Below, piece by piece: positions 1 to 64,000 of a DNA stretch of 64,000 nucleotides (positions within the stretch are counted from its first letter, which is position 1; every line of letters begins with the position of its first letter). The notes under the pieces are model-generated. The model did not search any database, was not told where the DNA came from, and was given only the letters and a program-made list of their open reading frames with translations. The DNA comes from Salinivenus lutea (GTDB lineage: Bacteria > Bacteroidota > Rhodothermia > Rhodothermales > Salinibacteraceae), in assembly GCA_002894685.1 (NCBI GenBank), contig NCRC01000003.1, positions 1 to 64,000 of the forward strand, given 5' to 3'. The translations under genes and the position numbers were made by a program.

Positions 1-1
1 G

Positions 2-571
2 GAGCAAGAGGCGGGCGGGCGCACCGGGCGAGACGGGGGCGAGGCGACGGACGGAGAGCAGACGAGTGATTCGGGGGAGGGCGCCCGGTCGAAGGGAGAC
101 AAAAGCGAGGATGACGATGATGATGATGTCCCCGATCTCCGCGGGCCCGCCCTCGTGGCGGCCGGGGCGGTGGCGCTTACCGCCGTGATTGGCGGGACCG
201 TTGGGGTGTACGTCACGGGCGACACCCCGATCGGGCTCGCGGCCGGGTACACGCATCCGAAGGGCGGGGTGCACCTCCAGGCGGCCGTGAACGCCGCGGT
301 GCTCGAGAACGACTCGGACCAACGCCTGACGGCCAAGGCCCTCGGGTTCTACGACGTGTTTGGCGCTCCCGTCCAGCCGGCGGTGGGGATGGGCGTGCAG
401 GTCGATGCCCAGCGTGATCCCGAGGTGCGTCCCGCCGCGTCGGTCGGCCTGGTGGGCAACCTGGGCCGGTGGGTGCTCTACGGAGGCGTCGATGTCGTAC
501 AGCAGACCCCGGAGGTGGGGCTGACGTACAATTTTCGGTTTGGAGGCACCGACAGCGAAGGCGGCGACTGA
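2..571 (+). CDS. Hypothetical acidic protein, C-terminal part (5' end outside window)
   Basis: The reading frame is open from base 2 to a TGA at 569-571, so this is the last 189 codons of a gene that begins before the window. The upstream part is hydrophilic and rich in Gly, Asp and Glu, with a run of six Asp just before an Ala/Val/Leu-rich segment (encoded from about 140) that could be one membrane helix or a hydrophobic strand. The remainder alternates small and hydrophobic residues and ends in an aromatic motif YNFRF, which is compatible with outer-membrane beta-strands. I do not recognise the family. A GTG at 155 could start a shorter protein, but the upstream codons look equally coding. 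Confidence 0.6.
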   Translation, partial: EQEAGGRTGRDGGEATDGEQTSDSGEGARSKGDKSEDDDDDDVPDLRGPALVAAGAVALTAVIGGTVGVYVTGDTPIGLAAGYTHPKGGVHLQAAVNAAVLENDSDQRLTAKALGFYDVFGAPVQPAVGMGVQVDAQRDPEVRPAASVGLVGNLGRWVLYGGVDVVQQTPEVGLTYNFRFGGTDSEGGD

Positions 572-591
572 CTCCCGGTCCGGTCCTCCAC

Positions 592-627
592 AGAAAAGGG
601 GCTGAACCCGGTCGGATTCAGCCCCTT
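592..627 (-). terminator. Intrinsic terminator, mainly for the - strand gene
   Basis: An 11-bp perfect stem (596-606 pairs with 617-627) with a 10-nt loop. Read on the - strand it is followed directly by TTTTCT, the usual T tract, so it ends the small gene at 661-945. On the + strand no T run follows, but the hairpin lies just after the stop at 571 and may help end that transcript too. Confidence 0.8.
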
Positions 628-660
628 GTGATTCGTCCCCGACGTGTATGACGACGGCCC

Positions 661-945
661 TTACGGTTTCTCCGTCGCCACGAAGTCCGCTCGCTCGCCC
701 GACGGCGTGCTAATCACGTCGGTGATTTCCACCGAAAAGCTCTTCTCGCGCTCGCGGCTGCGGTCGTACAGGATGCCCTCGAAGGTTGGCTCCTCCTCGT
801 CGTCGACGATCTTCTCAATCTCGTCCTCGTCTTCTCCGAAGAATACGCCTTTGTACTCCTTGCCGTAGACGGTTTTCTCGGAGTAGGCGAACCCCTCGCC
901 CTCCATTTCATTCAGCTTCGCGTTATGTAGATCGTACAGACTCAT
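661..945 (-). CDS. Small acidic hypothetical protein
   Basis: A 94-residue protein if translation starts at the ATG at 945 (MSLYDL); the frame extends further upstream but only with Arg-rich, non-acidic sequence unlike the rest. The protein is very acidic (for example EDEDEIEKIVDDEEEP in the middle), lacks a signal peptide or membrane segment, and has no motif I recognise. It is a single-gene unit: it is transcribed away from the ECF sigma factor gene and is closed by the hairpin at 592-627. The coding call rests on start, composition and terminator position. Confidence 0.6.
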   Translation of the reverse strand: MSLYDLHNAKLNEMEGEGFAYSEKTVYGKEYKGVFFGEDEDEIEKIVDDEEEPTFEGILYDRSREREKSFSVEITDVISTPSGERADFVATEKP

Positions 946-1194
946 GGTCGTGAGGATTGCGTGGACAAATCGTGTGCGTGCGGAGCGCCGGAGGCTGCGG
1001 GCCACGTGCATTCCCTCGCGGTCCAGGCGGCAGGGCAATCCGGGCCGTCTCCCCCTCTACGGCCCCCGAAAGGAGGCCTGAGCAACCTATTCACTCCGAC
1101 ACTTGTACGGTGGGACGGGCAGTCAGTTCTCTTCCGGGCAAAGGGGGCTGTCCATCGTTCGTTCGTGCTCGTCCGTTCTGTTTCCGCGTCACCC

Positions 1195-1749
1195 ATGGCC
1201 ACCCCCGAATTCGATCCGGCCCACGTCCGTCGGGCCCAGGAGGGCGATGCCGATGCCCGAAACGACCTCCTGAGCCGTCTGGAGCCCATTCTGCGAGGCT
1301 ACTTTATCAAGCGGATTGGCAAAGAAGCCGACGTCGACGATCTGGTGCAGAACACCCTGATGCGGGTGCACGAGGGGCTCGAGGCGCTTGAAAAACCGGG
1401 CAGTCTCAAGTCGTTTGCGATGAAGGCCGCGCTGTTCGAGCTGCAGGACTACTACCGCGGGCGCTACGACATGAAGGAGCGCCTCTACGATCCGGAGCTG
1501 CCCCCGCAGCGCACCACCGCCCCGGATGACCGCAGCGCGGAGGTGGACGTGGAGAAGGCCCTCGACGTGCTGACGCCCAAGGCGCGCCGCATCATGGAGC
1601 TCCGCGAGTACGGATACATCTACCGCGAGATTGCGCAGATGCTCGATACGACGGAGGCGGCAGTGAAGATGCAGGTGAAGCGCGCCTTCGAAAAGATGCG
1701 CGACGCCCTCGGGGTGGTTCTGGCGCTCCTCTGGGTCGGCGGGCTCTGA
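1195..1749 (+). CDS. ECF-type RNA polymerase sigma factor
   Basis: A 184-residue protein. Region 2 is visible near residues 10-65 (RRAQEGDADARNDLLSRL, then DVDDLVQNTLMRVHEGL, the DDLVQ motif that recognises the -10 element), and region 4 near residues 120-175 (LTPKARRIMELREYGYIYREIAQ followed by a helix-turn-helix around TTEAAVKMQVKRAFEKMRDAL). The start at 1195 (MATPEF) was preferred because the upstream in-frame codons encode Cys/Arg-rich sequence unlike a sigma factor. The next genes encode a FecR-type regulator and an STN-domain TonB receptor, so it probably acts as the FecI partner controlling that receptor. Confidence 0.9.
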   Translation: MATPEFDPAHVRRAQEGDADARNDLLSRLEPILRGYFIKRIGKEADVDDLVQNTLMRVHEGLEALEKPGSLKSFAMKAALFELQDYYRGRYDMKERLYDPELPPQRTTAPDDRSAEVDVEKALDVLTPKARRIMELREYGYIYREIAQMLDTTEAAVKMQVKRAFEKMRDALGVVLALLWVGGL

Positions 1750-1906
1750 TCGCGCGCCGAAACAGGTGTGTTACCTTTCGTGAGCACTCCGCGGCTTACC
1801 CGACAGACACCGCGCACAGGAGCTGAATTGACATTCGATCACCGCGGCGCGGCCCCCTATTATAGTGGCGGGGGCGCGGGGTTATGGATGCAACAACCGC
1901 AGCCTC

Positions 1907-3106
1907 ATGGAGGACATTTACGATACCTTACTGTTTGACGACACGCCCACGGAACAGCCGTCGGTGCGGCGCACACTGGACGAAGACCCCGAACTCGCGC
2001 GGGCCTGGGCCCACTGGTGCGCCGTGCGGGCCCGCATCCGCGATCGCCTGAACGACCAGGTCCCGGAGTGCCGCCTCCTTGTGCTTTACGCGCTGGAGAC
2101 GGCGGGCCGCGACTCGGCCCTGAGCGAGGCCGAGCGAGAGGCCCTCGCGGCGTCGCGGGACGAGATCGAGCGGGCCCTCGAGGCCGTGCCGGCCCTGGCG
2201 CAGGTCGTGGAGTCCATTCAGGACGATCAGGAGGCATTCGACGCGGCGTGGGCGACGCAGATGGACGGCGCGGGAGCGACACACCGCGGCCCGGAGGCGA
2301 CGTCCCGTTCCGCCGAACGCACGGAGCGCGCCCCGCGTCCGTCGGGGCGCCGCTCCCGAAGCGACCTGTACCAGTGGACGCGCCGAGCGGCCGTGGCGGC
2401 TCTGCTCATCGGCGTCGCCGTGCTGGCCACGATGTACTGGCCGCAGGACGAGGCGTTGACCACGGTCACGGTCGACGAGGGCGAGAGGCGCGTGGTAGAC
2501 CTCGCGGACGGCACGACGGTGCGGCTCGCCGGCGGGGCCACGCTGTCGTACCCCTCCAACCTGTCCGACGCGGAGGCCCGCCGCGTTACCTTGCGGGAGG
2601 GACGGGCGTTCTTCGACGTGCAGCGCCGGGCCGAGGGACGCTCCTTTGCCGTCGAGACGCCGACCGCCACCGCGACCGTGCTCGGCACGCAGTTCGGCGT
2701 CCTCACGGGGGCGGACACCACGGCGGTCGTGCTTGCGGAGGGGCAGGTTGAAGTGGGGACGCGAGACGAGCCCTCGGCGTCCGTGACGCTGGAGCCGGGA
2801 CAGCGCAGTCGGGTGCAGCGCGGCCAGGCGCCGGCGTCCCCCACCTCGGTGAACCTCACAACCACGCTGGACTGGACGGGCCTGTTGGTCTTTCGCTCCA
2901 CGCCGATGGGACCCCTTGCCGAGCAGTTGCAGCGGCACTACGAGGGCACCATTTCGGTGGCGTCGGTCCTCCAGGACGAACCGGTATCGGGCACCTTCGA
3001 ACAGGAGCAGTCGCTCGAAGAGATCCTCGGCACGCTGGCCAAGACCCTTAACGCGGAGGTGCAGTCGACCGCAGAGGGGCAGTATCAACTCGTCCCGAAG
3101 CGGTAG
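1907..3106 (+). CDS. FecR-type anti-sigma/sigma regulator
   Basis: A 399-residue single-pass inner-membrane protein. The cytoplasmic N-terminal part is acidic and helical; a hydrophobic helix (AAVAALLIGVAVLATMYW) lies near residues 163-181; the periplasmic FecR domain follows (VDEGERRVVDLADGTTVRLAGGATLSYPSNL ... FAVETPTATATVLGTQFGV). The C-terminal region after about 320 (LVFRSTPMGPLAEQLQRHYEG) resembles the short STN-like module seen at the end of Bacteroidota FecR proteins. The start at 1907 (MEDIYD) is chosen over an upstream GTG at 1865. It lies between the ECF sigma factor and a TonB receptor carrying an STN domain, the standard order of an outer-membrane-to-cytoplasm signalling relay. 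Confidence 0.9.
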   Translation: MEDIYDTLLFDDTPTEQPSVRRTLDEDPELARAWAHWCAVRARIRDRLNDQVPECRLLVLYALETAGRDSALSEAEREALAASRDEIERALEAVPALAQVVESIQDDQEAFDAAWATQMDGAGATHRGPEATSRSAERTERAPRPSGRRSRSDLYQWTRRAAVAALLIGVAVLATMYWPQDEALTTVTVDEGERRVVDLADGTTVRLAGGATLSYPSNLSDAEARRVTLREGRAFFDVQRRAEGRSFAVETPTATATVLGTQFGVLTGADTTAVVLAEGQVEVGTRDEPSASVTLEPGQRSRVQRGQAPASPTSVNLTTTLDWTGLLVFRSTPMGPLAEQLQRHYEGTISVASVLQDEPVSGTFEQEQSLEEILGTLAKTLNAEVQSTAEGQYQLVPKR

Positions 3107-3184
3107 GGCGGGCGGAGGCGGCCCGTCTCTGCCTTCGCGGTCCTTATCGAACAGAGTCCCCCGCTGCGTGTAGGACGTTGACCG

Positions 3185-5869
3185 TTGTCCTGTCGTTGGT
3201 TGAGGTCCGCCCGTTTCGTGCCTGCACGCCTGTTTGTACTGCTCATCCTGGGGGGAGCGCTGTGGGGGATGGGAGGCCCCGCGGGGCAGGCACAGGACGT
3301 CCCGATCCGGGTGGCCGCTGCGGACGACTCCTTGCGTGCGGTGCTTGATCGGCTCCGGGGGCGCGGGGGAATTGATCTGGTCTACGCGGATCGGCTCGTG
3401 CGGGGGCGGACGGTCACCTGCTCCTACGAGGGACAAGACCCCGAGGCCGCCCTTCGATGCGTGCTGGCGGGCACCGACCTGCGGGCCGAGCGCGTGCGGC
3501 GTCGCCAGTACGTTCTCGTGCGGGCGTCGGGGAGTGCCGACGCGGCCCCGGCCCGCCGGGTCTCGATCCGGGGGCGCGTAGCGGATGCCGCGACGGGCGA
3601 GCGCCTGCCAGGGGCGCACGTCTACCTGACGGAGCTGAAAGCAGGGACCGCAACCAACTCGGACGGGCAGTTTGTCTTCTCCTCTCTGCCCCCTGGGCCG
3701 TATGAGGCGCGGATTTCCTACCTCGGCTACCGCGTCGTCGATACGACGCTCGTGGCGGGGCAAGACGCGGGCACGATTGGCCTTCCCCCGGCCCCGATCC
3801 AGTCCGAGGGGGTCGTCGTGTCGGCGGGATCGACGCGGGTGGGAGAGGGCGCGAGCCGGCCCGGCATGCTGTCGGTGCCGCTCGGGCAGCTGGAGCGACT
3901 GCCCTCCTTTAGCGAGCCCGATCTGTTTCGGGCCCTTCAGTGGACCCCCGGCATTCGGAAGGCGGGGGTGTTTCGCGGCGGGCTGAGCGTGCGGGGCGCC
4001 GATCCCGATCAGAATCTCTACCTGCTCGACGGCGCGCCGGTGTATCATCCGTGGCACGCCTTCAACCTGATCTCCACCTTCCAGACGGGCACCCTCAAGT
4101 CGACAAACCTGTACCGGGGGAGCTTTCCGGTGCAGCACGGCGGGCGACTGTCGGCGGTCCTCGACGCGCAGATGAAGGACGGCAGTCGCGACCACCCGAC
4201 GGCCGAGGCCGCCTTTGGGGCGCTCAGCGGCCGCTTTCGCATTGAGGCGCCGGTGACGCCGCGCACGTCGTTCATGTTCTCGGGGCGTCGGTCCTACATC
4301 GACAAGCTGGTCGGGCGCACCCATCCGGTCTCCGACGCCAGCGGCCGCCGCGACACCCTGCGGACCGGCTATTTCTTCTACGACACGAGCGCGAAAATTG
4401 CCCACCGCGCCAACGACACGCACCGATTTACGCTAAGCTACTACTTCGGACGCGACAATTTGGACCTCCGCCTCCCGTTCAACTTGTCGCTCGACTTTGA
4501 TTCCTGGCTCCGCCCGGCGGATCTCTTTTTCGAGGTGGATCAGAACTGGGAAAACCGGGTCGTGAGCGCGCAGCATCAGTACCTGCCTACCGACAACGTG
4601 TTTGTGACCACCACGGCCTACTACTCGGGGTATCGGGCCGAGGAGGGGTCCTTCGTGCAGCCGACGACGACCTCGTCGCTCACGTCCGATTACCAGGTGC
4701 GCCTGCACGACATTGGGGTGACGGTCGACGCGACGTACCACCACTCCGTGGCGCACGAGGTGTCCGCGGGGCTTGAGGTGTCCACGCTGCAGTTTGAGAG
4801 CGAAATCGACAGTCGCCTGCAGCGGTCCGTTGGCGTCGCGCAGCAGCGGGATCAGAACAGCACCCTCGGGGCGGTGAAGGTGGCCGGGTATCTCCAAGAC
4901 AAGTGGACCCCGACGCCGCGGTGGACGGTGGAGCCGGGCGTGCGGGCGAGCTTCTTCAGCAACGGGGAGTACCTGCGCGCGGCGCCCCGGCTGGGCATGC
5001 GGTACGTTGTCCACCCGCAGCGGCTGGTGCTGAACGCGAGCGCGGGGGTTCACGTGCAGTACCTGCATCGCCTGCGCGATCGCTACTCACTGGCGTACGA
5101 CCTGGTCTCGAGCCGGTGGGTGCCGTCGAGCCCGCAGGTGCGGCCGGCGATGGGAGGCCAAGTGGGGCTGGGGGCGCAGAGCCAGCTGGGGGGCGGCGTC
5201 ACGCTGGACCTGAGTACGTACCTGCAGGGCGCGCGGCGCGTTCTCGTGCCGGCGGATGTGTTTCAGGAAAAGGATGGCATCGAAGGGCCGGGGATTGAGG
5301 TGGGGGCGCTCGTGGGGCAGTACACCGTGGGGGAAAAGCGCTCACTGGGCGTAGAGCTGAGTGCCGTGTACGATGAGGGCCCGTGGAACGCCCGGCTGGG
5401 GCTCAGCAGCGGGCGCACGTTTCTCCGGGCCCCGGGACAGGTGCAGACCGGAAACCGCTGGCGACCGGCCGACCTCGATGTGCCCTACACGGCCCGCGGG
5501 GCGGTCAGCTGGGACAACGGCCAATGGAGCGCCACGGTGGCCTCCGAATGGCGCAGCGGCTACCCGATTACCACCCCTGTGGCCCGCTACCGCGTGGGCG
5601 ATCCGCTTGAGGGCGGGACCCAGTCGTACCTCTATCGCCCCGAGGTGAACAACGACCGGTTGTCGCCCCACTTCCGGGTCGACGTGATTCTCGGCTACGC
5701 CTTTCAGTTTCTGTCGGCAAACTGGACGGCACAGATTAACCTGTACAATGTACTCAACCGTGCCAACGAGGTCGACCGGACCTACCGGCCCACGCCGACC
5801 GGCGTGGAGGTGGAGTCGCAGCGGGGCCTGCCCATTTTGCCCCTCGTGGAGATCGAAATGAGCCTCTGA
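3185..5869 (+). CDS. TonB-dependent receptor with STN signalling domain
   Basis: An 894-residue outer-membrane receptor with a TTG start at 3185. In order: a signal peptide (LFVLLILGGALWGMGGPAGQAQ), an STN (secretin/TonB short N-terminal) domain at about 40-110, a carboxypeptidase-regulatory-like beta-sandwich at about 127-205 (VSIRGRVADAATGERLPGAHVYL), a plug domain ([48 protein letters not shown]) and a beta-barrel ending in a hydrophobic strand. The STN domain is the part that contacts FecR in such receptors, which matches the two upstream genes. The substrate cannot be read from the sequence; a sugar, siderophore or peptide are all possible. Confidence 0.9.
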   Translation: MSCRWLRSARFVPARLFVLLILGGALWGMGGPAGQAQDVPIRVAAADDSLRAVLDRLRGRGGIDLVYADRLVRGRTVTCSYEGQDPEAALRCVLAGTDLRAERVRRRQYVLVRASGSADAAPARRVSIRGRVADAATGERLPGAHVYLTELKAGTATNSDGQFVFSSLPPGPYEARISYLGYRVVDTTLVAGQDAGTIGLPPAPIQSEGVVVSAGSTRVGEGASRPGMLSVPLGQLERLPSFSEPDLFRALQWTPGIRKAGVFRGGLSVRGADPDQNLYLLDGAPVYHPWHAFNLISTFQTGTLKSTNLYRGSFPVQHGGRLSAVLDAQMKDGSRDHPTAEAAFGALSGRFRIEAPVTPRTSFMFSGRRSYIDKLVGRTHPVSDASGRRDTLRTGYFFYDTSAKIAHRANDTHRFTLSYYFGRDNLDLRLPFNLSLDFDSWLRPADLFFEVDQNWENRVVSAQHQYLPTDNVFVTTTAYYSGYRAEEGSFVQPTTTSSLTSDYQVRLHDIGVTVDATYHHSVAHEVSAGLEVSTLQFESEIDSRLQRSVGVAQQRDQNSTLGAVKVAGYLQDKWTPTPRWTVEPGVRASFFSNGEYLRAAPRLGMRYVVHPQRLVLNASAGVHVQYLHRLRDRYSLAYDLVSSRWVPSSPQVRPAMGGQVGLGAQSQLGGGVTLDLSTYLQGARRVLVPADVFQEKDGIEGPGIEVGALVGQYTVGEKRSLGVELSAVYDEGPWNARLGLSSGRTFLRAPGQVQTGNRWRPADLDVPYTARGAVSWDNGQWSATVASEWRSGYPITTPVARYRVGDPLEGGTQSYLYRPEVNNDRLSPHFRVDVILGYAFQFLSANWTAQINLYNVLNRANEVDRTYRPTPTGVEVESQRGLPILPLVEIEMSL

Positions 5870-5906
5870 GGGCCCGGACGCCTCTTCTCACAGCAGGGAC
5901 ATCGAT

Positions 5907-6896
5907 ATGCGGCGGTTCCTTCTTCTTTTGGCTCGTGGTGTGGTGGCGCTCGGGCTGTGTGTGGGGCTCGTACGGTGCGACTGGGGGCCGGAGCCGGCCG
6001 ATCGTCAGTCGCTCGTCGTAGAGGCGTTTGTGGAGACAGGGCGTCCGGCGCCGGCGCTTCTGTTGCGGCAGACCCGTCCGCTGGGCGCGGGGGAGGCGGG
6101 CGACGCGGCGACCGGGGCGCAGGTGATGCTCACGGTCGACGGGGAGTCGGTGCCGTACGACGAGGATCCCCAGCAGCCGGGGCGGTATACGCCCACCGCG
6201 ACCGACACGCGCGTGCCGGGCCGCGTGCCCTGGGCGCTGGAGGTGCAGTGGAACGGGGAGCGGGGCCGGGCGCGCGGCGTCACGCCCCCATCGATCCGGG
6301 CCGCGGAGGTGTGCGTGGCCGTGCCGGACGAGCCGGTTCGGGCCGTCCGCGTCGACTCCCTTCGCCGCGACTCGCTCGACATTCCCGCCGAGCGCGGCTA
6401 CATCTACCTCATCGACGTGACGGCGCGGTGGACGTCCGCCGAGACCGGTCCGGGGGGGCGTCCCGACACCACGCAGTGGGTCCGGGCCCAGTTGCGGCCG
6501 GACACCTCCCAGTTTTCTTCCCGCCTCGTCGATCGCTTCCTGCAACCCGCGGAGGTCCGGCGCGAGGACCGCTACCGGGACGTTGGGGGCACCCGGCAGT
6601 GGACCGGGGTGTACGCGGTGCCCGTGGACAGCAGCACGGCGCCGCTGCCCCGGCACCGCCTCACGACGGCTGTGGTGCGCGGGGACTCGGCGTTCGGGGA
6701 CTTTGCCCGGAGCCGGACGGATCCGGACCTGCGAGAGCCCATCTCGAACGTCGAGGGCGCGTTGGGGATTGCGACGGCTGTGGCGGTCGATTCGCTCGTC
6801 CGGGTCGTGACGCCCGGCACGGAGGGGTGTCAGGCGCAGGACTCGACCCGCACGCGGAGAATCCAGTCGGCGGCACGGCCGTACAACCGACCATAA
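5907..6896 (+). CDS. DUF4249-type lipoprotein paired with the TonB receptor
   Basis: A 329-residue exported protein 37 bp downstream of the receptor. The N-terminus is a signal sequence ending in GLVRC, so Cys24 is the likely lipid-attachment site (Arg at -1 is unusual for a lipobox). The mature start (SLVVEAFVETG followed by an immunoglobulin-like beta-rich region with VMLTVDGESVPYDED) matches the pattern of DUF4249 proteins that accompany TonB receptors in Bacteroidota and relatives. Its likely role is a surface or periplasmic accessory of the receptor. The function of this family is not established, so the assignment is by pattern and neighbourhood. Confidence 0.7.
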   Translation: MRRFLLLLARGVVALGLCVGLVRCDWGPEPADRQSLVVEAFVETGRPAPALLLRQTRPLGAGEAGDAATGAQVMLTVDGESVPYDEDPQQPGRYTPTATDTRVPGRVPWALEVQWNGERGRARGVTPPSIRAAEVCVAVPDEPVRAVRVDSLRRDSLDIPAERGYIYLIDVTARWTSAETGPGGRPDTTQWVRAQLRPDTSQFSSRLVDRFLQPAEVRREDRYRDVGGTRQWTGVYAVPVDSSTAPLPRHRLTTAVVRGDSAFGDFARSRTDPDLREPISNVEGALGIATAVAVDSLVRVVTPGTEGCQAQDSTRTRRIQSAARPYNRP

Positions 6897-6921
6897 CTGC
6901 TCACGAACCGCACCATCTGGC

Positions 6922-7584
6922 ATGTCCGAGACGTCTTCGTCGGCGACGATCACGCGCCTTGAGGCGCAGACGCACAACGACGACCGCGTATCTGTTTTTC
7001 TCGACGGCGAGTTCGCGTTTGGGGTGCACGAGGACGTGGCCGCCAAGCACGGCCTACGGGAGGGGCGCACCCTCTCGCCCGACGAGCAGCGCCGGGTGGA
7101 GCAGGACGAGGCCTACGTCGAGGCCAAGCACCGCGCCCTCGAGTACCTGGCGCACAAGCCGCGGACGGAAGAGGAGGTGCGCCGCAAGCTGCGCCGGCAG
7201 GAGGTCGGGCGGGCACTCATCGACGACGTGGTGGCGCGGCTCTACGAGCTCGACTACCTGGACGATGAGGCCTACGCCCGCGACTACGTGCGCAACCGGT
7301 TTGCCAGCAAGCAATACGGGCCGGTTCGTCTCCGGCGGGAGCTGGTAGAGCGGGGCGTCGACCGTTCGCTTGCGGATCGGGCCGTCGACGACTTCTTTGC
7401 CGACGAGGATCCGGTGGCGGCCGCCCGCGAGCACGCCGAGAAGCGCTGGCCGCGCCTGGCCGACGAGGAGGACCCCCGCCGCCGGAAGCAAAAACTGTAT
7501 CGGTATCTCCGGCGTCGCGGGTTCACGTCCGATACCATCTACCCCATTCTCGACGAACTGGAACGCCGCGGGGTCTCGCAGTAG
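6922..7584 (+). CDS. recX: RecX-family regulatory protein
   Basis: A 220-residue helical protein. RecX modulates RecA filaments. The typical tandem three-helix repeats are visible: ALEYLAHKPRTEEEVRRKLRRQEV, then DVVARLYELDYLDDEAYARDYVRNRFASKQYGPVRLRRELVERGV, then KLYRYLRRRGFTSDTIYPILDEL. A strand-rich N-terminal extension of about 60 residues (ITRLEAQTHNDDRVSVFLDGEFAFGVH) precedes them, as is common in Bacteroidota RecX. recA is not in the window. The start at 6922 is the ATG 26 bp after the lipoprotein gene; the two need not share regulation. Confidence 0.88.
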   Translation: MSETSSSATITRLEAQTHNDDRVSVFLDGEFAFGVHEDVAAKHGLREGRTLSPDEQRRVEQDEAYVEAKHRALEYLAHKPRTEEEVRRKLRRQEVGRALIDDVVARLYELDYLDDEAYARDYVRNRFASKQYGPVRLRRELVERGVDRSLADRAVDDFFADEDPVAAAREHAEKRWPRLADEEDPRRRKQKLYRYLRRRGFTSDTIYPILDELERRGVSQ

Positions 7585-7621
7585 TGCGAACGCCGACGGT
7601 GCCCCGCACGCCTCGCTTGTC

Positions 7622-8857
7622 ATGGCCGACTCCGACGCCTCGTCTTCCGCCGCTTCCTCCTCGGGCCCTCCCGAGGCCCCGCGTCCCGCCCAGACGGACG
7701 AAGTCGACCGGGCCGCGCGCTCCGGCCCGCCTCCCGGGTCCCTTCGACGTCCGGTGCAGACGCGGCACGCCTCGGAGGAGCGCAGCCCAATCACGCTGGA
7801 CCGGGTGGTGCGCTTCCTGTTTGGGGCGGCCGTGGTGGGGGCCGTCGGATGGGGGGTGTGGTACTTTGCCGGGCTCGTCCTGTACCTGGTGATGGGCGGC
7901 ATTCTGGCGTACCTGCTGCGGCCGGTGGTCGACCACCTGCAGGGATGGGGGCTCGCCCGGGTTCCCGCGATTCTGCTGACCTTTGTCGCGGTGGCGGGCG
8001 GCATAAGCGTGGCCGTGACGTCGGTCGTGCCATTTTTGGGCCAGCAAGTCCAGGAGCTCTCGCAGCTGGTGAGCATTGAGGCCGCGCGCGACGTGGCCGG
8101 CTATCTCGAGCGCCAACTGCAGCGCGTGGCCCCGCTTGAGGACGGAATGCTCGTGCGCAATGTGGAGCAGATGGCGGCGGCTCTCATGCAGGGGGATCTG
8201 GTGCAGGGCGACCGGGTGGCGCAAACCGTGTCCTCGGTCGTGGCCGTCTTTACGAACATCGTCTACGCCGTCATCATCATTCCCTTCGTCACGTTCTTCC
8301 TGCTCAAGGACGGCGTACAGATCCGAAAGGGCCTGCTCGGGTTCGTGCCGAACCGCTACTTCGAGGTCACGCTTGCGATCCTTGACAAGGTGGAGGCCAA
8401 CATCGGCCGGTACTTCCGGGCCCTTCTGATTCAGTGTACGTCGATTGCCATTATCGCCTCCTTCCTGCTGTGGCTGGTGGGACTGCAGAGCGCCATTGCG
8501 ATTGGCATTTTTACCGGCCTGGCGAACACGATTCCCTACTTTGGGCCCTTCCTCGGCTTCGTCTGCGGCACGCTCGTCGGCATCGCGCAGACGGGCAACA
8601 TGGCGCTGGTGCCGGGGGTCGCCCTGGCCATGGCCCTCACCCAGCTGGCCGACAACGTGCTGCTGCAGCCGATCATCTTCTCGAAGGCGGCGAAGACCCA
8701 CCCGCTCGTGATCCTGTTCGTGGTGCTCGTGGGAGCCCAGCTGGGCGGCATCGTCGGCATGCTCATCGCCATCCCCCTGACGACGACGCTCCGCGTGGTG
8801 GCTGAGCAGCTGCTCTGGAGCCTTCGCAACTACCGCATCCTGCGTGCGCCCTCCTAA
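7622..8857 (+). CDS. AI-2E family transporter (PerM-like)
   Basis: A 411-residue integral membrane protein. After a hydrophilic Ser/Pro/Ala-rich N-terminus of about 60 residues come hydrophobic helices (FLFGAAVVGAVGWGVWYFAGLVLYLVMGGILAYLLRP), a soluble middle part (ELSQLVSIEAARDVAGYL) and a C-terminal helical bundle with the family signature GLANTIPYFGPFLGFVCGTLVGI and ADNVLLQPIIFSKAAKTHPLVILF. Family members export small molecules or act as Na+/H+ antiporters; the substrate here is unknown. The start at 7622 (MADSDA) was preferred because the upstream in-frame codons overlap recX and are not membrane-protein-like. Confidence 0.88.
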   Translation: MADSDASSSAASSSGPPEAPRPAQTDEVDRAARSGPPPGSLRRPVQTRHASEERSPITLDRVVRFLFGAAVVGAVGWGVWYFAGLVLYLVMGGILAYLLRPVVDHLQGWGLARVPAILLTFVAVAGGISVAVTSVVPFLGQQVQELSQLVSIEAARDVAGYLERQLQRVAPLEDGMLVRNVEQMAAALMQGDLVQGDRVAQTVSSVVAVFTNIVYAVIIIPFVTFFLLKDGVQIRKGLLGFVPNRYFEVTLAILDKVEANIGRYFRALLIQCTSIAIIASFLLWLVGLQSAIAIGIFTGLANTIPYFGPFLGFVCGTLVGIAQTGNMALVPGVALAMALTQLADNVLLQPIIFSKAAKTHPLVILFVVLVGAQLGGIVGMLIAIPLTTTLRVVAEQLLWSLRNYRILRAPS

Positions 8858-8933
8858 CGGGTTGGCATCTGCCCCCGGCATCGGCTATCCTATACCGCTC
8901 GTCCTCGCTTTCCTCGCATTCGACGCGTGTCCA

Positions 8934-9794
8934 ATGTTCGTTCGGTCCGACCCGACTGCCCGCGACGCTGCCCTCACGCCCGCCATCGACACGGTTCGCG
9001 AGCATACGTCGCTCGAGCCCCAGATTGCACTCATTCTGGGGTCCGGCCTCGGGGCCCTCGCCGACGCCGCGACCGACACGACGGTCGTGGACGGCCCGGA
9101 GATTCCCGGCTATCCGGCCTCTACGGTCAGCGGGCACCACGGGCGTCTCGTATTCGGCCGGCTGGAGGACACCCCGGTCGTCTTCGTGCAGGGGCGCGTG
9201 CACCTGTACGAGGGCTACCCCGTGCAGAGGCTGACGATGCCGGTGCGCCTCGTCCATGCCCTGGGGGCCGAGCGCATGGTGGTCACCAACTCCGCGGGCG
9301 GCATCAACCGCACCTTCCATCCCGGCACGCTCATGTTCATCACCGGGCATCTCAACATGGCATTCGCCGCGCCGGGCGTGGGGAGCGACCGGACCCCGCG
9401 CCCAACGGGGGGCGACGGCGGCGGGCGGCGGCACCGCCCGTACTACGACGCGGCGTGGACGGACCGGGCGGAGGACGTGGCGCGGGCGCTCGACGTGGAT
9501 GTGCGACGGGGCGTGTATGCCTGGACGCTGGGCCCCAGTTACGAGACGAAAGCCGAGGTGGAGGCGCTGGAGCGGCTGGGGGCCGATGCGGTGGGGATGA
9601 GCACCGTGCCCGAGGTGTTGCAGGCGCAGGAACTGGGGATGGACGTCGTGGGCCTGTCCACGATCACCAATCCGGCCGCGGGCCTCGCCGACGGAGCGCT
9701 CGATCACGACGAGGTCCTGGAGGTGGGCGCACAGGTCCGTGGCCCCCTCACCACACTGGTGCGCGGCGTCGTGCGGGTGGCGGAGGATGGGTAG
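8934..9794 (+). CDS. punA: Purine nucleoside phosphorylase
   Basis: A 286-residue enzyme of the trimeric inosine/guanosine phosphorylase family (phosphorolysis of purine nucleosides to base and ribose-1-phosphate; purine salvage). Visible motifs are ILGSGLGALAD near residue 30, the phosphate-binding GHHGRLVFG, VHLYEGYP, TNSAGGIN, and the base-binding region YAWTLGPSYETKAEVEALERLGADAVGMSTVPE, followed by STITNPAAG. A Gly/Arg-rich insertion of about 20 residues (PTGGDGGGRRHRP) follows HLNMAFAAPG and looks like a lineage-specific loop. The start at 8934 (MFVRSD) was chosen since the upstream stretch overlaps the transporter gene. Confidence 0.9.
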   Translation: MFVRSDPTARDAALTPAIDTVREHTSLEPQIALILGSGLGALADAATDTTVVDGPEIPGYPASTVSGHHGRLVFGRLEDTPVVFVQGRVHLYEGYPVQRLTMPVRLVHALGAERMVVTNSAGGINRTFHPGTLMFITGHLNMAFAAPGVGSDRTPRPTGGDGGGRRHRPYYDAAWTDRAEDVARALDVDVRRGVYAWTLGPSYETKAEVEALERLGADAVGMSTVPEVLQAQELGMDVVGLSTITNPAAGLADGALDHDEVLEVGAQVRGPLTTLVRGVVRVAEDG

Positions 9795-9909
9795 GCGAAC
9801 GGAAAACGTTCCAAGCTTTCAATGCTCGGCCCCGAACACGACCCGGCGTCGGAAATTGATCGTGGTGGTCCGGTTTTGCTTCCTCTGAGCCTCAGACGTT
9901 CCCTCCTCC

Positions 9910-11211
9910 ATGATTCCTCTTCTCACCCCCGACGACACCGACCGCCTCGACGCCATTCGGCGCCGCGGGGGCACCTTCAGCGATGAGGTCGACGCGACCG
10001 TCGACGACATCCTGAGTCAGGTGCGGGCCCAGGGCGACGACGCGGTGCGCGCCTACACGGAGAAATTCGACGGGGTGCGGCCCGACCCGGTGAAGGTCCC
10101 CGCCGACACCCTCGAGACGGCCGCCACGGCGCTCGACGACGACCTGCGGGGCGCGCTTGAGCGGGCCGAAGACAACATCCGCCGCTTCCACGAGAAGCAG
10201 GTGCGGGAGTCCTGGTTTGCCGAGGACGGCGACGGGGTCGTGCTGGGCCAGCGCGTGGTTCCGATGGAGCGTGCCGGGCTGTACGTGCCGGGCGGCACGG
10301 CCTTCTACCCGTCCAGCCTGCTCATGAACGCGATTCCGGCGCAGGTGGCGGGCGTGGACGAGATTCACCTCGTCTCGCCCCCCCAGGACGACGGGCGCCC
10401 GCATCCGCTGGTCCTCGCGACCGCCGCGCTCCTGGGCCTGGAGCACATCTACGCCATTGGGGGAGCACAGGCCGTGGGGGCGCTCGCCTACGGCACCGAG
10501 ACGGTCCCGGCCGTCGACACGATTGTGGGGCCGGGCAATGCATACGTGGCCGCGGCGAAGAAGAAGGTGTTCGGGCGCGTGGGCATCGACTCCGTGGCCG
10601 GGCCGAGTGAGATCGGGGTGCTGGCCGACGCCACCGCCGATCCCGAGTTCGTGGCGGCCGACCTTCTCTCGCAGGCGGAGCACGACGAGCGGGCCTCCGC
10701 CATTCTCATCACGCCCCACCGCCCGCTGGCCGAGGCCGTGCAGGACGCGGTCGAAGAGCGCGTGCCGTCCCTCCCCCGGGCCGACGTCATCGAGCAGTCG
10801 CTGGCCGACTACGGCGCGTGCATCGTGGTCGACACGATGGACGAGGCCGTGGACCTCATGAATGAGCTCGCCGTGGAGCACCTGGAGCTCCACGTGGACG
10901 ACCCGTGGCGCACCATGACCCAGATCCGGCACGCCGGGGCGCTCTTTTTGGGCGCGCACTCTGCCGAGCCGGTCGGCGATTACTTTGCCGGCCCCAACCA
11001 CGTGCTCCCCACCGGCGGCACGGCCCGTCACGCCTCGGCCCTGGGGGTCGACGACTTCGTGCGCACCCAGTCCGTTCTGTCCTACACCGACGATCGATTG
11101 CGCCAGACGGGCGACGACATCATGACCCTCGCCGAGGCGGAAGACCTCCAGGCCCACGCCGAGGCCATCCGCGTGCGGCTCGATCGGGCCGAGTCGAGCG
11201 ACGCCGCGTAG
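9910..11211 (+). CDS. hisD: Histidinol dehydrogenase
   Basis: A 433-residue enzyme, the usual family length, catalysing the last two oxidations of histidine synthesis (L-histidinol to L-histidine, NAD+, Zn2+). Recognisable blocks are RAGLYVPGGTAFYPSSLLMNAIPAQVAGV, IYAIGGAQAVGALAYGTETVPAVDTIVGPGNAYVAAAKKKVFGRVGIDSVAGPSEI, the zinc/catalytic segment LLSQAEHDERA, EHLELH and PVGDYFAGPNHVLPTGGTARHASALGVDDFV. It is followed 109 bp later by hisC, the preceding pathway step, so the two form a small his cluster separated from the other his genes. Confidence 0.96.
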   Translation: MIPLLTPDDTDRLDAIRRRGGTFSDEVDATVDDILSQVRAQGDDAVRAYTEKFDGVRPDPVKVPADTLETAATALDDDLRGALERAEDNIRRFHEKQVRESWFAEDGDGVVLGQRVVPMERAGLYVPGGTAFYPSSLLMNAIPAQVAGVDEIHLVSPPQDDGRPHPLVLATAALLGLEHIYAIGGAQAVGALAYGTETVPAVDTIVGPGNAYVAAAKKKVFGRVGIDSVAGPSEIGVLADATADPEFVAADLLSQAEHDERASAILITPHRPLAEAVQDAVEERVPSLPRADVIEQSLADYGACIVVDTMDEAVDLMNELAVEHLELHVDDPWRTMTQIRHAGALFLGAHSAEPVGDYFAGPNHVLPTGGTARHASALGVDDFVRTQSVLSYTDDRLRQTGDDIMTLAEAEDLQAHAEAIRVRLDRAESSDAA

Positions 11212-11320
11212 CGCCGGTTCGAAAAAGCGGTGACGGCGGAGACATTGCGCGGTCGCCCCGGTATGTTGCCCCTGCAGGCGAGACGGCTCACGATCCCGCT
11301 CGCGTTTTCGTTCTCCTCCC

Positions 11321-12433
11321 ATGGCTGCTGACTTTCCCGCAATGTCCATCGACGACGTGCTTTCGCTCATCCGGCCCGCTGTGCGCAACCAGGGCGAGTA
11401 CGTGGTGGACCATCCGAGCGGGATCGACGTGAAGCTCAACCAGAACGAGAGCCCGTTCGACCTGCCGGACGAGATCAAGGAAGAACTCCTGGACGCCTTT
11501 GGGCAGGTCGACTTTAACCGCTACCCCAGCGAGCAGCCGCAGGAGCTCCGCCGGGCCCTCGCCGAACACGAGGGCGTGAGCCCGGAGCACCTCATCGTGG
11601 GCAACGGCTCCAACGAGATTACGTACACCTTCGGGCTCGCCTTTCTCGATCCGGGCGACCCGGTGGTGCTGCCCCGGCCCATGTTCTCGCTGTACGAGAA
11701 GGTGGCGCACTTGCAGGAGGCCGACCTGACCGAGGTGCCGCCCCGCGACGACCTGCGCTTCGACACCGACGGGCTTGTGCGGGCCGTGCGCGAGACGGAG
11801 GCGACGATGACCGTCCTGGCCACGCCCAACAACCCGACCGGACGCGCCCTGCGGATCGACGAGATTGAACGCATTGCGGCCGCCTCGCCCGGCATGGTGG
11901 TGGTCGACGAGGCCTACGTCGAATTCAACGACGAGCCCAGCGCCCGCACGCTCCTCGACGACTACCCGAACATTATCGTCCTGCGCACGCTGTCGAAGGC
12001 CTTCGGGCTGGCCGGCATCCGCATTGGATACCTCGTGGCCCGCCCCCCGGTGGTGACCGAGCTGATGAAATCGCGCCTTCCGTTCATGGTCGGTCGCTTT
12101 GCGGAGCAGACGGCCCTGTCGGTGCTCCGCCGGCCCACGCTCATCGACGAGCGGGTGCGGCAGATGCAGGTCTCGATTACAGAAGTGGCCGAGGCCCTAA
12201 AGACCATCGACGGAGTCGAGGTGGTGCCCACGCAGGCCAATTTTGTAATCTTCACCACGCCGATGGATGCGGACCGCCTCCAGGACCACCTGACGGACCA
12301 CGGCGTGCTGGTGCGCAACATGGGCGGGTACCCGGAGCTGGAAGGCTATCTGCGGGTCAGCGCCGGCACGCGAGCGGAGAACAAGGCATTTTTGACTGCG
12401 TTGGAACAGACGCTTTCCGCGCACGACCAGTAG
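11321..12433 (+). CDS. hisC: Histidinol-phosphate aminotransferase
   Basis: A 370-residue PLP-dependent fold-type I aminotransferase (imidazole acetol phosphate plus glutamate to histidinol phosphate). The Schiff-base lysine is Lys226 in RTLSKAFGLAGIRIGY; other family marks are NQNESPFDLP, GNGSNEI, LATPNNPTGRAL and VVVDEAYVEF. It lies downstream of hisD on the same strand. A second ATG at 11342 is possible, but the first gives the normal N-terminal length. The gene is followed by a strong hairpin at 12456-12481. Confidence 0.94.
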   Translation: MAADFPAMSIDDVLSLIRPAVRNQGEYVVDHPSGIDVKLNQNESPFDLPDEIKEELLDAFGQVDFNRYPSEQPQELRRALAEHEGVSPEHLIVGNGSNEITYTFGLAFLDPGDPVVLPRPMFSLYEKVAHLQEADLTEVPPRDDLRFDTDGLVRAVRETEATMTVLATPNNPTGRALRIDEIERIAAASPGMVVVDEAYVEFNDEPSARTLLDDYPNIIVLRTLSKAFGLAGIRIGYLVARPPVVTELMKSRLPFMVGRFAEQTALSVLRRPTLIDERVRQMQVSITEVAEALKTIDGVEVVPTQANFVIFTTPMDADRLQDHLTDHGVLVRNMGGYPELEGYLRVSAGTRAENKAFLTALEQTLSAHDQ

Positions 12434-12455
12434 ACCCTCTCGGGCGCCGCCGATG

Positions 12456-12481
12456 CCCCCGTTCCTGCTGCGGAGCGGGGG
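12456..12481 (+). terminator. GC-rich hairpin after hisC
   Basis: A 10-bp stem with one G-T wobble (12456-12465 with 12472-12481) and a 6-nt loop, 22 bp after the hisC stop. No T tract follows, so it may be a Rho-independent-like terminator, an mRNA 3' stabiliser, or part of the leader of the next gene. Confidence 0.45.
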
Positions 12482-12531
12482 ATTCGTCGTGCGTCCTACG
12501 GACACGTCTTTTCGAATACACTGCGATCGCG

Positions 12532-13140
12532 ATGGACTTTACTCGGGTTGACATTATCGGTCTCTCAACGAGCCCGTCCAGCGGCGGTGCGTACGCGCTG
12601 GTGCTGGGGGAGGTGGAGGGCAACCGCCGCCTGCCGATTATCATTGGCGCCTTCGAGGCGCAGGCGATCGCGCTGGAGCTGGAAAAAATTCAGCCGCCCC
12701 GGCCGATGACGCACGACTTGCTGCGCGACACGTTCGACGAACTGGAGGTGGACGTGACGGAGGTCGTGATCGATGAGCTCCGGGAGGGCACCTTCTTCGC
12801 CAAGATTCGCTATCGCCACAACGGCGACGAGCACCAGCTCGACTCCCGGCCCAGCGACGCCGTGGCCCTTGCCGTGCGCGTGGAGGCGCCCATCTTTGTG
12901 GCCCCCGCCGTGCTCGAAGAGGCGGGCATCGTGGCCGAGGACGAGGCCGACATCTCCTCGATTACCGAACAGGCAGAGGGGGCGTCCTCCGGGGGCGAAG
13001 AGGAGACGGGCGGCACGCAGCTGGAGCAGATGCAGAAAAAGCTGGAGGAGGCCGTCGAGAAAGAGGACTACGAAAAGGCCGCCGAGCTCCGTGACGAGAT
13101 TGAACGCCTGAAGCAAGAGCAGGAGCAGAACCAAAACTGA
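12532..13140 (+). CDS. Bifunctional nuclease-family protein with UVR motif
   Basis: A 202-residue protein. Residues 1-135 form a BFN (DUF151) domain: LGEVEGNRRLPIIIGAFEAQAIALELE, PRPMTHDLLRDTF and RPSDAVALAVRVEAPIFV are the family signatures. Members have been described with DNase/RNase activity. Residues about 165-200 form a UvrB/UvrC (UVR) helical hairpin (QMQKKLEEAVEKEDYEKAAELRDEIERLKQEQ). The linker is acidic. This BFN-UVR arrangement is common in Bacteroidota and Chlorobi. It is transcribed alone and closed by a clear terminator at 13178. Confidence 0.9.
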   Translation: MDFTRVDIIGLSTSPSSGGAYALVLGEVEGNRRLPIIIGAFEAQAIALELEKIQPPRPMTHDLLRDTFDELEVDVTEVVIDELREGTFFAKIRYRHNGDEHQLDSRPSDAVALAVRVEAPIFVAPAVLEEAGIVAEDEADISSITEQAEGASSGGEEETGGTQLEQMQKKLEEAVEKEDYEKAAELRDEIERLKQEQEQNQN

Positions 13141-13177
13141 TGGCCCCGTCCGCCCGGCGCCCCGCTCCTCCGTTTCA

Positions 13178-13219
13178 CGCGAAGCCTTGAGGCCCCCGCC
13201 TTCAGGGCTTCGCGTTTTT
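13178..13219 (+). terminator. Rho-independent terminator
   Basis: A 9-bp perfect outer stem (13178-13186 with 13206-13214), a partly paired inner stem, and a TTTTT run at 13215-13219. It ends the bifunctional nuclease transcript before bshC. Confidence 0.9.
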
Positions 13220-13276
13220 ATTTGCCGGGACGCCCCGTGTCGTCTTGTCCCTCTCCCCTGAACGCGCCTCCCCCGC

Positions 13277-14920
13277 ATGCCCTCCGTCGCCCCGTCGTCC
13301 ATCCGCCGCGCCGCGCCCGACGCCCTTGGCGCCTTCCCCGACCTGTTCGTTGATTACTGTACCGACTACGACGCCGTCGCCGCGTTCTATCCGGGCGACT
13401 GGCGCGACCCGGCGACGCGCCAGGACGCCGCGGCCCGGGCCGCCCGCCGCCCCGCCGACCGGGCGGCGCTGGCCGATGTGCTGGCCGACCAGAACGAGCG
13501 CTGGGGCGGCTCCGAGGCCACGCAGGAGCAGATCGACACCCTTCGCGATCCAGAGAGCATCGCCGTGGTGACGGGGCAGCAGGTGGGGCTGTTCACCGGC
13601 CCGCTCTACACGATCTACAAGACAATTACGACGCTCCAGCTCGCGACGGAGTGGGCGGAGCAGACGGGCCGCCCCGTCGTGCCCGTGTTCTGGGTGGAGG
13701 GGGAGGATCACGACTTTACGGAGATTGCGACGGCCCACGTGCTGCGGCGCAACGAGGAGGTGCCGCTCGAGTACGCCCCGGGCGTGGGCGAGAATCCCGG
13801 CGCGGTGGGCCGCCTCCGCCTTACGGATGACATTGAGGCGGTGCTGAACCGGCTCGACGAGGCGCTGCCCGCATCCGACTTCAAGCCGGGCGTGATGGAG
13901 CAGGTGCGGGCGGCCTACCGACCCGGCACGCGCCTCGAGGACGCCTTTGCGCAGCTCCTCCGGTCCCTATTCGAGGACGAGGGCCTCGTCTTTATCAACC
14001 CGGACGACGCGCGGCTCAAGGCGCTCACTCGCCCGCTCTTCCGGAAGGAGTTGAACGATCCCCAGACGCCCGCGGCCCGCATTGAGGCCACGAGCCAGGC
14101 CCTGCGCGACCGCGGCTACCACGCGCAGGTCCACGCCCGGCCCACCAATCTGTTCTGGCTGGCCGACGATGGCCGCTACGCCATCGATCGGGACGAGGAC
14201 GGCCGCTTCGGGCTCCGCGGCACGGACCGCTCGTTCACGGCCGATGAGCTCCTGGGGCACCTCGACGACACCCCGGAGCGGTTCAGTCCCAACGTGGTGC
14301 TGCGGCCGCTCATGCAGGATCACCTGCTGCCGACGGCGGCCTACGTGGCCGGGCCGGGGGAGGTCTCCTACTTTGCCCAGTACGGTGACGTGTACGACTG
14401 GGCCGGCCTCGACCAGCCCCTCATTCATCCGCGGGCCAGCGTGAGCCTCGTGGAGGGCAAGGTGCAGAAGGTGCTCGACAAGTATGACCTCTCGGTGGCC
14501 GACCTCCAGCCCGACGTGGACGCCCTCTTCCAGGAGGTCGTGGTGGATACGATGGCCAACGGCGTGGACGCGGCCTTTCAGGAGGCGACGACCGAGATGC
14601 ACAAGGCCCTCAACGCCCTCAAGCCCGAGGTGGAAGGCGTCGACCGGTCCCTCTCCGCCTCGGTCGAGGCCACGCGGGCCGCGGTCGTGGAGGAGCTGAA
14701 GGACCTGAAGCAGCGCACGGTGCGCGCGGAGAAACGACAGCACGACGAGGTGCGCGCCCAGCTCTCCAAGGCACGGAAAAACCTGCGGCCGGGCGGCATC
14801 CTGCAGGAGCGACGGATCAACGTCCTGTACTTTTTGAACAAGTATAGCCCCGGCCTTCTGAACGACCTACGGGCGGCGCTGAGCACCGACACCTCCACCC
14901 ACCAAATCGTTTCGCTGTAG
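13277..14920 (+). CDS. bshC: Putative cysteine ligase BshC (bacillithiol synthesis)
   Basis: A 547-residue protein matching BshC in length and motifs. BshC adds cysteine to GlcN-malate to make bacillithiol, the low-molecular-weight thiol. Signatures are AVVTGQQVGLFTGPLYTIYKTITTLQLA near residue 100, VFWVEGEDHDFTEI, LRPLMQDHLLPTAAYVAGPGEVSYFAQ and a C-terminal coiled coil (about 430-520) ending QERRINVLYFLNKYSPGLLNDLRAAL. The deacetylase of the same pathway, bshB1, is at 21004-21762; the glycosyltransferase bshA is not in the window. The HD gene starts 3 bp after its stop, suggesting co-transcription. Confidence 0.93.
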   Translation: MPSVAPSSIRRAAPDALGAFPDLFVDYCTDYDAVAAFYPGDWRDPATRQDAAARAARRPADRAALADVLADQNERWGGSEATQEQIDTLRDPESIAVVTGQQVGLFTGPLYTIYKTITTLQLATEWAEQTGRPVVPVFWVEGEDHDFTEIATAHVLRRNEEVPLEYAPGVGENPGAVGRLRLTDDIEAVLNRLDEALPASDFKPGVMEQVRAAYRPGTRLEDAFAQLLRSLFEDEGLVFINPDDARLKALTRPLFRKELNDPQTPAARIEATSQALRDRGYHAQVHARPTNLFWLADDGRYAIDRDEDGRFGLRGTDRSFTADELLGHLDDTPERFSPNVVLRPLMQDHLLPTAAYVAGPGEVSYFAQYGDVYDWAGLDQPLIHPRASVSLVEGKVQKVLDKYDLSVADLQPDVDALFQEVVVDTMANGVDAAFQEATTEMHKALNALKPEVEGVDRSLSASVEATRAAVVEELKDLKQRTVRAEKRQHDEVRAQLSKARKNLRPGGILQERRINVLYFLNKYSPGLLNDLRAALSTDTSTHQIVSL

Positions 14921-14922
14921 CC

Positions 14923-15630
14923 GTGCCTTCCGATTCTCCTCCCCGCCGGTTCGACGTCGCGCCCGACGACGCGCTGTTTAGCCCGCTCATTGAGCACGCC
15001 ATCGAGCTGTCGGCCCAGTGGCACGACGGCACCTACCGCAAGAGCGTGTGGCGGGACCCGGCCTTTGAGGTGCCGGAGGGGGAGGACATTCAGATTCCGG
15101 TGATGGCACACCTGGCGGCGGTCGCCTCAATTGTGCACCGCGCGGGGTGGGACGAATACACCGTGGCCGCGGCCTACCTCCACGACACCATTGAGGACAT
15201 GAATCAGCACGGCCAGCGCCTGCGACGAAAGCAGCTCCGCGACGCCGTGGGGGCGGACGTGGCGAAGCTCGTGGCGCAGGTGTCGGAGCAAAAGCTCGAC
15301 GAGAACGGGGAGATGCGACCGTGGCGGGCCCGCAAGGAGGACTACATCGAGAGCCTGCGGACCGGGAGCGCCCGGGCCGCGGCCATCAGCCTGGCCGATA
15401 AGATTCACAACCTGTGGTCCATCAACCAGAGCCGGGAGGCCGGGGAGCCCATCTTTGAGGTGCTCAGCGGGGATTGGGCGGCGCAGCGCTGGTTTCACCG
15501 GGCGGTGCTGGAGGCCTCCACGCACCACGACGACGCCCGTCTCGTCCCGATGCGGGAGCGCCTGCGCCGCGAAATCGACCGCCTCGAGGGAGCGGCAGAG
15601 GGAGGAGGCCCGACGGCACGACCGCATTAG
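14923..15630 (+). CDS. HD-domain phosphohydrolase (SpoT-HD/MESH1-like)
   Basis: A 235-residue protein with a GTG start 3 bp after bshC. The HD fold is visible: LIEHAIELSAQWHDGTYRK, HLAAVASIVHRAGWDEYTVAAAYLHDTIEDM (HD pair followed by ED, as in RelA/SpoT hydrolase domains) and AISLADKIHNLWSI. There is no synthetase or regulatory domain, so it resembles small stand-alone (p)ppGpp or nucleotide hydrolases. The true substrate cannot be told. Its stop overlaps the stop of the convergent membrane-protein gene by 4 bp. Confidence 0.8.
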   Translation: MPSDSPPRRFDVAPDDALFSPLIEHAIELSAQWHDGTYRKSVWRDPAFEVPEGEDIQIPVMAHLAAVASIVHRAGWDEYTVAAAYLHDTIEDMNQHGQRLRRKQLRDAVGADVAKLVAQVSEQKLDENGEMRPWRARKEDYIESLRTGSARAAAISLADKIHNLWSINQSREAGEPIFEVLSGDWAAQRWFHRAVLEASTHHDDARLVPMRERLRREIDRLEGAAEGGGPTARPH

Positions 15631-16175
15631 GCGGCAAGCTGGTTCGTGTCCGTGCGGTCGAGGATGAGCTTGAGGGTTCCCACGAGCAGGACGGCGGCGA
15701 TCGGGAGCAGCACCTGGAAGGCCGTGATAAAGAGGGACGACATCTGAAGCCCGAAGATCAGGACGACAGTGGGGGCACAACACGCCCCGCCGGCCAGCAG
15801 GGCCGGAAGGCTGGCGAGAATGCCGGTTGAGCGGTTGAAGCGGCAGGCGTGGGGGTGTTTGTAGGCGAGGTAGGTGACTGCGAGGTTGAGGCCGGCCAGG
15901 CCCGAGAGGAGCCCCCCAATGAGCACGTTGAGCGGGGACAGCAGGAGCGTGAGTCCGGGCAGGGTGAGCTGCAGGATGGGCTCGAAGGTCATCGTTCCCG
16001 TCCGGTCGAACATGCGGGTCCACTCCGTCGTGAGGAGGCGCACGCCCTGTCCGCTAAACGAGAGGTCCTGCAGGGCGATGAGAAACAAGAGCAGATACCC
16101 GCCGCCCAGCCCGATCGCGAGTCGGCGGTAGAAGGGGCGGGAGAGGATGTGGCGAAGCTTGTGCCAGGCAGACAT
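15627..16175 (-). CDS. Integral membrane protein with paired cysteines
   Basis: A 182-residue protein with about four hydrophobic helices, started at MSAWHKL (16175); an ATG further upstream at 16226 would add 17 poorly conserved-looking residues. A helix begins GGACCAPTVVLIFG, so two adjacent Cys lie at a membrane helix end, a pattern that recalls metal-handling membrane proteins such as MerT; no other family feature supports that. The gene converges with the HD hydrolase (4-bp overlap of stops) and is followed upstream by the DUF3179 gene on the same strand. Function unknown. Confidence 0.7.
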   Translation of the reverse strand: MSAWHKLRHILSRPFYRRLAIGLGGGYLLLFLIALQDLSFSGQGVRLLTTEWTRMFDRTGTMTFEPILQLTLPGLTLLLSPLNVLIGGLLSGLAGLNLAVTYLAYKHPHACRFNRSTGILASLPALLAGGACCAPTVVLIFGLQMSSLFITAFQVLLPIAAVLLVGTLKLILDRTDTNQLAA

Positions 16176-16245
16176 GGGAGGAGTGCGGATGGGTGCGACG
16201 GAGAGCCGCGCCGGCTGAGCGAGCACCGGTATGCAGCCGGGCCCG

Positions 16246-17262
16246 TTACGGGCGCTCGCTGTCCGGGTAGAAGGCGTGCCAGGCGAAGTAAAAGGCCTCC
16301 ACGGCGACCTGCTCCTCGAACGGGAGGGCGTCGGCTGCGTACCGGTCGCCGTTCACCGTGTACGTCCCGTCGTCGTGGGGCGTCACGTCCGCGTCGGGGC
16401 GGGGGTAGATCCGGCCCGTGTCCAGCTCAGAATCGTACACCGCGAGGAACGAGTCGGTCGTCAGCACCCGTTCGTCCTTGAGCGTCGACAGGAGGAAATA
16501 GGCGCTGGTGTCGCTCGACCGAACCCCGACGACCATCTCCTTCGGGTGGTGTCGGTCCGACTCGTGCATCAGGGGAAAGAGGACGTTGCGGGCCTGGTAG
16601 TAGCCCCCGATCGGGTTGTAGCGCCCGTACGGATCGTTGTTGTAGTTGCGCAGGTGGCCGGTCTCCTCACTCAGCACCTTCGTCTCGGGGTGGGCCGCCC
16701 GCCAGTTCTCCCAGGTGGTCCAGATCAGGTTCACCTCGTCGAGGGTGTCGCCCCGGTGAGAGCCGGTCAGGCCCGTTGCGGCAATCTGTGAGAAGTAGCT
16801 TTCCGTCTCGCGGTCGAACATCACGAGGTTGCTGTTCAGAAGTTGACCGGAGACGCCGAGGGTGGTATCGCCCCGTTTGAAGCCCTGCGCCGTGGCAGTG
16901 AGGGGGCAGTAGGTGATGGCCACGTTCAGGCCGCCGACGGCGTCGTTCACGATCTCGTGTTGAACGAGGATGCGTTGCGGGTAGGCGCGGGCCTCCCCGT
17001 TGTGGAGGAAACCGATCACCTTGTCCTCGGCCGACAGGCGGGCCTCGTCGGCGTCGAGGAAGCGGGCAGAATCAATGGACGGAATGCCGTCGGGGGGCGG
17101 CCCGCCCGACATCATGAAGTCGGCGTAGTCGTCAATGTCGTCGCCGAGGACGTAGGCGCTCGATGCGAGGGGCAGGTCCGGGTCCACGTCAGCCACATGG
17201 GGGCCGAGGCCGATAAGGGCAGCGGTGAGGAGGGCGAGGCCGGCAGTCTTAACGGAGAACAT
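16246..17262 (-). CDS. DUF3179 domain protein, exported
   Basis: A 338-residue protein with an N-terminal hydrophobic signal (VKTAGLALLTAALIGLGPHVADV). The body matches DUF3179: VIGFLHNGEARAYPQRILVQHEIVND, then NVAITYCPLTATAQGFKR (the conserved YCPLT with a Cys) and VSGQLLNSNLVMFDRETESYFSQIAATG, plus LPFEEQVAVEAFYFAWHAFYPDSE at the end. The molecular function of the family is not known; the conserved Cys and His suggest redox or metal binding. It lies 70 bp upstream of the Cys-pair membrane protein on the same strand, and the two may be co-expressed. Confidence 0.88.
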   Translation of the reverse strand: MFSVKTAGLALLTAALIGLGPHVADVDPDLPLASSAYVLGDDIDDYADFMMSGGPPPDGIPSIDSARFLDADEARLSAEDKVIGFLHNGEARAYPQRILVQHEIVNDAVGGLNVAITYCPLTATAQGFKRGDTTLGVSGQLLNSNLVMFDRETESYFSQIAATGLTGSHRGDTLDEVNLIWTTWENWRAAHPETKVLSEETGHLRNYNNDPYGRYNPIGGYYQARNVLFPLMHESDRHHPKEMVVGVRSSDTSAYFLLSTLKDERVLTTDSFLAVYDSELDTGRIYPRPDADVTPHDDGTYTVNGDRYAADALPFEEQVAVEAFYFAWHAFYPDSERP

Positions 17263-17466
17263 GGGAGCATAGACGGTCGGGGAGAACGTCGGGAACGAGG
17301 CTGGAGGCGACTTCCCGTGTGGGAGTGTGTCGCGGCCCCCCGGAATTTGTTACGCCGGGGCACTCGACGGTCGCTTCTCGCAAGAAAAAGCGCACACCCC
17401 GGCCGCAAGGGCTGCCTCCGGCCGAGACGACGGCACCGACCCTGGGGGCGGCCCGACCGTGTCCCC

Positions 17467-17898
17467 CTACGCCAGCAGCCGGTCGTACGCCACCTTGATG
17501 CAGCGATTGCGCACGTACGGGAGCTGGGCGTCCGCGGCCAGTTCCTCTGCCTCCGAACTCGACACCCCCAACTGCGTCCAGATGACGGGGCGCTGCCCGG
17601 TCTGCTTCGTCCGCTCGATGGCGGTGCGCACCATGTCGGCCGTGTGCTGCGGACGGCGAAAGATGTCCACCACGTCAATCTCGATGTCCGGTGGGATGCT
17701 GGGCAGGTCCGGGTAGCACGGTTCCCCGAGCACCTCGTCGTAGTTTGGGTTGACCGGCACGATGCGGTAGCCCCGATGCTTCATGTAGCGGGCGATCTTG
17801 TGGCTGGTCCGGTCGGGATTGCCCGAGCAGCCGACGACGGCGATCGCCTGGGCCGATTCGAGGACGGAGCGAAGGTCGGGAGACGGCGCCTGGGGCAT
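17467..17898 (-). CDS. CoA-binding (YccU-type) protein
   Basis: A 143-residue Rossmann-fold protein of the succinyl-CoA-synthetase-like CoA-binding family. The Gly-rich loop IAVVGCSGNPDRTSHKIARYMKHRGYRIVPVNPNYDEVLGEPCYP and the following VDIFRRPQHTADMV and IWTQLGV blocks are typical. The start at 17898 (MPQAPS) was picked because upstream codons overlap the leuS promoter region. The in vivo ligand and role of the family are unclear. It is divergent from leuS. Confidence 0.88.
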   Translation of the reverse strand: MPQAPSPDLRSVLESAQAIAVVGCSGNPDRTSHKIARYMKHRGYRIVPVNPNYDEVLGEPCYPDLPSIPPDIEIDVVDIFRRPQHTADMVRTAIERTKQTGQRPVIWTQLGVSSSEAEELAADAQLPYVRNRCIKVAYDRLLA

Positions 17899-18113
17899 GG
17901 GAGAGAGCGGATGGATGGGGAAAACAGCGGGCGAGGCGTCCCGGCGGGGGCCACGGACGGGCATAGAACGATTGAATTCCGCGGACGAGAGTGGAGAGAG
18001 CTTCTCCAAGTCTGTACCCTGTACTACTCGTGGCACGCCCAGATCCTGTCGATGGACGTGTCCCGTACACCCCCACGTCCGTTACTCGCATTCCTTCGAT
18101 CGTCTCGACGCCC

Positions 18114-20723
<2,610 letters not shown>

Positions 20724-20780
20724 CTGCGTTGCGGGGCGACAGCACGGCCCCAAGCCGCCTGCTGCCTGCCTGACTTCGAG

Positions 20781-20930
20781 ATGCGTAAAGAGTGACGTGT
20801 GAAGAGTGATGCGTAAAGAGTGATACGTGGGGAGTGATGCGTGAAAGGGGGGCTCCGATCATAGTTCACGCGTCACACATCACGAGTCACGCTTCACGAG
20901 TCACGAGTCACGCAATACGAAATACGCAAC
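20781..20930. repeat. Cluster of short degenerate words in two inverted arms
   Basis: The leuS-bshB1 gap (280 bp) holds, at about 20781-20846, a run of near-repeats of the type GCGTAAAGAGTGA / CGTGAAGAGTGATG and, at about 20865-20910, their complements (TCACGAGTCACGCTTCACG and similar), so the two arms can fold into an imperfect long hairpin. The right end (20911-20930) carries CGCAATACG and AATACGC, words that recur upstream of guaA. No ORF is present. This looks like an extragenic repeat element rather than a simple terminator. Confidence 0.6.
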
Positions 20931-21003
20931 ACCTACTGCCCCTACTGCTCCGAACCCGGCAGTGCTCATTTCGACGTGCAATCCCTGAAGAACAGTCCGG
21001 TCC

Positions 21004-21762
21004 ATGCCCACCCTTGATGTTCTCGCCCTCGCCGCCCACCCCGACGACGTGGAGCTCTGCGCCGGGGGAACGATGTGCCTCCTCGCCCAGCAGGGCTACG
21101 ACGTAGGCATCGTCGACTTTACGCAGGGACAGCTTGGCTCGCGCGGCACGCCGGAACAGCGCATGCGGGAGGCCGAGCGCGCGTCGGACATCATCGGGCT
21201 GTCCGTTCGGGAAAACCTGGGCATGATGGATGGCAGCATCCAGAACACCCGCGAGGCGCAGCGCAAGGTGATCGAGGTGGTGCGCCGGTACCGGCCCAAG
21301 ATCGTGCTCATCAACAGCGAAGAGGCCCGCCACCCCGACCACGCAGACGCCGCCGAGCTGTCGACCGACGCCCTGTACTACGGCGGCCTCCAGAAAATCG
21401 AGACGACCGGCCCGGACGGCACGCCGCAAGCCCCCTGGCGCCCACACCACGTGCTCCACTACATGCAGGCCGTCTCCTTCGAGCCGACGCTCGTGGTTGA
21501 TGTGACGGACGTATGGGACCGGCGCCTGAAGGCCCTGCAGGCCTTCGAGTCGCAGTTCCACAATCCCGACTACGAGGCGGGCGAGGACGAACCGGAGACC
21601 TTCGTGTCCAATCCGGAGTTCTTCGAGTGGGTGAAGGCCCGGGCCCGTACCTACGGATACAAGGTGGGCGCCACCTACGGGGAGCCCTTCCGCTACCGGC
21701 AGGGCCCGTTTGGCACCACGGACCTGCCCGCCACCCTGAGCAACGAAAAGGAGTTTCGGTAG
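21004..21762 (+). CDS. bshB1: N-acetylglucosaminyl-malate deacetylase (bacillithiol)
   Basis: A 252-residue zinc deacetylase of the PIG-L/LmbE family. The metal-binding AHPDD motif is in LALAAHPDDVELCAGG (residues 7-22), with the partner histidine in EARHPDHADAAEL. BshB1 features include DFTQGQLGSRGTPEQRMREAERA, LGMMDGSIQNT and the C-terminal Tyr-rich segment. It removes acetate from GlcNAc-malate to give GlcN-malate, the substrate of BshC (13277-14920). The two genes are 6 kb apart, separated by leuS and other genes. Confidence 0.93.
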   Translation: MPTLDVLALAAHPDDVELCAGGTMCLLAQQGYDVGIVDFTQGQLGSRGTPEQRMREAERASDIIGLSVRENLGMMDGSIQNTREAQRKVIEVVRRYRPKIVLINSEEARHPDHADAAELSTDALYYGGLQKIETTGPDGTPQAPWRPHHVLHYMQAVSFEPTLVVDVTDVWDRRLKALQAFESQFHNPDYEAGEDEPETFVSNPEFFEWVKARARTYGYKVGATYGEPFRYRQGPFGTTDLPATLSNEKEFR

Positions 21763-21957
21763 CCCACGCGGCGATCGTTCTACGTGAATTGTGGACTGCC
21801 CCGCCGGGGGCGAGCAACAAAGTGCCGCCGAACTGCTTTAGACCCGATTGGCCCCATTGGCCACGGCGCAGGAGCCCCATAATTGACAGCGCCGCCCGCG
21901 GGGCAGTATATTGCCTCTCGCAATTCCCCGTCGAACGAACCCCATTGCATCCGGCGT

Positions 21958-22542
21958 ATGGCGGACACGAGTGATTTCCGAAACGGCATGACCTTCATCT
22001 GGAAGGACGATCTCTGGGAGATCGTGGACTTCCTGCACGTGAAGCCCGGCAAGGGCGGCGCGTTTGTGCGCACGACGCTCAAAAACGTGCGGGAGGGCCA
22101 CGAGCTGGAGGAAACCTTCCGGGCGGGGGCGAAGGTGGAGGAGGTGCGCGTCGAGCGACGGCCCCACCAGTTCCTCTACGAGGACGATTACGGCCTCCAC
22201 TTCATGAATACGGACACCTACGAGCAGTTTTCGCTCCCGCCGGAGCAGGTGGAGGGGCGCGAGTTTTTGAAGGAAGGGGGCGAGGCCGATATTCTCTTCC
22301 GCGCCGACACCGACGAGCCGCTCCGCACCGAACTCCCGCAGAAGGTTGAGCTGGAGGTGGTTGAGACCACGCCGGGCGTGAAGGGCGACACTGCGCAGGG
22401 GGGCGACAAGCCCGCCACGCTCGAAAGCGGCGTCACCGTCGATGTCCCGCTCTTTATCAATGAGGGGGACGTGGTGCGGGTCAATACCAAAAACCGAGAG
22501 TACGAAACGCGCGTCTCCGAAGCCGAGGGACCGACCGTGTAG
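21958..22542 (+). CDS. efp: Elongation factor P
   Basis: A 194-residue protein with the three beta-domains of EF-P, which relieves ribosome stalling at proline runs. The tip loop reads HVKPGKGGAFVRTTLKN, with Lys32 at the position that is modified in many bacteria; the modification enzymes are not in the window. The C-terminal block GDTAQGGDKPATLESGVTVDVPLFINEGDVVRVNTKNREYETRV is typical. The ATG at 21958 gives the normal N-terminus; upstream in-frame codons are intergenic in character. accB follows after 48 bp. Confidence 0.95.
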   Translation: MADTSDFRNGMTFIWKDDLWEIVDFLHVKPGKGGAFVRTTLKNVREGHELEETFRAGAKVEEVRVERRPHQFLYEDDYGLHFMNTDTYEQFSLPPEQVEGREFLKEGGEADILFRADTDEPLRTELPQKVELEVVETTPGVKGDTAQGGDKPATLESGVTVDVPLFINEGDVVRVNTKNREYETRVSEAEGPTV

Positions 22543-22590
22543 TTCCTGTCCCACGAGTCCGACGATCTCACCGACCGATTCCGCAGACGC

Positions 22591-23196
<606 letters not shown>

Positions 23197-23256
23197 TGCC
23201 GTCGTCCCGGCGAGTGTTCCTCTTCGCGTCCCCCGAGGCCTGTCTGCCCCAAACCG

Positions 23257-24618
23257 GTGAGTGATATCCAAAAAATTCTGATTGCCAACCGCGGCGAAAT
23301 TGCGCTGCGGGTCATTCGCACCTGTCACGAAATGGGCATCCACACCGTGGCGGTCTACTCGACGATGGACCGCGACGCGCTGCACGTCCGATTTGCCGAC
23401 GAGGCGGTGTGCATCGGCCCGCCCTCCTCCGCCGAAAGCTACCTGCGGCCCGACCGCCTCATTGCGGCCGCGGAGGTGACGGGGGCCGACGCCATCCATC
23501 CCGGCTACGGCTTCCTGGCCGAGAACGCCGAGTTCAGCCAGATCTGTGCCGACAACGACATCGAGTTCATCGGCCCCTCGCCCGAGACGATGCGGCTGAT
23601 GAGCCAGAAGGACGTGGCGAAGGACACGATGGCGGAGGCCGGGGTGCCAATTGTGGAGGGCTCGGACGGCACGATCAGTGACATCGACGAGGCCCGGAGC
23701 CTCGCCTCGGACATCGGCTTTCCGGTGATGATCAAGGCGGCCGCGGGGGGAGGCGGCACCGGCATGCGCCTCGTGCGCGAGCCCGAGTCGTTCGACCAGG
23801 CCTTCAATGGGGCCCGCTCCGAGGCCGACGCGGCGTTCGGCGACCCCGAGGTCTACATCGAGAAGTTCGTGGAGAAGCCGCGCCACGTTGAGATCCAGGT
23901 CCTGGGCGACGGCAAGGGCAACGTCATGCACTTCGGCGAGCGCGAGTGCTCGATTCAGCGCCGCCACCAAAAGCTAGTGGAGGAGGCGCCCTCCCCGATT
24001 GTCGACGAGGACCTGCGCCAGGAGATGGGAGAGACGGCCATCCGCGGGGCCGAGGCCGTCAACTACGAGGGGGCGGGCACCATGGAGTTCCTGGTGGGCG
24101 CGAGCGGCAACTTCTACTTTATGGAGATGAACACGCGGATTCAGGTGGAGCATCCCGTGACCGAGGAGGTGACCGACGTCGACCTGGTCGAGGAGCAGAT
24201 CCTCGTGTCCATGGGCAAAACCCTTGAGCGGACCACCGTGCCGATGGAAGGGCACGCCATCGAGTGTCGAATCAACGCCGAGAATCCGTTCAAGAACTTC
24301 AGCCCCGCGCCGGGCGACATCACGGCCTTCCACCAGCCGGGCGGGCACGGCATTCGCATCGACACGGCGGCCTACGGCGGGTACCGGATTCCGCCCACCT
24401 ACGACTCGATGATTGCCAAGCTCATCGCCTACGGCAAGACCCGCGAGCACGCCATCCGCAAGATGCGCCGCGCGCTCGACGAATTTGTGGTGGAGGGCGT
24501 AAAAACCACGATCCCGTTCCACCAGCAGCTGATGCGGGACGACCGCTTTCAGGAGGGCAACTTCGACACCCGCTTCCTCGACGACTTTGAGATGGAGCCG
24601 GCCCCGACAACCTCGTAA
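23257..24618 (+). CDS. accC: Biotin carboxylase of acetyl-CoA carboxylase
   Basis: A 453-residue ATP-grasp enzyme that carboxylates the biotin on AccB. GTG start. Motifs include [22 protein letters not shown], the ATP-binding glycine loop [52 protein letters not shown] and [25 protein letters not shown] with the catalytic Arg. Length and domain order are normal. The carboxyltransferase subunits are not in the window. Confidence 0.96.
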
Positions 24619-24659
24619 CGTCTCGTCTTTCGTTTCTTTCCCCGATTCCCCAACCCACG

Positions 24660-25034
24660 ATGGACACGCCCGACGACCTGTACTACACCGACGACCACGA
24701 GTGGCTCCGCCTAGACGACGGCACCGCCACCGTGGGCATCACCGATTTTGCCCAGAGCGAGCTCGGCGACATCGTGTTTGTGGAGATGGAGCCGGAGGGG
24801 ACCTCCCTCGGCCAGGACGACGTGTTCGGCACGGTGGAAGCCGTCAAGACCGTCTCCGAGCTGTACATGCCCGTCAGCGGCACCATCACGGCCGTGAACG
24901 ACGAGCTGGAGCTCAGCCCCGAGGTGGTAAACGACGATCCGTACGGCGACGGGTGGATGGTCGAGATTGAGGTCGAGGACGAAAGCGAACTTGAGGACCT
25001 GATGGACGCCGACGCGTACGCGGAGATTACGTAG
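24660..25034 (+). CDS. gcvH: Glycine cleavage system H protein
   Basis: A 124-residue lipoyl-carrier protein that shuttles the aminomethyl group among P, T and L proteins. The lipoylation site is Lys63 in GTVEAVKTVSELYMP; the family signatures YYTDDHEWLRLDDGTATVGITDFAQSELGDIVFVE and NDDPYGDGWMVEIEV are intact. It follows accC by 41 bp on the same strand. The remaining gcv genes are not in the window. Confidence 0.96.
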   Translation: MDTPDDLYYTDDHEWLRLDDGTATVGITDFAQSELGDIVFVEMEPEGTSLGQDDVFGTVEAVKTVSELYMPVSGTITAVNDELELSPEVVNDDPYGDGWMVEIEVEDESELEDLMDADAYAEIT

Positions 25035-25090
25035 TGCTTCCTGAGGGACGACGAACGGGCCGAGCCAGTTTGGGCACGCCATGTTGAGCG

Positions 25091-25175
25091 GTGCGTAGTG
25101 CGCAATACGTATTGCGTGAGTGTGCTCGAACGACGCACCCGCGGATACGCATTACGACATACGCGATACGCAATA
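25091..25175. repeat. Palindromic words upstream of guaA
   Basis: The gcvH-guaA gap contains a perfect 16-bp palindrome, CGCAATACGTATTGCG, at 25101-25116, followed at about 25142-25175 by related words (ATACGCATTACGACATACG, CGATACGCAATAG). The same CGCAATACG word ends the repeat cluster at 20911-20930. It may be an extragenic repeat, an operator for guaA, or both; no known binding site is recognised. Confidence 0.5.
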
Positions 25176-25180
25176 GTTAT

Positions 25181-26761
25181 ATGCACGAGACGATCCTAAT
25201 TCTCGACTTCGGCTCCCAGTATACCCAGCTCATCGCGCGGCGGGTGCGGGAGACTGGCGTCTACTCCGAAATCCTCCCGTGCACGGTCGGGGTCGATGAG
25301 GTTGCCAAGCGGGACCCGCACGGGCTCATCCTGTCCGGCGGCCCCTGCTCAGTCTACGACGCAGAGGCGCCGCAGCTCGCCCCCGACCTGCTGGAGCTCC
25401 GCCGCGACGACGGGTCGCTGGTGCCCGTGCTCGGCATCTGCTACGGGCTGCAGGCAATGGCGCATGAGTTGGGCGGCCGGGTAGAACGGGCCGACCGGCG
25501 CGAGTTTGGCCGAGCGCGCATTGAGGTGGTAGACGGGGGGGGCGACGACCCGGACCTCTTCGCCGAGGTGCCCGACGGGTCCACCGTCTGGATGAGCCAC
25601 AGCGACCACCTGACCGACCTGCCGGACGGCTACGAGGTCATCGCCCGTACGGACAACGCCCCCGTCGCCGCCGTCCGGAATACGACGGCCCCGCACTACG
25701 GCGTGCAGTTTCACCCCGAGGTGGTGCATACCGACTTCGGCCGGCAGGTGCTGGAAAACTTTGCCTACGATATCTGCGGCTGTCGCGGCGACTGGACGCC
25801 GGCCTCCTTCGTCGAGGAGCAGGTCGACGCGATCCGCGAGCAGGTGGGGGACCGGCACGTCATCCTCGGCCTCTCCGGCGGGGTGGACTCCTCCGTGGCC
25901 GCCGCGCTGCTGCACCGCGCCCTCGGCGACCAGCTGCACTGCATCTTCGTGAACAACGGCCTCCTGCGGAAGGGGGGGTGGACCCAGGTGCAGGACACCT
26001 TTCGCGGCCACTTCAACATGGACCTGCGCACGCAGGACGCCACGGACCGCTTCCTCGCCCGCCTCGACGGGGTGACGGACCCGGAGGAGAAGCGTACGAT
26101 CGTAGGCAACACGTTTATCGAGGTCTTCGAGGAGCAGACCGAAGCCATTGCCGACGACCTGGGGCACCGCCCCGAGTTTCTGGCCCAGGGCACCCTGTAT
26201 CCCGACCTCATCGAAAGCGTCTCGTTCAAGGGGCCCTCGGCCACCATCAAAACCCACCACAACGTGGGAGGGCTGCCCGAGCAGCTGGACTTCGAGCTCA
26301 TCGAGCCGTTCCGCGAGCTGTTCAAGGATGAGGTGCGCGAGATCGGCCGCCTGCTCGACGTGCCCGAGCCCATCGTGGGGCGGCACCCGTTCCCCGGCCC
26401 GGGCCTCGCCATCCGCATCCTTGGGGCCGTGACGCGCGACCGCCTGGCCCTCCTCCGAGAGGCCGACGCCATCTTCATCGAGGAGCTGCGGGCGAACGAC
26501 CTGTACGACGAGGTGTGGCAGGCCTTCGCCGTGCTACTGCCCGTACAGACCGTGGGCGTGATGGGCGACGAGCGCACCTACGAAAACGTGTGCGCCCTCC
26601 GTGCCGTGACGAGCGTCGATGGCATGACGGCCGACTGGGCGCACCTGCCCCAGGACTTCCTGGGCCACGTCTCGAACCGCATCGTGAACGAGGTGCGGGG
26701 CATCAATCGGGTCACCTACGACATAAGCTCCAAGCCCCCCGCCACCATCGAATGGGAGTAG
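25181..26761 (+). CDS. guaA: GMP synthase (glutamine-hydrolysing)
   Basis: A 526-residue enzyme converting XMP to GMP. The class I glutamine amidotransferase domain comes first, with catalytic Cys87 in VLGICYGLQ and the His/Glu pair in [10 protein letters not shown]; then the ATP pyrophosphatase domain with the P-loop [17 protein letters not shown], and the C-terminal dimerisation domain ending [20 protein letters not shown], the conserved family terminus. The ATG at 25181 ([21 protein letters not shown]) is the family start; an earlier in-frame ATG at 25091 would add the repeat region. Confidence 0.97.
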
Positions 26762-26837
26762 GCGGCGCCCCTACACACCGACGACCGCCGCCCCCGTCCC
26801 TCGCCCCACCGTCGATACGCATCAACCGCACGCCGCC

Positions 26838-28505
26838 GTGACCATTCAGTCCGCTCGGACGGGTCGTATCGCTGCCCTCGTTGTCCTTCTGAGCATGGGT
26901 GTGGGCCTCGTGGCCGGAGGGCCGGAGGCGGCACAGGCACAGGAGCAGGAGGCGATCCCCCAAAATCCCGACGCGGAGCAGGTGTTTGAGGAGGCCCTGT
27001 CCGCCTACGAGCGCGGCGAGTACGACACGGCCCACGACCGCTTTCGCCGCGTCCTCGACTATCCCCTCAACCGCAAGACGACGGCGGCACTGCTCATGGG
27101 GGCGAAGGCGCTCGTGCAGATGGGGGAGTACCAGCGGGCCGCCGACATGCTCACCACCCTCCTCGACCGCTACCCCGCCACCTCCTATCAGGAGCAGGCG
27201 CGCCAGTTGCGCCAGCGGGCCCGGGAGCAGGCGGCCCGGGCCGGGGCCGCGCCCGACACGCTGCACGTCGGCATCGTCCTGCCGATGGACAGCGAGAACG
27301 TGACGCTGTCGCAGTCCCTCTTCAACGGCATCCGGCTGGCGGTGGACGAGCACAATGGGGTGCGGCGCCGCTACGTGCCGCCCTCGGGGCTGGCGCCGGC
27401 GGACTCGTTTGACGTGTACGACACCGCGGCGGCGGTGGGCGACAGCCTGGCCGCGGCGGAGGGAAGCACCACCGTGGCCACCGCCACGGACACCGTGCGG
27501 GTCGACTCGCTCCGCATCGTGACGGAACGGGTGAATCGACCCGAGTGGGTCGCCAAAATGCATTTCCGGGCGGCCAGCAGCGGCCCCGAATCGGCCCGGG
27601 CGGCGGTCGACTCGCTCGTGCGGATCGACGAGGCCGACGTCATCCTGGGCCCCCTGTACAGCCGGAATGCGCAGGCGGCGGGGGCGGTGGCCGAAGAGGC
27701 AGAGACGCTGCTGGTCCCCCCTCTCGCCAACGCCGAGAGTGTGTCGGCCGGGCGCGACTATGTCTTTCAGGCGAACCCCACCCGTCCGCTCCGGGGGCGA
27801 CTCATGGCCCGGTTTGCCGCCGAGAGCCTGTTGATGGATCGCGTGGGAGTGATCTACGAACGCAGCAGCCGGATCAGCGAGCAGATGGCGATGAGTTTTC
27901 AAAAGGCGGCGGAGCGGCGCGACGTGGAGGTTCCGTTCATCCTGGGCCTTGAAAACGAGCGGGACTGGTCGCGCCTCCCCGACGTCGTGGAGTCGGACTC
28001 GACCCTCACGGATTCGGTGCTGGCGGAGAACGACGCCTTCTATCTTCCCATTTCGGGCCGCAACGCCGCCGGGAAAATTCAGGATGCCCTGACGGGGATC
28101 GGCCGCCTCAACGCGAACGCCCGGGCGCTGGGCAACGCGGAGTGGCACGATCTGCCCATCCGACGGCAGGCGAGCCGCTTCCAGGCGACGTACACAAACG
28201 ATTTCTACGTTCAGCCCGGCCGGGCCGAGGTGCAGCGGTTCGTCCGTCGGTACCGCTTGCTGACGGGCAACACGCCGGCCGACCTGTCGGTGCGGGGACA
28301 GCGGCTGGCCTACACCGGCTACGATGTGGCGCATTTTCTGCTGCGCACCCTGGCGCCCGATGGGGGGCGTCCGGGGCCGCGGGCACTGCGCACCGCGTCG
28401 TCCTACGAAGGCCTCGGCGTTCGAATTAACTTCGAGAACACGAACGTGAACCGGGCGATGTTCTATCATCGGTACCGGGCAAACCGACTGGAACTGCTCC
28501 GGTAG
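26838..28505 (+). CDS. Periplasmic-binding-fold protein with TPR region (LpoA/LppC-like)
   Basis: A 555-residue exported protein with a GTG start. A signal peptide (AALVVLLSMGVGLVAGGPEAAQAQ) is followed by tetratricopeptide-like repeats at about 40-135 (EQVFEEALSAYERGEYDTAHDRFRRVLDYP, KALVQMGEYQRAADMLTTLLDRYP). From about 145 a type I periplasmic-binding fold begins (DTLHVGIVLPMDSENVTLSQSLFNGIRLAVDEHNG ... DVILGPLYSRNAQAAGAVAEEAETLLVPPLANAESVSAGRDYVF). This TPR plus Leu/Ile/Val-binding layout resembles LpoA-type activators of penicillin-binding proteins and Bacteroidota ABC-substrate-like proteins. bamD follows 169 bp later. Confidence 0.8.
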   Translation: MTIQSARTGRIAALVVLLSMGVGLVAGGPEAAQAQEQEAIPQNPDAEQVFEEALSAYERGEYDTAHDRFRRVLDYPLNRKTTAALLMGAKALVQMGEYQRAADMLTTLLDRYPATSYQEQARQLRQRAREQAARAGAAPDTLHVGIVLPMDSENVTLSQSLFNGIRLAVDEHNGVRRRYVPPSGLAPADSFDVYDTAAAVGDSLAAAEGSTTVATATDTVRVDSLRIVTERVNRPEWVAKMHFRAASSGPESARAAVDSLVRIDEADVILGPLYSRNAQAAGAVAEEAETLLVPPLANAESVSAGRDYVFQANPTRPLRGRLMARFAAESLLMDRVGVIYERSSRISEQMAMSFQKAAERRDVEVPFILGLENERDWSRLPDVVESDSTLTDSVLAENDAFYLPISGRNAAGKIQDALTGIGRLNANARALGNAEWHDLPIRRQASRFQATYTNDFYVQPGRAEVQRFVRRYRLLTGNTPADLSVRGQRLAYTGYDVAHFLLRTLAPDGGRPGPRALRTASSYEGLGVRINFENTNVNRAMFYHRYRANRLELLR

Positions 28506-28674
28506 CCGACGCCGCCCGTTCCACAGCGGCTTAACGCAGGGGGTGGAACAGACCCCCCACCAGGCACCGTTTCGCCCCGCGATACGCTGTCGCCCGTTCC
28601 CCAGAGTCGGCTTGTGCTCAGGCTCGGCCGAGTGACGGGTCCCCACTGGTTGTGTCTGTAACAGACGATCGTTC

Positions 28675-29535
28675 ATGCGTACCCGTTCGGTCTTCGTTTC
28701 GCTTCTCGGACTGCTGCTCGTCGCCGGCCTCGTGGGCTGTTCGGGCGGAAATCGCATGAGCCATAGCGGCCCCGAGGAGGCGTACAACAAGGGGATGGCC
28801 GAGTACGAGGACGAGGACTACGAGGACGCCATCCGCTACTTCCGCGCCGTCTTCAATTACGGGCGGGGGAACGAGTGGGCCCCGGACGCCCAGTTTCAGC
28901 TCGCCATGGCGCACCGCGAGCGCGGGCAGTATCTGGTCGCAGCGAACGAATTCCAGCGCTTTCAGCAGCTGTACCGGACCGACGAGCGGGTGCCGCGGGC
29001 GCAGTACGAACGGGCGCGGGCCTACTATCTGCAGTCGCCGGCGTATCACCTCGACCAAAGCCATTCGGAACAGGCAATCTCGCTGTTCCAGCTCTTCATT
29101 GATCGGCACCCGAACCACGAGCTTGTGTCCGACGCGGAGTCGAAGATTGCAGAGCTCCGCGAGAAGCTCGCCCACAAAAAGTACGACGCGGCGGAGATGT
29201 ACGAGCAGCGCCGGATGTGGCGGGCCGCGACGCGGACGTACGAACGGACATTTGATCAGTACCCGGACACCCGATGGGCGGACGATGCCCTCCTCGGGGC
29301 CGTTCGCTCGTACGTGCAGTACGCCGATCGGAGTGTGGAGAGCAGTCAGGGCGAACGGTACCAGCAGGCCATCGACTACTACGCTCGTCTCGAACAGCTC
29401 TTCCCCGATAGTCCGCTAGTGGAGGAGGCCAAGCCCCTTCGGAACGAGGCCCAGCGCAAGCTCGAACGGGTCCGTGAAGAGGAAGAGGGAGGCCAGTCGC
29501 TTGCTCAGGACGACCCGTCGGGAGACGCACGCTAA
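28675..29535 (+). CDS. bamD: Outer membrane assembly lipoprotein BamD
   Basis: A 286-residue lipoprotein with a lipobox LVGC (Cys22). Five TPR-like helix pairs follow, for example EEAYNKGMAEYEDEDYEDAIRYFRAVFNYG, DAQFQLAMAHRERGQYLVAANEFQRFQQLYR and HLDQSHSEQAISLFQLFIDRHPNHELVSDAESKIAELREKLAHKKYDAAEMYEQRRMWRAATRTYERTF, the classic BamD/YfiO pattern. It works with BamA in folding outer-membrane proteins such as the TonB receptor here. nadD starts 18 bp after its stop, so the two are probably co-transcribed. Confidence 0.9.
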   Translation: MRTRSVFVSLLGLLLVAGLVGCSGGNRMSHSGPEEAYNKGMAEYEDEDYEDAIRYFRAVFNYGRGNEWAPDAQFQLAMAHRERGQYLVAANEFQRFQQLYRTDERVPRAQYERARAYYLQSPAYHLDQSHSEQAISLFQLFIDRHPNHELVSDAESKIAELREKLAHKKYDAAEMYEQRRMWRAATRTYERTFDQYPDTRWADDALLGAVRSYVQYADRSVESSQGERYQQAIDYYARLEQLFPDSPLVEEAKPLRNEAQRKLERVREEEEGGQSLAQDDPSGDAR

Positions 29536-29553
29536 GCGGAGGATTGACGCATC

Positions 29554-30141
29554 ATGGACATTGGTCTCTTTGGGGGCTCGTTCAATCCCCCCCATCTCGC
29601 GCATCTCGTGGTGGCGGAGGTCGTCCGCGATCAGTTTGATCTCGACCAGGTGTGGTGGATTCCGAACGCCACGCCCCCCCACAAGTCCGACGAGGGCCTG
29701 GCGGGCGTGAAGCACCGGCTCGCGATGACGCAGGCCGCCGTCGCCGACAATCCGGCGTTCGGGGTCTGCGATCTGGAAGTGGAACGGGCCGGGGTCTCGT
29801 ACACGATTGACACGGTGCGGACCCTGCAGGAGGAGCACCCGGACACCGAGTTTGGGCTTATCATTGGAAGTGACAGCCTCGATCAGTTTGCCGAGTGGCA
29901 CTGCCCGGACGAGATTGCCGAGCGGGTGGCGCTCATCGTGTACAAGCGTCCGGGGGGAATCAAGTCGGTCGCGGAGCCCCGGTTCGCGAATCGGGTGCAC
30001 TACGTCGCCGCGCCGGTTCTGGAGATTTCCAGTACGGAGATTCGATCGCGGCGGCGGGCCGGGCGCTCCATCCGGTACCTCGTGTCGGAGCCCGTTCGAG
30101 AGTACATTGAGGCCCACGACCTGTACTGTCCGGGGGACTAG
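29554..30141 (+). CDS. nadD: Nicotinate-nucleotide adenylyltransferase
   Basis: A 195-residue nucleotidyltransferase (NaMN plus ATP to deamido-NAD). The nucleotide-binding motif GGSFNPPHLAHL is at residues 7-18; PNATPPHKSDEGLAGVKHRLAM, GLIIGSDSLDQFAEWHCPDEI and the C-terminal ISSTEIRSRRRAGRSIRYLV (ISST-R signature) are complete. It follows bamD closely and converges with the FAD oxidoreductase gene, overlapping it by 4 bp at the stops. Confidence 0.95.
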   Translation: MDIGLFGGSFNPPHLAHLVVAEVVRDQFDLDQVWWIPNATPPHKSDEGLAGVKHRLAMTQAAVADNPAFGVCDLEVERAGVSYTIDTVRTLQEEHPDTEFGLIIGSDSLDQFAEWHCPDEIAERVALIVYKRPGGIKSVAEPRFANRVHYVAAPVLEISSTEIRSRRRAGRSIRYLVSEPVREYIEAHDLYCPGD

Positions 30142-31583
30142 CCCGAGTGGTCGGCGCGGACGGTGTGGGCGGCGTGGGCCCCGCACATGCCGTGCACGCC
30201 CCCGCCCGGCGGCGCGGCGGCCGAGCACAGGTAGAGCCCGGGACTGTCTGCGGTCCGGGTCGGGAGCCGATACGGGGAGCCGCACAGGGTGGGCACCGGT
30301 CGGAAGAGCAGTTGGCGAAGGTCGAGGGAGCCCCCGTTAATGTCCCCGCCCACTAGGTTTGGGTTCCACCGCTCGAGGGCCTGCGGGCCCATGGCGTGAC
30401 GCGCCCGGATGGTGTCTCGGAAGCCGGGCGCAAACCGTTCGATCTGGCGCTCGATGGGGGCGAGGGCGTCGATGCGTGACCCGTTGGGGACGTGGCAGTA
30501 GGCCCAGGCGGTGTGCTGGCCGTCGGGGGCGCGGGAAGAATCGAAGCGGCTGTGCTGGGCGACCAGGACAAAGGGGCGGTCGGCGAGGTGGCCGTCGGCG
30601 ACCGCCTGCTCCGCCGTGGCCACCTCGTGGAGGGGGCCCCCCACGTGGACCGTGCCGGCCCGTCGACACGCGGGGGCGGCCCACGGAATGGGATCGCTCA
30701 GGGCGTAGTCGATCTTGAAGGCCGCTGCGCCGTAGCGGTAGCGGGCGAGCCGGCGGGCGTAGCGCGGGGCGAGGCGCGATCCCGCCACGCGCAAGATTTG
30801 CCGGGGCGTAAGGCCCAGTAGGACAGCCCGCGCGCTGGGCAGCGCATCGAGGGTGTCGACGCGACGATTCGTTTGAATCTCTCCCCCGAGGTCCTGGAAA
30901 TAGGCCGCCAGCGCGTGCGTGAGGGCCCCGGCGCCGCCCTCCGGAAAGGGCCAGCCCACGGTGTGGCCCGCCGCGTGCAGGAGAAGCCCGAACGCCGAGA
31001 CCCCGGGCGCCGACAGCGGGCGGGCAGCGTGGGCCGCACTCCCAGCAAAGAGGGCGCGTGCGCCGTCCGTCCGGAACAGGCTGCGCGTAAGGTGGGTGGT
31101 GGGGCAGAGGGCACGGAGACCAAAGCGGGCGAGGAGGAGTGGGGCGGACGGAAGATGGACGACGGGCTGAAGCACCTCTTCCATCAGCGACCGCCACCGA
31201 TTGGCCAGCGGGGCCAGAAGGCGTTTGTACGCCGCCCCGTCGGGACCGAGGTGCTCGGCCGTCCGGTCGAGGGAGCGGTGCATCGCGGCCGCGCGGCCGT
31301 CGCCCAGCGGATGCGCGAGGGGCAGGTCCGGCTGCACCCACGACAGGCCGTACTCCTCAAGGGGCAGTGTGCGGAAGAACGGAGAGGCGGCGGCCAGCGG
31401 ATGGATGGCCGACCCGAGGTCGTGGACGAATCCGGGGCGCGTCACCTCCGCCGAGCGGGCGGCGCCGCCCACGGTGTCTGCCTGCTCCACTAGGAGGACC
31501 GACCACCCGGCCCGAGCCAGCTCCACGGCGGCCGACAGGCCGTTGGGGCCGGCCCCTACGACAATGGCATCGTAATCGGGCAT
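30138..31583 (-). CDS. FAD-dependent oxidoreductase, phytoene-desaturase-like family
   Basis: A 481-residue flavoprotein. The N-terminal dinucleotide-binding motif YDAIVVGAGPNGLSAAVELARAGWSVLLVEQADTVGGAARS and the C-terminal GLYLCSAAAPPGGGVHGMCGAHAAHTV place it in the CrtI/amine-oxidase superfamily, closest in pattern to the PYROXD2-like branch, not to a confirmed carotenoid desaturase. No carotenoid gene is adjacent. The start at 31583 (MPDYDA) gives the normal position of the Gly motif. It is the last gene of a - strand run and lies 44 bp after the adenine deaminase gene. Confidence 0.85.
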   Translation of the reverse strand: MPDYDAIVVGAGPNGLSAAVELARAGWSVLLVEQADTVGGAARSAEVTRPGFVHDLGSAIHPLAAASPFFRTLPLEEYGLSWVQPDLPLAHPLGDGRAAAMHRSLDRTAEHLGPDGAAYKRLLAPLANRWRSLMEEVLQPVVHLPSAPLLLARFGLRALCPTTHLTRSLFRTDGARALFAGSAAHAARPLSAPGVSAFGLLLHAAGHTVGWPFPEGGAGALTHALAAYFQDLGGEIQTNRRVDTLDALPSARAVLLGLTPRQILRVAGSRLAPRYARRLARYRYGAAAFKIDYALSDPIPWAAPACRRAGTVHVGGPLHEVATAEQAVADGHLADRPFVLVAQHSRFDSSRAPDGQHTAWAYCHVPNGSRIDALAPIERQIERFAPGFRDTIRARHAMGPQALERWNPNLVGGDINGGSLDLRQLLFRPVPTLCGSPYRLPTRTADSPGLYLCSAAAPPGGGVHGMCGAHAAHTVRADHSG

Positions 31584-31627
31584 GGAAACCGAGGTCGTTT
31601 GGAGAAAGAGGGGGCAAGCCACTCGGT

Positions 31628-33268
31628 CTACTCGACAAACTGATCGACGAATGCAAAGGCGTCGCCGTCGAACAGCCCGCGGTCGCTCAGTTTGAGCTTT
31701 GGAATGACGAGCAGGGCCATGAAGGAGAGCGTCATGAACGGGGCCTCCATCGTACTGCCGAGGTCCGCCTGGGCCATGTTGCTCAACTCCTGATAGCGGC
31801 GGGCGACGGTTTCGTACGGGCGATCACTCATGAGGCCGGCGATGGGGAGGGGCAGCGTCTGCACCTGGGTGCGGGAGGCCGCGCTGATCCCGCCCTGGGC
31901 ATCCACGACGGCGTTGATGGCCCGTGCGAGTGCCTCGTCGCTCGCGCCCACGGCCACCACGTTGTGCGAGTCGTGCGCCACGCTGGACGCGAGGGCGCCG
32001 GTGGTCAGGCCGAAGCCGCGGATGAATGCGGTCGAGGGTGTGCCTGTCTCCTGGTAGCGGTTCACCACTGCCAGCTTGAGCAGGTCCCGATCCGGGTCCG
32101 GGACGGCATGTCCCTCCTCGACCGTGGGCTCGACCATGGTTTCGCCCGTCACCAGCTGGTTGTCGTCGGCCACAAGGACGCGCATCCGGTTGGTTTTTGC
32201 GGGGACCCGGACGGCCTCCGGCGTCACCCGCCCGGCCACAAACCGATTGGGGGTGTCCGACGAGGTGCGCTCGATGTACGTCTCGCCCGCTTCCGCCACG
32301 AGGCGGCCCGCCACGTACGTCCGCTTCACGGTCAGGGCGTCGAGGTTGTCCACGACGATGAAGTCGGCCGGGTCCCCTTCTTGCAGAAGCCCCACGTCCA
32401 GGTCGTAGTGCGTGACGGGGTGGAGGCACGCGGCACGGAGCACGTCGAATCGGTCGTAGCCCCGGGCCAGCGCGCGTCGGACCAGGGCATCGATGTGGCC
32501 CTCAGCGAGGGCGTCGGGGTGGCGGTCGTCACTACAAAACATGAGCCGCTCCGGCGCCTCGTCCAGGAGGGGGATGAGCTCGTCAAAATTCTTGGCGGCG
32601 GACCCTTCGCGGATGGCGATTTTCATCCCCGCCTCCACCTTGTCCCGTGCCTCCGCAATCGAAAACGACTCGTGGTCGGTATCGATGCCGGCCGCGGCGT
32701 ACGCCTGGGCCTCCGCGCCCCGCACGCCGGGGGCGTGGCCGTCGACGGGCTTGCCGCGGTCCGCGGCCGCCTCAATCTTTGCCATCACGTCTGGTTCGCG
32801 GCGGATTGCCCCCGGATAGTCCATCATCTCGCTGAGGTAGGGCACGTCGTCGCGGTCCAGAAGCGCGGCCACCGCCTCCGGGCCCAGCGCGGCGCCGGCG
32901 GTTTCGAAGGGTGTGGCCGGGACGCACGACGGCGCGCCGAAGGCAAAGTGGAACGGGACCTGCCGGCCGTCCGCGATCATGTACTCGACGCCCTCGACGC
33001 CGAGCACGTTGGCGATTTCGTGCGGGTCGCTCACCGTGGCGACGGTGCCGTGCCGCACGGCCGCCCGGGCAAACTCGGAGGGGGGCAGCATCGAACTTTC
33101 GACGTGTACGTGCGCGTCCACAAAGCCGGGCAGGAGGACCTGATCCGACACGTTGTCGGCCGGATCGATGCGGCGGATGCGCCCGGCCTCCACCGTCACG
33201 CGGGCAGGACGAAGGGTGCGGTCGTACAGGTCGACGACGTGGCCGTCGAGGGAGAACGAGGAGGGCAT
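31628..33268 (-). CDS. ade: Adenine deaminase
   Basis: A 546-residue metal-dependent amidohydrolase (adenine to hypoxanthine plus ammonia; purine salvage). The metal-binding LLPGFVDAHVHVESSMLPPSEFAR, TVSDPHEIANVLG, DGHAPGV, DHESFS, CSDDRHPDALAEGHID and the C-terminal Ade-specific block IVAVGASDEALARAINAVVDAQGG (seen as NVVAVGASDEALARAI) are present. The start at 33268 (MPSSFSLDGHVVDLYDR) is family-like. Purine nucleoside phosphorylase at 8934-9794 supplies related bases. It belongs to the - strand run thrC to FAD oxidoreductase. Confidence 0.93.
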   Translation of the reverse strand: MPSSFSLDGHVVDLYDRTLRPARVTVEAGRIRRIDPADNVSDQVLLPGFVDAHVHVESSMLPPSEFARAAVRHGTVATVSDPHEIANVLGVEGVEYMIADGRQVPFHFAFGAPSCVPATPFETAGAALGPEAVAALLDRDDVPYLSEMMDYPGAIRREPDVMAKIEAAADRGKPVDGHAPGVRGAEAQAYAAAGIDTDHESFSIAEARDKVEAGMKIAIREGSAAKNFDELIPLLDEAPERLMFCSDDRHPDALAEGHIDALVRRALARGYDRFDVLRAACLHPVTHYDLDVGLLQEGDPADFIVVDNLDALTVKRTYVAGRLVAEAGETYIERTSSDTPNRFVAGRVTPEAVRVPAKTNRMRVLVADDNQLVTGETMVEPTVEEGHAVPDPDRDLLKLAVVNRYQETGTPSTAFIRGFGLTTGALASSVAHDSHNVVAVGASDEALARAINAVVDAQGGISAASRTQVQTLPLPIAGLMSDRPYETVARRYQELSNMAQADLGSTMEAPFMTLSFMALLVIPKLKLSDRGLFDGDAFAFVDQFVE

Positions 33269-33300
33269 GGGGGAAAGAGGGTGAGAGCAAAAACAGCGGG

Positions 33301-33656
33301 CTACGCCAGTCGGGTGCCGTTGGGGACGGGCGCATCGGGGACTGCGAGCACGACCTCGTCCGTGTCGAGCACAAAGCCGGTCACCAGGCACTCAGACACG
33401 AAGGGGCCGATCTGCTTTGGAGGAAAGTTGACGACGGCGAGGACTTGGCGGCCCGTCAGTTCCTCAAGCGTGTACCGATCGGTGATCTGCGCGCTGGAGG
33501 AGAGGGTGCCGATGTCGTCGCCAAAGTCAATCACAGCTTGTAGGCGGGCGTGTGGGCCTCGGGAAAAGAGGCGGCCCGGGTGATGGTGCCGGCGCGCAGG
33601 TCGACCCGCGCAAACTCGTCCCAGCTGAGCGGCGTTTCGTCGTCAGAAGAAGGCAT
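33301..33656 (-). pseudogene. csaA: CsaA-type tRNA-binding protein, split by a frameshift
   Basis: Two adjoining frames together encode a complete CsaA-like OB-fold protein of about 118 residues. The ATG at 33656 opens a 41-codon frame (SWDEFARVDLRAGTITRAASFPEAHTPAYKL) that hits TGA at 33531-33533. The rest continues one base out of phase from 33534 to 33301 (IDFGDDIGTLSSSAQITDRYTLEELTGRQVLAVVNFPPKQIGPFVSECLVTGFVL). Family proteins read through this junction as AYKL-x-IDFG, so one base, probably a G after CTG, appears missing. It is either a recent inactivating mutation or a sequencing error. CsaA is a putative chaperone or tRNA-binding protein. Confidence 0.85.
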
Positions 33657-33683
33657 TGGGGCAGACAGAAGACGAGAGAAGAA

Positions 33684-34397
33684 CTACGAGAGCGGCGTGC
33701 CACACCCGGCGTAGGTGGTGTCGTTCAGCGTCAGGGACACGGTGTACGGAAACGATGCGCCGCTCATCGTGTCGGTGCAGGAGGTGTCGCGGAGGACGAC
33801 GCGAAGGGTGTGCGCGGGGGTTTCGGCCCGGTAGGTCGTCCGGTTCGCCGCGAGGTCCCCCGTCGGCTCCGGCAGGGGGAAGGCGAGGGGACGACGCCCG
33901 TAGGCTCCCACAAACCAGAGGCGGTCGGGAAAGAGGGTGAGCGACCACCCCGGTTCTTGCCCCAGCGCCCGAAAGCGCGGGGCCAGTGTGGACCCCGCCG
34001 GGGGAGGAGACACCACGCGGGTGCAGGAGCGGAAGGACCGCCCGTTGATGTCGACGCGTGCCTCTGGGCCTTTGGTCCACAGCAGGAGGTCGGGGCCTTC
34101 GAACTTGACCCCGCTGGCGGCCGGCACCTGGTGGGCGACGCGGGACTGCGGGGCGAAGCGGCCGGGGAGGAAGACGGTCCACTGGTCCCCATCGGGGGCG
34201 GCGGAGACGTGAAAGGACGAGCCGTCGGGCGCGGCGCACTCGTACGCGTGGGCGGGCCGAACGTCGGCGGCGGAGAAAGACGGGTCGGTGGCGCGCGGCG
34301 AGGGCGTGTCCGTGCAGGCGGGGGCCCCGAGAAGGAGGCAGACGGCCGCGAGGATGGAGGGCAGACCGGGGACGGGCCGGAGCGGAGGGCCGTGCAT
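33684..34397 (-). CDS. Lipoprotein with MliC-like and COG3650-like domains
   Basis: A 237-residue lipoprotein with signal peptide and lipid-attachment Cys28 (LLGAPAC). Residues about 48-125 (HAYECAAPDGSSFHVSAAPDGDQWTVFLPGR ... VKFEGPDLLLWTKGPEARVDINGRSFRSCT) resemble MliC, the membrane-bound inhibitor of C-type lysozyme. Residues about 140-237 (FRALGQEPGWSLTLFPDRLWFVGAYGRRPLAFPLPEPTG ... VVLRDTSCTDTMSGASFPYTVSLTLNDTTYAGCGTPL) match the COG3650-type domain often found in envelope lipoproteins, with paired Cys likely disulfide-bonded. It sits 18 bp from thrC on the same strand. A role in envelope defence is an inference. Confidence 0.75.
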   Translation of the reverse strand: MHGPPLRPVPGLPSILAAVCLLLGAPACTDTPSPRATDPSFSAADVRPAHAYECAAPDGSSFHVSAAPDGDQWTVFLPGRFAPQSRVAHQVPAASGVKFEGPDLLLWTKGPEARVDINGRSFRSCTRVVSPPPAGSTLAPRFRALGQEPGWSLTLFPDRLWFVGAYGRRPLAFPLPEPTGDLAANRTTYRAETPAHTLRVVLRDTSCTDTMSGASFPYTVSLTLNDTTYAGCGTPLS

Positions 34398-34415
34398 ATC
34401 AGGCGGAAAGCGGGC

Positions 34416-35717
34416 TCAAGCAAGAAGGGCGGGGTCTCCCAGCGCCTCTCCGAGCGCGCGAAGCGTCGGGTCGATTTCGGGCACGGGGTGCGAGCGGGCC
34501 ATGACGTCGGCCAGTGGGGCCGGCACGTCGACCGTGTGTCCGACGAGTGGCTCCACCACCTCGGGGAACTTGGCCGGGTGGGCGGTGCCCACGAGAATCC
34601 AGTCGTGGGCATCGTCCGGATCGAGTTGCTCGCGGGCCGCCACGGCGCAGGCCGTGTGGGGGTCCCACACCGTGTCCCAGACCTCGGGGCCGCGGCGGAT
34701 CTGGCGCCGGATGTCGTCGTCCGTCACCCGCACGGCGGTGATCGCCTCGCGCAGGGCGTCGGCGGAGGGCCAGTGGTGGCGCAGGCGTTCCATATTGCTG
34801 GGATCGCCCACGTCCATCGCCGTGGCCAGCGTCTCCTTTGAGTCGAACGCCTCGTAGGCGCCGGTGTCCAGGAAGTGGGTGACCGGCCGGTTTTCGTTTG
34901 TGGCGAAGACGACCTCGCCGATGGGCAGTCCGCACGCGCGGGCGTAGAGGCAGGCGAGCCCGTTGCCCAGGTTGCCGGAGGGGACGATCACGTTTGGCCG
35001 GGTGCCGTGGGCGCGCCAGTGCTGGAGGCTGGCGTGGGCGTAGTATGTCATCTGCGGCAGCAGGCGCCCAATGTTGATGCTGTTCGCCGAGGAGAGGCGC
35101 TTCTGGCTCTGCCACCGTTCATTCTGGAAGGCCTCTTTGACGAGCGCCTGGCAGTCGTCGAAGGTGCCGCGCACGGACACGGTCTGTACGTTGGTGTCCC
35201 AGCCGGTGAGTTGTTTTTCCTGTCGGTCGGACACCTTGCCCTTCGGGTAGAGAACGACCACCTCGACGTTCGGCTTCTTCCAGAAGGCCGCCGCCACGGC
35301 CGCGCCGGTGTCGCCGGACGTGGCGACGAGAATGGTGAGCGGCTGGTCGGCCTCGTCGTTGAGGCGGGCGAGGCTGTCGGCCAGGAAGCGGGCGCCGACG
35401 TCCTTGAACGCGGCGGTCGGGCCGTGGAAGAGCTCCAGCACGCTCGTGGCCCGTCCCAGCGGACGAAGCGGCACCGGAAAGCCGTAGGTGGCTGCGCAGA
35501 TGGAAGACAGGTGGTCGGCGAGAAGACCCTCCCCGAGGAAGGGGCGGAGGAGGCGCTCGGCGACGGCTTCAACCGTGTCGTGGCCGGCAAAGTCCCGGGG
35601 ACGGAAGGAGGGAAACTCTTCGGGCACGTATAGCCCTCCGTCGGGCGCCAGGCCGCGCTGCAGGGCCGTGGAGAGCGGCACGCGATGATCGGGGGTGCGG
35701 GTGCTGCCGTACTGCAT
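34416..35717 (-). CDS. thrC: Threonine synthase
   Basis: A 433-residue PLP enzyme (O-phosphohomoserine to threonine). Evidence: MQYGSTRTPDHRVPLSTALQRGLAPDGGLYVPE at the start, the PLP-lysine motif FHGPTAAFKDVGARFLA, LVATSGDTGAAVAAAF, SSANSINIGRLLPQMTYYAHA and VPSGNLGNGLACLYARACGLP. Length and order are those of the bacterial/fungal-type enzyme. The start at 35717 is preferred to an upstream in-frame ATG because the terminator at 35838-35875 and Cys/Trp-rich sequence lie between. It leads a - strand run of five closely spaced genes. Confidence 0.95.
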   Translation of the reverse strand: MQYGSTRTPDHRVPLSTALQRGLAPDGGLYVPEEFPSFRPRDFAGHDTVEAVAERLLRPFLGEGLLADHLSSICAATYGFPVPLRPLGRATSVLELFHGPTAAFKDVGARFLADSLARLNDEADQPLTILVATSGDTGAAVAAAFWKKPNVEVVVLYPKGKVSDRQEKQLTGWDTNVQTVSVRGTFDDCQALVKEAFQNERWQSQKRLSSANSINIGRLLPQMTYYAHASLQHWRAHGTRPNVIVPSGNLGNGLACLYARACGLPIGEVVFATNENRPVTHFLDTGAYEAFDSKETLATAMDVGDPSNMERLRHHWPSADALREAITAVRVTDDDIRRQIRRGPEVWDTVWDPHTACAVAAREQLDPDDAHDWILVGTAHPAKFPEVVEPLVGHTVDVPAPLADVMARSHPVPEIDPTLRALGEALGDPALLA

Positions 35718-35837
35718 CGGAAGAGAAGGACGGGAAAGGAGGGAGGAAGTGTCAAGATAGGCACTGCGTGTCCCAACAACAGCCCCCATCCGCCACAAGG
35801 AGGGGGGACGGCACAGCAGGCACGACTGCCACAACAA

Positions 35838-35875
35838 AAAAAGCGGCCACTGCCGCGAGGGCAGGGCCGCTTTTT
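35838..35875. terminator. Bidirectional Rho-independent terminator
   Basis: A very stable hairpin: an outer 11-bp stem (35838-35848 with 35865-35875) that includes A5/T5 at its ends, and an inner CTGCC/GGCAG stem. The A and T runs make it a terminator on both strands. It ends the gene at 35909-36412 before thrC begins. Confidence 0.9.
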
Positions 35876-35908
35876 CCAAGAATCAGCCTTGGCTGCAAGG
35901 ACGAAACG

Positions 35909-36412
35909 CTACTGTCCCGAGCCGCCGCCCTGCTGGTTCTGCATCTGCGAGCGTCGCTCCTTCATCTGGGTCTTCATGGCCGTTCGGAGACGCTGCTGCA
36001 GGGTGGAGTCCCGCTGGGCGGACCGCATGATGCGCTGAAACATCCGCGCTTCCAGTCCCACCTCCTGACTCTGCTGCTGCATCATTTTCATCTGCTTCTT
36101 GCGCATCTGGCGCATCTGCTGTCGGCGCTCCTGCTGCATCTGGGCCTTCTGGGTGGAGTCCATCTGCTGCGGGTTGCCATACTTCTGGCGCATCTGCTTC
36201 TGCATCTGCATGCGCATCTGGCGCCCGGACATCTGCAGCTCCACGGCGATCTGGGCGGCCTGCTGGATCTGCTCATCATTCACGTCGGACGAGGACAGCT
36301 GCGTGGTGTCCGGTTGCGGCATTTGCGCCACGGCGGCCGGGGCACACAGGGCCAGGGCGAGAAGGGCGACACCGAGGCGGAGCGGGGAGGTAAAGCGACT
36401 GAGAGTACTCAT
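35909..36412 (-). CDS. Exported Met/Gln-rich coiled-coil protein
   Basis: A 167-residue protein with a clear signal peptide (LRLGVALLALALCAPAAVAQ). The mature part is unusually rich in Met, Gln, Arg and Lys (MSGRQMRMQMQKQMRQKYGNPQQ, RRQQMRQMRKKQMKMMQQQSQE) and predicted helical, ending in a Gly/Gln tail. Unlike its neighbours it is basic. It loosely recalls periplasmic helical proteins such as CpxP/Spy, but no diagnostic motif (such as LTxxQ) is seen, so function is left open. It is a single-gene unit ended by the terminator at 35838-35875. Confidence 0.75.
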   Translation of the reverse strand: MSTLSRFTSPLRLGVALLALALCAPAAVAQMPQPDTTQLSSSDVNDEQIQQAAQIAVELQMSGRQMRMQMQKQMRQKYGNPQQMDSTQKAQMQQERRQQMRQMRKKQMKMMQQQSQEVGLEARMFQRIMRSAQRDSTLQQRLRTAMKTQMKERRSQMQNQQGGGSGQ

Positions 36413-36606
36413 AGGGAAGGAGAAGTTGGTTGAGAAAAAGGCGACCAGGGCGGGATCCCACGATGATGGGCACGTGACACAGGCGCAGTGAAGGGCGGGG
36501 CGGCAGGAGTGTTTCGGGTGCCCCCAGGATTGCCTTGAACTTTGCAGGAGGGATCATCCCTGTCCAATCTGTTCAGTACATTACAACGGGCCGCCGTCAG
36601 GGATTA

Positions 36607-38142
36607 TTATTTGGGGGATGGGTGCCGGTAGGCGAGCAGGCGCCCTCCCGCCAGGGTGAGGGCCGCGCCGAGCGCGGTGTACCACGGCCACCCGATGCCG
36701 CGCAGCCCGTCGCTGGCCACCCGAGCGTCGGACGGATTGAGGACGAACGTCCAGCCCACGTCGGGCCCGTGCCACACCCCGAAGATGACGAACACCATGA
36801 CGCCGATGGTGACGGTGAAGGCGATCAGCGCATCGAGCTGACGCACGGTCTCGTCCCACAGCCCCAGCAAAAACGCCCCCAGCAGGCCTCCGTAGGTGAA
36901 CGAGGCGATGGAGAGGCCCAGCTCCACCACCGGGTTGTTGCTGTCCTGGAAGAGGCTGGCGAAGCCGATGAAGACGACGCCCCAAAACAGCGTAAGGAGG
37001 CGCGAGATGCGCAGGCCGCGCGCCCCGTCGAGGGCCCGGCCCGTGATGCGCTCGTAGAGGTCGTTGACGGAGGAGGAGGCCAGTGCGTTGAGGGAGGAGG
37101 ACAGCGAGCTCATCGCCGCCGCAACGATGCCCGCCAGGATGAGGCCCGAGAGGCCGGCCGGCAGCCCCTCGATGATATACTTCGGAAACACCTCGTCGCT
37201 GCGCTGCAGCCCCAGCGCGTCGATCGACGCGCCGTCGTAGTGGGCCCACAGGAGCAGCCCGACCCCCAGGAAGAGGGCAAACTGCAGCATCACGAGGAGG
37301 GCGCTGCCAACGAGGGCCTTCTGGCTGTCTCGTTCGTCGCGACAGGCCAGGAGGCGCTGCACGATGAGCTGGTCGGTGCCGTGGGAGGCCATCGAGAAGA
37401 TGGCGCCGCCGATGACGGCGGTGCCCAGGGTGTACGGCATTGTGAACCAGCGCCCGAGGGAGTGGTCGAGGCCCAGGTCGATCAGGGTCGTCTTGCCCGC
37501 CTCGACCGCCGTTCCCCACCATCCCGCGGGCACGTCGCCCAGCAGAAAGCCGATGGCGACGAGCGCCCCGCCCACGTACAGCGCCATTTGCACCACGTCC
37601 ATCCACACCACGGCCTTGATGCCGCCCACGAGCGTGTAGACCGCCGTCGCCGCGCCGATGAGGAGGATGATCTGGAAGTACGTCATTTCTACCCCGGCCA
37701 TGTCCGCGATGACTTTCAGCGGGATGGCGGTGGCGAAGAGGCGCACCCCATCGGCCAGCAGGCGCGTGACGAGGAACGTGACGGAGGCGGTGCCGCGCAT
37801 CGTATCGCCGAAGCGGTTCCCCAGAAAGGCGTAGGCGGTCTGCAGTTCGCCCTCGTAGTAGCGCGGCAGAAAGTAGACGGCCACCACGAGGCGGCCCAGC
37901 AGGTAGCCGAGCGTAATCTGGAGGAAGGTGAGCGAGCCGCCGTACGCCACCGCGGGCACGCCAATCACCGTAAGCGTGCTCGTCTCCGTCGCGACGACCG
38001 AGAAGCAGACGGCCCACCACGGCAGGTCGCGCCCGCCCAGGAAGTAATCGGTGGTCGATTCCTGCGTGCCCCCGGCCCAGATGCCAAAGCCCGCCACGCC
38101 GACGAGGTACACGGCGAGCACCACGAGGTCGAGCGTCGTCAT
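36607..38142 (-). CDS. Sodium:solute symporter (SSS family)
   Basis: A 511-residue membrane protein with about 13 helices. Family signatures include DYFLGGRDLPWWAVCFSVVATETSTLTVIGVPAVAYGG (sodium-site helix 1 region), GGIKAVVWMDVVQMALYVGGA, GTDQLIVQRLLACRDERDSQKAL and GLILAGIVAAAMSSLSSSLNALASSSVNDLYE with the Ser-rich helix. The neighbours are an NAGK-type kinase, a second SSS symporter and a NagZ fusion, so an amino sugar or muropeptide is a reasonable substrate guess. It is 85 bp downstream of the kinase gene on the same strand. Confidence 0.92.
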   Translation of the reverse strand: MTTLDLVVLAVYLVGVAGFGIWAGGTQESTTDYFLGGRDLPWWAVCFSVVATETSTLTVIGVPAVAYGGSLTFLQITLGYLLGRLVVAVYFLPRYYEGELQTAYAFLGNRFGDTMRGTASVTFLVTRLLADGVRLFATAIPLKVIADMAGVEMTYFQIILLIGAATAVYTLVGGIKAVVWMDVVQMALYVGGALVAIGFLLGDVPAGWWGTAVEAGKTTLIDLGLDHSLGRWFTMPYTLGTAVIGGAIFSMASHGTDQLIVQRLLACRDERDSQKALVGSALLVMLQFALFLGVGLLLWAHYDGASIDALGLQRSDEVFPKYIIEGLPAGLSGLILAGIVAAAMSSLSSSLNALASSSVNDLYERITGRALDGARGLRISRLLTLFWGVVFIGFASLFQDSNNPVVELGLSIASFTYGGLLGAFLLGLWDETVRQLDALIAFTVTIGVMVFVIFGVWHGPDVGWTFVLNPSDARVASDGLRGIGWPWYTALGAALTLAGGRLLAYRHPSPK

Positions 38143-38227
38143 GAGGCAGGCGGGTTGGTGAGGGGCGGGGCGACGGGAGGCTACCCGGATGATGAATAAA
38201 GGAGAGGAGCGTGGGCCGGGGCGCCCA

Positions 38228-39151
38228 CTACTCGGAAGGCGTCAGCAGGCGGCGGGCGCGCCGGAGCGCACCGGCCACGGGCGGGTGCTCCGCCACGGCG
38301 ACGGACGCCTCGGGCCACCGCGCCCGGAGGGACTCGCGGAGCCGATCCACGTACTGCGCGTCGTTCGTGAGGCCGCCGACCAGCGCCACGCGGGGCGCGA
38401 AGGGGCCGGTGCGCGCCACAAGCCAGTCGACGCGTCGCGCCAGGGCATCGGCCTGGTTCTGCACGATGGCGGAAGCGACGTCGTCACCGTCCGCCGCGGC
38501 CGTGAGGACCGTTGGCGCCACCTCGGCCAGCGGCAGGTCGTCGTCCGCCACCCGACGAACGAGCCCCTCTCCGTCGTCGATGTCGTGCGCCTCGGCCACG
38601 CGGGTGCGGAGGACGGTCGCCGGGCCGCCGTCGAGGGCATCGGCCACGGCGCGAAGGCCCGCCCGGCCCAGGGCGTGCCCGCTGCCCGGATCGCCCAGCC
38701 GAGCGCCCCAGCCGCCCGCCCGCTCCTGCGCGCCGTCCCGGGTGCGGCCGAGCACCATCGACCCGGTCCCCGCAATCACCACGACGCCGCTTTCGTCGTC
38801 GAACGCGGCGTCGAGTGCAACCGCGGCGTCGGAGTGCACCTCGACCCGCACCGTCTCGGCCGCGTCGTGGAGGGTCGTCCACAGTGCGTCCGAGAGCGCG
38901 TCCTGCTCGGGGGAGCGGCCGGCCCCCGCCACCCCGGCACACACGGCGAGCGTGCCGAGGGGGCGGAACGGGCGCGTGGCCTCCCGGATGAGGGCGGCGA
39001 GGACGTGGGCCGCGTCGTTCCCGCCGCGCTGCTTCGGGTGGGCCGCCGGGCCTGTGTGCTCGGTGTGCGGGTCGGCCCCGGCGGGGCGGGCCCAGAGCGT
39101 GGTGGAGGAGCCGCCGGCGTCGAGGCCGACGGCAATATCAGTCGTAGACAT
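38228..39151 (-). CDS. BadF/BadG-type sugar kinase (N-acetylglucosamine kinase-like)
   Basis: A 307-residue ASKHA-fold kinase. The phosphate loops VGLDAGGSSTTLWA (N-terminus), GVVVIAGTGSMVLGRT and GGWGARLGDPGSGHALGRAGLRAV match the eukaryotic-type N-acetylglucosamine kinase family that also includes BadF/BcrA ATPases. It probably phosphorylates GlcNAc, glucosamine or MurNAc taken up by the adjacent symporters and released by the NagZ-like enzyme. It is transcribed divergently from the second symporter, with a 145-bp shared upstream region. Confidence 0.82.
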   Translation of the reverse strand: MSTTDIAVGLDAGGSSTTLWARPAGADPHTEHTGPAAHPKQRGGNDAAHVLAALIREATRPFRPLGTLAVCAGVAGAGRSPEQDALSDALWTTLHDAAETVRVEVHSDAAVALDAAFDDESGVVVIAGTGSMVLGRTRDGAQERAGGWGARLGDPGSGHALGRAGLRAVADALDGGPATVLRTRVAEAHDIDDGEGLVRRVADDDLPLAEVAPTVLTAAADGDDVASAIVQNQADALARRVDWLVARTGPFAPRVALVGGLTNDAQYVDRLRESLRARWPEASVAVAEHPPVAGALRRARRLLTPSE

Positions 39152-39296
39152 CGGAGGGAGACGTGCCGAAAGAAGAACGCGAACGGGCCGCGCAGAGAAT
39201 AGGCAGTACCGCCCGCGGTCGCAACCGGGATTGCACCCGCGCCTCCCGGCTCCTATTCTGTGGAGGCTGTATTCCTGCCTCGTCCTCGCCGCACCC

Positions 39297-41137
39297 GTGA
39301 CGCTGCTCGACTGGCTTTTTGTCGCTGCCTACCTGGCCCTCTCGTTCGGCATCGCGGGCTACTACTACCAGCGGGCCGGGGAAGACACGTCCGAGTTCTT
39401 CCTCTCCGGCCGCGCGATGCCGTGGTGGCTGGCCGGCACCAGCATGGTGGCCACCACGTTCGCCGTCGACACGCCCCTCCTGGTCACCGAAATCGTGGCC
39501 CAGGACGGCATCGCGGGCAACTGGCTCTGGTGGAACGCGGCCATCGGCGGCATGCTCACGGTGTTCTTCTTTGCCCGCCTCTGGCGCCGCAGCGGCGTCC
39601 TTACGGATGTGGAGTTCGTCGAATTTCGGTACAGCGGGCGCCCCGCCGCGTGGCTCCGCGGCCTCAAGGCCCTCTTCTTCGGCCTGCTGATGAACATCCT
39701 CATCATCGGCTGGGTGTCGCTGGCCATGGAGACGGTCATCAACCGCCTCTTCCCCGACCTCACGCTGTTCGGCCACGCGTCGGTGACGGTGCTGGGCAGC
39801 GACGTGAGCGCGGCGCTCGTGGTGACCGGCGGCCTCATCCTGCTCGTGGCCGTGTACGCCCTGCTGTCGGGCCTGTGGGGGGTGATGGTGACGGACCTCT
39901 TCCAGTTCGTCGTGGCGATGGGGGGCACGATTGCGCTCGCGTTTTTCGTGCTGGACAGGCCGGAGATCGGCGGCGTGCAGGGCCTCCGCGAGCAGCTCCC
40001 GGCCGAGACGTTTCACCTGCTGCCCACCATCGGCGGGGCCGCGAACGGGGCGGCCATGTTTACGCTGTCGGTGCTCTCGTTTGCGGCGTACGCGGGCGTG
40101 CAGTGGTGGGCGAGCTGGTATCCGGGGGCCGAGCCGGGGGCGGCGGCTACATCGCGCAGCGCATGATGAGCGCCAAAGACGAGCCGAACGCCCTCTTCGC
40201 CACGCTCTGGTACACCATCGCGCACTTTTGCCTGCGCCCCTGGCCCTGGATCATCGTGGCGCTGGCCTCGCTCGTGCTGTACCCCGACCTCGACGAGCCG
40301 CGGGCCGGGTTCGTCCTCGTGATGCGCGACGTGCTCCCGCCGGGCCTGCTGGGGCTTCTCTTCGCCGCGTTCCTCGCCGCGTTTATGAGCACCGTGTCTA
40401 CCCAGCTGAACTGGGGCGTCTCGTACCTGGTGAACGACTTCTGGGCCCGCTTCGTCCAGCCCGACGCCGACGAGCAGCACTACGTCTTCGTCTCGCGCGT
40501 GCTCACCTTTGCCGTGGCGCTCCTCAGCCTCGTCGTCACCCTCCACCTCGACACCATCGCAGAGGCGTGGGGCCTCATGCTCACGGCCTCGGGCGGGCTG
40601 GGCGGCGTACTCATCCTGCGCTGGTACTGGTGGCGCGTGAACGCGTGGAGCGAGCTGGCGGCCACCGTCACGCCCATCGTGCTGGTGACCTTTGCCCTCA
40701 CGCTGAACACGTTCGGAATCGAGGTGCCCGGCCTCCAGGCCGACTTTCCGGTGAACCTGTACGCGACGGTCGGGTTTACCACCGTCGTGTGGCTCGCCGC
40801 TACGGTCCTGACCCGCCCCACGGCCCCCGACACCCTCGATACGTTTTACCGCACCGTCCATCCCGGCGGGCCCGGCTGGGCCTCGGTGGCGGAGCGCCAC
40901 CCCGATGTGACGCCGGACAGCGGCCTCGGCCGCCTGGCCCTCGACTGGCTCGTGGGCGTCGTCCTCGTCTACAGCACCCTCTTCGGCACCGGCTACCTGA
41001 TTCTGGGCTGGACCGTGTGGGGGCTTGCGGGGCTGGGCCTCGCCCTCGCCGCGGCGACGTTCCTCTGGCGCGATCTCCAGGCGAGCGCCGTCCCCCTTTT
41101 TGATCCGGTGGCGGCCCGCGACGCCGAGGCCGAGTGA
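39297..41137 (+). pseudogene. Sodium:solute symporter, interrupted by a 1-base frameshift
   Basis: The N-terminal part runs from a GTG at 39297 (VTLLDWLFVAAYLALSFGIAGYYYQRAGEDTSEFFLSGRAMPWWLAGTSMVATTFAVDTPLL) to the G run at 40137-40141. The same protein continues in another frame (GGGYIAQRMMSAKDEPNALFATLWYTIAHF ... FLAAFMSTVSTQLNWGVSYLVNDFWARF) to a stop at 41137. Adding one G to the run restores a continuous SSS symporter of about 613 residues. The break may be a sequencing error in the homopolymer, a phase-variable tract, or true inactivation. The NagZ fusion starts 43 bp downstream, suggesting co-transcription. Confidence 0.9.
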
Positions 41138-41180
41138 CCGGTTCCGGCAAGTGTTTCGTTGTACCAGCGCGATCTACCTG

Positions 41181-44100
41181 ATGCTCGACCGTTCCCGTTT
41201 CTGGCTCTGCGTGCCCCTCCTGTGGGCGATGTGTGCCCTCGTGGCCGCCGGCTGCACGGACTACGACTCCCGCCCGAGCCTCGCCAGGAGTGCCGACGGG
41301 ACGACCGCGGACACAACCGCGCGCCCCTCGCCCGTCCCCGACACATCGGGGGCCACCGGGGCGTCCCGTCCGGCTGCGTCCGACACGACGGCCAGCGGGG
41401 ACTGGGTGGAACGGCAGCTGCGGGCGATGACGCTCGACGAGAAAATTGGGCAGCTGTTCATGGTGCGCATGGACGGATACTTTGAGAATGCCGAGGCGCC
41501 CACGTACCGCGACCTTGTGGGCCTGGTGGAGGACTTCGGGGCGGGCGGGATTCTGTACGGGCCGGGGACGCCGATGGCGCAGATCACCCAGATCAACGAC
41601 CTGCAGCGGCGGGCCGAGCGCCCCTTGCTGATCTCGCAGGACACGGAGTGGGGCGTGGGCATGCGGATTGACCGTGCCACGAGCTTCCCGCCGGCCATGG
41701 CGATCGGGGCCACGCGCGATTCGTCGCTCGCCTACCGCACCGGCTACGCGACGGCGCGGGAGGCGCGGGCGCTGGGCGTGCATCAGCTCTACGCCCCGGT
41801 GGCCGATGTCAACAACAATCCCGACAACCCCATCATCAACACGCGCTCGTTCGGGGAGGACCCGGCGCGCGTGGGGGCGCTCTCCGCCGCCTTCGTGCGG
41901 GGGGCGCAGGCGGGCAACACCCTGGCCACCGCCAAGCATTTTCCCGGCCACGGCGACACGGACGTCGACTCCCACCTCGACCTTCCCGTCCTCCGCTTCG
42001 ACCGCGCCCGGCTCGACACCCTGGAGCTCGTGCCCTTCCGGCAGACGATCGACGCCGGGGTGCAGAGCATCATGACGGGCCACCTGGCGTTGCCGGTGCT
42101 GGAGCCCGACAGCAGCGTCCCCGCCTCGCTCTCCCCGGCCATCTCCAACGACCTGTTGCGCGACAGCCTCGGGTTCGACGGCCTCGTCGTGACCGACGCG
42201 CTCAACATGCGGGGCGTCACCCAGAACTTTGGGCCCGGCGAGGCGGCGGTGCGCACCCTGGAGGCCGGGGCCGATCAAATTCTGATGTCGCGCGACCCGC
42301 GCATTGCCCGCGCCGCCATCCACGAGGCGCTGGACGAGGGGCGGCTGACCGAGGAAACCATCCACACGTCCGCCCGGCGCGTGCTGGAGGCGAAGAAGCG
42401 GCTGGGACTCCACGAGCAGCGCCGCGTGCCGCTCGATACCACCCGGCACGAGGTCCGCACCCGGCGCCACGACGTGCTTGCGGGCACCGTGGCGCGCCGC
42501 TCGCTTACGCTGCTGCGGAATGCGGGCGACCTGCTGCCCCTCACGCCCCCCGCCGAACGCGACCTCCTGGTCGTGACCCTGAACGACGGGACCTCGACCC
42601 GCACGGGGCGCGACTTCGTGCAGGGCCTCTACGACGAGCCCGCCATCGAAAGCATCACCACCCGCCGCCTCGACGATCGCTCCGACGACGAGGACGTGGA
42701 GGACGTGCTGGCGGACGCGGAGGAGCACGACCTCGTGGTGGTGTCGACCTTCCTGCAGGTGCGGGCCTGGGGCGGCGACATCGGGCTCAGCGACCGCCAC
42801 CAGACGTTCCTGGAGGGCCTGATCGCCAACGGGCCGCCCGCCGCGCTCGTGGCGTTCGGCAACCCGTACGCCCCGAGCGATCTCGATCCGGCGCCCGAGG
42901 CCGTTTTGGCCGCCTACGGCAGTGGCGAATCCTCGCAGCACGCGGCCGCCAAGGCCCTGGTGGGCGGCGCCGGCACGCCGGGTCGCCTGCCCGTAACGGT
43001 GCCGGGACTGGCCGAGGCGGGGGCCCGCATAGAGACGCCACAGGTGGCTCCCCGGGCGGACCACCCCGAAGCCGTGGGGATGCGGAGCGAGGCCCTCTCC
43101 CGCATCGACGCCACACTGCGCGACGGCGTGCTCGACCGCGCGTTCCCCGGCGCGGCCGTGGCCGTGGGGCGCGGCCCGGTGGTGACCAAGCAGGAGACCT
43201 ACGGCTACTACACGTACGACCGCACGAAGGCCGTCGTCCCCTCTTCCCCGTTCGACCTGGCGTCGCTCACAAAAGTCGTGGCCACCACCACAGCGGCCAT
43301 GCTGCTGATGGAGGAGGACCGCCTGGCCCTCGACACGACCGTCGCGTCGTACCTCCCCGACTTCGCGCAGGCCGGCAAGGACAGCGTGACCGTGCGCCAG
43401 CTGCTGTCCCACTCGTCGGGCCTGCCCGCCTACCTGGGCCCCGACCGGCGCGGCGACACCCCCGAGGCGGTCCTCGACACCATCATGGCCACGCCGCTCG
43501 AGTACACGCCCGGCACGCAGTCCAAGTACAGCGGGCTCGGCATGATCACGCTCATGCGCATCGTCGAAACGATCACCGACCAGCGCTTCGACGCATTTGC
43601 GCGAGAGCGCATCTTCCAGCCGCTCGGCATGGAGAGCACCGGCTTCCGGGCCGTCAATGACAGCGAGCCCAGCTACGTCGTCCCTACGCTCGACTCGACC
43701 GGCCACCGCGGGAGCGTGCACGACCCGATCGCGCGGGCCATGGACGGGGTCTCGGGCAACGCCGGCCTCTTCTCGACGGTCGAGGACCTGACGCGTTTTG
43801 CCACCATGATGGTGAACGACGGGGCGATCTACGGGCGGCAGTTCCTGGAGGCCGAAACGATTGAAGAGTTCACCACTCGGGCCGACGTGCCGGGCAGCAC
43901 GCGGGCGCTGGGCTGGGATACGAAGAGCCCCTCGGGCTACTCCTCCGCGGGCGACCACTTCGGCCCGGCCAGTTTCGGGCACACCGGCTACACCGGCACG
44001 TCGCTCTGGGTCGACCCCGAGGAGGACCTCTACGTGCTGCTGCTGACCAACCGCACCTACCCGGACGACACCAACGAGCGCATCCAGCAGATCCGCCCCG

Positions 44101-44192
44101 AGGTGGCGAATCACGCCGCGCAGTCCATCGTGGGCCCGCCCGAGCCGCTCCTGCCAGGGGCACCGACCGCTGGAATGGGGGCGTCAGAGTAG
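41181..44192 (+). CDS. GH3 beta-N-acetylglucosaminidase (NagZ-like) fused to a serine hydrolase
   Basis: A 1003-residue lipoprotein (lipobox ALVAAGC, Cys25). Residues about 70-430 are a glycoside hydrolase family 3 domain with the NagZ signature KHFPGHGDTDVDSH near 251 and the nucleophile Asp in GLVVTDALNMRG near 336. A GH3 C-terminal-like region follows to about 620. Residues about 640-990 are a beta-lactamase/DD-peptidase fold with SxxK (SLTK near 695), Tyr-Ser-Gly (near 782) and HTG (near 933). All catalytic motifs are intact. The likely role is splitting GlcNAc from muropeptides and trimming peptide or ester bonds at the envelope. The symporter and kinase genes nearby fit wall recycling. 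Confidence 0.9.
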   Translation: MLDRSRFWLCVPLLWAMCALVAAGCTDYDSRPSLARSADGTTADTTARPSPVPDTSGATGASRPAASDTTASGDWVERQLRAMTLDEKIGQLFMVRMDGYFENAEAPTYRDLVGLVEDFGAGGILYGPGTPMAQITQINDLQRRAERPLLISQDTEWGVGMRIDRATSFPPAMAIGATRDSSLAYRTGYATAREARALGVHQLYAPVADVNNNPDNPIINTRSFGEDPARVGALSAAFVRGAQAGNTLATAKHFPGHGDTDVDSHLDLPVLRFDRARLDTLELVPFRQTIDAGVQSIMTGHLALPVLEPDSSVPASLSPAISNDLLRDSLGFDGLVVTDALNMRGVTQNFGPGEAAVRTLEAGADQILMSRDPRIARAAIHEALDEGRLTEETIHTSARRVLEAKKRLGLHEQRRVPLDTTRHEVRTRRHDVLAGTVARRSLTLLRNAGDLLPLTPPAERDLLVVTLNDGTSTRTGRDFVQGLYDEPAIESITTRRLDDRSDDEDVEDVLADAEEHDLVVVSTFLQVRAWGGDIGLSDRHQTFLEGLIANGPPAALVAFGNPYAPSDLDPAPEAVLAAYGSGESSQHAAAKALVGGAGTPGRLPVTVPGLAEAGARIETPQVAPRADHPEAVGMRSEALSRIDATLRDGVLDRAFPGAAVAVGRGPVVTKQETYGYYTYDRTKAVVPSSPFDLASLTKVVATTTAAMLLMEEDRLALDTTVASYLPDFAQAGKDSVTVRQLLSHSSGLPAYLGPDRRGDTPEAVLDTIMATPLEYTPGTQSKYSGLGMITLMRIVETITDQRFDAFARERIFQPLGMESTGFRAVNDSEPSYVVPTLDSTGHRGSVHDPIARAMDGVSGNAGLFSTVEDLTRFATMMVNDGAIYGRQFLEAETIEEFTTRADVPGSTRALGWDTKSPSGYSSAGDHFGPASFGHTGYTGTSLWVDPEEDLYVLLLTNRTYPDDTNERIQQIRPEVANHAAQSIVGPPEPLLPGAPTAGMGASE

Positions 44193-44200
44193 GAGGGGCA

Positions 44201-44424
44201 ATGACAACCCCCTGGAGAACGACGAATGGGAGTATGTCGCTCGTCCTCCACTACGAGGCACTTGGCAAACCGCCCAGGGAGTGCGTCTGAAGAATCCGAG
44301 AGAGGATCGAAGCAACCGAGTCGCGGCTTTTGCTCCGAGAACGGAGTCAGAGGATGCCCGGGTGCGGGCCGGGCGGGAAGTGTCGTACGTCCGAAAAGTC
44401 GAGGTCCAGCGTAATGCGGGACAA
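44201..44424 (-). pseudogene. Decayed DUF5615 (PIN-like) gene fragment
   Basis: In the 320-bp gap between the NagZ fusion and the MFS gene, the - strand encodes pieces of a DUF5615 PIN-like protein in two frames. Frame one reads RITLDLDFSDVRHFPPGPHPGIL, then a TGA (44347-44349), then LRSRSKSRDSVASILSRILQTHSL. Frame two continues CLVVEDERHTPIRRSPGG. Intact family members read this order without breaks. The N-terminal half is absent. It is probably a relic of a toxin-antitoxin-type unit. Recognition is by motif memory only. Confidence 0.55.
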
Positions 44425-44512
44425 TGGGCATGAGTCAATGGGACTTCTCTAGGAACATGGATCGGCCTCTGGTTCCTCTTTTTGGCGGCCGGAGATCGAC
44501 GAGGTAGAGAGG

Positions 44513-45745
44513 TCAGGAGGGGAATCGGGGAGAGGACCCGCGGCGAATGAAGAGCCAGCCGCTCAGGCCGGCCCCGACGACCGCGACGCCGGCCAGGACC
44601 GCAAAGAGCACCGTCGGGCTCGTGTACTGCAGCAGCGTGCCTGCGAGGGCGGCCCCCAGCGCCCCAATGCCGAAGACGCCGAGGTACGTAAAGCCGTAGG
44701 AGAGGCCGCGGGCGTCGGGCGGGGTCACCTCGGCCACCGTCGCCTGGTAGAGCGGCTGCACCACGAACAGGGCGAACCCGAGCGCGGCGCTGACGAGGAG
44801 GAGCGGACCCGTTCCGGCGCCGGCCACCGGCAGGAAGATCAGGGCGATGAGGGCGAGGGCCCCGAAGGCCACGACGAGGAGGCGCTCGATGTGGTCGCTG
44901 TCGCTGAGGCGGCCGCCCACGTACTGTCCCAGCACGCCCACGCCCAGCAGCCCCGCGTACACGTACCGCCCCGGCGCCACGTCGATCGGCAGGTCCACCG
45001 CCACGAGGGGCGTCAGCAGGTCCGGGAGGAAGGTGAGGACGCCGCGGTAGTAGAGCCCCGACGCCGCCACCAGCGCAAACACAAGCGCGAAGCCCGTCGC
45101 AAACAGGCGGCCCGTCTGCGTCCAGAGCGCCCGGAGGGACGAGGGGCCGCCGGACGGGGGATCGGCCGTCGCGTCGGAGGAGGACACCGCCGCGCGCTCG
45201 TCGACCGATACGCGCGCCGCGACGATGGTGGCTCCGATGGCGGGAAGGGCCAGCAGCGCCGCCACCGTCGCCCAGTCGAATGCGAGCAGCAGGAGGGCCG
45301 TGAGGAGCGGGCCCAGGGCGATGCCCGTGTTGCCCGCGATGCCGTGCCAGGCCAGGGCGCGCCCCCGCTGCTGCACCCCCGTACTGATGAGCGACAGCCC
45401 GGCCGGGTGGTACACACTGGCCGCCGTGCCCCACGCCACCAGCGCCCCGCCGATGGTCCACGCGCTGCGGGCGAGGCTCAGTCCCACGAAGGAAAGGCCC
45501 ATCCCGACGAAGCAGGCGAGGAGGAGGCGCCGCGAGCCGAGGCGGTCCGCCAGGAGGCCGCCGGGCAGCGCCCCGATTCCGAACAGCGCGTACCCCGTTC
45601 CGACGAGCGTGCCCAGGACCGCTTCCGAGACGCCCAGCTCGGCCAGCCACACCGTCATAAAGATGGGAATCGACAGCTCGTAGGTGTGCACGAGGCCGTG
45701 GCCCGTCATCACGAGCCCGACGATGGCGCGGTCGTTGTCGGTCAT
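44513..45745 (-). CDS. MFS transporter
   Basis: A 410-residue, 12-helix major facilitator. The loop 2-3 motif appears as GALPGGLLADRLGSRRLLL and its second-half counterpart as GVLGQYVGGRLSDSDHIERLLV. Other helices are evident (GIALGPLLTALLLLAF, LLVSAALGFALFVVQPLYQATVAEVTPPDARGLSYGFTY, the last part typical of sugar or drug exporters). The start at 45745 (MTDNDRAIVGLVMTGHGLVHTYELSIPIFM) places helix 1 correctly; the long upstream extension is not membrane-like. The substrate is unknown. It is divergent from nfeD with a 242-bp gap that should hold both promoters. Confidence 0.9.
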   Translation of the reverse strand: MTDNDRAIVGLVMTGHGLVHTYELSIPIFMTVWLAELGVSEAVLGTLVGTGYALFGIGALPGGLLADRLGSRRLLLACFVGMGLSFVGLSLARSAWTIGGALVAWGTAASVYHPAGLSLISTGVQQRGRALAWHGIAGNTGIALGPLLTALLLLAFDWATVAALLALPAIGATIVAARVSVDERAAVSSSDATADPPSGGPSSLRALWTQTGRLFATGFALVFALVAASGLYYRGVLTFLPDLLTPLVAVDLPIDVAPGRYVYAGLLGVGVLGQYVGGRLSDSDHIERLLVVAFGALALIALIFLPVAGAGTGPLLLVSAALGFALFVVQPLYQATVAEVTPPDARGLSYGFTYLGVFGIGALGAALAGTLLQYTSPTVLFAVLAGVAVVGAGLSGWLFIRRGSSPRFPS

Positions 45746-45987
45746 GAGAAAAGACGGAATCCGTTCGAGCGACAGGCGGCCCAACGGCGGGGTGCGCAGA
45801 GGAGATCCGGGACGCTCGCTCCGTTCAATCGTCACCGGAGCGAGATGGACGTGTCCCAACGCCGCATTGTAGCAGGAAGGGCACAGCGAGGACGGCTGCG
45901 GAACGCAACTTGTCCCGTCTTCGCACGTGTTTAATCCTGCGGTCGGCGGCTCCGCGCTGGCTTGCTTCACGCGACTCTATTCTTGCC

Positions 45988-46584
45988 ATGGATCTGGACC
46001 CAACCCTTCTTACGTGGGCCTTCGCCGTGGGCGGACTGCTCCTCATGTTGCTGGAGACGCTGATTCCCGGCGGCGTGGCCGGGTTTCTGGGCATTGGCGG
46101 GGTGGTGATTGCGGCGCTGCGCGCCATGGGATTGGTCGTGGACCCCCTCACGGCCATCGTCACCTGGATCTTCCTGTCCGCGGGCCTGACGATTGCCCTT
46201 CGCCCGCTGCTCCTCCGCTTCGTGCGGGGCGACACCTCGCTCGCCCTGACCGATGAGGACGCCGAGGCGATGGGCCAGACCGTGACGGTGATCGAAGAGG
46301 TCGGCGACGAGGACCCGGGCCGCATCCGCTTTCGCGGGGCCACCTGGGACGCCCGCGCCGTCAGCGGCACGCTGCCGGAGGGGGCCGAGGCCACGCTCCT
46401 CTACCGCGACAACCTCACCTGGGTCGTGGAGCCGGCGGACGACGCCGACCTTGACGCGGAGTTGTCCGCGGCCCTCGGCACGGACCTGCCGGACGTCGAT
46501 ACGACACGGGACGACCCATCGTCCGATCGGTCCGACGATTCCTCGGGGCTCGGCTACGACCCCTCGACGCCGGTGCGAGAATAG
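45988..46584 (+). CDS. NfeD-family membrane protein
   Basis: A 198-residue protein. Three hydrophobic helices (LLTWAFAVGGLLLMLLETLIPGGVAGFLGIGGVVIAALRAMGL, TAIVTWIFLSAGLTIALRPLLLRF) are followed by the OB-fold NfeD domain (MGQTVTVIEEVGDEDPGRIRFRGATWDARAV ... EGAEATLLYRDNLTWVVEP) and an acidic disordered tail. NfeD proteins work with SPFH/stomatin-like proteins in membrane organisation; two SPFH genes follow directly. Started at 45988 (MDLDPT) since the upstream codons do not look membrane-like. Confidence 0.92.
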   Translation: MDLDPTLLTWAFAVGGLLLMLLETLIPGGVAGFLGIGGVVIAALRAMGLVVDPLTAIVTWIFLSAGLTIALRPLLLRFVRGDTSLALTDEDAEAMGQTVTVIEEVGDEDPGRIRFRGATWDARAVSGTLPEGAEATLLYRDNLTWVVEPADDADLDAELSAALGTDLPDVDTTRDDPSSDRSDDSSGLGYDPSTPVRE

Positions 46585-46709
46585 CGGCGCATCGGAGCCG
46601 ACCGCGGGGCCTGCGGGCGCCCGTCCACGTCGTCCCGCCCTCCAATCAACTCAATCGTCACCGGGGACGCCCGGGCCCGCTCTTTCCCTCAAACGCCTCA
46701 CTGTGTGCC

Positions 46710-47624
46710 ATGTGGACCCTTCTCCTCGCCCTCCTCCTCTTCGCCCTCTTCATCTTCTACAACACCTTTGTGATTGTGGAGATGCGCGAGGAGGTGATCC
46801 TTGAGCGCTTCGGCAAATACCACGACACGCTGATGCCGGGGCTGCACTTCACCATCCCGCTGATCGACCGCGTCGCCTACCGCCAGGAAACCCGCGAGCA
46901 GGTGCTCGACGTGCCGCACCAGAAGTGCATCACGAAGGACAACATCGAGGTGGACGTGGACGGCATCGTCTACCTGAAGGTGATGGATGCCTACAAGGCC
47001 AGCTACGGCATCAACGACTACCGCCTGGCGGCCGTGAACCTGGCGCAGACGACCATGCGCAGCGAGGTGGGCAAGATCACGCTCGACGACACGTTTAGCG
47101 AGCGGGATGCGATGAACGAGGCGATCGTGGAGGAGCTGGACAAGGCGTCCGACCCGTGGGGCGTGAAGGTGATGCGCTACGAGCTGAAGGACATTCAGCC
47201 GTCGCAGGACATCGTGCTCACCATGGAGAAGCAGATGGAGGCTGAGCGCGAGAAGCGGGCCGAGATCACCGAGTCGAGCGGGGAGCGCGACGCCCGCATC
47301 AACGTGTCGGAGGGGGAACGGCAGAAGTCGATTCTGATGTCGGAGGGACGGCGGGAAGCCCGCGTGAATGAGGCGGAGGGGGAGGCCCGCGAAACGGAGC
47401 TCATCGCCGCGGCCACGGCCAATGGCATCGAGCGCATCGCCAACGCCATTTCGCAACCGGGCGGCTCGCTGGCGGTGAAGATGCGCCTGACTGAGCAGTT
47501 CATCGAACGGCTCGGCGAGATTGTCGACGGGGCCAACGTGAGCGTGCTTCCGATGGAGGCCGCCAACCTGAAGTCGTTCTTCGAGGGGGCCTCGGAGGTC
47601 ACGAATCCCATTCAGAGCAAGTAG
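46710..47624 (+). CDS. SPFH/stomatin-like membrane protein 1
   Basis: A 304-residue protein with one N-terminal membrane helix (LLLALLLFALFIFYNTFVIV). The SPFH domain follows (EEVILERFGKYHDTLMPGLHFTIPLIDRVAYRQETREQVLDVPHQKCITKDNIEVDVDGIVYLKVMD), then a coiled coil of Ser/Glu-Gly-Glu heptads (SEGERQKSILMSEGRREARVNEAEGEARETEL). It probably assembles into ring or raft-like oligomers at the inner membrane with the upstream NfeD protein. It and the next gene are paralogues. Confidence 0.92.
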   Translation: MWTLLLALLLFALFIFYNTFVIVEMREEVILERFGKYHDTLMPGLHFTIPLIDRVAYRQETREQVLDVPHQKCITKDNIEVDVDGIVYLKVMDAYKASYGINDYRLAAVNLAQTTMRSEVGKITLDDTFSERDAMNEAIVEELDKASDPWGVKVMRYELKDIQPSQDIVLTMEKQMEAEREKRAEITESSGERDARINVSEGERQKSILMSEGRREARVNEAEGEARETELIAAATANGIERIANAISQPGGSLAVKMRLTEQFIERLGEIVDGANVSVLPMEAANLKSFFEGASEVTNPIQSK

Positions 47625-47665
47625 CCCTCCGCCCACGGTTTTCCCATCCACACCCCTGCCTTCCC

Positions 47666-48664
47666 ATGGATCTTTTTACCGCCCTCAACCAGGCCAGCCT
47701 CGGCATTCTGGCGCTGCTGTCCCTCTACGTCGCCTACAAGTTTTTGCGCGCCATCCGCTTTGTGCCCCAGCAGAGCGCCTACGTGGTGGAGCGACTCGGC
47801 AACTACCACAAGACGCTGCGCGCCGGCTTTCACGCGATGGTGCCGTTCATCGATCAGGTTGCCTACACGCTCGACCTTCGCGAACAGGCCATCCCCGTGG
47901 AACCGCAGGAGTGCTTCACGGAGGACAACGTGCGGGTGGAGGTCGACGGCATCATCTACCTGAGCGTCACGAACCCCGAGAATGCGGCCTACGGCGTGAC
48001 CGACTACCGCCGCGGCGCCATTCAGCTGGCGCAGACCACCACCCGCTCGGTGATCGGGCGGATGGAGCTGGATACGACCTTTCAGGAGCGGGCGGCGATC
48101 AGCCAGGCGGTGGTGGAGGTGCTGAGCGAGGTGGAGCAGACGTGGGGCATCAAGGTGCACCGCTACGAGATCAAGAACATCGACACGCCCCGCACGGTGC
48201 AGAAGGCCATGGAGCGGCAGATGACGGCCGAGCGGGAACGCCGGGCGACAGTGGCCCGGTCGGAGGGAAAGCAGCAGTCGACCGTCAACGACGCGGAGGG
48301 GGAGAAGCAGGAGCTCATCAACCAGTCGGAGGGGGAGAAGCAGCGCCGCATCAACGAGGCCGAGGGCCGGGCGGCGGAGATTGAGGCGCTGGCGGAGGCG
48401 ACGGCGGAGGCCATCGAGCGCGTGGCGCAGTCCGTCTCGGCGCCCGGCGGCGAGGAGGCCGTGAAGCTGCGTCTGGCGGAGCAGTACCTCGACACCATCG
48501 CCAAGCTGGGCAAGGAGGAGAACGAGATCCTGCTCCCGGCCGATCTTACGAAGTACGAGTCGGTCATCGACGGCCTGTCGCTCGATGAGTTTGCGCTCCG
48601 ATCCGACGAGGAGACGCCCCGCCCCTCGGGCGACGGCGCTCCCGACGGGTCGACGGACGCCTAG
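47666..48664 (+). CDS. SPFH/stomatin-like membrane protein 2
   Basis: A 332-residue paralogue of the preceding gene, 41 bp downstream, with the same plan: an N-terminal membrane helix, an SPFH domain (QSAYVVERLGNYHKTLRAGFHAMVPFIDQVAYTLDLREQAIPVEPQECFTEDNVRVEVDGIIYLSV) and a heptad coiled coil (SEGKQQSTVNDAEGEKQELINQSEGEKQRRINEAEGRAAEIEAL). It has a longer acidic C-terminal tail. The pair could form a hetero-oligomer. Its closest known relatives by pattern are QmcA/paraslipin proteins. Confidence 0.92.
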   Translation: MDLFTALNQASLGILALLSLYVAYKFLRAIRFVPQQSAYVVERLGNYHKTLRAGFHAMVPFIDQVAYTLDLREQAIPVEPQECFTEDNVRVEVDGIIYLSVTNPENAAYGVTDYRRGAIQLAQTTTRSVIGRMELDTTFQERAAISQAVVEVLSEVEQTWGIKVHRYEIKNIDTPRTVQKAMERQMTAERERRATVARSEGKQQSTVNDAEGEKQELINQSEGEKQRRINEAEGRAAEIEALAEATAEAIERVAQSVSAPGGEEAVKLRLAEQYLDTIAKLGKEENEILLPADLTKYESVIDGLSLDEFALRSDEETPRPSGDGAPDGSTDA

Positions 48665-48783
48665 GGACTGCGACCAACGGGGCGCTCCGAGAGCCCGGAG
48701 CGCGTGGGGAGTTCTTTGGGGATTGACCATACGGGTCTTCTTGCACGCTCGCTTTTGATCTTCTTAAGTGTTGCCTCGATTCC

Positions 48784-49335
48784 ATGTTGACGCTCTCCGC
48801 TCGCGGACTCAGTCTCATTGTTGTTCTCAGTTTGCTTGTCGGGTGTGGGGAGACCGGAGGGGTGATGTCCTACGATGCCGACCGCGACATGACGCGCTAC
48901 GAAACCGGTCTGCTGACGGTCGCCCAGGCCGGCTCGGGCGGAAATTTTGCCAGCCAGGCGTCTCTTCGGATGCAGGTCACCTCCGAGTGCTCGGGGCGGG
49001 AGTGCGTGCCCGACCAGGCCCAGATGGTGTTTTCGGTGGACAGCCAGTCTGACTTTTCCATTTCGAGTCGTCGGCTTACGATTGAAACCGACAACCAGAC
49101 GTTTGAGTGGGGGCAAGAGGAGTCGTGGAATCGCGTGGGAGACATGAGGACGACCCAGGGCCGCATTGTGAGTATCATCCTCCCGCTGTCGGATGTGCAG
49201 GCCATTGCGCAGTCCGCGTCGATTGAGGGATCCCTCGGAGACAAGACGCTCAACCTGCAGGGGGTGCAGTCGCAGCTGCAAGAGTTCGTGCAGACGGCCC
49301 GGAATCCATCGACCGCTGGAGCGGAGGGCGCGTGA
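48784..49335 (+). CDS. Hypothetical lipoprotein
   Basis: A 183-residue protein with a lipoprotein signal ending LLVGC (Cys21). The mature part is mostly predicted beta-strand (ASLRMQVTSECSGRECVPDQAQMVFSVDSQSDFSISSRRLTIETDNQTFEW) with one Cys pair (CSGREC) that may form a disulfide, and a C-terminal helix. I do not recognise the family. It lies alone between the SPFH pair and the histidine kinase, with 119 bp upstream and 177 bp downstream. Confidence 0.75.
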   Translation: MLTLSARGLSLIVVLSLLVGCGETGGVMSYDADRDMTRYETGLLTVAQAGSGGNFASQASLRMQVTSECSGRECVPDQAQMVFSVDSQSDFSISSRRLTIETDNQTFEWGQEESWNRVGDMRTTQGRIVSIILPLSDVQAIAQSASIEGSLGDKTLNLQGVQSQLQEFVQTARNPSTAGAEGA

Positions 49336-49512
49336 GGGGGCTGCGTCCGTGCCCGAGCGCATGGGGGACCTGGTGGGCCTCTTACGGGAGAGCAAGCGGA
49401 ACGCGGGAGAGACCTGCAACTTTGCCCCTCGGGTGTTAGGTTTGAGGCGCTGTTGCGCTGAAGGCAGCCCCGGCGTGCCAGTGCGTCCGTTTTTTGATGA
49501 AGGCCATCCGCC

Positions 49513-52500
49513 ATGGCCCGACCGTTTCCCGACGTATTTGAGTTTTTTCGTCCCCAGGATGAGGCCCTCTCCGAGACGGAGCGAACGACGGTCCAGGTGT
49601 ATCGGCTCCTGGGGCTCCTGAGCAGTGTCCTCGTTGCCCTTTTCGGCCCGCTCTACTCCGCATCGAGTCCGGGGGCGGTAGATCCAGTGTGGCTTCGGGG
49701 CACGGTCGCGGGGCTCTTTGCGGGCCTCGTTGCGGGGTCGTATTTCTCGGCGGCGGTGCGGCGCCACATCGCGACCGGCATGCGCGTGGTGCTGTACGTC
49801 ACGATGGCGTGGGTGGCGCTCCTGGCGGCGCTCAACGGGTTCGGGAGTGCGTACGTGGTGGGCGTGCTGCTGTCGTACGCGGTCCTCTTGGCGATGGTGG
49901 GCATCGGGGCGGAGTCCATCCGCCCGGTCTTTTACTTCAAGGGCGCCGGGGTGGGGATGGTGGTGGCGGCGGCCGTGTGGGGAGGGGCGGGAGAGAACTT
50001 TCCCCTCCTGCTGGCGAGCATGGTGGGGGTTGCGCTGGTCGAGACCATCGTGATTCAGCTGCTCCTGTCCACGCGCCACACCCTCCGCGAGCGGGAGGGA
50101 CGCCTCCGCTCCATCACCGAAAACATCTCGGACGGCATCTACCGATCGACGCCTGACGAGGGGCTCGTCTACGCCAACCAGGCGTTCATTGACCTCTTTG
50201 GCTACGACAGCTTCCAGGAGGTGGTCGCGGCGGCCCCCGAGGGGCTGTACGCCGACCCGAGCGTGCGGGCGGAGTTGATTCGGCGAGAGACGGAGCGCGG
50301 GCGCATCGACGTGGCCGAGGTGGAATACCAGCGCAAGGATGGGTCGACGTTCGTGGGGCTGCTGCGGAGCTCGCGCGTGGAGGGGGCGAACGGCGAGCCG
50401 CGGTACCACGACGGGATCATCACCGACATTACCGAGCGCAAGCAGCGCGAGCGCCGCCTGCGCGTCTTGTCGGAGGCGGTGGAGCAGGCCGGGGACGGCA
50501 TGTTTATCACCAAGGCAACCCCGGAGGGCGAGGGCGGCATTGCGTACGTCAACTCGACGTTCGCGGCCATGACGGGGTACGACGAGGCAGAGCTTCTCGG
50601 CCAGTCGCCCGAGATGCTGTGGGGGCCGGATACGGACCCGGACACCATCGCGTCGCTCCGGGAGGCGCAGGCGCAGGGGGCGCCGTGGGAGGGAGAGGCC
50701 GTGCACTACCGGAAGGACGGCACCCCCTACATGGTGCAGTGGAATAGGGCCCCCGTGTGCGACGAAACCGGGACCGTTGAGTACTGGGTGTCGGTTCAGC
50801 GGGACGTGACCGATGAGCGGGAGCTGGAGGCGCGCCTGCAGGAGCGCGAAGCCCGCATCCGAGGCCTGGCCAATAGCATTCCCGGCGTGGTGTTTCAGTT
50901 TTACGTTCGGCCCGACGGCACCCGCGGCAACTACTTTGTGAGCCAGCACGCGGAAGAGGTGATGGGCATCTCGGCGGATCCGGAGGGGTTCAACGAACGC
51001 TATATCCAGTACATTCCGTCGCCGCACCGAGGCGAGGTCGAGAGCGCCATCGACGAGGCGATTGCCAGCGAGACCCCGTGGAGCGTTGAAATGCCATTCG
51101 ACCGGCCCGATGGGGAGCGCCGGTGGCTGCTCTGCACGGCCACCCCCGAGTGGCAGGACGACGAGCTGATCTTCAACGGGGTCATGATCGACATTACCGA
51201 GCGCAAGGAGGGCCAGGAGCGCTGGCGCGCCCTCGTGGAGTCGCACCCGGGCGGCGTCCTCATCAGTGTCGACGGACGGTACCATTACGCCAATCAGGCC
51301 GCGGCGGACATCCTCGGGGCCGATCGGCCGGAGGACCTCATTGGAAAGCGGGTGGCCGGCCAGATGGTGGCGGACGCGGGCCGCGCCCAGGAGCGCTGGG
51401 AGAAAATTGCGCGGGGCGAGCCGACCGAGCCGTGGGAGCACGAAATTGATGGGCTGGACGGGACCCGTCGAACCATTGTGGCCCAGTCGGTGCCCATCAG
51501 CTACAAGGGCCAGGACGCCGCCCAGACGGTGATCCGGGACGTGACGGAGCGAAAAGAGATGGAGCGGGCGCTCCGGCGGCGGGAGGAGCGGCTGCGGGCC
51601 ATCACCGAAAATGCATCGGAGGGCATCTACCGGTCCACCCCCGACGACGGCCTGACCTTTGCCAATCAGGCCTTTGCCGACATGTTTGGGTACGACAGTG
51701 TGGAGGCGATCCTGGAGGTGGACCCGGCCCGTCTTTACGCCGATCCGGAGGAGCGGGAGCGGCTTCGGCAGATGGCCCAGCAGGAGGGCACGTTCGACAC
51801 GGTGGAGGTGCAGTATCAGCGGCGGGATGGGAGCACGTTCACGGGCCTCACCAGCGGGGCCGCCGTACAGGACGAGCAGGGCAACGTCGAGTTCTTTGAC
51901 GGGGCGGTGGCCGACATTACCGGGCTGAAGGAGTACGAGCGGGCCCTTCGCCAGGAGCGCAATCGGCTGGCGCTCCTCCTCGAGAACCTTCCGGTCTCGG
52001 TCGTCCACGGGGTCCCGACGGACGATGCGTTTGTGGTGTCGTCGGTGAACGCCACCTTCGAGGACACCTTTGGCGTGGCGGCCCAGGACATCCAGGGAGA
52101 GGATTTGCACGAGCAGATTGTGCCGGCGGACGAGCGGGGCGAGGCCGTGGACATCAACCGGCAGGTGCTGGAGGAGCCGGGCCGGACGTTTGAGGTGCAG
52201 CGGTGTACCGCGGAGGGCCTCCGCGACTTTCGGGTCCAGGCCGCCGTGCGGGAGGCCGAGACCGACACCCCGGAAGTGTTTGCCATCTACACCGACATTA
52301 CCGACCAGAAGCGGCGGGAGCAGAAGCTTGTAGAGGCCAAGGAAGAAGCGGAAGAGGCGAACCGAATGAAGTCGGCCTTCCTGGCAAACATGAGCCACGA
52401 AATCCGCACGCCCCTCACCTCGATTATCGGATTCGCCGAGGCGATTGGGGACGAGGTGGGGGCCCTCGACGCGACGGAGGCCTCGGGCGGCCCGAACCTG

Positions 52501-53124
52501 TCGACACTCGATCGGTTCTCGGCCCTGATTGAGGAGAGTGGCAAGCGTCTGCTGGAGACCCTCGACGGAATCCTCAACCTGTCGAAGCTGGAGGCGGGGG
52601 AGATGGGGCTCTCGTCCGAGCCCGTGGATCTGGTGACGGAAGTGGAAAAGACCGCGGATCAGATGGCGCCCCGGGCGGAGGAGGCCGAGGTGGCGCTGGC
52701 GGTGGAGGCGCCCGACGACGAGGCCGTGTGGGCACAGGCGGACTCGCGCGGCGTGCAAATCGTGCTGCGCAATCTGGTGTCGAACGCCATCAAATACACC
52801 GAGGCCGGCGGGTCGGTGTGGGTGCGGGCCCGGACAGAAGGGGGCGAGCGAGGGACGGTGCTGGAGGTGGAAGATACGGGCATCGGCATGGCGTCCGATC
52901 AGGTCCCGGAACTCTTTGAGCCGTTTCGGCAGGAGTCGGAGGGGGCGGCCCGGGAGTACCAGGGCACGGGCCTCGGCCTCGCGGTCACGCAGCGGGCCGT
53001 TCGGCAGATGAACGGCGAGGTGACGGTCGAGACGGAGAAGGGCGAAGGCTCGCGCTTTACGGTGCGCCTCCCGGCGGCCGACGCGTCGGAGCGCCGCCAG
53101 GTGCTCGGTCGCTCCTCCGGATGA
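49513..53124 (+). CDS. Membrane-bound sensor histidine kinase with six PAS domains
   Basis: A 1203-residue kinase. About six hydrophobic helices occupy residues 30-190. Six PAS-like domains follow (for example RSITENISDGIYRSTPDEGLVYANQAFIDLFGY, then VLSEAVEQAGDGMFITKATPEGEGGIAYVNSTFAAMTGY); the first and fifth are near-duplicates. Then come HisKA with the H-box FLANMSHEIRTPLTSIIGF (near residue 960) and HATPase with NLVSNAIKYT, VEDTGIGM and GTGLGLAV. There is no receiver domain and no response regulator gene next to it, so it is an orphan kinase. The signal sensed is unknown; PAS domains could bind haem, flavin or small ligands. Confidence 0.93.
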   Translation: MARPFPDVFEFFRPQDEALSETERTTVQVYRLLGLLSSVLVALFGPLYSASSPGAVDPVWLRGTVAGLFAGLVAGSYFSAAVRRHIATGMRVVLYVTMAWVALLAALNGFGSAYVVGVLLSYAVLLAMVGIGAESIRPVFYFKGAGVGMVVAAAVWGGAGENFPLLLASMVGVALVETIVIQLLLSTRHTLREREGRLRSITENISDGIYRSTPDEGLVYANQAFIDLFGYDSFQEVVAAAPEGLYADPSVRAELIRRETERGRIDVAEVEYQRKDGSTFVGLLRSSRVEGANGEPRYHDGIITDITERKQRERRLRVLSEAVEQAGDGMFITKATPEGEGGIAYVNSTFAAMTGYDEAELLGQSPEMLWGPDTDPDTIASLREAQAQGAPWEGEAVHYRKDGTPYMVQWNRAPVCDETGTVEYWVSVQRDVTDERELEARLQEREARIRGLANSIPGVVFQFYVRPDGTRGNYFVSQHAEEVMGISADPEGFNERYIQYIPSPHRGEVESAIDEAIASETPWSVEMPFDRPDGERRWLLCTATPEWQDDELIFNGVMIDITERKEGQERWRALVESHPGGVLISVDGRYHYANQAAADILGADRPEDLIGKRVAGQMVADAGRAQERWEKIARGEPTEPWEHEIDGLDGTRRTIVAQSVPISYKGQDAAQTVIRDVTERKEMERALRRREERLRAITENASEGIYRSTPDDGLTFANQAFADMFGYDSVEAILEVDPARLYADPEERERLRQMAQQEGTFDTVEVQYQRRDGSTFTGLTSGAAVQDEQGNVEFFDGAVADITGLKEYERALRQERNRLALLLENLPVSVVHGVPTDDAFVVSSVNATFEDTFGVAAQDIQGEDLHEQIVPADERGEAVDINRQVLEEPGRTFEVQRCTAEGLRDFRVQAAVREAETDTPEVFAIYTDITDQKRREQKLVEAKEEAEEANRMKSAFLANMSHEIRTPLTSIIGFAEAIGDEVGALDATEASGGPNLSTLDRFSALIEESGKRLLETLDGILNLSKLEAGEMGLSSEPVDLVTEVEKTADQMAPRAEEAEVALAVEAPDDEAVWAQADSRGVQIVLRNLVSNAIKYTEAGGSVWVRARTEGGERGTVLEVEDTGIGMASDQVPELFEPFRQESEGAAREYQGTGLGLAVTQRAVRQMNGEVTVETEKGEGSRFTVRLPAADASERRQVLGRSSG

Positions 53125-53140
53125 AACGGTCTGTGGTCCC

Positions 53141-53671
53141 ATGGCTCCGCGGTTCGATCCCCCGCTCCGGACGGTGTCGCTCTCGTTCTTCGATCTGGAA
53201 ACGACCGGCCGACGCCCCGACCGCGGGGTCTGCATCACCGAGATGGCCGTGGTGGACCAGCGCGGCGTGCAGCTGGACTGGACAAGTCCGCACGACCCGC
53301 CCCGAGATGCCGCCGTGGCCGAGCAGTTGCCCCGCCTCGTTGCCCATCTCGAGGAGGGCGTCGTCATTGGGCACAACCTGTCGTTCGATTTTCGCTTCGT
53401 GACGTACGAGGCCGAGCGGCTGGGCGTCGGCGGCCTGGACGTACGGTTTGTCGACACCCTGGGACTGGCCCGGACGATAATGACGCACGCCGGCTCGTAC
53501 CGACTCGGGGCATTGCTCGATCGGATGGGAGCGGCCCCCGACGGGGAGCTGCATACCGCCGTCGGGGATGCCCTCGCCACCCGCACCCTCTTCTGGCGAC
53601 TGGTAGCACAGGGTGGGGGCACGACCCTTTCGGATGTCGGGGTCAAGCGAATGCGCTGGCACGGGCGGTAA
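53141..53671 (+). CDS. DnaQ-like 3'-5' exonuclease (DEDDh)
   Basis: A 176-residue exonuclease starting 16 bp after the kinase gene. The three Exo motifs are intact: SFFDLETTG (Asp, Glu), VIGHNLSFDFRFV (Asp) and HTAVGDALAT (His, Asp), so it is a DEDDh enzyme like DnaQ or RNase T. It is too short to carry other polymerase domains. It lies just before the CRISPR-Cas locus; DnaQ-type exonucleases trim prespacers in some type I-E systems and can be fused to Cas2 there. A link here is only suggested by position, and the gene may belong with the kinase. Confidence 0.9.
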   Translation: MAPRFDPPLRTVSLSFFDLETTGRRPDRGVCITEMAVVDQRGVQLDWTSPHDPPRDAAVAEQLPRLVAHLEEGVVIGHNLSFDFRFVTYEAERLGVGGLDVRFVDTLGLARTIMTHAGSYRLGALLDRMGAAPDGELHTAVGDALATRTLFWRLVAQGGGTTLSDVGVKRMRWHGR

Positions 53672-53816
53672 GCATGCCCCCGCGGGCTTCACATTGTGGG
53701 AGTGTTCCACTATCCTTCACACACCCTTCCGGCCGAGTTCAGCTTTGCACATCTTCTCCGGAGCCGGGGCGGCCCCTCTCCGCTTCTGTCCCTTTCCGCA
53801 CCCCGTCGCAGTGCCA

Positions 53817-53969
53817 ATGGACGGCGCCCCCGATTCTTCCCAGTTCTGGGCCAAGCTCAAATACAGAGATGGCGACCGCTCGACCGGCGAGGTCGTCGCC
53901 TGGCACCCACTCCTCGCCCACTCGGCGGACGTGGCGTCTCGGTTGGTTGATCTAAAGTACATTCTCTAA
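53817..53969 (+). pseudogene. 5' remnant of a second cas3
   Basis: A 50-codon frame whose first 46 residues read like a Cas3 N-terminus: SSQFWAKLKYRDGDRSTGEVVAWHPLLAHSADVASRLVDL. The HD nuclease motif WHPLLAHSADVA is almost the same as in the intact cas3 at 54557 (WHPLVAHSADVA), and the DNA is nearly identical over about 35 bp. The upstream FWAK segment differs from that of the intact gene, so this is probably the start of another cas3 allele cut off after the first helix, not a simple tandem copy. The frame ends in TAA at 53967-53969. Confidence 0.7.
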
Positions 53970-53985
53970 TTCACCCCGACAGCCG

Positions 53986-54138
53986 ATGATATCACAACAC
54001 GACAAAAACACCATCCCCGACGATCTACCACTCCGTACTCGACAGATGCTAGACGCCCTCGGCGCGGCACCGACGAATTTAGACCTCGACGACGATATGG
54101 AGGCCTGGGTCGATGCGATGCACGAAAAGCATGAGTAG
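53986..54138 (+). CDS. Small hypothetical ORF upstream of cas3
   Basis: A 50-residue frame with an ATG at 53986, ending in TAG at 54136-54138. The product is acidic in its second half (LDALGAAPTNLDLDDDMEAWVDAMHEKHE), like host proteins, and has a basic/polar start. It resembles the size and charge of a short antitoxin, but no partner or DNA-binding motif is visible. It begins 16 bp after the cas3 remnant. Codon use is host-like; coding status is uncertain. Confidence 0.4.
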   Translation: MISQHDKNTIPDDLPLRTRQMLDALGAAPTNLDLDDDMEAWVDAMHEKHE

Positions 54139-54556
54139 CTTCATATCAAGTGCTCATTCAGCAGCCCATGGCAATTTCCCTTTCGCCCTGATGACATCCG
54201 AACGCTGATCGACGATCAGAACGAAGGCGGACTCTTCGGGACAGTTACATTTGTCTCGTCTGCGGCTTCACATCCCTCTGTGCTCTCCCCGAAAACAAGT
54301 GGTGCGCACTTCTCGATCTTACCTCCTGCAACTGTCAGCAGACTCTCTCAGTCCGTAAGGTCCATCACTCCTCATTCGAGGTGCGGGGTCCATCCGAAAG
54401 ACTGGACCGAAAAATCCCGGCGTCCCGCTTCCTGGCGCTCGTGTTTGAATAACCGCTTCTGGGCAATCCGGACATGATTCGTCCGGATCCTTATGGCGAC
54501 TTCCTATCTTCCGGATGCATTAATGCGGCCCTCTTCTATCCTTTTCTCTTTTCCCC
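54139..54556. other. AT-richer non-coding stretch before cas3
   Basis: About 420 bp with visibly lower GC than the flanks and no convincing gene. Frames that stay open here (for example 54280-54477, + strand) have Ser/Arg-rich compositions unlike the acidic host proteins. Fragments such as PWQFPFRPDDIRTLIDDQNEGG hint at a decayed coding sequence. No full CRISPR repeat or hairpin of the 61011 type is seen. It should contain the cas3 promoter. Confidence 0.45.
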
Positions 54557-57121
54557 ATGGATCCACTTTGGGCAAAGCACGACGGCCCCGATGAATGGCA
54601 CCCGCTCGTGGCCCACTCGGCGGACGTGGCCGCAACGCTGGAAATGCTCCTCAGGCATACCCGTCTTGGCCGACGGATGGCTCGCCTAAGGGGCCAAACG
54701 AAACTGTCGGAAACGCAGGTGCAGCGGCTCTGCGTACTAGCCGTCCTCCACGACGCTGGCAAGACCAATCCGTGGTTTCAACACCGCTCTACCGGAGAGG
54801 GGCGCACGTGCGATCACGTTACGCCAGTCGTCCACATGCTCCACGACAAAGAACGGTGGGGCAGCCTCTCAATGGCCATGGGCCTTGAGGAGCTGTATTC
54901 CTGGTTTGGAGATGAATGGGGGGCAATGGACTGGCTGCAAATCACCTGGAGTCATCACGGGCGTCCCGTTTCGGTCGAGCAACCGGACAAAAACCTATGG
55001 CCCGGCGACTCCCTCCAGCGGTTGTCTCGGGTTCTCGGATGGGCTCGTCAGTGGTACCCGGATGCATTTGAAAACGACGCGCCGCCGTTCGAGTCTGCTC
55101 CGGTGCAGCACCTGTTCAACGGCGCCCTCACTCTGGCGGACTGGATTGGCTCAGACACCAATCTCTTTAAAATGGATCCGGGCCGTACCAATCCGGACGA
55201 TGCAATTGATGAGGCTCGCGGGCTCGCCCTGGATGCGTTGAAGGACGTAGGCCTAACAGTGTCTCGGAACCTCGACAGCTCGCTCATCACCATTCTCGAC
55301 GGCAACGAGCCCTACGACATTCAAGAGGCACTCCAGTCCCTCCCGACATCCCCCGAGGGGACCCTGACGGTGTTGGAGTCGGCCACCGGCTCCGGGAAGA
55401 CGGAGGGCGCACTGGGTCGCTACGCTCATCTGCTGGAAAAAGAGCGGGTGGACAGTATGTATTTTGCCGTTCCGACCCGGGCGGCGGCAAAGGAGCTTCA
55501 CGGGCGGATCAAAGATGCCCGGGACCGTATGTTCGGAGAAAACGGACCGCAGGTTCATCTTGCCGTACCCGGATACCTAAAAGTGGACGACGTGGAGGGC
55601 ACCCGATTCGGCTGGCAGGTGCGCTGGGATGAGGATGTGGGACGGCGCGGGTGGGCAGCGGAATCGAGCAAGCGATACACGGCCTCGCCCATCGCCGTGG
55701 GCACCATTGATCAGGTCTTGATGTCCACCCTGAAGGCGTCGCATGCCCATCTCCGCCTCGCAGGACTCGCCCGCAGCTTCCTCGTGGTGGATGAAGTGCA
55801 CGCGTCCAGCACCTACATGAACGAACTCCTACAACGGGTGCTCTCGCTCCATCACGACATGGGCGGGCACGCCCTGCTCATGTCGGCCACGCTCGGTGCG
55901 GAGGCCCGAGCTGAATTTACTGGCGAGGACGTTCCGGACTTCGACAACGCCAAAGACCAAGAGTATCCTCGACTGACGCATGTCAAAGGGGGGACGATCG
56001 TTGACCTCGACCAGCCGAATGCCCCGGGTGAAAACAAGAAAGACGTGTCGTTTTCCCTCAAAGGATGGATGCGCACCCCGAAATCCATCGCTCGGTGTGC
56101 CGAAGCGGCTGCAGCGGACGGTGCTCACGTGCTCGTCATTCGAAATACAGTGAAGGCGTGTCAGTCGCTCTTCGAGGAAATCGACGAGCAGTACGCTCTG
56201 CAAATCGAGTATGAGGGGCGCGAGATTCCTACCCCTCACCACTCTCGGTACTGTCCTGCTGACCGCGAGACCCTCGATGACCGAGTCGAAGCCGTCTATG
56301 GAAAGCACGAGATCAACGAGAATGAGGAAACCCGCATCGTTCGCCCCACCGACGGGAGTGTCGTTACGGTAGCCACCCAGACGGTCGAGCAGTCGCTGGA
56401 CATCGATGCGGACCTTCTGATTACTGATCTGTGCCCGATGGATGTGCTTCTGCAGCGCATCGGGCGATTACATCGACACAATCGCGAAGGACGGCGGCCT
56501 TCTGAATACGACGATCCGCACTGCATCGTCCTTACGCCGGCGGCACCCGACATTCAGACCACCATCGACCCCGAGAGCGGAACGGGATATCCCGGCCCCG
56601 GTCTTGGCTCGGTGTACGGCGACCTGCGCATGATTGAGGCAACTTGGAACGCGCTCAAAAAACGGGCACGCTCACAGTCGTCTCTTTCCATTCCCGATGA
56701 GAACCGAACACTCGTTGAGGAGGCCACTCATCCAGGTAAGCTATCGGCCATCGCCTCAGAGGGAGCATGGGAGGTACACGCGCAAGCGGTTCGAGAATCG
56801 GAGCGCGAGGACGTGATGCGTGCCTTGAACAGTGTGATCGACCGAACCCAACCCTTTCTGGATCGCGATAATCAGTTTTCCGGCGAGCGTCCCAAAACTC
56901 GACTCGGAGACGAGGGAATCGTCGTCGCTCTTCCGGAAGAGATGACAACCCCGTTTGGACACTCCGTCGAGGAACTGACCCTCTCGCCCTACCACTTCGG
57001 CCGCGGCGACCGTCCGGCAAATGGGGAGGCCTCCCGAGCCGACCCAAAGGACGAAGGCTTTGAATTCACGTTCGACGGCGAGGACTTCACGTACACTGCG
57101 CTTGGCATCCAAAAGAAGTAG
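54557..57121 (+). CDS. cas3: CRISPR-associated helicase-nuclease Cas3 (type I-E)
   Basis: An 854-residue protein that unwinds and degrades target DNA recruited by Cascade. The N-terminal HD nuclease shows WHPLVAHSADVA (His15, His20, Asp23) and LHDAGK (His65, Asp66), plus SHHGRP. The SF2 helicase follows: Walker A ESATGSGKTEG near 275, DEVH in FLVVDEVHASSTYMNELL near 410, SAT in LLMSATLG near 440 and motif VI QRIGRLHRH near 632. The protein seems intact. Its stop (57119-57121) overlaps the GTG that could start cse1, so translation is probably coupled. Confidence 0.95.
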   Translation: MDPLWAKHDGPDEWHPLVAHSADVAATLEMLLRHTRLGRRMARLRGQTKLSETQVQRLCVLAVLHDAGKTNPWFQHRSTGEGRTCDHVTPVVHMLHDKERWGSLSMAMGLEELYSWFGDEWGAMDWLQITWSHHGRPVSVEQPDKNLWPGDSLQRLSRVLGWARQWYPDAFENDAPPFESAPVQHLFNGALTLADWIGSDTNLFKMDPGRTNPDDAIDEARGLALDALKDVGLTVSRNLDSSLITILDGNEPYDIQEALQSLPTSPEGTLTVLESATGSGKTEGALGRYAHLLEKERVDSMYFAVPTRAAAKELHGRIKDARDRMFGENGPQVHLAVPGYLKVDDVEGTRFGWQVRWDEDVGRRGWAAESSKRYTASPIAVGTIDQVLMSTLKASHAHLRLAGLARSFLVVDEVHASSTYMNELLQRVLSLHHDMGGHALLMSATLGAEARAEFTGEDVPDFDNAKDQEYPRLTHVKGGTIVDLDQPNAPGENKKDVSFSLKGWMRTPKSIARCAEAAAADGAHVLVIRNTVKACQSLFEEIDEQYALQIEYEGREIPTPHHSRYCPADRETLDDRVEAVYGKHEINENEETRIVRPTDGSVVTVATQTVEQSLDIDADLLITDLCPMDVLLQRIGRLHRHNREGRRPSEYDDPHCIVLTPAAPDIQTTIDPESGTGYPGPGLGSVYGDLRMIEATWNALKKRARSQSSLSIPDENRTLVEEATHPGKLSAIASEGAWEVHAQAVRESEREDVMRALNSVIDRTQPFLDRDNQFSGERPKTRLGDEGIVVALPEEMTTPFGHSVEELTLSPYHFGRGDRPANGEASRADPKDEGFEFTFDGEDFTYTALGIQKK

Positions 57122-57126
57122 TGCCT

Positions 57127-58638
57127 ATGAATTTGCTTTACGATTCCGTTTTCACGGTCGACACGTCCGACGGACGCACAACCTGCAGCCTGCCGCGCAT
57201 TTATTCGTTGTTGGACGCCGACGCAGTTGAGGGCTTCTCACGTCTTCAGGCGCATCAAAAACAGGCCTGGCACTGCTTTCTCGCCCAGCTCGGCGCGATT
57301 GCTACTGAAGAGCGGAATATTCCTGATTCAGAGAACGGGTGGCGCGATGCACTGTCGGCCCTCACAGACGACGCCGCCTGGAATCTGTACACCGAAGACC
57401 TGAGAAAGCCGGCATTCATGCAGCCCCCGGTGCCGGAAGACACGCTGGAGGACTTCGCCCCGATTCACGTCACCGAGTACGATGTGCCCACCCTCTCAAA
57501 GAATCACGCGCTCAAGACGCGGCGGATGCACGACCCCGACGATGAGCACTGGGTGTACATGCTGGTGAATGTGCAGACCACGGGATTCTACGCCGGATCG
57601 GGAAATCGGCGGACCTCCCGCATGAACGGCAGCTACGCCAGCCGCCCGTTTTTCGGCCTCACGCCGAGCCTACGGCTGGGGCCGTGGATTATGCACGACA
57701 TCGATGTGTTGCGCACCCACGTCGATAAGATTGAACAGCGATACAACTTTCGGCGCGAGGCCACGCCGCTGCTCTGGACCGAGTCCTGGGACGGCACCGA
57801 AAGCTTCGACCTCGAAGAGCTGCATCCGCTGTACATCGACTGCCCACGACGCATCCGGCAGGGCAAGACGTGGATGAAGACGAGCACGTCCGCCGAGCGC
57901 GTAACGGGCGATGTCAACGGGCAAACCGGCGATCCGTGGGCGCCCATTGACGAGCGGGAAAACAAGGTGCTCAACCCGAGCCGGAATGCATTCGAGTATA
58001 GACAGTTGTCGGAAATCCTCTTCGGCGACCGGTACCGACTTCCCGTCAGTTTCGAGGAAGAAACCAAGGGCTACGTGGTGTGCCGCGCCGTGACCGGCGA
58101 GCAGGGCGGACGGGTGCACAACCTCCAACGGGTAGTCAAATTTTCCAACCGCCGTCGCGTCTGGGGTGAAATTGAGCAGGAGGCCGAACGACGCGTCAAA
58201 CGGGCGGAAACGGCCGCCGAGATTCTCTCGCAGGCGCTCTACCTCATGCTCAAAGACGACCGGGATGACGGCAAACGGGAGCAGGTCCCCGACCGCCTCC
58301 AGGAGGGACAGAATCGACAGATTAACGCCTTCCACGAGCGTGTAGACAGGTGCTTTTTCCGATACCTCTTGGAAACGCCGAATATCAGTGCCGAGCACAG
58401 AAATGCCTTCTGGGATACCATCCTGGTAGGGGCACTTCGGTCCCAGTTCGACGAAGCCAGGCACCTATGCCCCGAAAAAGACCGGTGGCACCGACAGGCG
58501 CGTGCACAGTCGGCCTTCGACAACCGGATCAAATCCGAATTGGATTACGCCAAACAGTTCGCAAACGATCATGATCACACAGACAGAGAACAAGACAGAA
58601 TCGAAAAACCCGACGGAACGGCTGTGGCAAACGTATGA
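57127..58638 (+). CDS. casA: Cascade large subunit Cse1 (CasA, Cas8e)
   Basis: The subunit that recognises the PAM in type I-E Cascade; 503 residues from the ATG at 57127 (MNLLYDSVF), or 505 from a GTG at 57121 overlapping the cas3 stop. The N-terminal NLLYDSVFTV is typical of the family. A Gly/Asn/Arg loop (FYAGSGNRRTSRMNGSYASRPFFGLTPSLRLGPWIMHDID) corresponds to the L1-like region near the foot of Cascade. The C-terminal helical bundle is rich in Glu/Arg (EIEQEAERRVKRAETAAEILSQALYLML). It overlaps cse2 by 68 bp. Confidence 0.93.
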   Translation: MNLLYDSVFTVDTSDGRTTCSLPRIYSLLDADAVEGFSRLQAHQKQAWHCFLAQLGAIATEERNIPDSENGWRDALSALTDDAAWNLYTEDLRKPAFMQPPVPEDTLEDFAPIHVTEYDVPTLSKNHALKTRRMHDPDDEHWVYMLVNVQTTGFYAGSGNRRTSRMNGSYASRPFFGLTPSLRLGPWIMHDIDVLRTHVDKIEQRYNFRREATPLLWTESWDGTESFDLEELHPLYIDCPRRIRQGKTWMKTSTSAERVTGDVNGQTGDPWAPIDERENKVLNPSRNAFEYRQLSEILFGDRYRLPVSFEEETKGYVVCRAVTGEQGGRVHNLQRVVKFSNRRRVWGEIEQEAERRVKRAETAAEILSQALYLMLKDDRDDGKREQVPDRLQEGQNRQINAFHERVDRCFFRYLLETPNISAEHRNAFWDTILVGALRSQFDEARHLCPEKDRWHRQARAQSAFDNRIKSELDYAKQFANDHDHTDREQDRIEKPDGTAVANV

Positions 58639-59065
58639 CGACCTGCCGAATGGTGCTCAGGCCGAGCTTCGGCGAGGTACCCCGTCTGGACCCTTCTGGC
58701 GTATGCTTGCCAGTGTCGGCGAGGAGCGAGAACCCGATTCCAAAAAACTATCTAAATGGAAGCTTCTCATCCAATGCGTGGCTATCGCTGGGTATTCGGG
58801 GACACCGTTCGGTCTTGCTCTTAAACAGGCCGAGTATTCGGAAGCTCGTCTGAAGCGCCTTCTGGAAGCCGACAACGACCAGCTTTCAACACTCCTCCGT
58901 CGTACAGCCAAGCAGCTCGCCAGCGCCGACCAGAAAGCCAACTGGAATACGGTTCGAAGACTGCTCTTCGAAGAGGAAGAAGTGGAGGAGGTTCGTCTCC
59001 AAATCGCACAGGAATACTACACCTACGACACGAATTCGAATCAAGACGACAGTCCCGATGAGTAA
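58571..59065 (+). CDS. casB: Cascade small subunit Cse2 (CasB)
   Basis: A 164-residue helical protein, two copies of which line the belly of Cascade and stabilise the R-loop. Recognised by LPNGAQAELRRGTPSGPFWRMLA, GYSGTPFGLALKQAEYSEARLKRLLEADNDQLSTLLRRTAKQLAS and WNTVRRLL. The start at 58571 makes an unusually long 68-bp overlap with cse1; no clear in-frame start after the cse1 stop keeps the conserved first helix. The codon use is less GC-rich than in the neighbours. Its 3' end overlaps cas7e by 8 bp. Confidence 0.9.
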   Translation: MITQTENKTESKNPTERLWQTYDDLPNGAQAELRRGTPSGPFWRMLASVGEEREPDSKKLSKWKLLIQCVAIAGYSGTPFGLALKQAEYSEARLKRLLEADNDQLSTLLRRTAKQLASADQKANWNTVRRLLFEEEEVEEVRLQIAQEYYTYDTNSNQDDSPDE

Positions 59066-60317
59066 ATTTCTGCAGTTCCACACGCTCACCTCCTACCCCG
59101 GAACCTTACTGAACCGGGATGACGCCGGATTCGCGAAGACCCTCCCTTTCGGCAATGCCATGCGGACCCGCGTGTCCTCACAGTGCCTCAAGTATCACTG
59201 GCGGCACTACGACGGCAAGCACGCCATCCGAAAGGCGGGCGACATGTCCATTCGCTCCCGCCGGACCTTTCGAAAAAAGATTGCCGACGAGCTCGTCGAG
59301 GACGGATTCGACGAGCGGCTGACGGCCGCCGTTACGTTCGGCATTTTGGAAATGGCCCGGAACGGCGACGTGACGAAGGGGAAAATCAAGGACAACGTGC
59401 AGCCAGTGCTTGAGGCGGACGCCCCCCTCGACGAGCTCACCATCAAGAACATCGTCGTCTTCGGCAAGCCGGAGATTGACTACCTGAAGTCCGTGGCCGA
59501 AGACACGCTGACCGCTCTCAAGGAGAAGGACTACGACGAAGATAGTGTCGCCCAGACGCGGGACGCCATCGCCGACCTGCTCAGCACTAAGGAGTTGAGC
59601 AACAATCTCCGCGGGATGAGCAACGCAATGGGCATCGACGCTGCCATGCACGGACGGATGGTGACCAGCGACGTGCTAGCTCAGGGCGACGCCGCGGTTC
59701 ACGTGGCTCACGCCATCACGACCCACGCGCAGCAGCGCGAAGACGATTACTTTACCGCGGTCGATGAGCTTCACGATGAGGGAACCGGCGGGGAGGAGGC
59801 CGGGGCGGCCCTCATCCAGAGCAAGGAGTTGACCTCGGGGCTGTTTTACAGCTATGTCGTCGTGGACGTGCCGCTGCTGGTGTCGAACCTCGAAGGCTGC
59901 GCCCGTAGCGAGTGGGTGAACGCGGATCTCACCCTTACGACTGACGTGCTCCAGCGCTTCCTCCATACGATTACGAACGTCTCGCCGGGAGCGAAGCTGA
60001 GTTCAACAGCGCCGTACGCGAAGGCCGAGTTCGTCATGGTCGAAAGCGGCGAAGAACAACCCCGAACGCTCGCGAACGCTTTCAAGGAAGCCGCCGACGG
60101 CGACAATCTCTTGGAAGCGAGTGTTCAGAAACTGACGCAGTACACCCACGACATCGACGAAATGTACGGACAGAAAGTGGATGGGGAAATGGTCCCGCAC
60201 GAGGACCGAATTTGCGCGACCATGGCCGACGCTGAGGTCCCCGCTCCTCGAACGACTGTCAGCGAGATCGCCGACGACTGGATTCCGTCTCAGCTCACAA
60301 CCTCCACAGGCGCATGA
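59058..60317 (+). CDS. casC: Cascade backbone subunit Cas7e (CasC/Cse4)
   Basis: A 419-residue RAMP-type protein that forms the six-subunit backbone along the crRNA. Family marks: FLQFHTLTSYPGTLLNRDDAGFAKTLPFGNAMRTRVSSQCLKYHWRHY at the start (RDD-AG-K and R-R-SSQ-K pattern), VAHAITTHAQQREDDYFTAVDEL, GAALIQSKELTSGLFYSYVVVDVPLL and PGAKLSSTAPYAKAEFVMVE. It overlaps cse2 by 8 bp and cas5e by 4 bp, so the Cascade genes are translationally coupled. Confidence 0.94.
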   Translation: MSKFLQFHTLTSYPGTLLNRDDAGFAKTLPFGNAMRTRVSSQCLKYHWRHYDGKHAIRKAGDMSIRSRRTFRKKIADELVEDGFDERLTAAVTFGILEMARNGDVTKGKIKDNVQPVLEADAPLDELTIKNIVVFGKPEIDYLKSVAEDTLTALKEKDYDEDSVAQTRDAIADLLSTKELSNNLRGMSNAMGIDAAMHGRMVTSDVLAQGDAAVHVAHAITTHAQQREDDYFTAVDELHDEGTGGEEAGAALIQSKELTSGLFYSYVVVDVPLLVSNLEGCARSEWVNADLTLTTDVLQRFLHTITNVSPGAKLSSTAPYAKAEFVMVESGEEQPRTLANAFKEAADGDNLLEASVQKLTQYTHDIDEMYGQKVDGEMVPHEDRICATMADAEVPAPRTTVSEIADDWIPSQLTTSTGA

Positions 60318-60997
60318 CTGTCTCTATTCTTCGATTCGAAGCCCCGATGATGAGTTTTGGGGCACCCATCGTCAGTGAGGAAGGGCGCATCCAACCCTAT
60401 CCCGCCCTGTCCATGATGACGGGGCTGCTTGCTAATGCGCTTGGCTACGACCGGAGTGAGGCCGAAAAACACGAACGTCTCCAGCAGGCCCTCTCCTACG
60501 CAGTACGGGAAGATGTCCCCGGCGCAAAAATCGTGGACTATCAGACTGCGGACCTCGGCCAGCCACACCTGCAGGCAAAGGGCAAGCGCGATAGCGTGGC
60601 CTGGACGACGTGGGGACATCTCGACCAGCGCGGTAGCGGAAATACGGACACGACAAACATTCGCCATCGGGAATACTGGGCCGATGCGCAGCACACCGTC
60701 GCGCTCCAAGTAGAGAATATGTCCGCGGCCGAGATTCGGGAGGCGTTGGTTCGTCCCGAGCGTCCGCTGTTTATCGGCCGCAAGCCGTGTCTCCCCGCGG
60801 AGCGTCTGTTTCGAACCACTGTGGAGGCTGAATCGCTTACGAACGCGCTTCAGCGTTCAGAAACGATTCCGGATGATGTGATGCCGCGGCGTCTCTGGCG
60901 GGAGTCCGACGCGGGCACTCCGGTCACCGATGCCCGCGACTGGACGAATCAGATTCACGTTGGCGAGCGCCGCGTCGAGGAAACAGAATTCCCGTAG
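60314..60997 (+). CDS. casD: Cascade subunit Cas5e (CasD)
   Basis: A 227-residue RAMP protein that binds the 5' handle of the crRNA. The N-terminal VSILRFEAPMMSFGAPIVSEEGRIQPYPALSMMTGLLANALGYDRSE and the central RPERPLFIGRKPCLPAERLF are type I-E Cas5 signatures. It is the last gene of the tightly overlapping cas3-cas5e block. After its stop (60995-60997) the order is broken by a 163-bp gap carrying the mini-CRISPR at 61011-61100. Confidence 0.93.
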   Translation: MTVSILRFEAPMMSFGAPIVSEEGRIQPYPALSMMTGLLANALGYDRSEAEKHERLQQALSYAVREDVPGAKIVDYQTADLGQPHLQAKGKRDSVAWTTWGHLDQRGSGNTDTTNIRHREYWADAQHTVALQVENMSAAEIREALVRPERPLFIGRKPCLPAERLFRTTVEAESLTNALQRSETIPDDVMPRRLWRESDAGTPVTDARDWTNQIHVGERRVEETEFP

Positions 60998-61010
60998 TCA
61001 TTCGACACTT

Positions 61011-61100
61011 CATTCCCCCGTTCCCACGGGGATAGACCGCCCCCTTTCATACGTACGATACCGTATTTCCCAGTGACTCCACATCCGTGGAGAACGTCTT
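61011..61100 (+). CRISPR. Degenerate repeat-spacer-repeat mini-array inside the cas operon (CreA/CreR-like)
   Basis: Unit one (61011-61039, 29 nt) has the exact layout of a type I-E repeat: 5 nt, stem CCCCGT (61016-61021), loop TCCC, stem ACGGGG (61026-61031), 8-nt tail ATAGACCG (compare the E. coli tail ATAAACCG). Then 32 nt (61040-61071), the canonical I-E spacer length. Unit two (61072-61100, 29 nt) has a different sequence but the same layout: 5 nt, stem CTCCAC (61077-61082), loop ATCC, stem GTGGAG (61087-61092), 8 nt. The stems are exactly 61 nt apart. Cas6e, encoded 61 bp downstream, should cut such hairpins. The structure is seen directly; a regulatory crRNA-like function is inferred from known CreA/CreR elements of Cascade operons. 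Confidence 0.65.
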
Positions 61101-61160
61101 GCTCATCCGGTCGGAATTGAACTTCCATAACAATCCTCCTTTCCAAACGCCCTCTGTAAA

Positions 61161-61940
61161 ATGCCAGACTTGCACATGGTGCAGCTCGGCCTCGACGCCA
61201 AAGGCCTCACCACGCTCGGCAAAATGCTGCACCTGCCCCTTGCCCAAACCGACACCGGCTACCTCGTCCACTGCGCCCTCGGCGAGCTTTTCGGGGATGA
61301 CGCCCCTCAACCGTTCAGCATCGAGAACGAATCCGAGAACGGCCGGCGGGTGCGCGTCCTCGGCTACGCCGACGCGAACGCCGATACGCTTCAGTCCCAC
61401 GCCCAGCTCGACGCTAGCCCCACGGTCTACGAGATCTGCGCCTGGGACCGGCTCGCCGCCAAGCCCATGCCGGAGACGTTCCCGGAGGGCATGCCCCTCC
61501 GGTTCGAACTCCGCGCCTGCCCCGTCGTCCGCAAAGCCTCCGCGGGCGAGGGCATCAATCAGAACGGCGACACACGCACCTGGGAGGAGGGCGACGAGCT
61601 CGACGCCTTTCTCGCCGAGGCCTGGAAAACCCCCGGGGAGGACCTGAACCGCGAACAGGTCTACCGCGACTGGCTGGATCGACAGTTTGAGATCCGCGGC
61701 GGCGCCGAGGTGGATCCCGACGCGATCACCATGCAGCGGTTCTCCATCGAGCGCATGACGCGCCGCGTCCCGAAGAATGGGAGCAGCGAGCGAAAAGCCG
61801 ACACGATCAAGCGCCCCGACGTGACCCTCACCGGCACCCTCCAGGTCACCGACGGCGACGCGTTCGTGGACCTCCTCCGCTCCGGCCTCGGGCGGCACAA
61901 GAGCTTCGGCTACGGGATGCTCAAGGTGCGACGGGCGTAA
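61161..61940 (+). CDS. casE: crRNA-processing endoribonuclease Cas6e (CasE/Cse3)
   Basis: A 259-residue RAMP-fold endonuclease that cuts repeat RNA and stays bound to the 3' hairpin. The likely catalytic His37 is in TGYLVHCALGELFGDD; the C-terminal hallmark is RPDVTLTGTLQVTDGDAFVDLLRSGLGRHKSFGYGMLKVRRA, with the Gly-rich RAMP loop. Unlike the overlapping upstream genes it has its own 5' region containing the mini-array, and its codon use is more GC-rich, which suggests separate expression or history. The ATG at 61161 is taken as the start. Confidence 0.94.
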   Translation: MPDLHMVQLGLDAKGLTTLGKMLHLPLAQTDTGYLVHCALGELFGDDAPQPFSIENESENGRRVRVLGYADANADTLQSHAQLDASPTVYEICAWDRLAAKPMPETFPEGMPLRFELRACPVVRKASAGEGINQNGDTRTWEEGDELDAFLAEAWKTPGEDLNREQVYRDWLDRQFEIRGGAEVDPDAITMQRFSIERMTRRVPKNGSSERKADTIKRPDVTLTGTLQVTDGDAFVDLLRSGLGRHKSFGYGMLKVRRA

Positions 61941-62016
61941 TCCGGGGGGACGGATGGAAGTGCAGGTCCTGATTCCTATCAGAATGGACGAATGAATGTG
62001 AGCCGACGAACGAACG

Positions 62017-62376
62017 ATGCTACCTCGTCCTGAGCCGTACGACGATCTTGGCTTCACCGGAGATGCGCGGCGCGCACTGATCGACCGCGACATCTCTGCT
62101 GGGGAGGTGCGGCAGGCCCTGCATGAGGGTATGGTCCTCCGCGTCTATCCGGAGACCACTCCTACAGCCCGACTCCTCCTCACCTGGATGGACCGGGAGG
62201 CGATCTTTGGGACCTACGACCGGGGACGCCCTGTTCATGTAGTTGCGTCCAACAATGACGAAGCGAGACGCACGACGATCATCACGACCTACGAGCCGGA
62301 TCCCAATCAATGGATCGATCAATTCCGATGGAAACGGACCTGGACCAGCGAGACGAACACGTGGAGACAAGCCTAA
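62017..62376 (+). CDS. DUF4258 protein, probable toxin of a toxin-antitoxin pair
   Basis: A 119-residue protein. The C-terminal half AIFGTYDRGRPVHVVASNNDEARRTTIITTYEPDPNQWID is the DUF4258 signature (ligand/RNase-like small domain, terminating in TxYEPD-x-W). The N-terminal part (FTGDARRALIDRDISAGEVRQALHEGMV) fits the family. Such genes are usually followed by a YgiT-type zinc-finger gene, as here (62310-62633, overlapping by 67 bp), and the pair is annotated as a putative type II toxin-antitoxin module. It interrupts the usual cas6e-cas1 order. Confidence 0.85.
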   Translation: MLPRPEPYDDLGFTGDARRALIDRDISAGEVRQALHEGMVLRVYPETTPTARLLLTWMDREAIFGTYDRGRPVHVVASNNDEARRTTIITTYEPDPNQWIDQFRWKRTWTSETNTWRQA

Positions 62377-62633
62377 CTCCGGGTCACCCGTGCCGACAGT
62401 GTCCGGAAGGCACCTACGAAAAAGGAACGGTCACGGAAACCCTCGAACGAGGGGATACCGTCGTGGTCGTAAAAGACGTGCCGGCCCTCGTGTGCGACGT
62501 ATGCGGCAACTCGCTGCTTGCGGAGGAGGAAGTCGAGCGGTTGCAGCGCATCCTCGAGCAGGCCGAGGCTCAAAGCGTCGAGTTGCAAAGCCGCCGCTAC
62601 CAGCCACTTCAGGAAGTGGGGAAGAACTGTTGA
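62310..62633 (+). CDS. YgiT-type zinc-finger protein, probable antitoxin
   Basis: Up to 107 residues from the ATG at 62310, or 101 from an ATG at 62328. The zinc finger has two CxxC pairs: CRQC near residue 28 and CDVC near residue 62, in the MqsA/YgiT N-terminal pattern (VKDVPALVCDVCGNSLLAEEEVERLQRILEQAEAQ). No full helix-turn-helix antitoxin domain follows, so this is the short form. It overlaps the DUF4258 gene and ends 37 bp before cas1, so it is likely to be part of the cas transcript. Confidence 0.85.
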   Translation: MDRSIPMETDLDQRDEHVETSLTPGHPCRQCPEGTYEKGTVTETLERGDTVVVVKDVPALVCDVCGNSLLAEEEVERLQRILEQAEAQSVELQSRRYQPLQEVGKNC

Positions 62634-62670
62634 ATGAGACGGGCGGCCCATAACCCACAATCCATCCGCC

Positions 62671-63564
62671 ATGGCCCTCAAAGGACGCCTCGGCCTCGAA
62701 ACCGCCCGCGTGCCCCACGCCGACCGCCACGGGCTCATGTGGCTGGAGCGGGGGCGGCTGGCCGTCGAGAACGGCAACCTCGTCTTTACCACCGCCGGCT
62801 TTGACGACCTGGAGGCCGGGGCCTACGACATTCCCTATCAGCAGGTGTCCAACATCCTGCTCGGCCCCGGCGGCGTGGTGAGCCACGACGCCCTCCGCAT
62901 CCTCGCCCGCCGCGACACCGGCCTGCTCGCCGTCGGCTCCAAGGGCGTGCGCCTCTACGCCGTGAGCATGCCGTTTGGCCCCGACAGTGCCGACCGCGCC
63001 CGACGTCATGCCACCCTCTGGGCCGACGAGGACGCGCGTGTCGACGTGGCCCGCGCGATGTATCGCATCCGGCTTGGCGGCGAACTGCCGGCTCACCAGC
63101 GCGACCTCAACTCCCTCCGGGGCATCGAGGGACGGCGCGTGAAAAAGGTCTACCAGAACCTGGCCGACCAGTACGGGGTGGAGTGGAACGGACGCCGCTA
63201 CGACCGCGACAACCCCGAGTCGAACGACACCGTTAATAAGGCCATCAACCACGCGGTGACGGCGCTGTACGCCTCGGCCCGCATCGCCGTGGCCGTGACC
63301 GGCACCGTGCCCGAACTCGGCTTCATCCACGAGTCGTCCGGGCATGCCTTTGCGCTCGATATTGCGGATCTCTTTCGGAGCTCCGTCGCCCTACCTATTG
63401 CCTTTCAGGCGACGAAGAATCTGGAGCGGCGGCCCGACCGGAGCGTGGAGGGCACGACCCGTCGGCTGGCCGGGCGCACGCTCCGGGACGACGACGTCAT
63501 TCCCGACATGATTGACAAAATAAAGGAGGTCCTCGATGTCGATGACGATCGCGGTGACGCGTAA
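62671..63564 (+). CDS. cas1: CRISPR integrase Cas1 (type I-E)
   Basis: A 297-residue integrase subunit that inserts spacers. By alignment to E. coli Cas1 the metal ligands are Glu153 (LRGIEGRRVKKVYQNLADQYGV), His220 (GFIHESSGHAFALDIADLFRS) and Asp233. The N-terminal beta-domain (GLMWLERGRLAVENGNLVFTT) and the GVVSHDALRILARRDTGLLAVG segment are typical of subtype I-E. All active-site residues are kept. It overlaps cas2 by 29 bp. Confidence 0.95.
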   Translation: MALKGRLGLETARVPHADRHGLMWLERGRLAVENGNLVFTTAGFDDLEAGAYDIPYQQVSNILLGPGGVVSHDALRILARRDTGLLAVGSKGVRLYAVSMPFGPDSADRARRHATLWADEDARVDVARAMYRIRLGGELPAHQRDLNSLRGIEGRRVKKVYQNLADQYGVEWNGRRYDRDNPESNDTVNKAINHAVTALYASARIAVAVTGTVPELGFIHESSGHAFALDIADLFRSSVALPIAFQATKNLERRPDRSVEGTTRRLAGRTLRDDDVIPDMIDKIKEVLDVDDDRGDA

Positions 63565-63955
63565 CACGCCCGGCCGGTTCGATGGCTTCCTCTGCTCCTG
63601 TATGCAGGAGATTGCCCCCGGCACCTACGTTGCGCCCACCATGTCGGTGTCGGTTCGTGAGCGGGTGTGGGGGGTGCTGATGGAGTGGGAGGGACTGTTG
63701 CCCGACGAGGACGCCGGCGTGGTCTTTTTCTGGCGCGACGCCGAGGCCCCCTCGGGGCTTCAGATTCGCATGCTCGGCTGGCCGAAGAAAGAGTTCATCG
63801 AACACGAAGGGGTGTGGCTCACGCTCCGCGATCTGACCGAGGCGCACGATGTGGAAGAATTGCTGGAGCAGCAGGACCCGGAGGAGCCGTCCATCGATGC
63901 GGACGACCCGATGCTTTTCAGTCCGGACCGGCTGACGACCGACGGAGACGCGTGA
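63536..63955 (+). CDS. cas2: Cas2 (type I-E, E. coli type)
   Basis: A 139-residue partner of Cas1 in the integration complex. The I-E type N-terminus TIAVTRNTPGRFDGFLCSCMQEIAPGTYVAPTMSVSVRERVWGVLMEW and GVVFFWRDAEAPSGLQIRMLGWPKKEFIEHEGVWLTLRDL fit the family; about 40 extra acidic residues form the tail, and there is no fused DnaQ domain. ATG at 63536 or 63542. The frame overlaps the end of cas1. The CRISPR array is expected just downstream. Confidence 0.93.
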   Translation: MSMTIAVTRNTPGRFDGFLCSCMQEIAPGTYVAPTMSVSVRERVWGVLMEWEGLLPDEDAGVVFFWRDAEAPSGLQIRMLGWPKKEFIEHEGVWLTLRDLTEAHDVEELLEQQDPEEPSIDADDPMLFSPDRLTTDGDA

Positions 63956-64000
63956 GGAACGATCTTGGAATTAGGCGTCGGCTCAGGCGGCATTAGACTC
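63956..64000. other. Start of the region downstream of cas2 (probable leader)
   Basis: The last 45 bp contain no repeat unit. In type I-E loci the leader and array normally follow cas2, so this is probably the beginning of a leader, but nothing in these bases proves it. Confidence 0.3.

Follow-up and report, generated by a model that had tools for sequence, protein, structure and literature searches.

The window, the whole stretch of DNA analyzed here, is the 64-kb start of a contig of 168 kb in the 3.55-Mb genome of a member of the Salinibacteraceae, and it carries a type I-E CRISPR-Cas operon. The genes of this operon lie on the plus strand in the order cas3 (54557-57121), cse1 (cas8e; 57127-58638), cse2 (58568-59065), cas7e (59058-60317), cas5e (60314-60997), an intergenic gap, cas6e (61161-61940; the sole cas6e found in the genome), a gene pair, and cas1e with cas2e (62671-63955). 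The real array follows just past the window, from contig position 64894 onward, and has 10 repeats (GGTGCCCCCGCATCCGCGGGGATAGACC). The gene pair between cas6e and cas1e (window positions 62017-62630) is a DUF4258/YgiT-zinc-finger (MqsRA-like) toxin-antitoxin pair, with a close relative in the related genome G012 and a more distant one in G005.

The gap between cas5e and cas6e holds a mini-CRISPR of two repeats and one spacer (61011-61099). It spans 163 nt, as against 13-72 nt in the related loci that we read, except for one with degenerate arrays (in related loci we measured from the stop codon of cas5 to where the cas6 match begins). A preliminary description of this DNA had placed two repeat-like units at 61011-61039 and 61072-61100 with stems 61 nt apart, and this we confirmed; the stems are separated by exactly the repeat-plus-spacer period of the native array (a 28-nt repeat plus 33 nt). 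The first unit, PsiR1 (61011-61039, plus strand), reads CATTC-CCCCGT-TCCC-ACGGGG-ATAGACCG, in which ATAGACCG is the predicted 5' handle, and consists of a 28-nt degenerate repeat and a 29th base, G. The second, PsiR2 (61072-61099, or to 61100 with the 29th base, plus strand), reads AGTGA-CTCCAC-ATCC-GTGGAG-AACGTCTT; its stem is CTCCAC/GTGGAG and its tail is lost, as is also the case in array-terminal repeats. Between them lies a 32-nt guide (61040-61071, plus strand). The architecture of the units is as had been described, except that the native repeat has 28 nt and the 29th base is variable. In a count of 265 spacers from the host genome and its relatives, it was C in 144, T in 84, G in 35, and A in 2, and it behaves like a PAM-derived base.

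Both units resemble the native repeats. PsiR1 is related to the repeat of the real array, matching it at 21 of 28 positions and in all of the last 7 nt (7/7), with a 6-bp stem, and a pattern search of the whole genome listed it, with zero mismatches, beside the array repeats. PsiR2 matches the array repeat at 18/28 overall. Over the first 22 nt, the best match of PsiR1 to native repeats is 16/22 and that of PsiR2 is 16-17/22, the 17/22 being against the second native array repeat (contig C57, GGTGACTCCGCACACGCGGAGATAGACC). Relative to the native repeat, the stem of PsiR2 carries compensatory changes that keep the pairing. We aligned 13 repeat-like units with 3 array repeats, drawn from this locus and related ones. 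Every stem cell was paired, and double changes occurred in four of the six pairs; because the rows were picked for the stem, this is support and not proof. When the gap was dinucleotide-shuffled 20,000 times, 0.02% of the shuffles had a perfect 6-bp stem in exact register, and none (0/20,000) combined such a stem with at least 17/22 identity, in register or elsewhere in the gap. The alternative of a chance hairpin next to one relic repeat, which the preliminary description had allowed for, was rejected on this ground.

By eye, the leader-end motif of the genome's four arrays is absent upstream of 61011. A promoter and terminator scan of the gap predicted neither, and an Rfam search of the element gave no match. 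The element was not conserved among the relatives examined. A type III system as the processor of the repeats was rejected, the genome having no match to any RAMP family.

Targets of the guide in the host genome proved to be weak. No site that combines an AAN PAM with a 10/10 seed match occurs in the whole genome, and a genome-wide seed search returned only sites with one mismatch, the best of which (contig C23, between tmk-like and fur-like genes) is at about chance level. Even the strongest sites within the locus are marginal (p about 0.05). One lies before cas6e on the plus strand (61132-61143; AAT PAM followed by CCtCCTTTC, seed 7/10 with a mismatch at position 3, p 0.058) and the other inside cas3 on the minus strand (54912-54922; seed 10/10, PAM TGC, p 0.0175 without a PAM requirement). 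The suggestion that the element represses its own operon thus found no support in the genome. Nor did the idea of an antitoxin: as had been remarked before, no CreT is evident, and neither a CreT nor a CreP gene was found adjoining the mini-CRISPR. On the plus strand, the 13 nt upstream and the 61 nt downstream of the element contain no start codon with an ORF before cas6e (this search covers ORF-encoded toxins; sequence cannot exclude RNA toxins without an ORF). A minus-strand ORF through the element, with an SD-like sequence and an ATG at about 61130, was considered as a CreT and rejected, its middle being the mere antisense of the guide.

The type I-E effectors of the order fall into at least two clades. 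Clade A, the sister clade, usually has a region of 80 to 1700 nt between cas3 and cse1, whereas clade B, which includes the window, is tight; the resident cse1 is about 35% identical to that of the sister clade. Debris of a clade-A module sits upstream of the resident cas3, all on the plus strand: roughly the first 50 codons of a sister-module cas3 (53815-53969, by eye), a degraded DUF6364-type antitoxin gene that in sister modules stands between cas3 and cse1 (53986-54138, by eye), and a frameshifted remnant of a gene that we call gapX (54151-54437), which lies away from the mini-CRISPR. A clade-A cse1 is absent from the genome. In G005 (L042) and G015 (L048), two I-E effector modules are arranged in tandem and have one common cas6e-cas1e-cas2e; clades A and B therefore do meet. 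Neither G005 nor G015, in which both modules are present, has a gap element of the window type.

Instead of a site in its own genome, the guide matches the cse1 (cas8e) of the sister clade. The first lead, the cse1 of G012, came from a family-wide extended-seed search, and a full-length scan of relatives showed the guide to be antisense to the conserved GNYGIVRMNGG motif of clade-A cse1. Identity is 26/32 in G086 and in pSR118, 25/32 in G040, G433, G021, G424, and G004, and 23-24/32 in several further genomes; the clade-A cse1 genes of G006, G008, and G015 match more weakly (20-21/32). In control searches, the best letter-permuted guide in 3000 trials reached 24/32 and the best of 265 array spacers 24. 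The seed (positions 1-5 and 7-11) is perfect in G012, G040, G433, G026, G005, G010, and pSR118, and the PAM is AAC, AAT, AAG, or AAA in most clade-A targets. That the PAM is AAN we infer from the targets of the relatives' mini-CRISPRs (see below) and the 29th-base statistics, as distinct from viral protospacers; a different PAM could be read by the resident clade-B Cse1. A direct PAM measurement by comparing array spacers with phages and plasmids yielded no protospacers, and an exact search for the guide in IMG/VR gave no match.

Cascade leaves every sixth position of type I crRNAs unpaired. Positions 6 and 12 are such unpaired positions (PMC8501985), and of the 27 positions that pair, 22-24 match in the clade-A cse1 targets, within the coding region. 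The plasmid pSR118 of Salinibacter ruber SP73 carries a complete clade-A I-E operon with long arrays, and its cse1 site has the PAM AAG, a 10/10 seed, and 26/32 identity, with 24/27 positions pairing once every sixth is left out. The G at the 29th base of PsiR1 is what would be expected if the spacer was acquired at an AAG PAM. Most mismatches between guide and cse1 affect the third position of a codon (P from 2e-4 to 4e-6 for six of the seven genes, and 5e-3 for the seventh). The antisense of the guide differs from the motif at two residues, both N-to-K, and the guide may therefore have drifted. In all clade-A genes, similarity stops at the spacer borders, the flanks matching at 5-10/28, as by chance; a cse1 pseudogene fragment in the gap was rejected for this reason. 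At the same motif, the resident cse1 (57632, minus strand) matches the guide at 17/32 positions with PAM TAG and an 8/10 seed. Thus, with the rival cse1 well matched and its own poorly, the guide separates rival from self.

Mini-CRISPRs of another kind occur in the sister modules. In seven clade-A loci (those of G010, G016, G026, G013, G006, G008, and G424), the cas3-cse1 region contains a mini-CRISPR, a terminator-like hairpin, and gapX, a conserved gene of about 145 codons, and this cassette is present or absent as one unit (L045:6205-6860, L052:8073-8710, L053:7994-8651, L049:6321-6962, and the loci of G013, G008, and G424). When we searched within 150 nt with no PAM required, the best seed match of each guide, in all seven cases, was on the minus strand upstream of its own first repeat, at 12-73 nt (five at 35-42), and was preceded by AAC or AAT. 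The single p-values range from 0.001 to 0.04, except in G008 (0.49). Position 6 is often mismatched, which fits the published seed rule of positions 1-5 and 7-11 (PMC8501985), and in G010 and G424 the target site, by eye, abuts a TTGACA-like element. Judged by sequence, these mini-CRISPRs look autoregulatory and fit what is predicted for a CreR/CreA-type autoregulator; elements of the type that had been proposed for the window, with seed targets, do therefore exist in related I-E loci. In G006 (L049) and G424 (L080) the guides are just 21 nt long (33 minus 12), which suggests that Cascade is shortened there and may bind its target but not cut it. The gapX gene was found in 7/7 loci with such a mini-CRISPR and 0/8 loci without one (G040, G086, G433, G021, G015, G024, G005, and G012), kinship being ignored in this count. 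It matches PHROG 28860 (function unknown) and no Pfam or PADLOC model, and its relatives are found away from cas genes too; its AlphaFold2 fold (two sequences, pLDDT 68) bears a weak likeness to Hjc and restriction nucleases, on which we drew no further.

Two known themes seem to meet in the element in the window, that of degenerate regulatory mini-CRISPRs and that of anti-cas spacers. The creA antitoxin genes of CreTA systems (PMC8501985, PMC9458426) likewise lie in a cas gap and consist of one spacer between two repeats that have degenerated divergently, and in creA the first handle and the second hairpin are kept and a leader is missing (PMC8501985). Here, too, two cognate repeat-like sequences surround one spacer in a cas gap, PsiR1 retains its 3' handle, PsiR2 retains its first 22 nt, and no leader is visible by eye. 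In contrast to creA, there is no adjoining creT or creP under the control of the element, and at a toxin or resident cas promoter in the genome we found only weak sites in place of a PAM with a 1-5, 7-11 seed match. Thus the label CreA/CreR-like, under which the element had been introduced, is supported in that the element is a leaderless mini-CRISPR whose repeats belong to the cognate family and have degenerated divergently, as in creA; it is not supported in the sense of an autorepressor of the resident operon or an antitoxin. CreR RNAs that regulate cas genes are reported for types I-B, I-E, and V-A (Liu 2023, as cited in PMC13131331 and PMC12737573); they resemble the element here in being mini-CRISPRs that lie within a cas locus and match a cas gene, and the relatives' elements resemble them closely. 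Unlike CreR, the guide in the window matches, over its length, a cas8e that is foreign or has been lost, within the coding region, and not a resident cas promoter. The closest known counterparts are anti-cas spacers, here in a creA-like setting. Orphan CRISPR4 arrays of E. coli carry such spacers (Almendros 2016, as described in PMC8616872). CRISPR4 guides match cas genes that related strains have and the host does not, and are regarded as excluding the cognate system; such targeting may in turn cost the host its own genes. The guide described here similarly matches a cas gene of related systems that is missing from the host. However, CRISPR4 is an I-F array that stands alone, with no cas genes, whereas here a single degenerate-repeat unit sits in an intact-looking I-E operon, and its guide points to the sister clade within that subtype.

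We lean modestly toward the explanation that this leaderless mini-CRISPR would serve, within the operon, as a hard-wired anti-cas guide against sister-clade cse1, stabilized by the degeneration of its repeats. The mini-CRISPR would be part of the cas operon transcript, from which the neighboring Cas6e would release one 61-nt crRNA (61032-61092, plus strand). Given that I-E Cas6e cleaves at the base of the stem, and with a computed fold, this RNA is predicted to comprise an 8-nt handle (AUAGACCG), the 32-nt guide, and a 21-nt hairpin, of which we infer PsiR2 to be the source. Loaded with this RNA, the resident Cascade would be guided to the cse1 of sister-clade I-E modules and spare its own, and incoming sister modules, such as that of pSR118 of Salinibacter ruber, would be destroyed or silenced; the near-complete pairing favors destruction over mere repression. 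The element may also have helped to remove, or may once have regulated, the sister module whose debris precedes cas3. Consistent with an anti-cas spacer, the matched gene belongs to related systems and is absent from the host, and several targets, pSR118 included, have an AAN PAM and a 10/10 seed compatible with interference. Against it count the lack of a predicted promoter in the gap, the poorer matches in G006, G008, and G015, the two N-to-K differences from the motif, the chance that the resident Cascade reads another PAM, the tandem sister and resident modules of G005 and G015 (both of which lack the element), and the occurrence of the element in one genome. More tentatively, and with somewhat less than an even chance in our estimation, the operon may carry a hard-wired guide, resistant to recombination, against the most conserved cas8e codons of the competing clade, and the module may thereby purge and exclude its rival, the upstream debris being the result.

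A different history would have the guide as the relic of a CreR-like RNA that, in an ancestor with both modules, throttled the sister cse1 through partial intragenic complementarity, its target now gone and the element decaying. The tandem modules of G005 and G015, the sister-module debris in this genome, the autoregulatory-looking mini-CRISPRs of sister modules elsewhere, and the wobble mismatches, which leave partial complementarity, all agree with such a past. We nevertheless consider it unlikely, since known CreA and CreR guides fit promoters essentially via the seed (PMC8501985, PMC13131331), whereas here 22-24/27 positions match in a coding region, and since decay would not be expected to leave the handle and the two stems perfect. 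It is also improbable that the guide is a CreR proper, acting as a repressor of the resident operon through the cas6e leader (61132-61143) or a site in cas3 (54912-54922). An AAT PAM with a 7/10 seed ahead of cas6e, a 10/10 seed within cas3, and the CreR reported for type I-E (PMC13131331) speak for it, yet the p-values of about 0.06 and 0.02 leave no multiple-test margin, the cas6e site is mismatched at seed position 3, the cas3 site has the PAM TGC, and the relatives' targets are mostly far stronger and located upstream.

Just as doubtful is a leftover fragment of an ordinary array, with a spacer acquired from an incoming cse1 and no present use. The tail loss shared with terminal array repeats and the G at the 29th base, which agrees with acquisition at an AAG PAM, suit this origin, whereas the repeats have diverged independently with stems and first handle intact, no leader is present, and the unit sits between two cas genes. 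Finally, both hairpins lie just upstream of cas6e in the same predicted transcript, and Cas6e might cleave them in its own leader and so limit its own mRNA, the guide being irrelevant; this post-transcriptional switch seems very improbable to us, for it leaves unexplained the intact handle, the 61-nt register, and the cse1 match.

If the anti-cas reading is true, CRISPR effector modules compete directly, encoding fixed immunity to each other, and such competition would help account for replacement among sister modules. The relatives' elements, for their part, add a group of type I-E mini-CRISPRs that look autoregulatory and are linked with an uncharacterized gene, gapX.

Further repeat units were noted in the host genome and a relative. 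A second degenerate two-repeat unit of the same architecture lies outside the cas locus (L039:10104-10192, contig C3, minus strand); its first repeat keeps the handle ATAGATC and its second is without a tail. A solitary repeat past the array (L002:14287-14347, contig C13 66287) looks like an old array terminus, and the next 33 nt recur at 31/33 positions at the end of an array in G012. On contig C2, a two-repeat I-E mini-array with a leader-like end (L038:9841-9929) lies near a phage portal-like gene, beside an unrelated 30-nt repeat in three copies with 66-nt spacing (L038:9386-9547); this region is possibly prophage-borne. In G003 (L054), degenerate arrays flank cas6e on both sides; the last repeat of the upstream array has no tail, and an extra hairpin follows it before cas6e.
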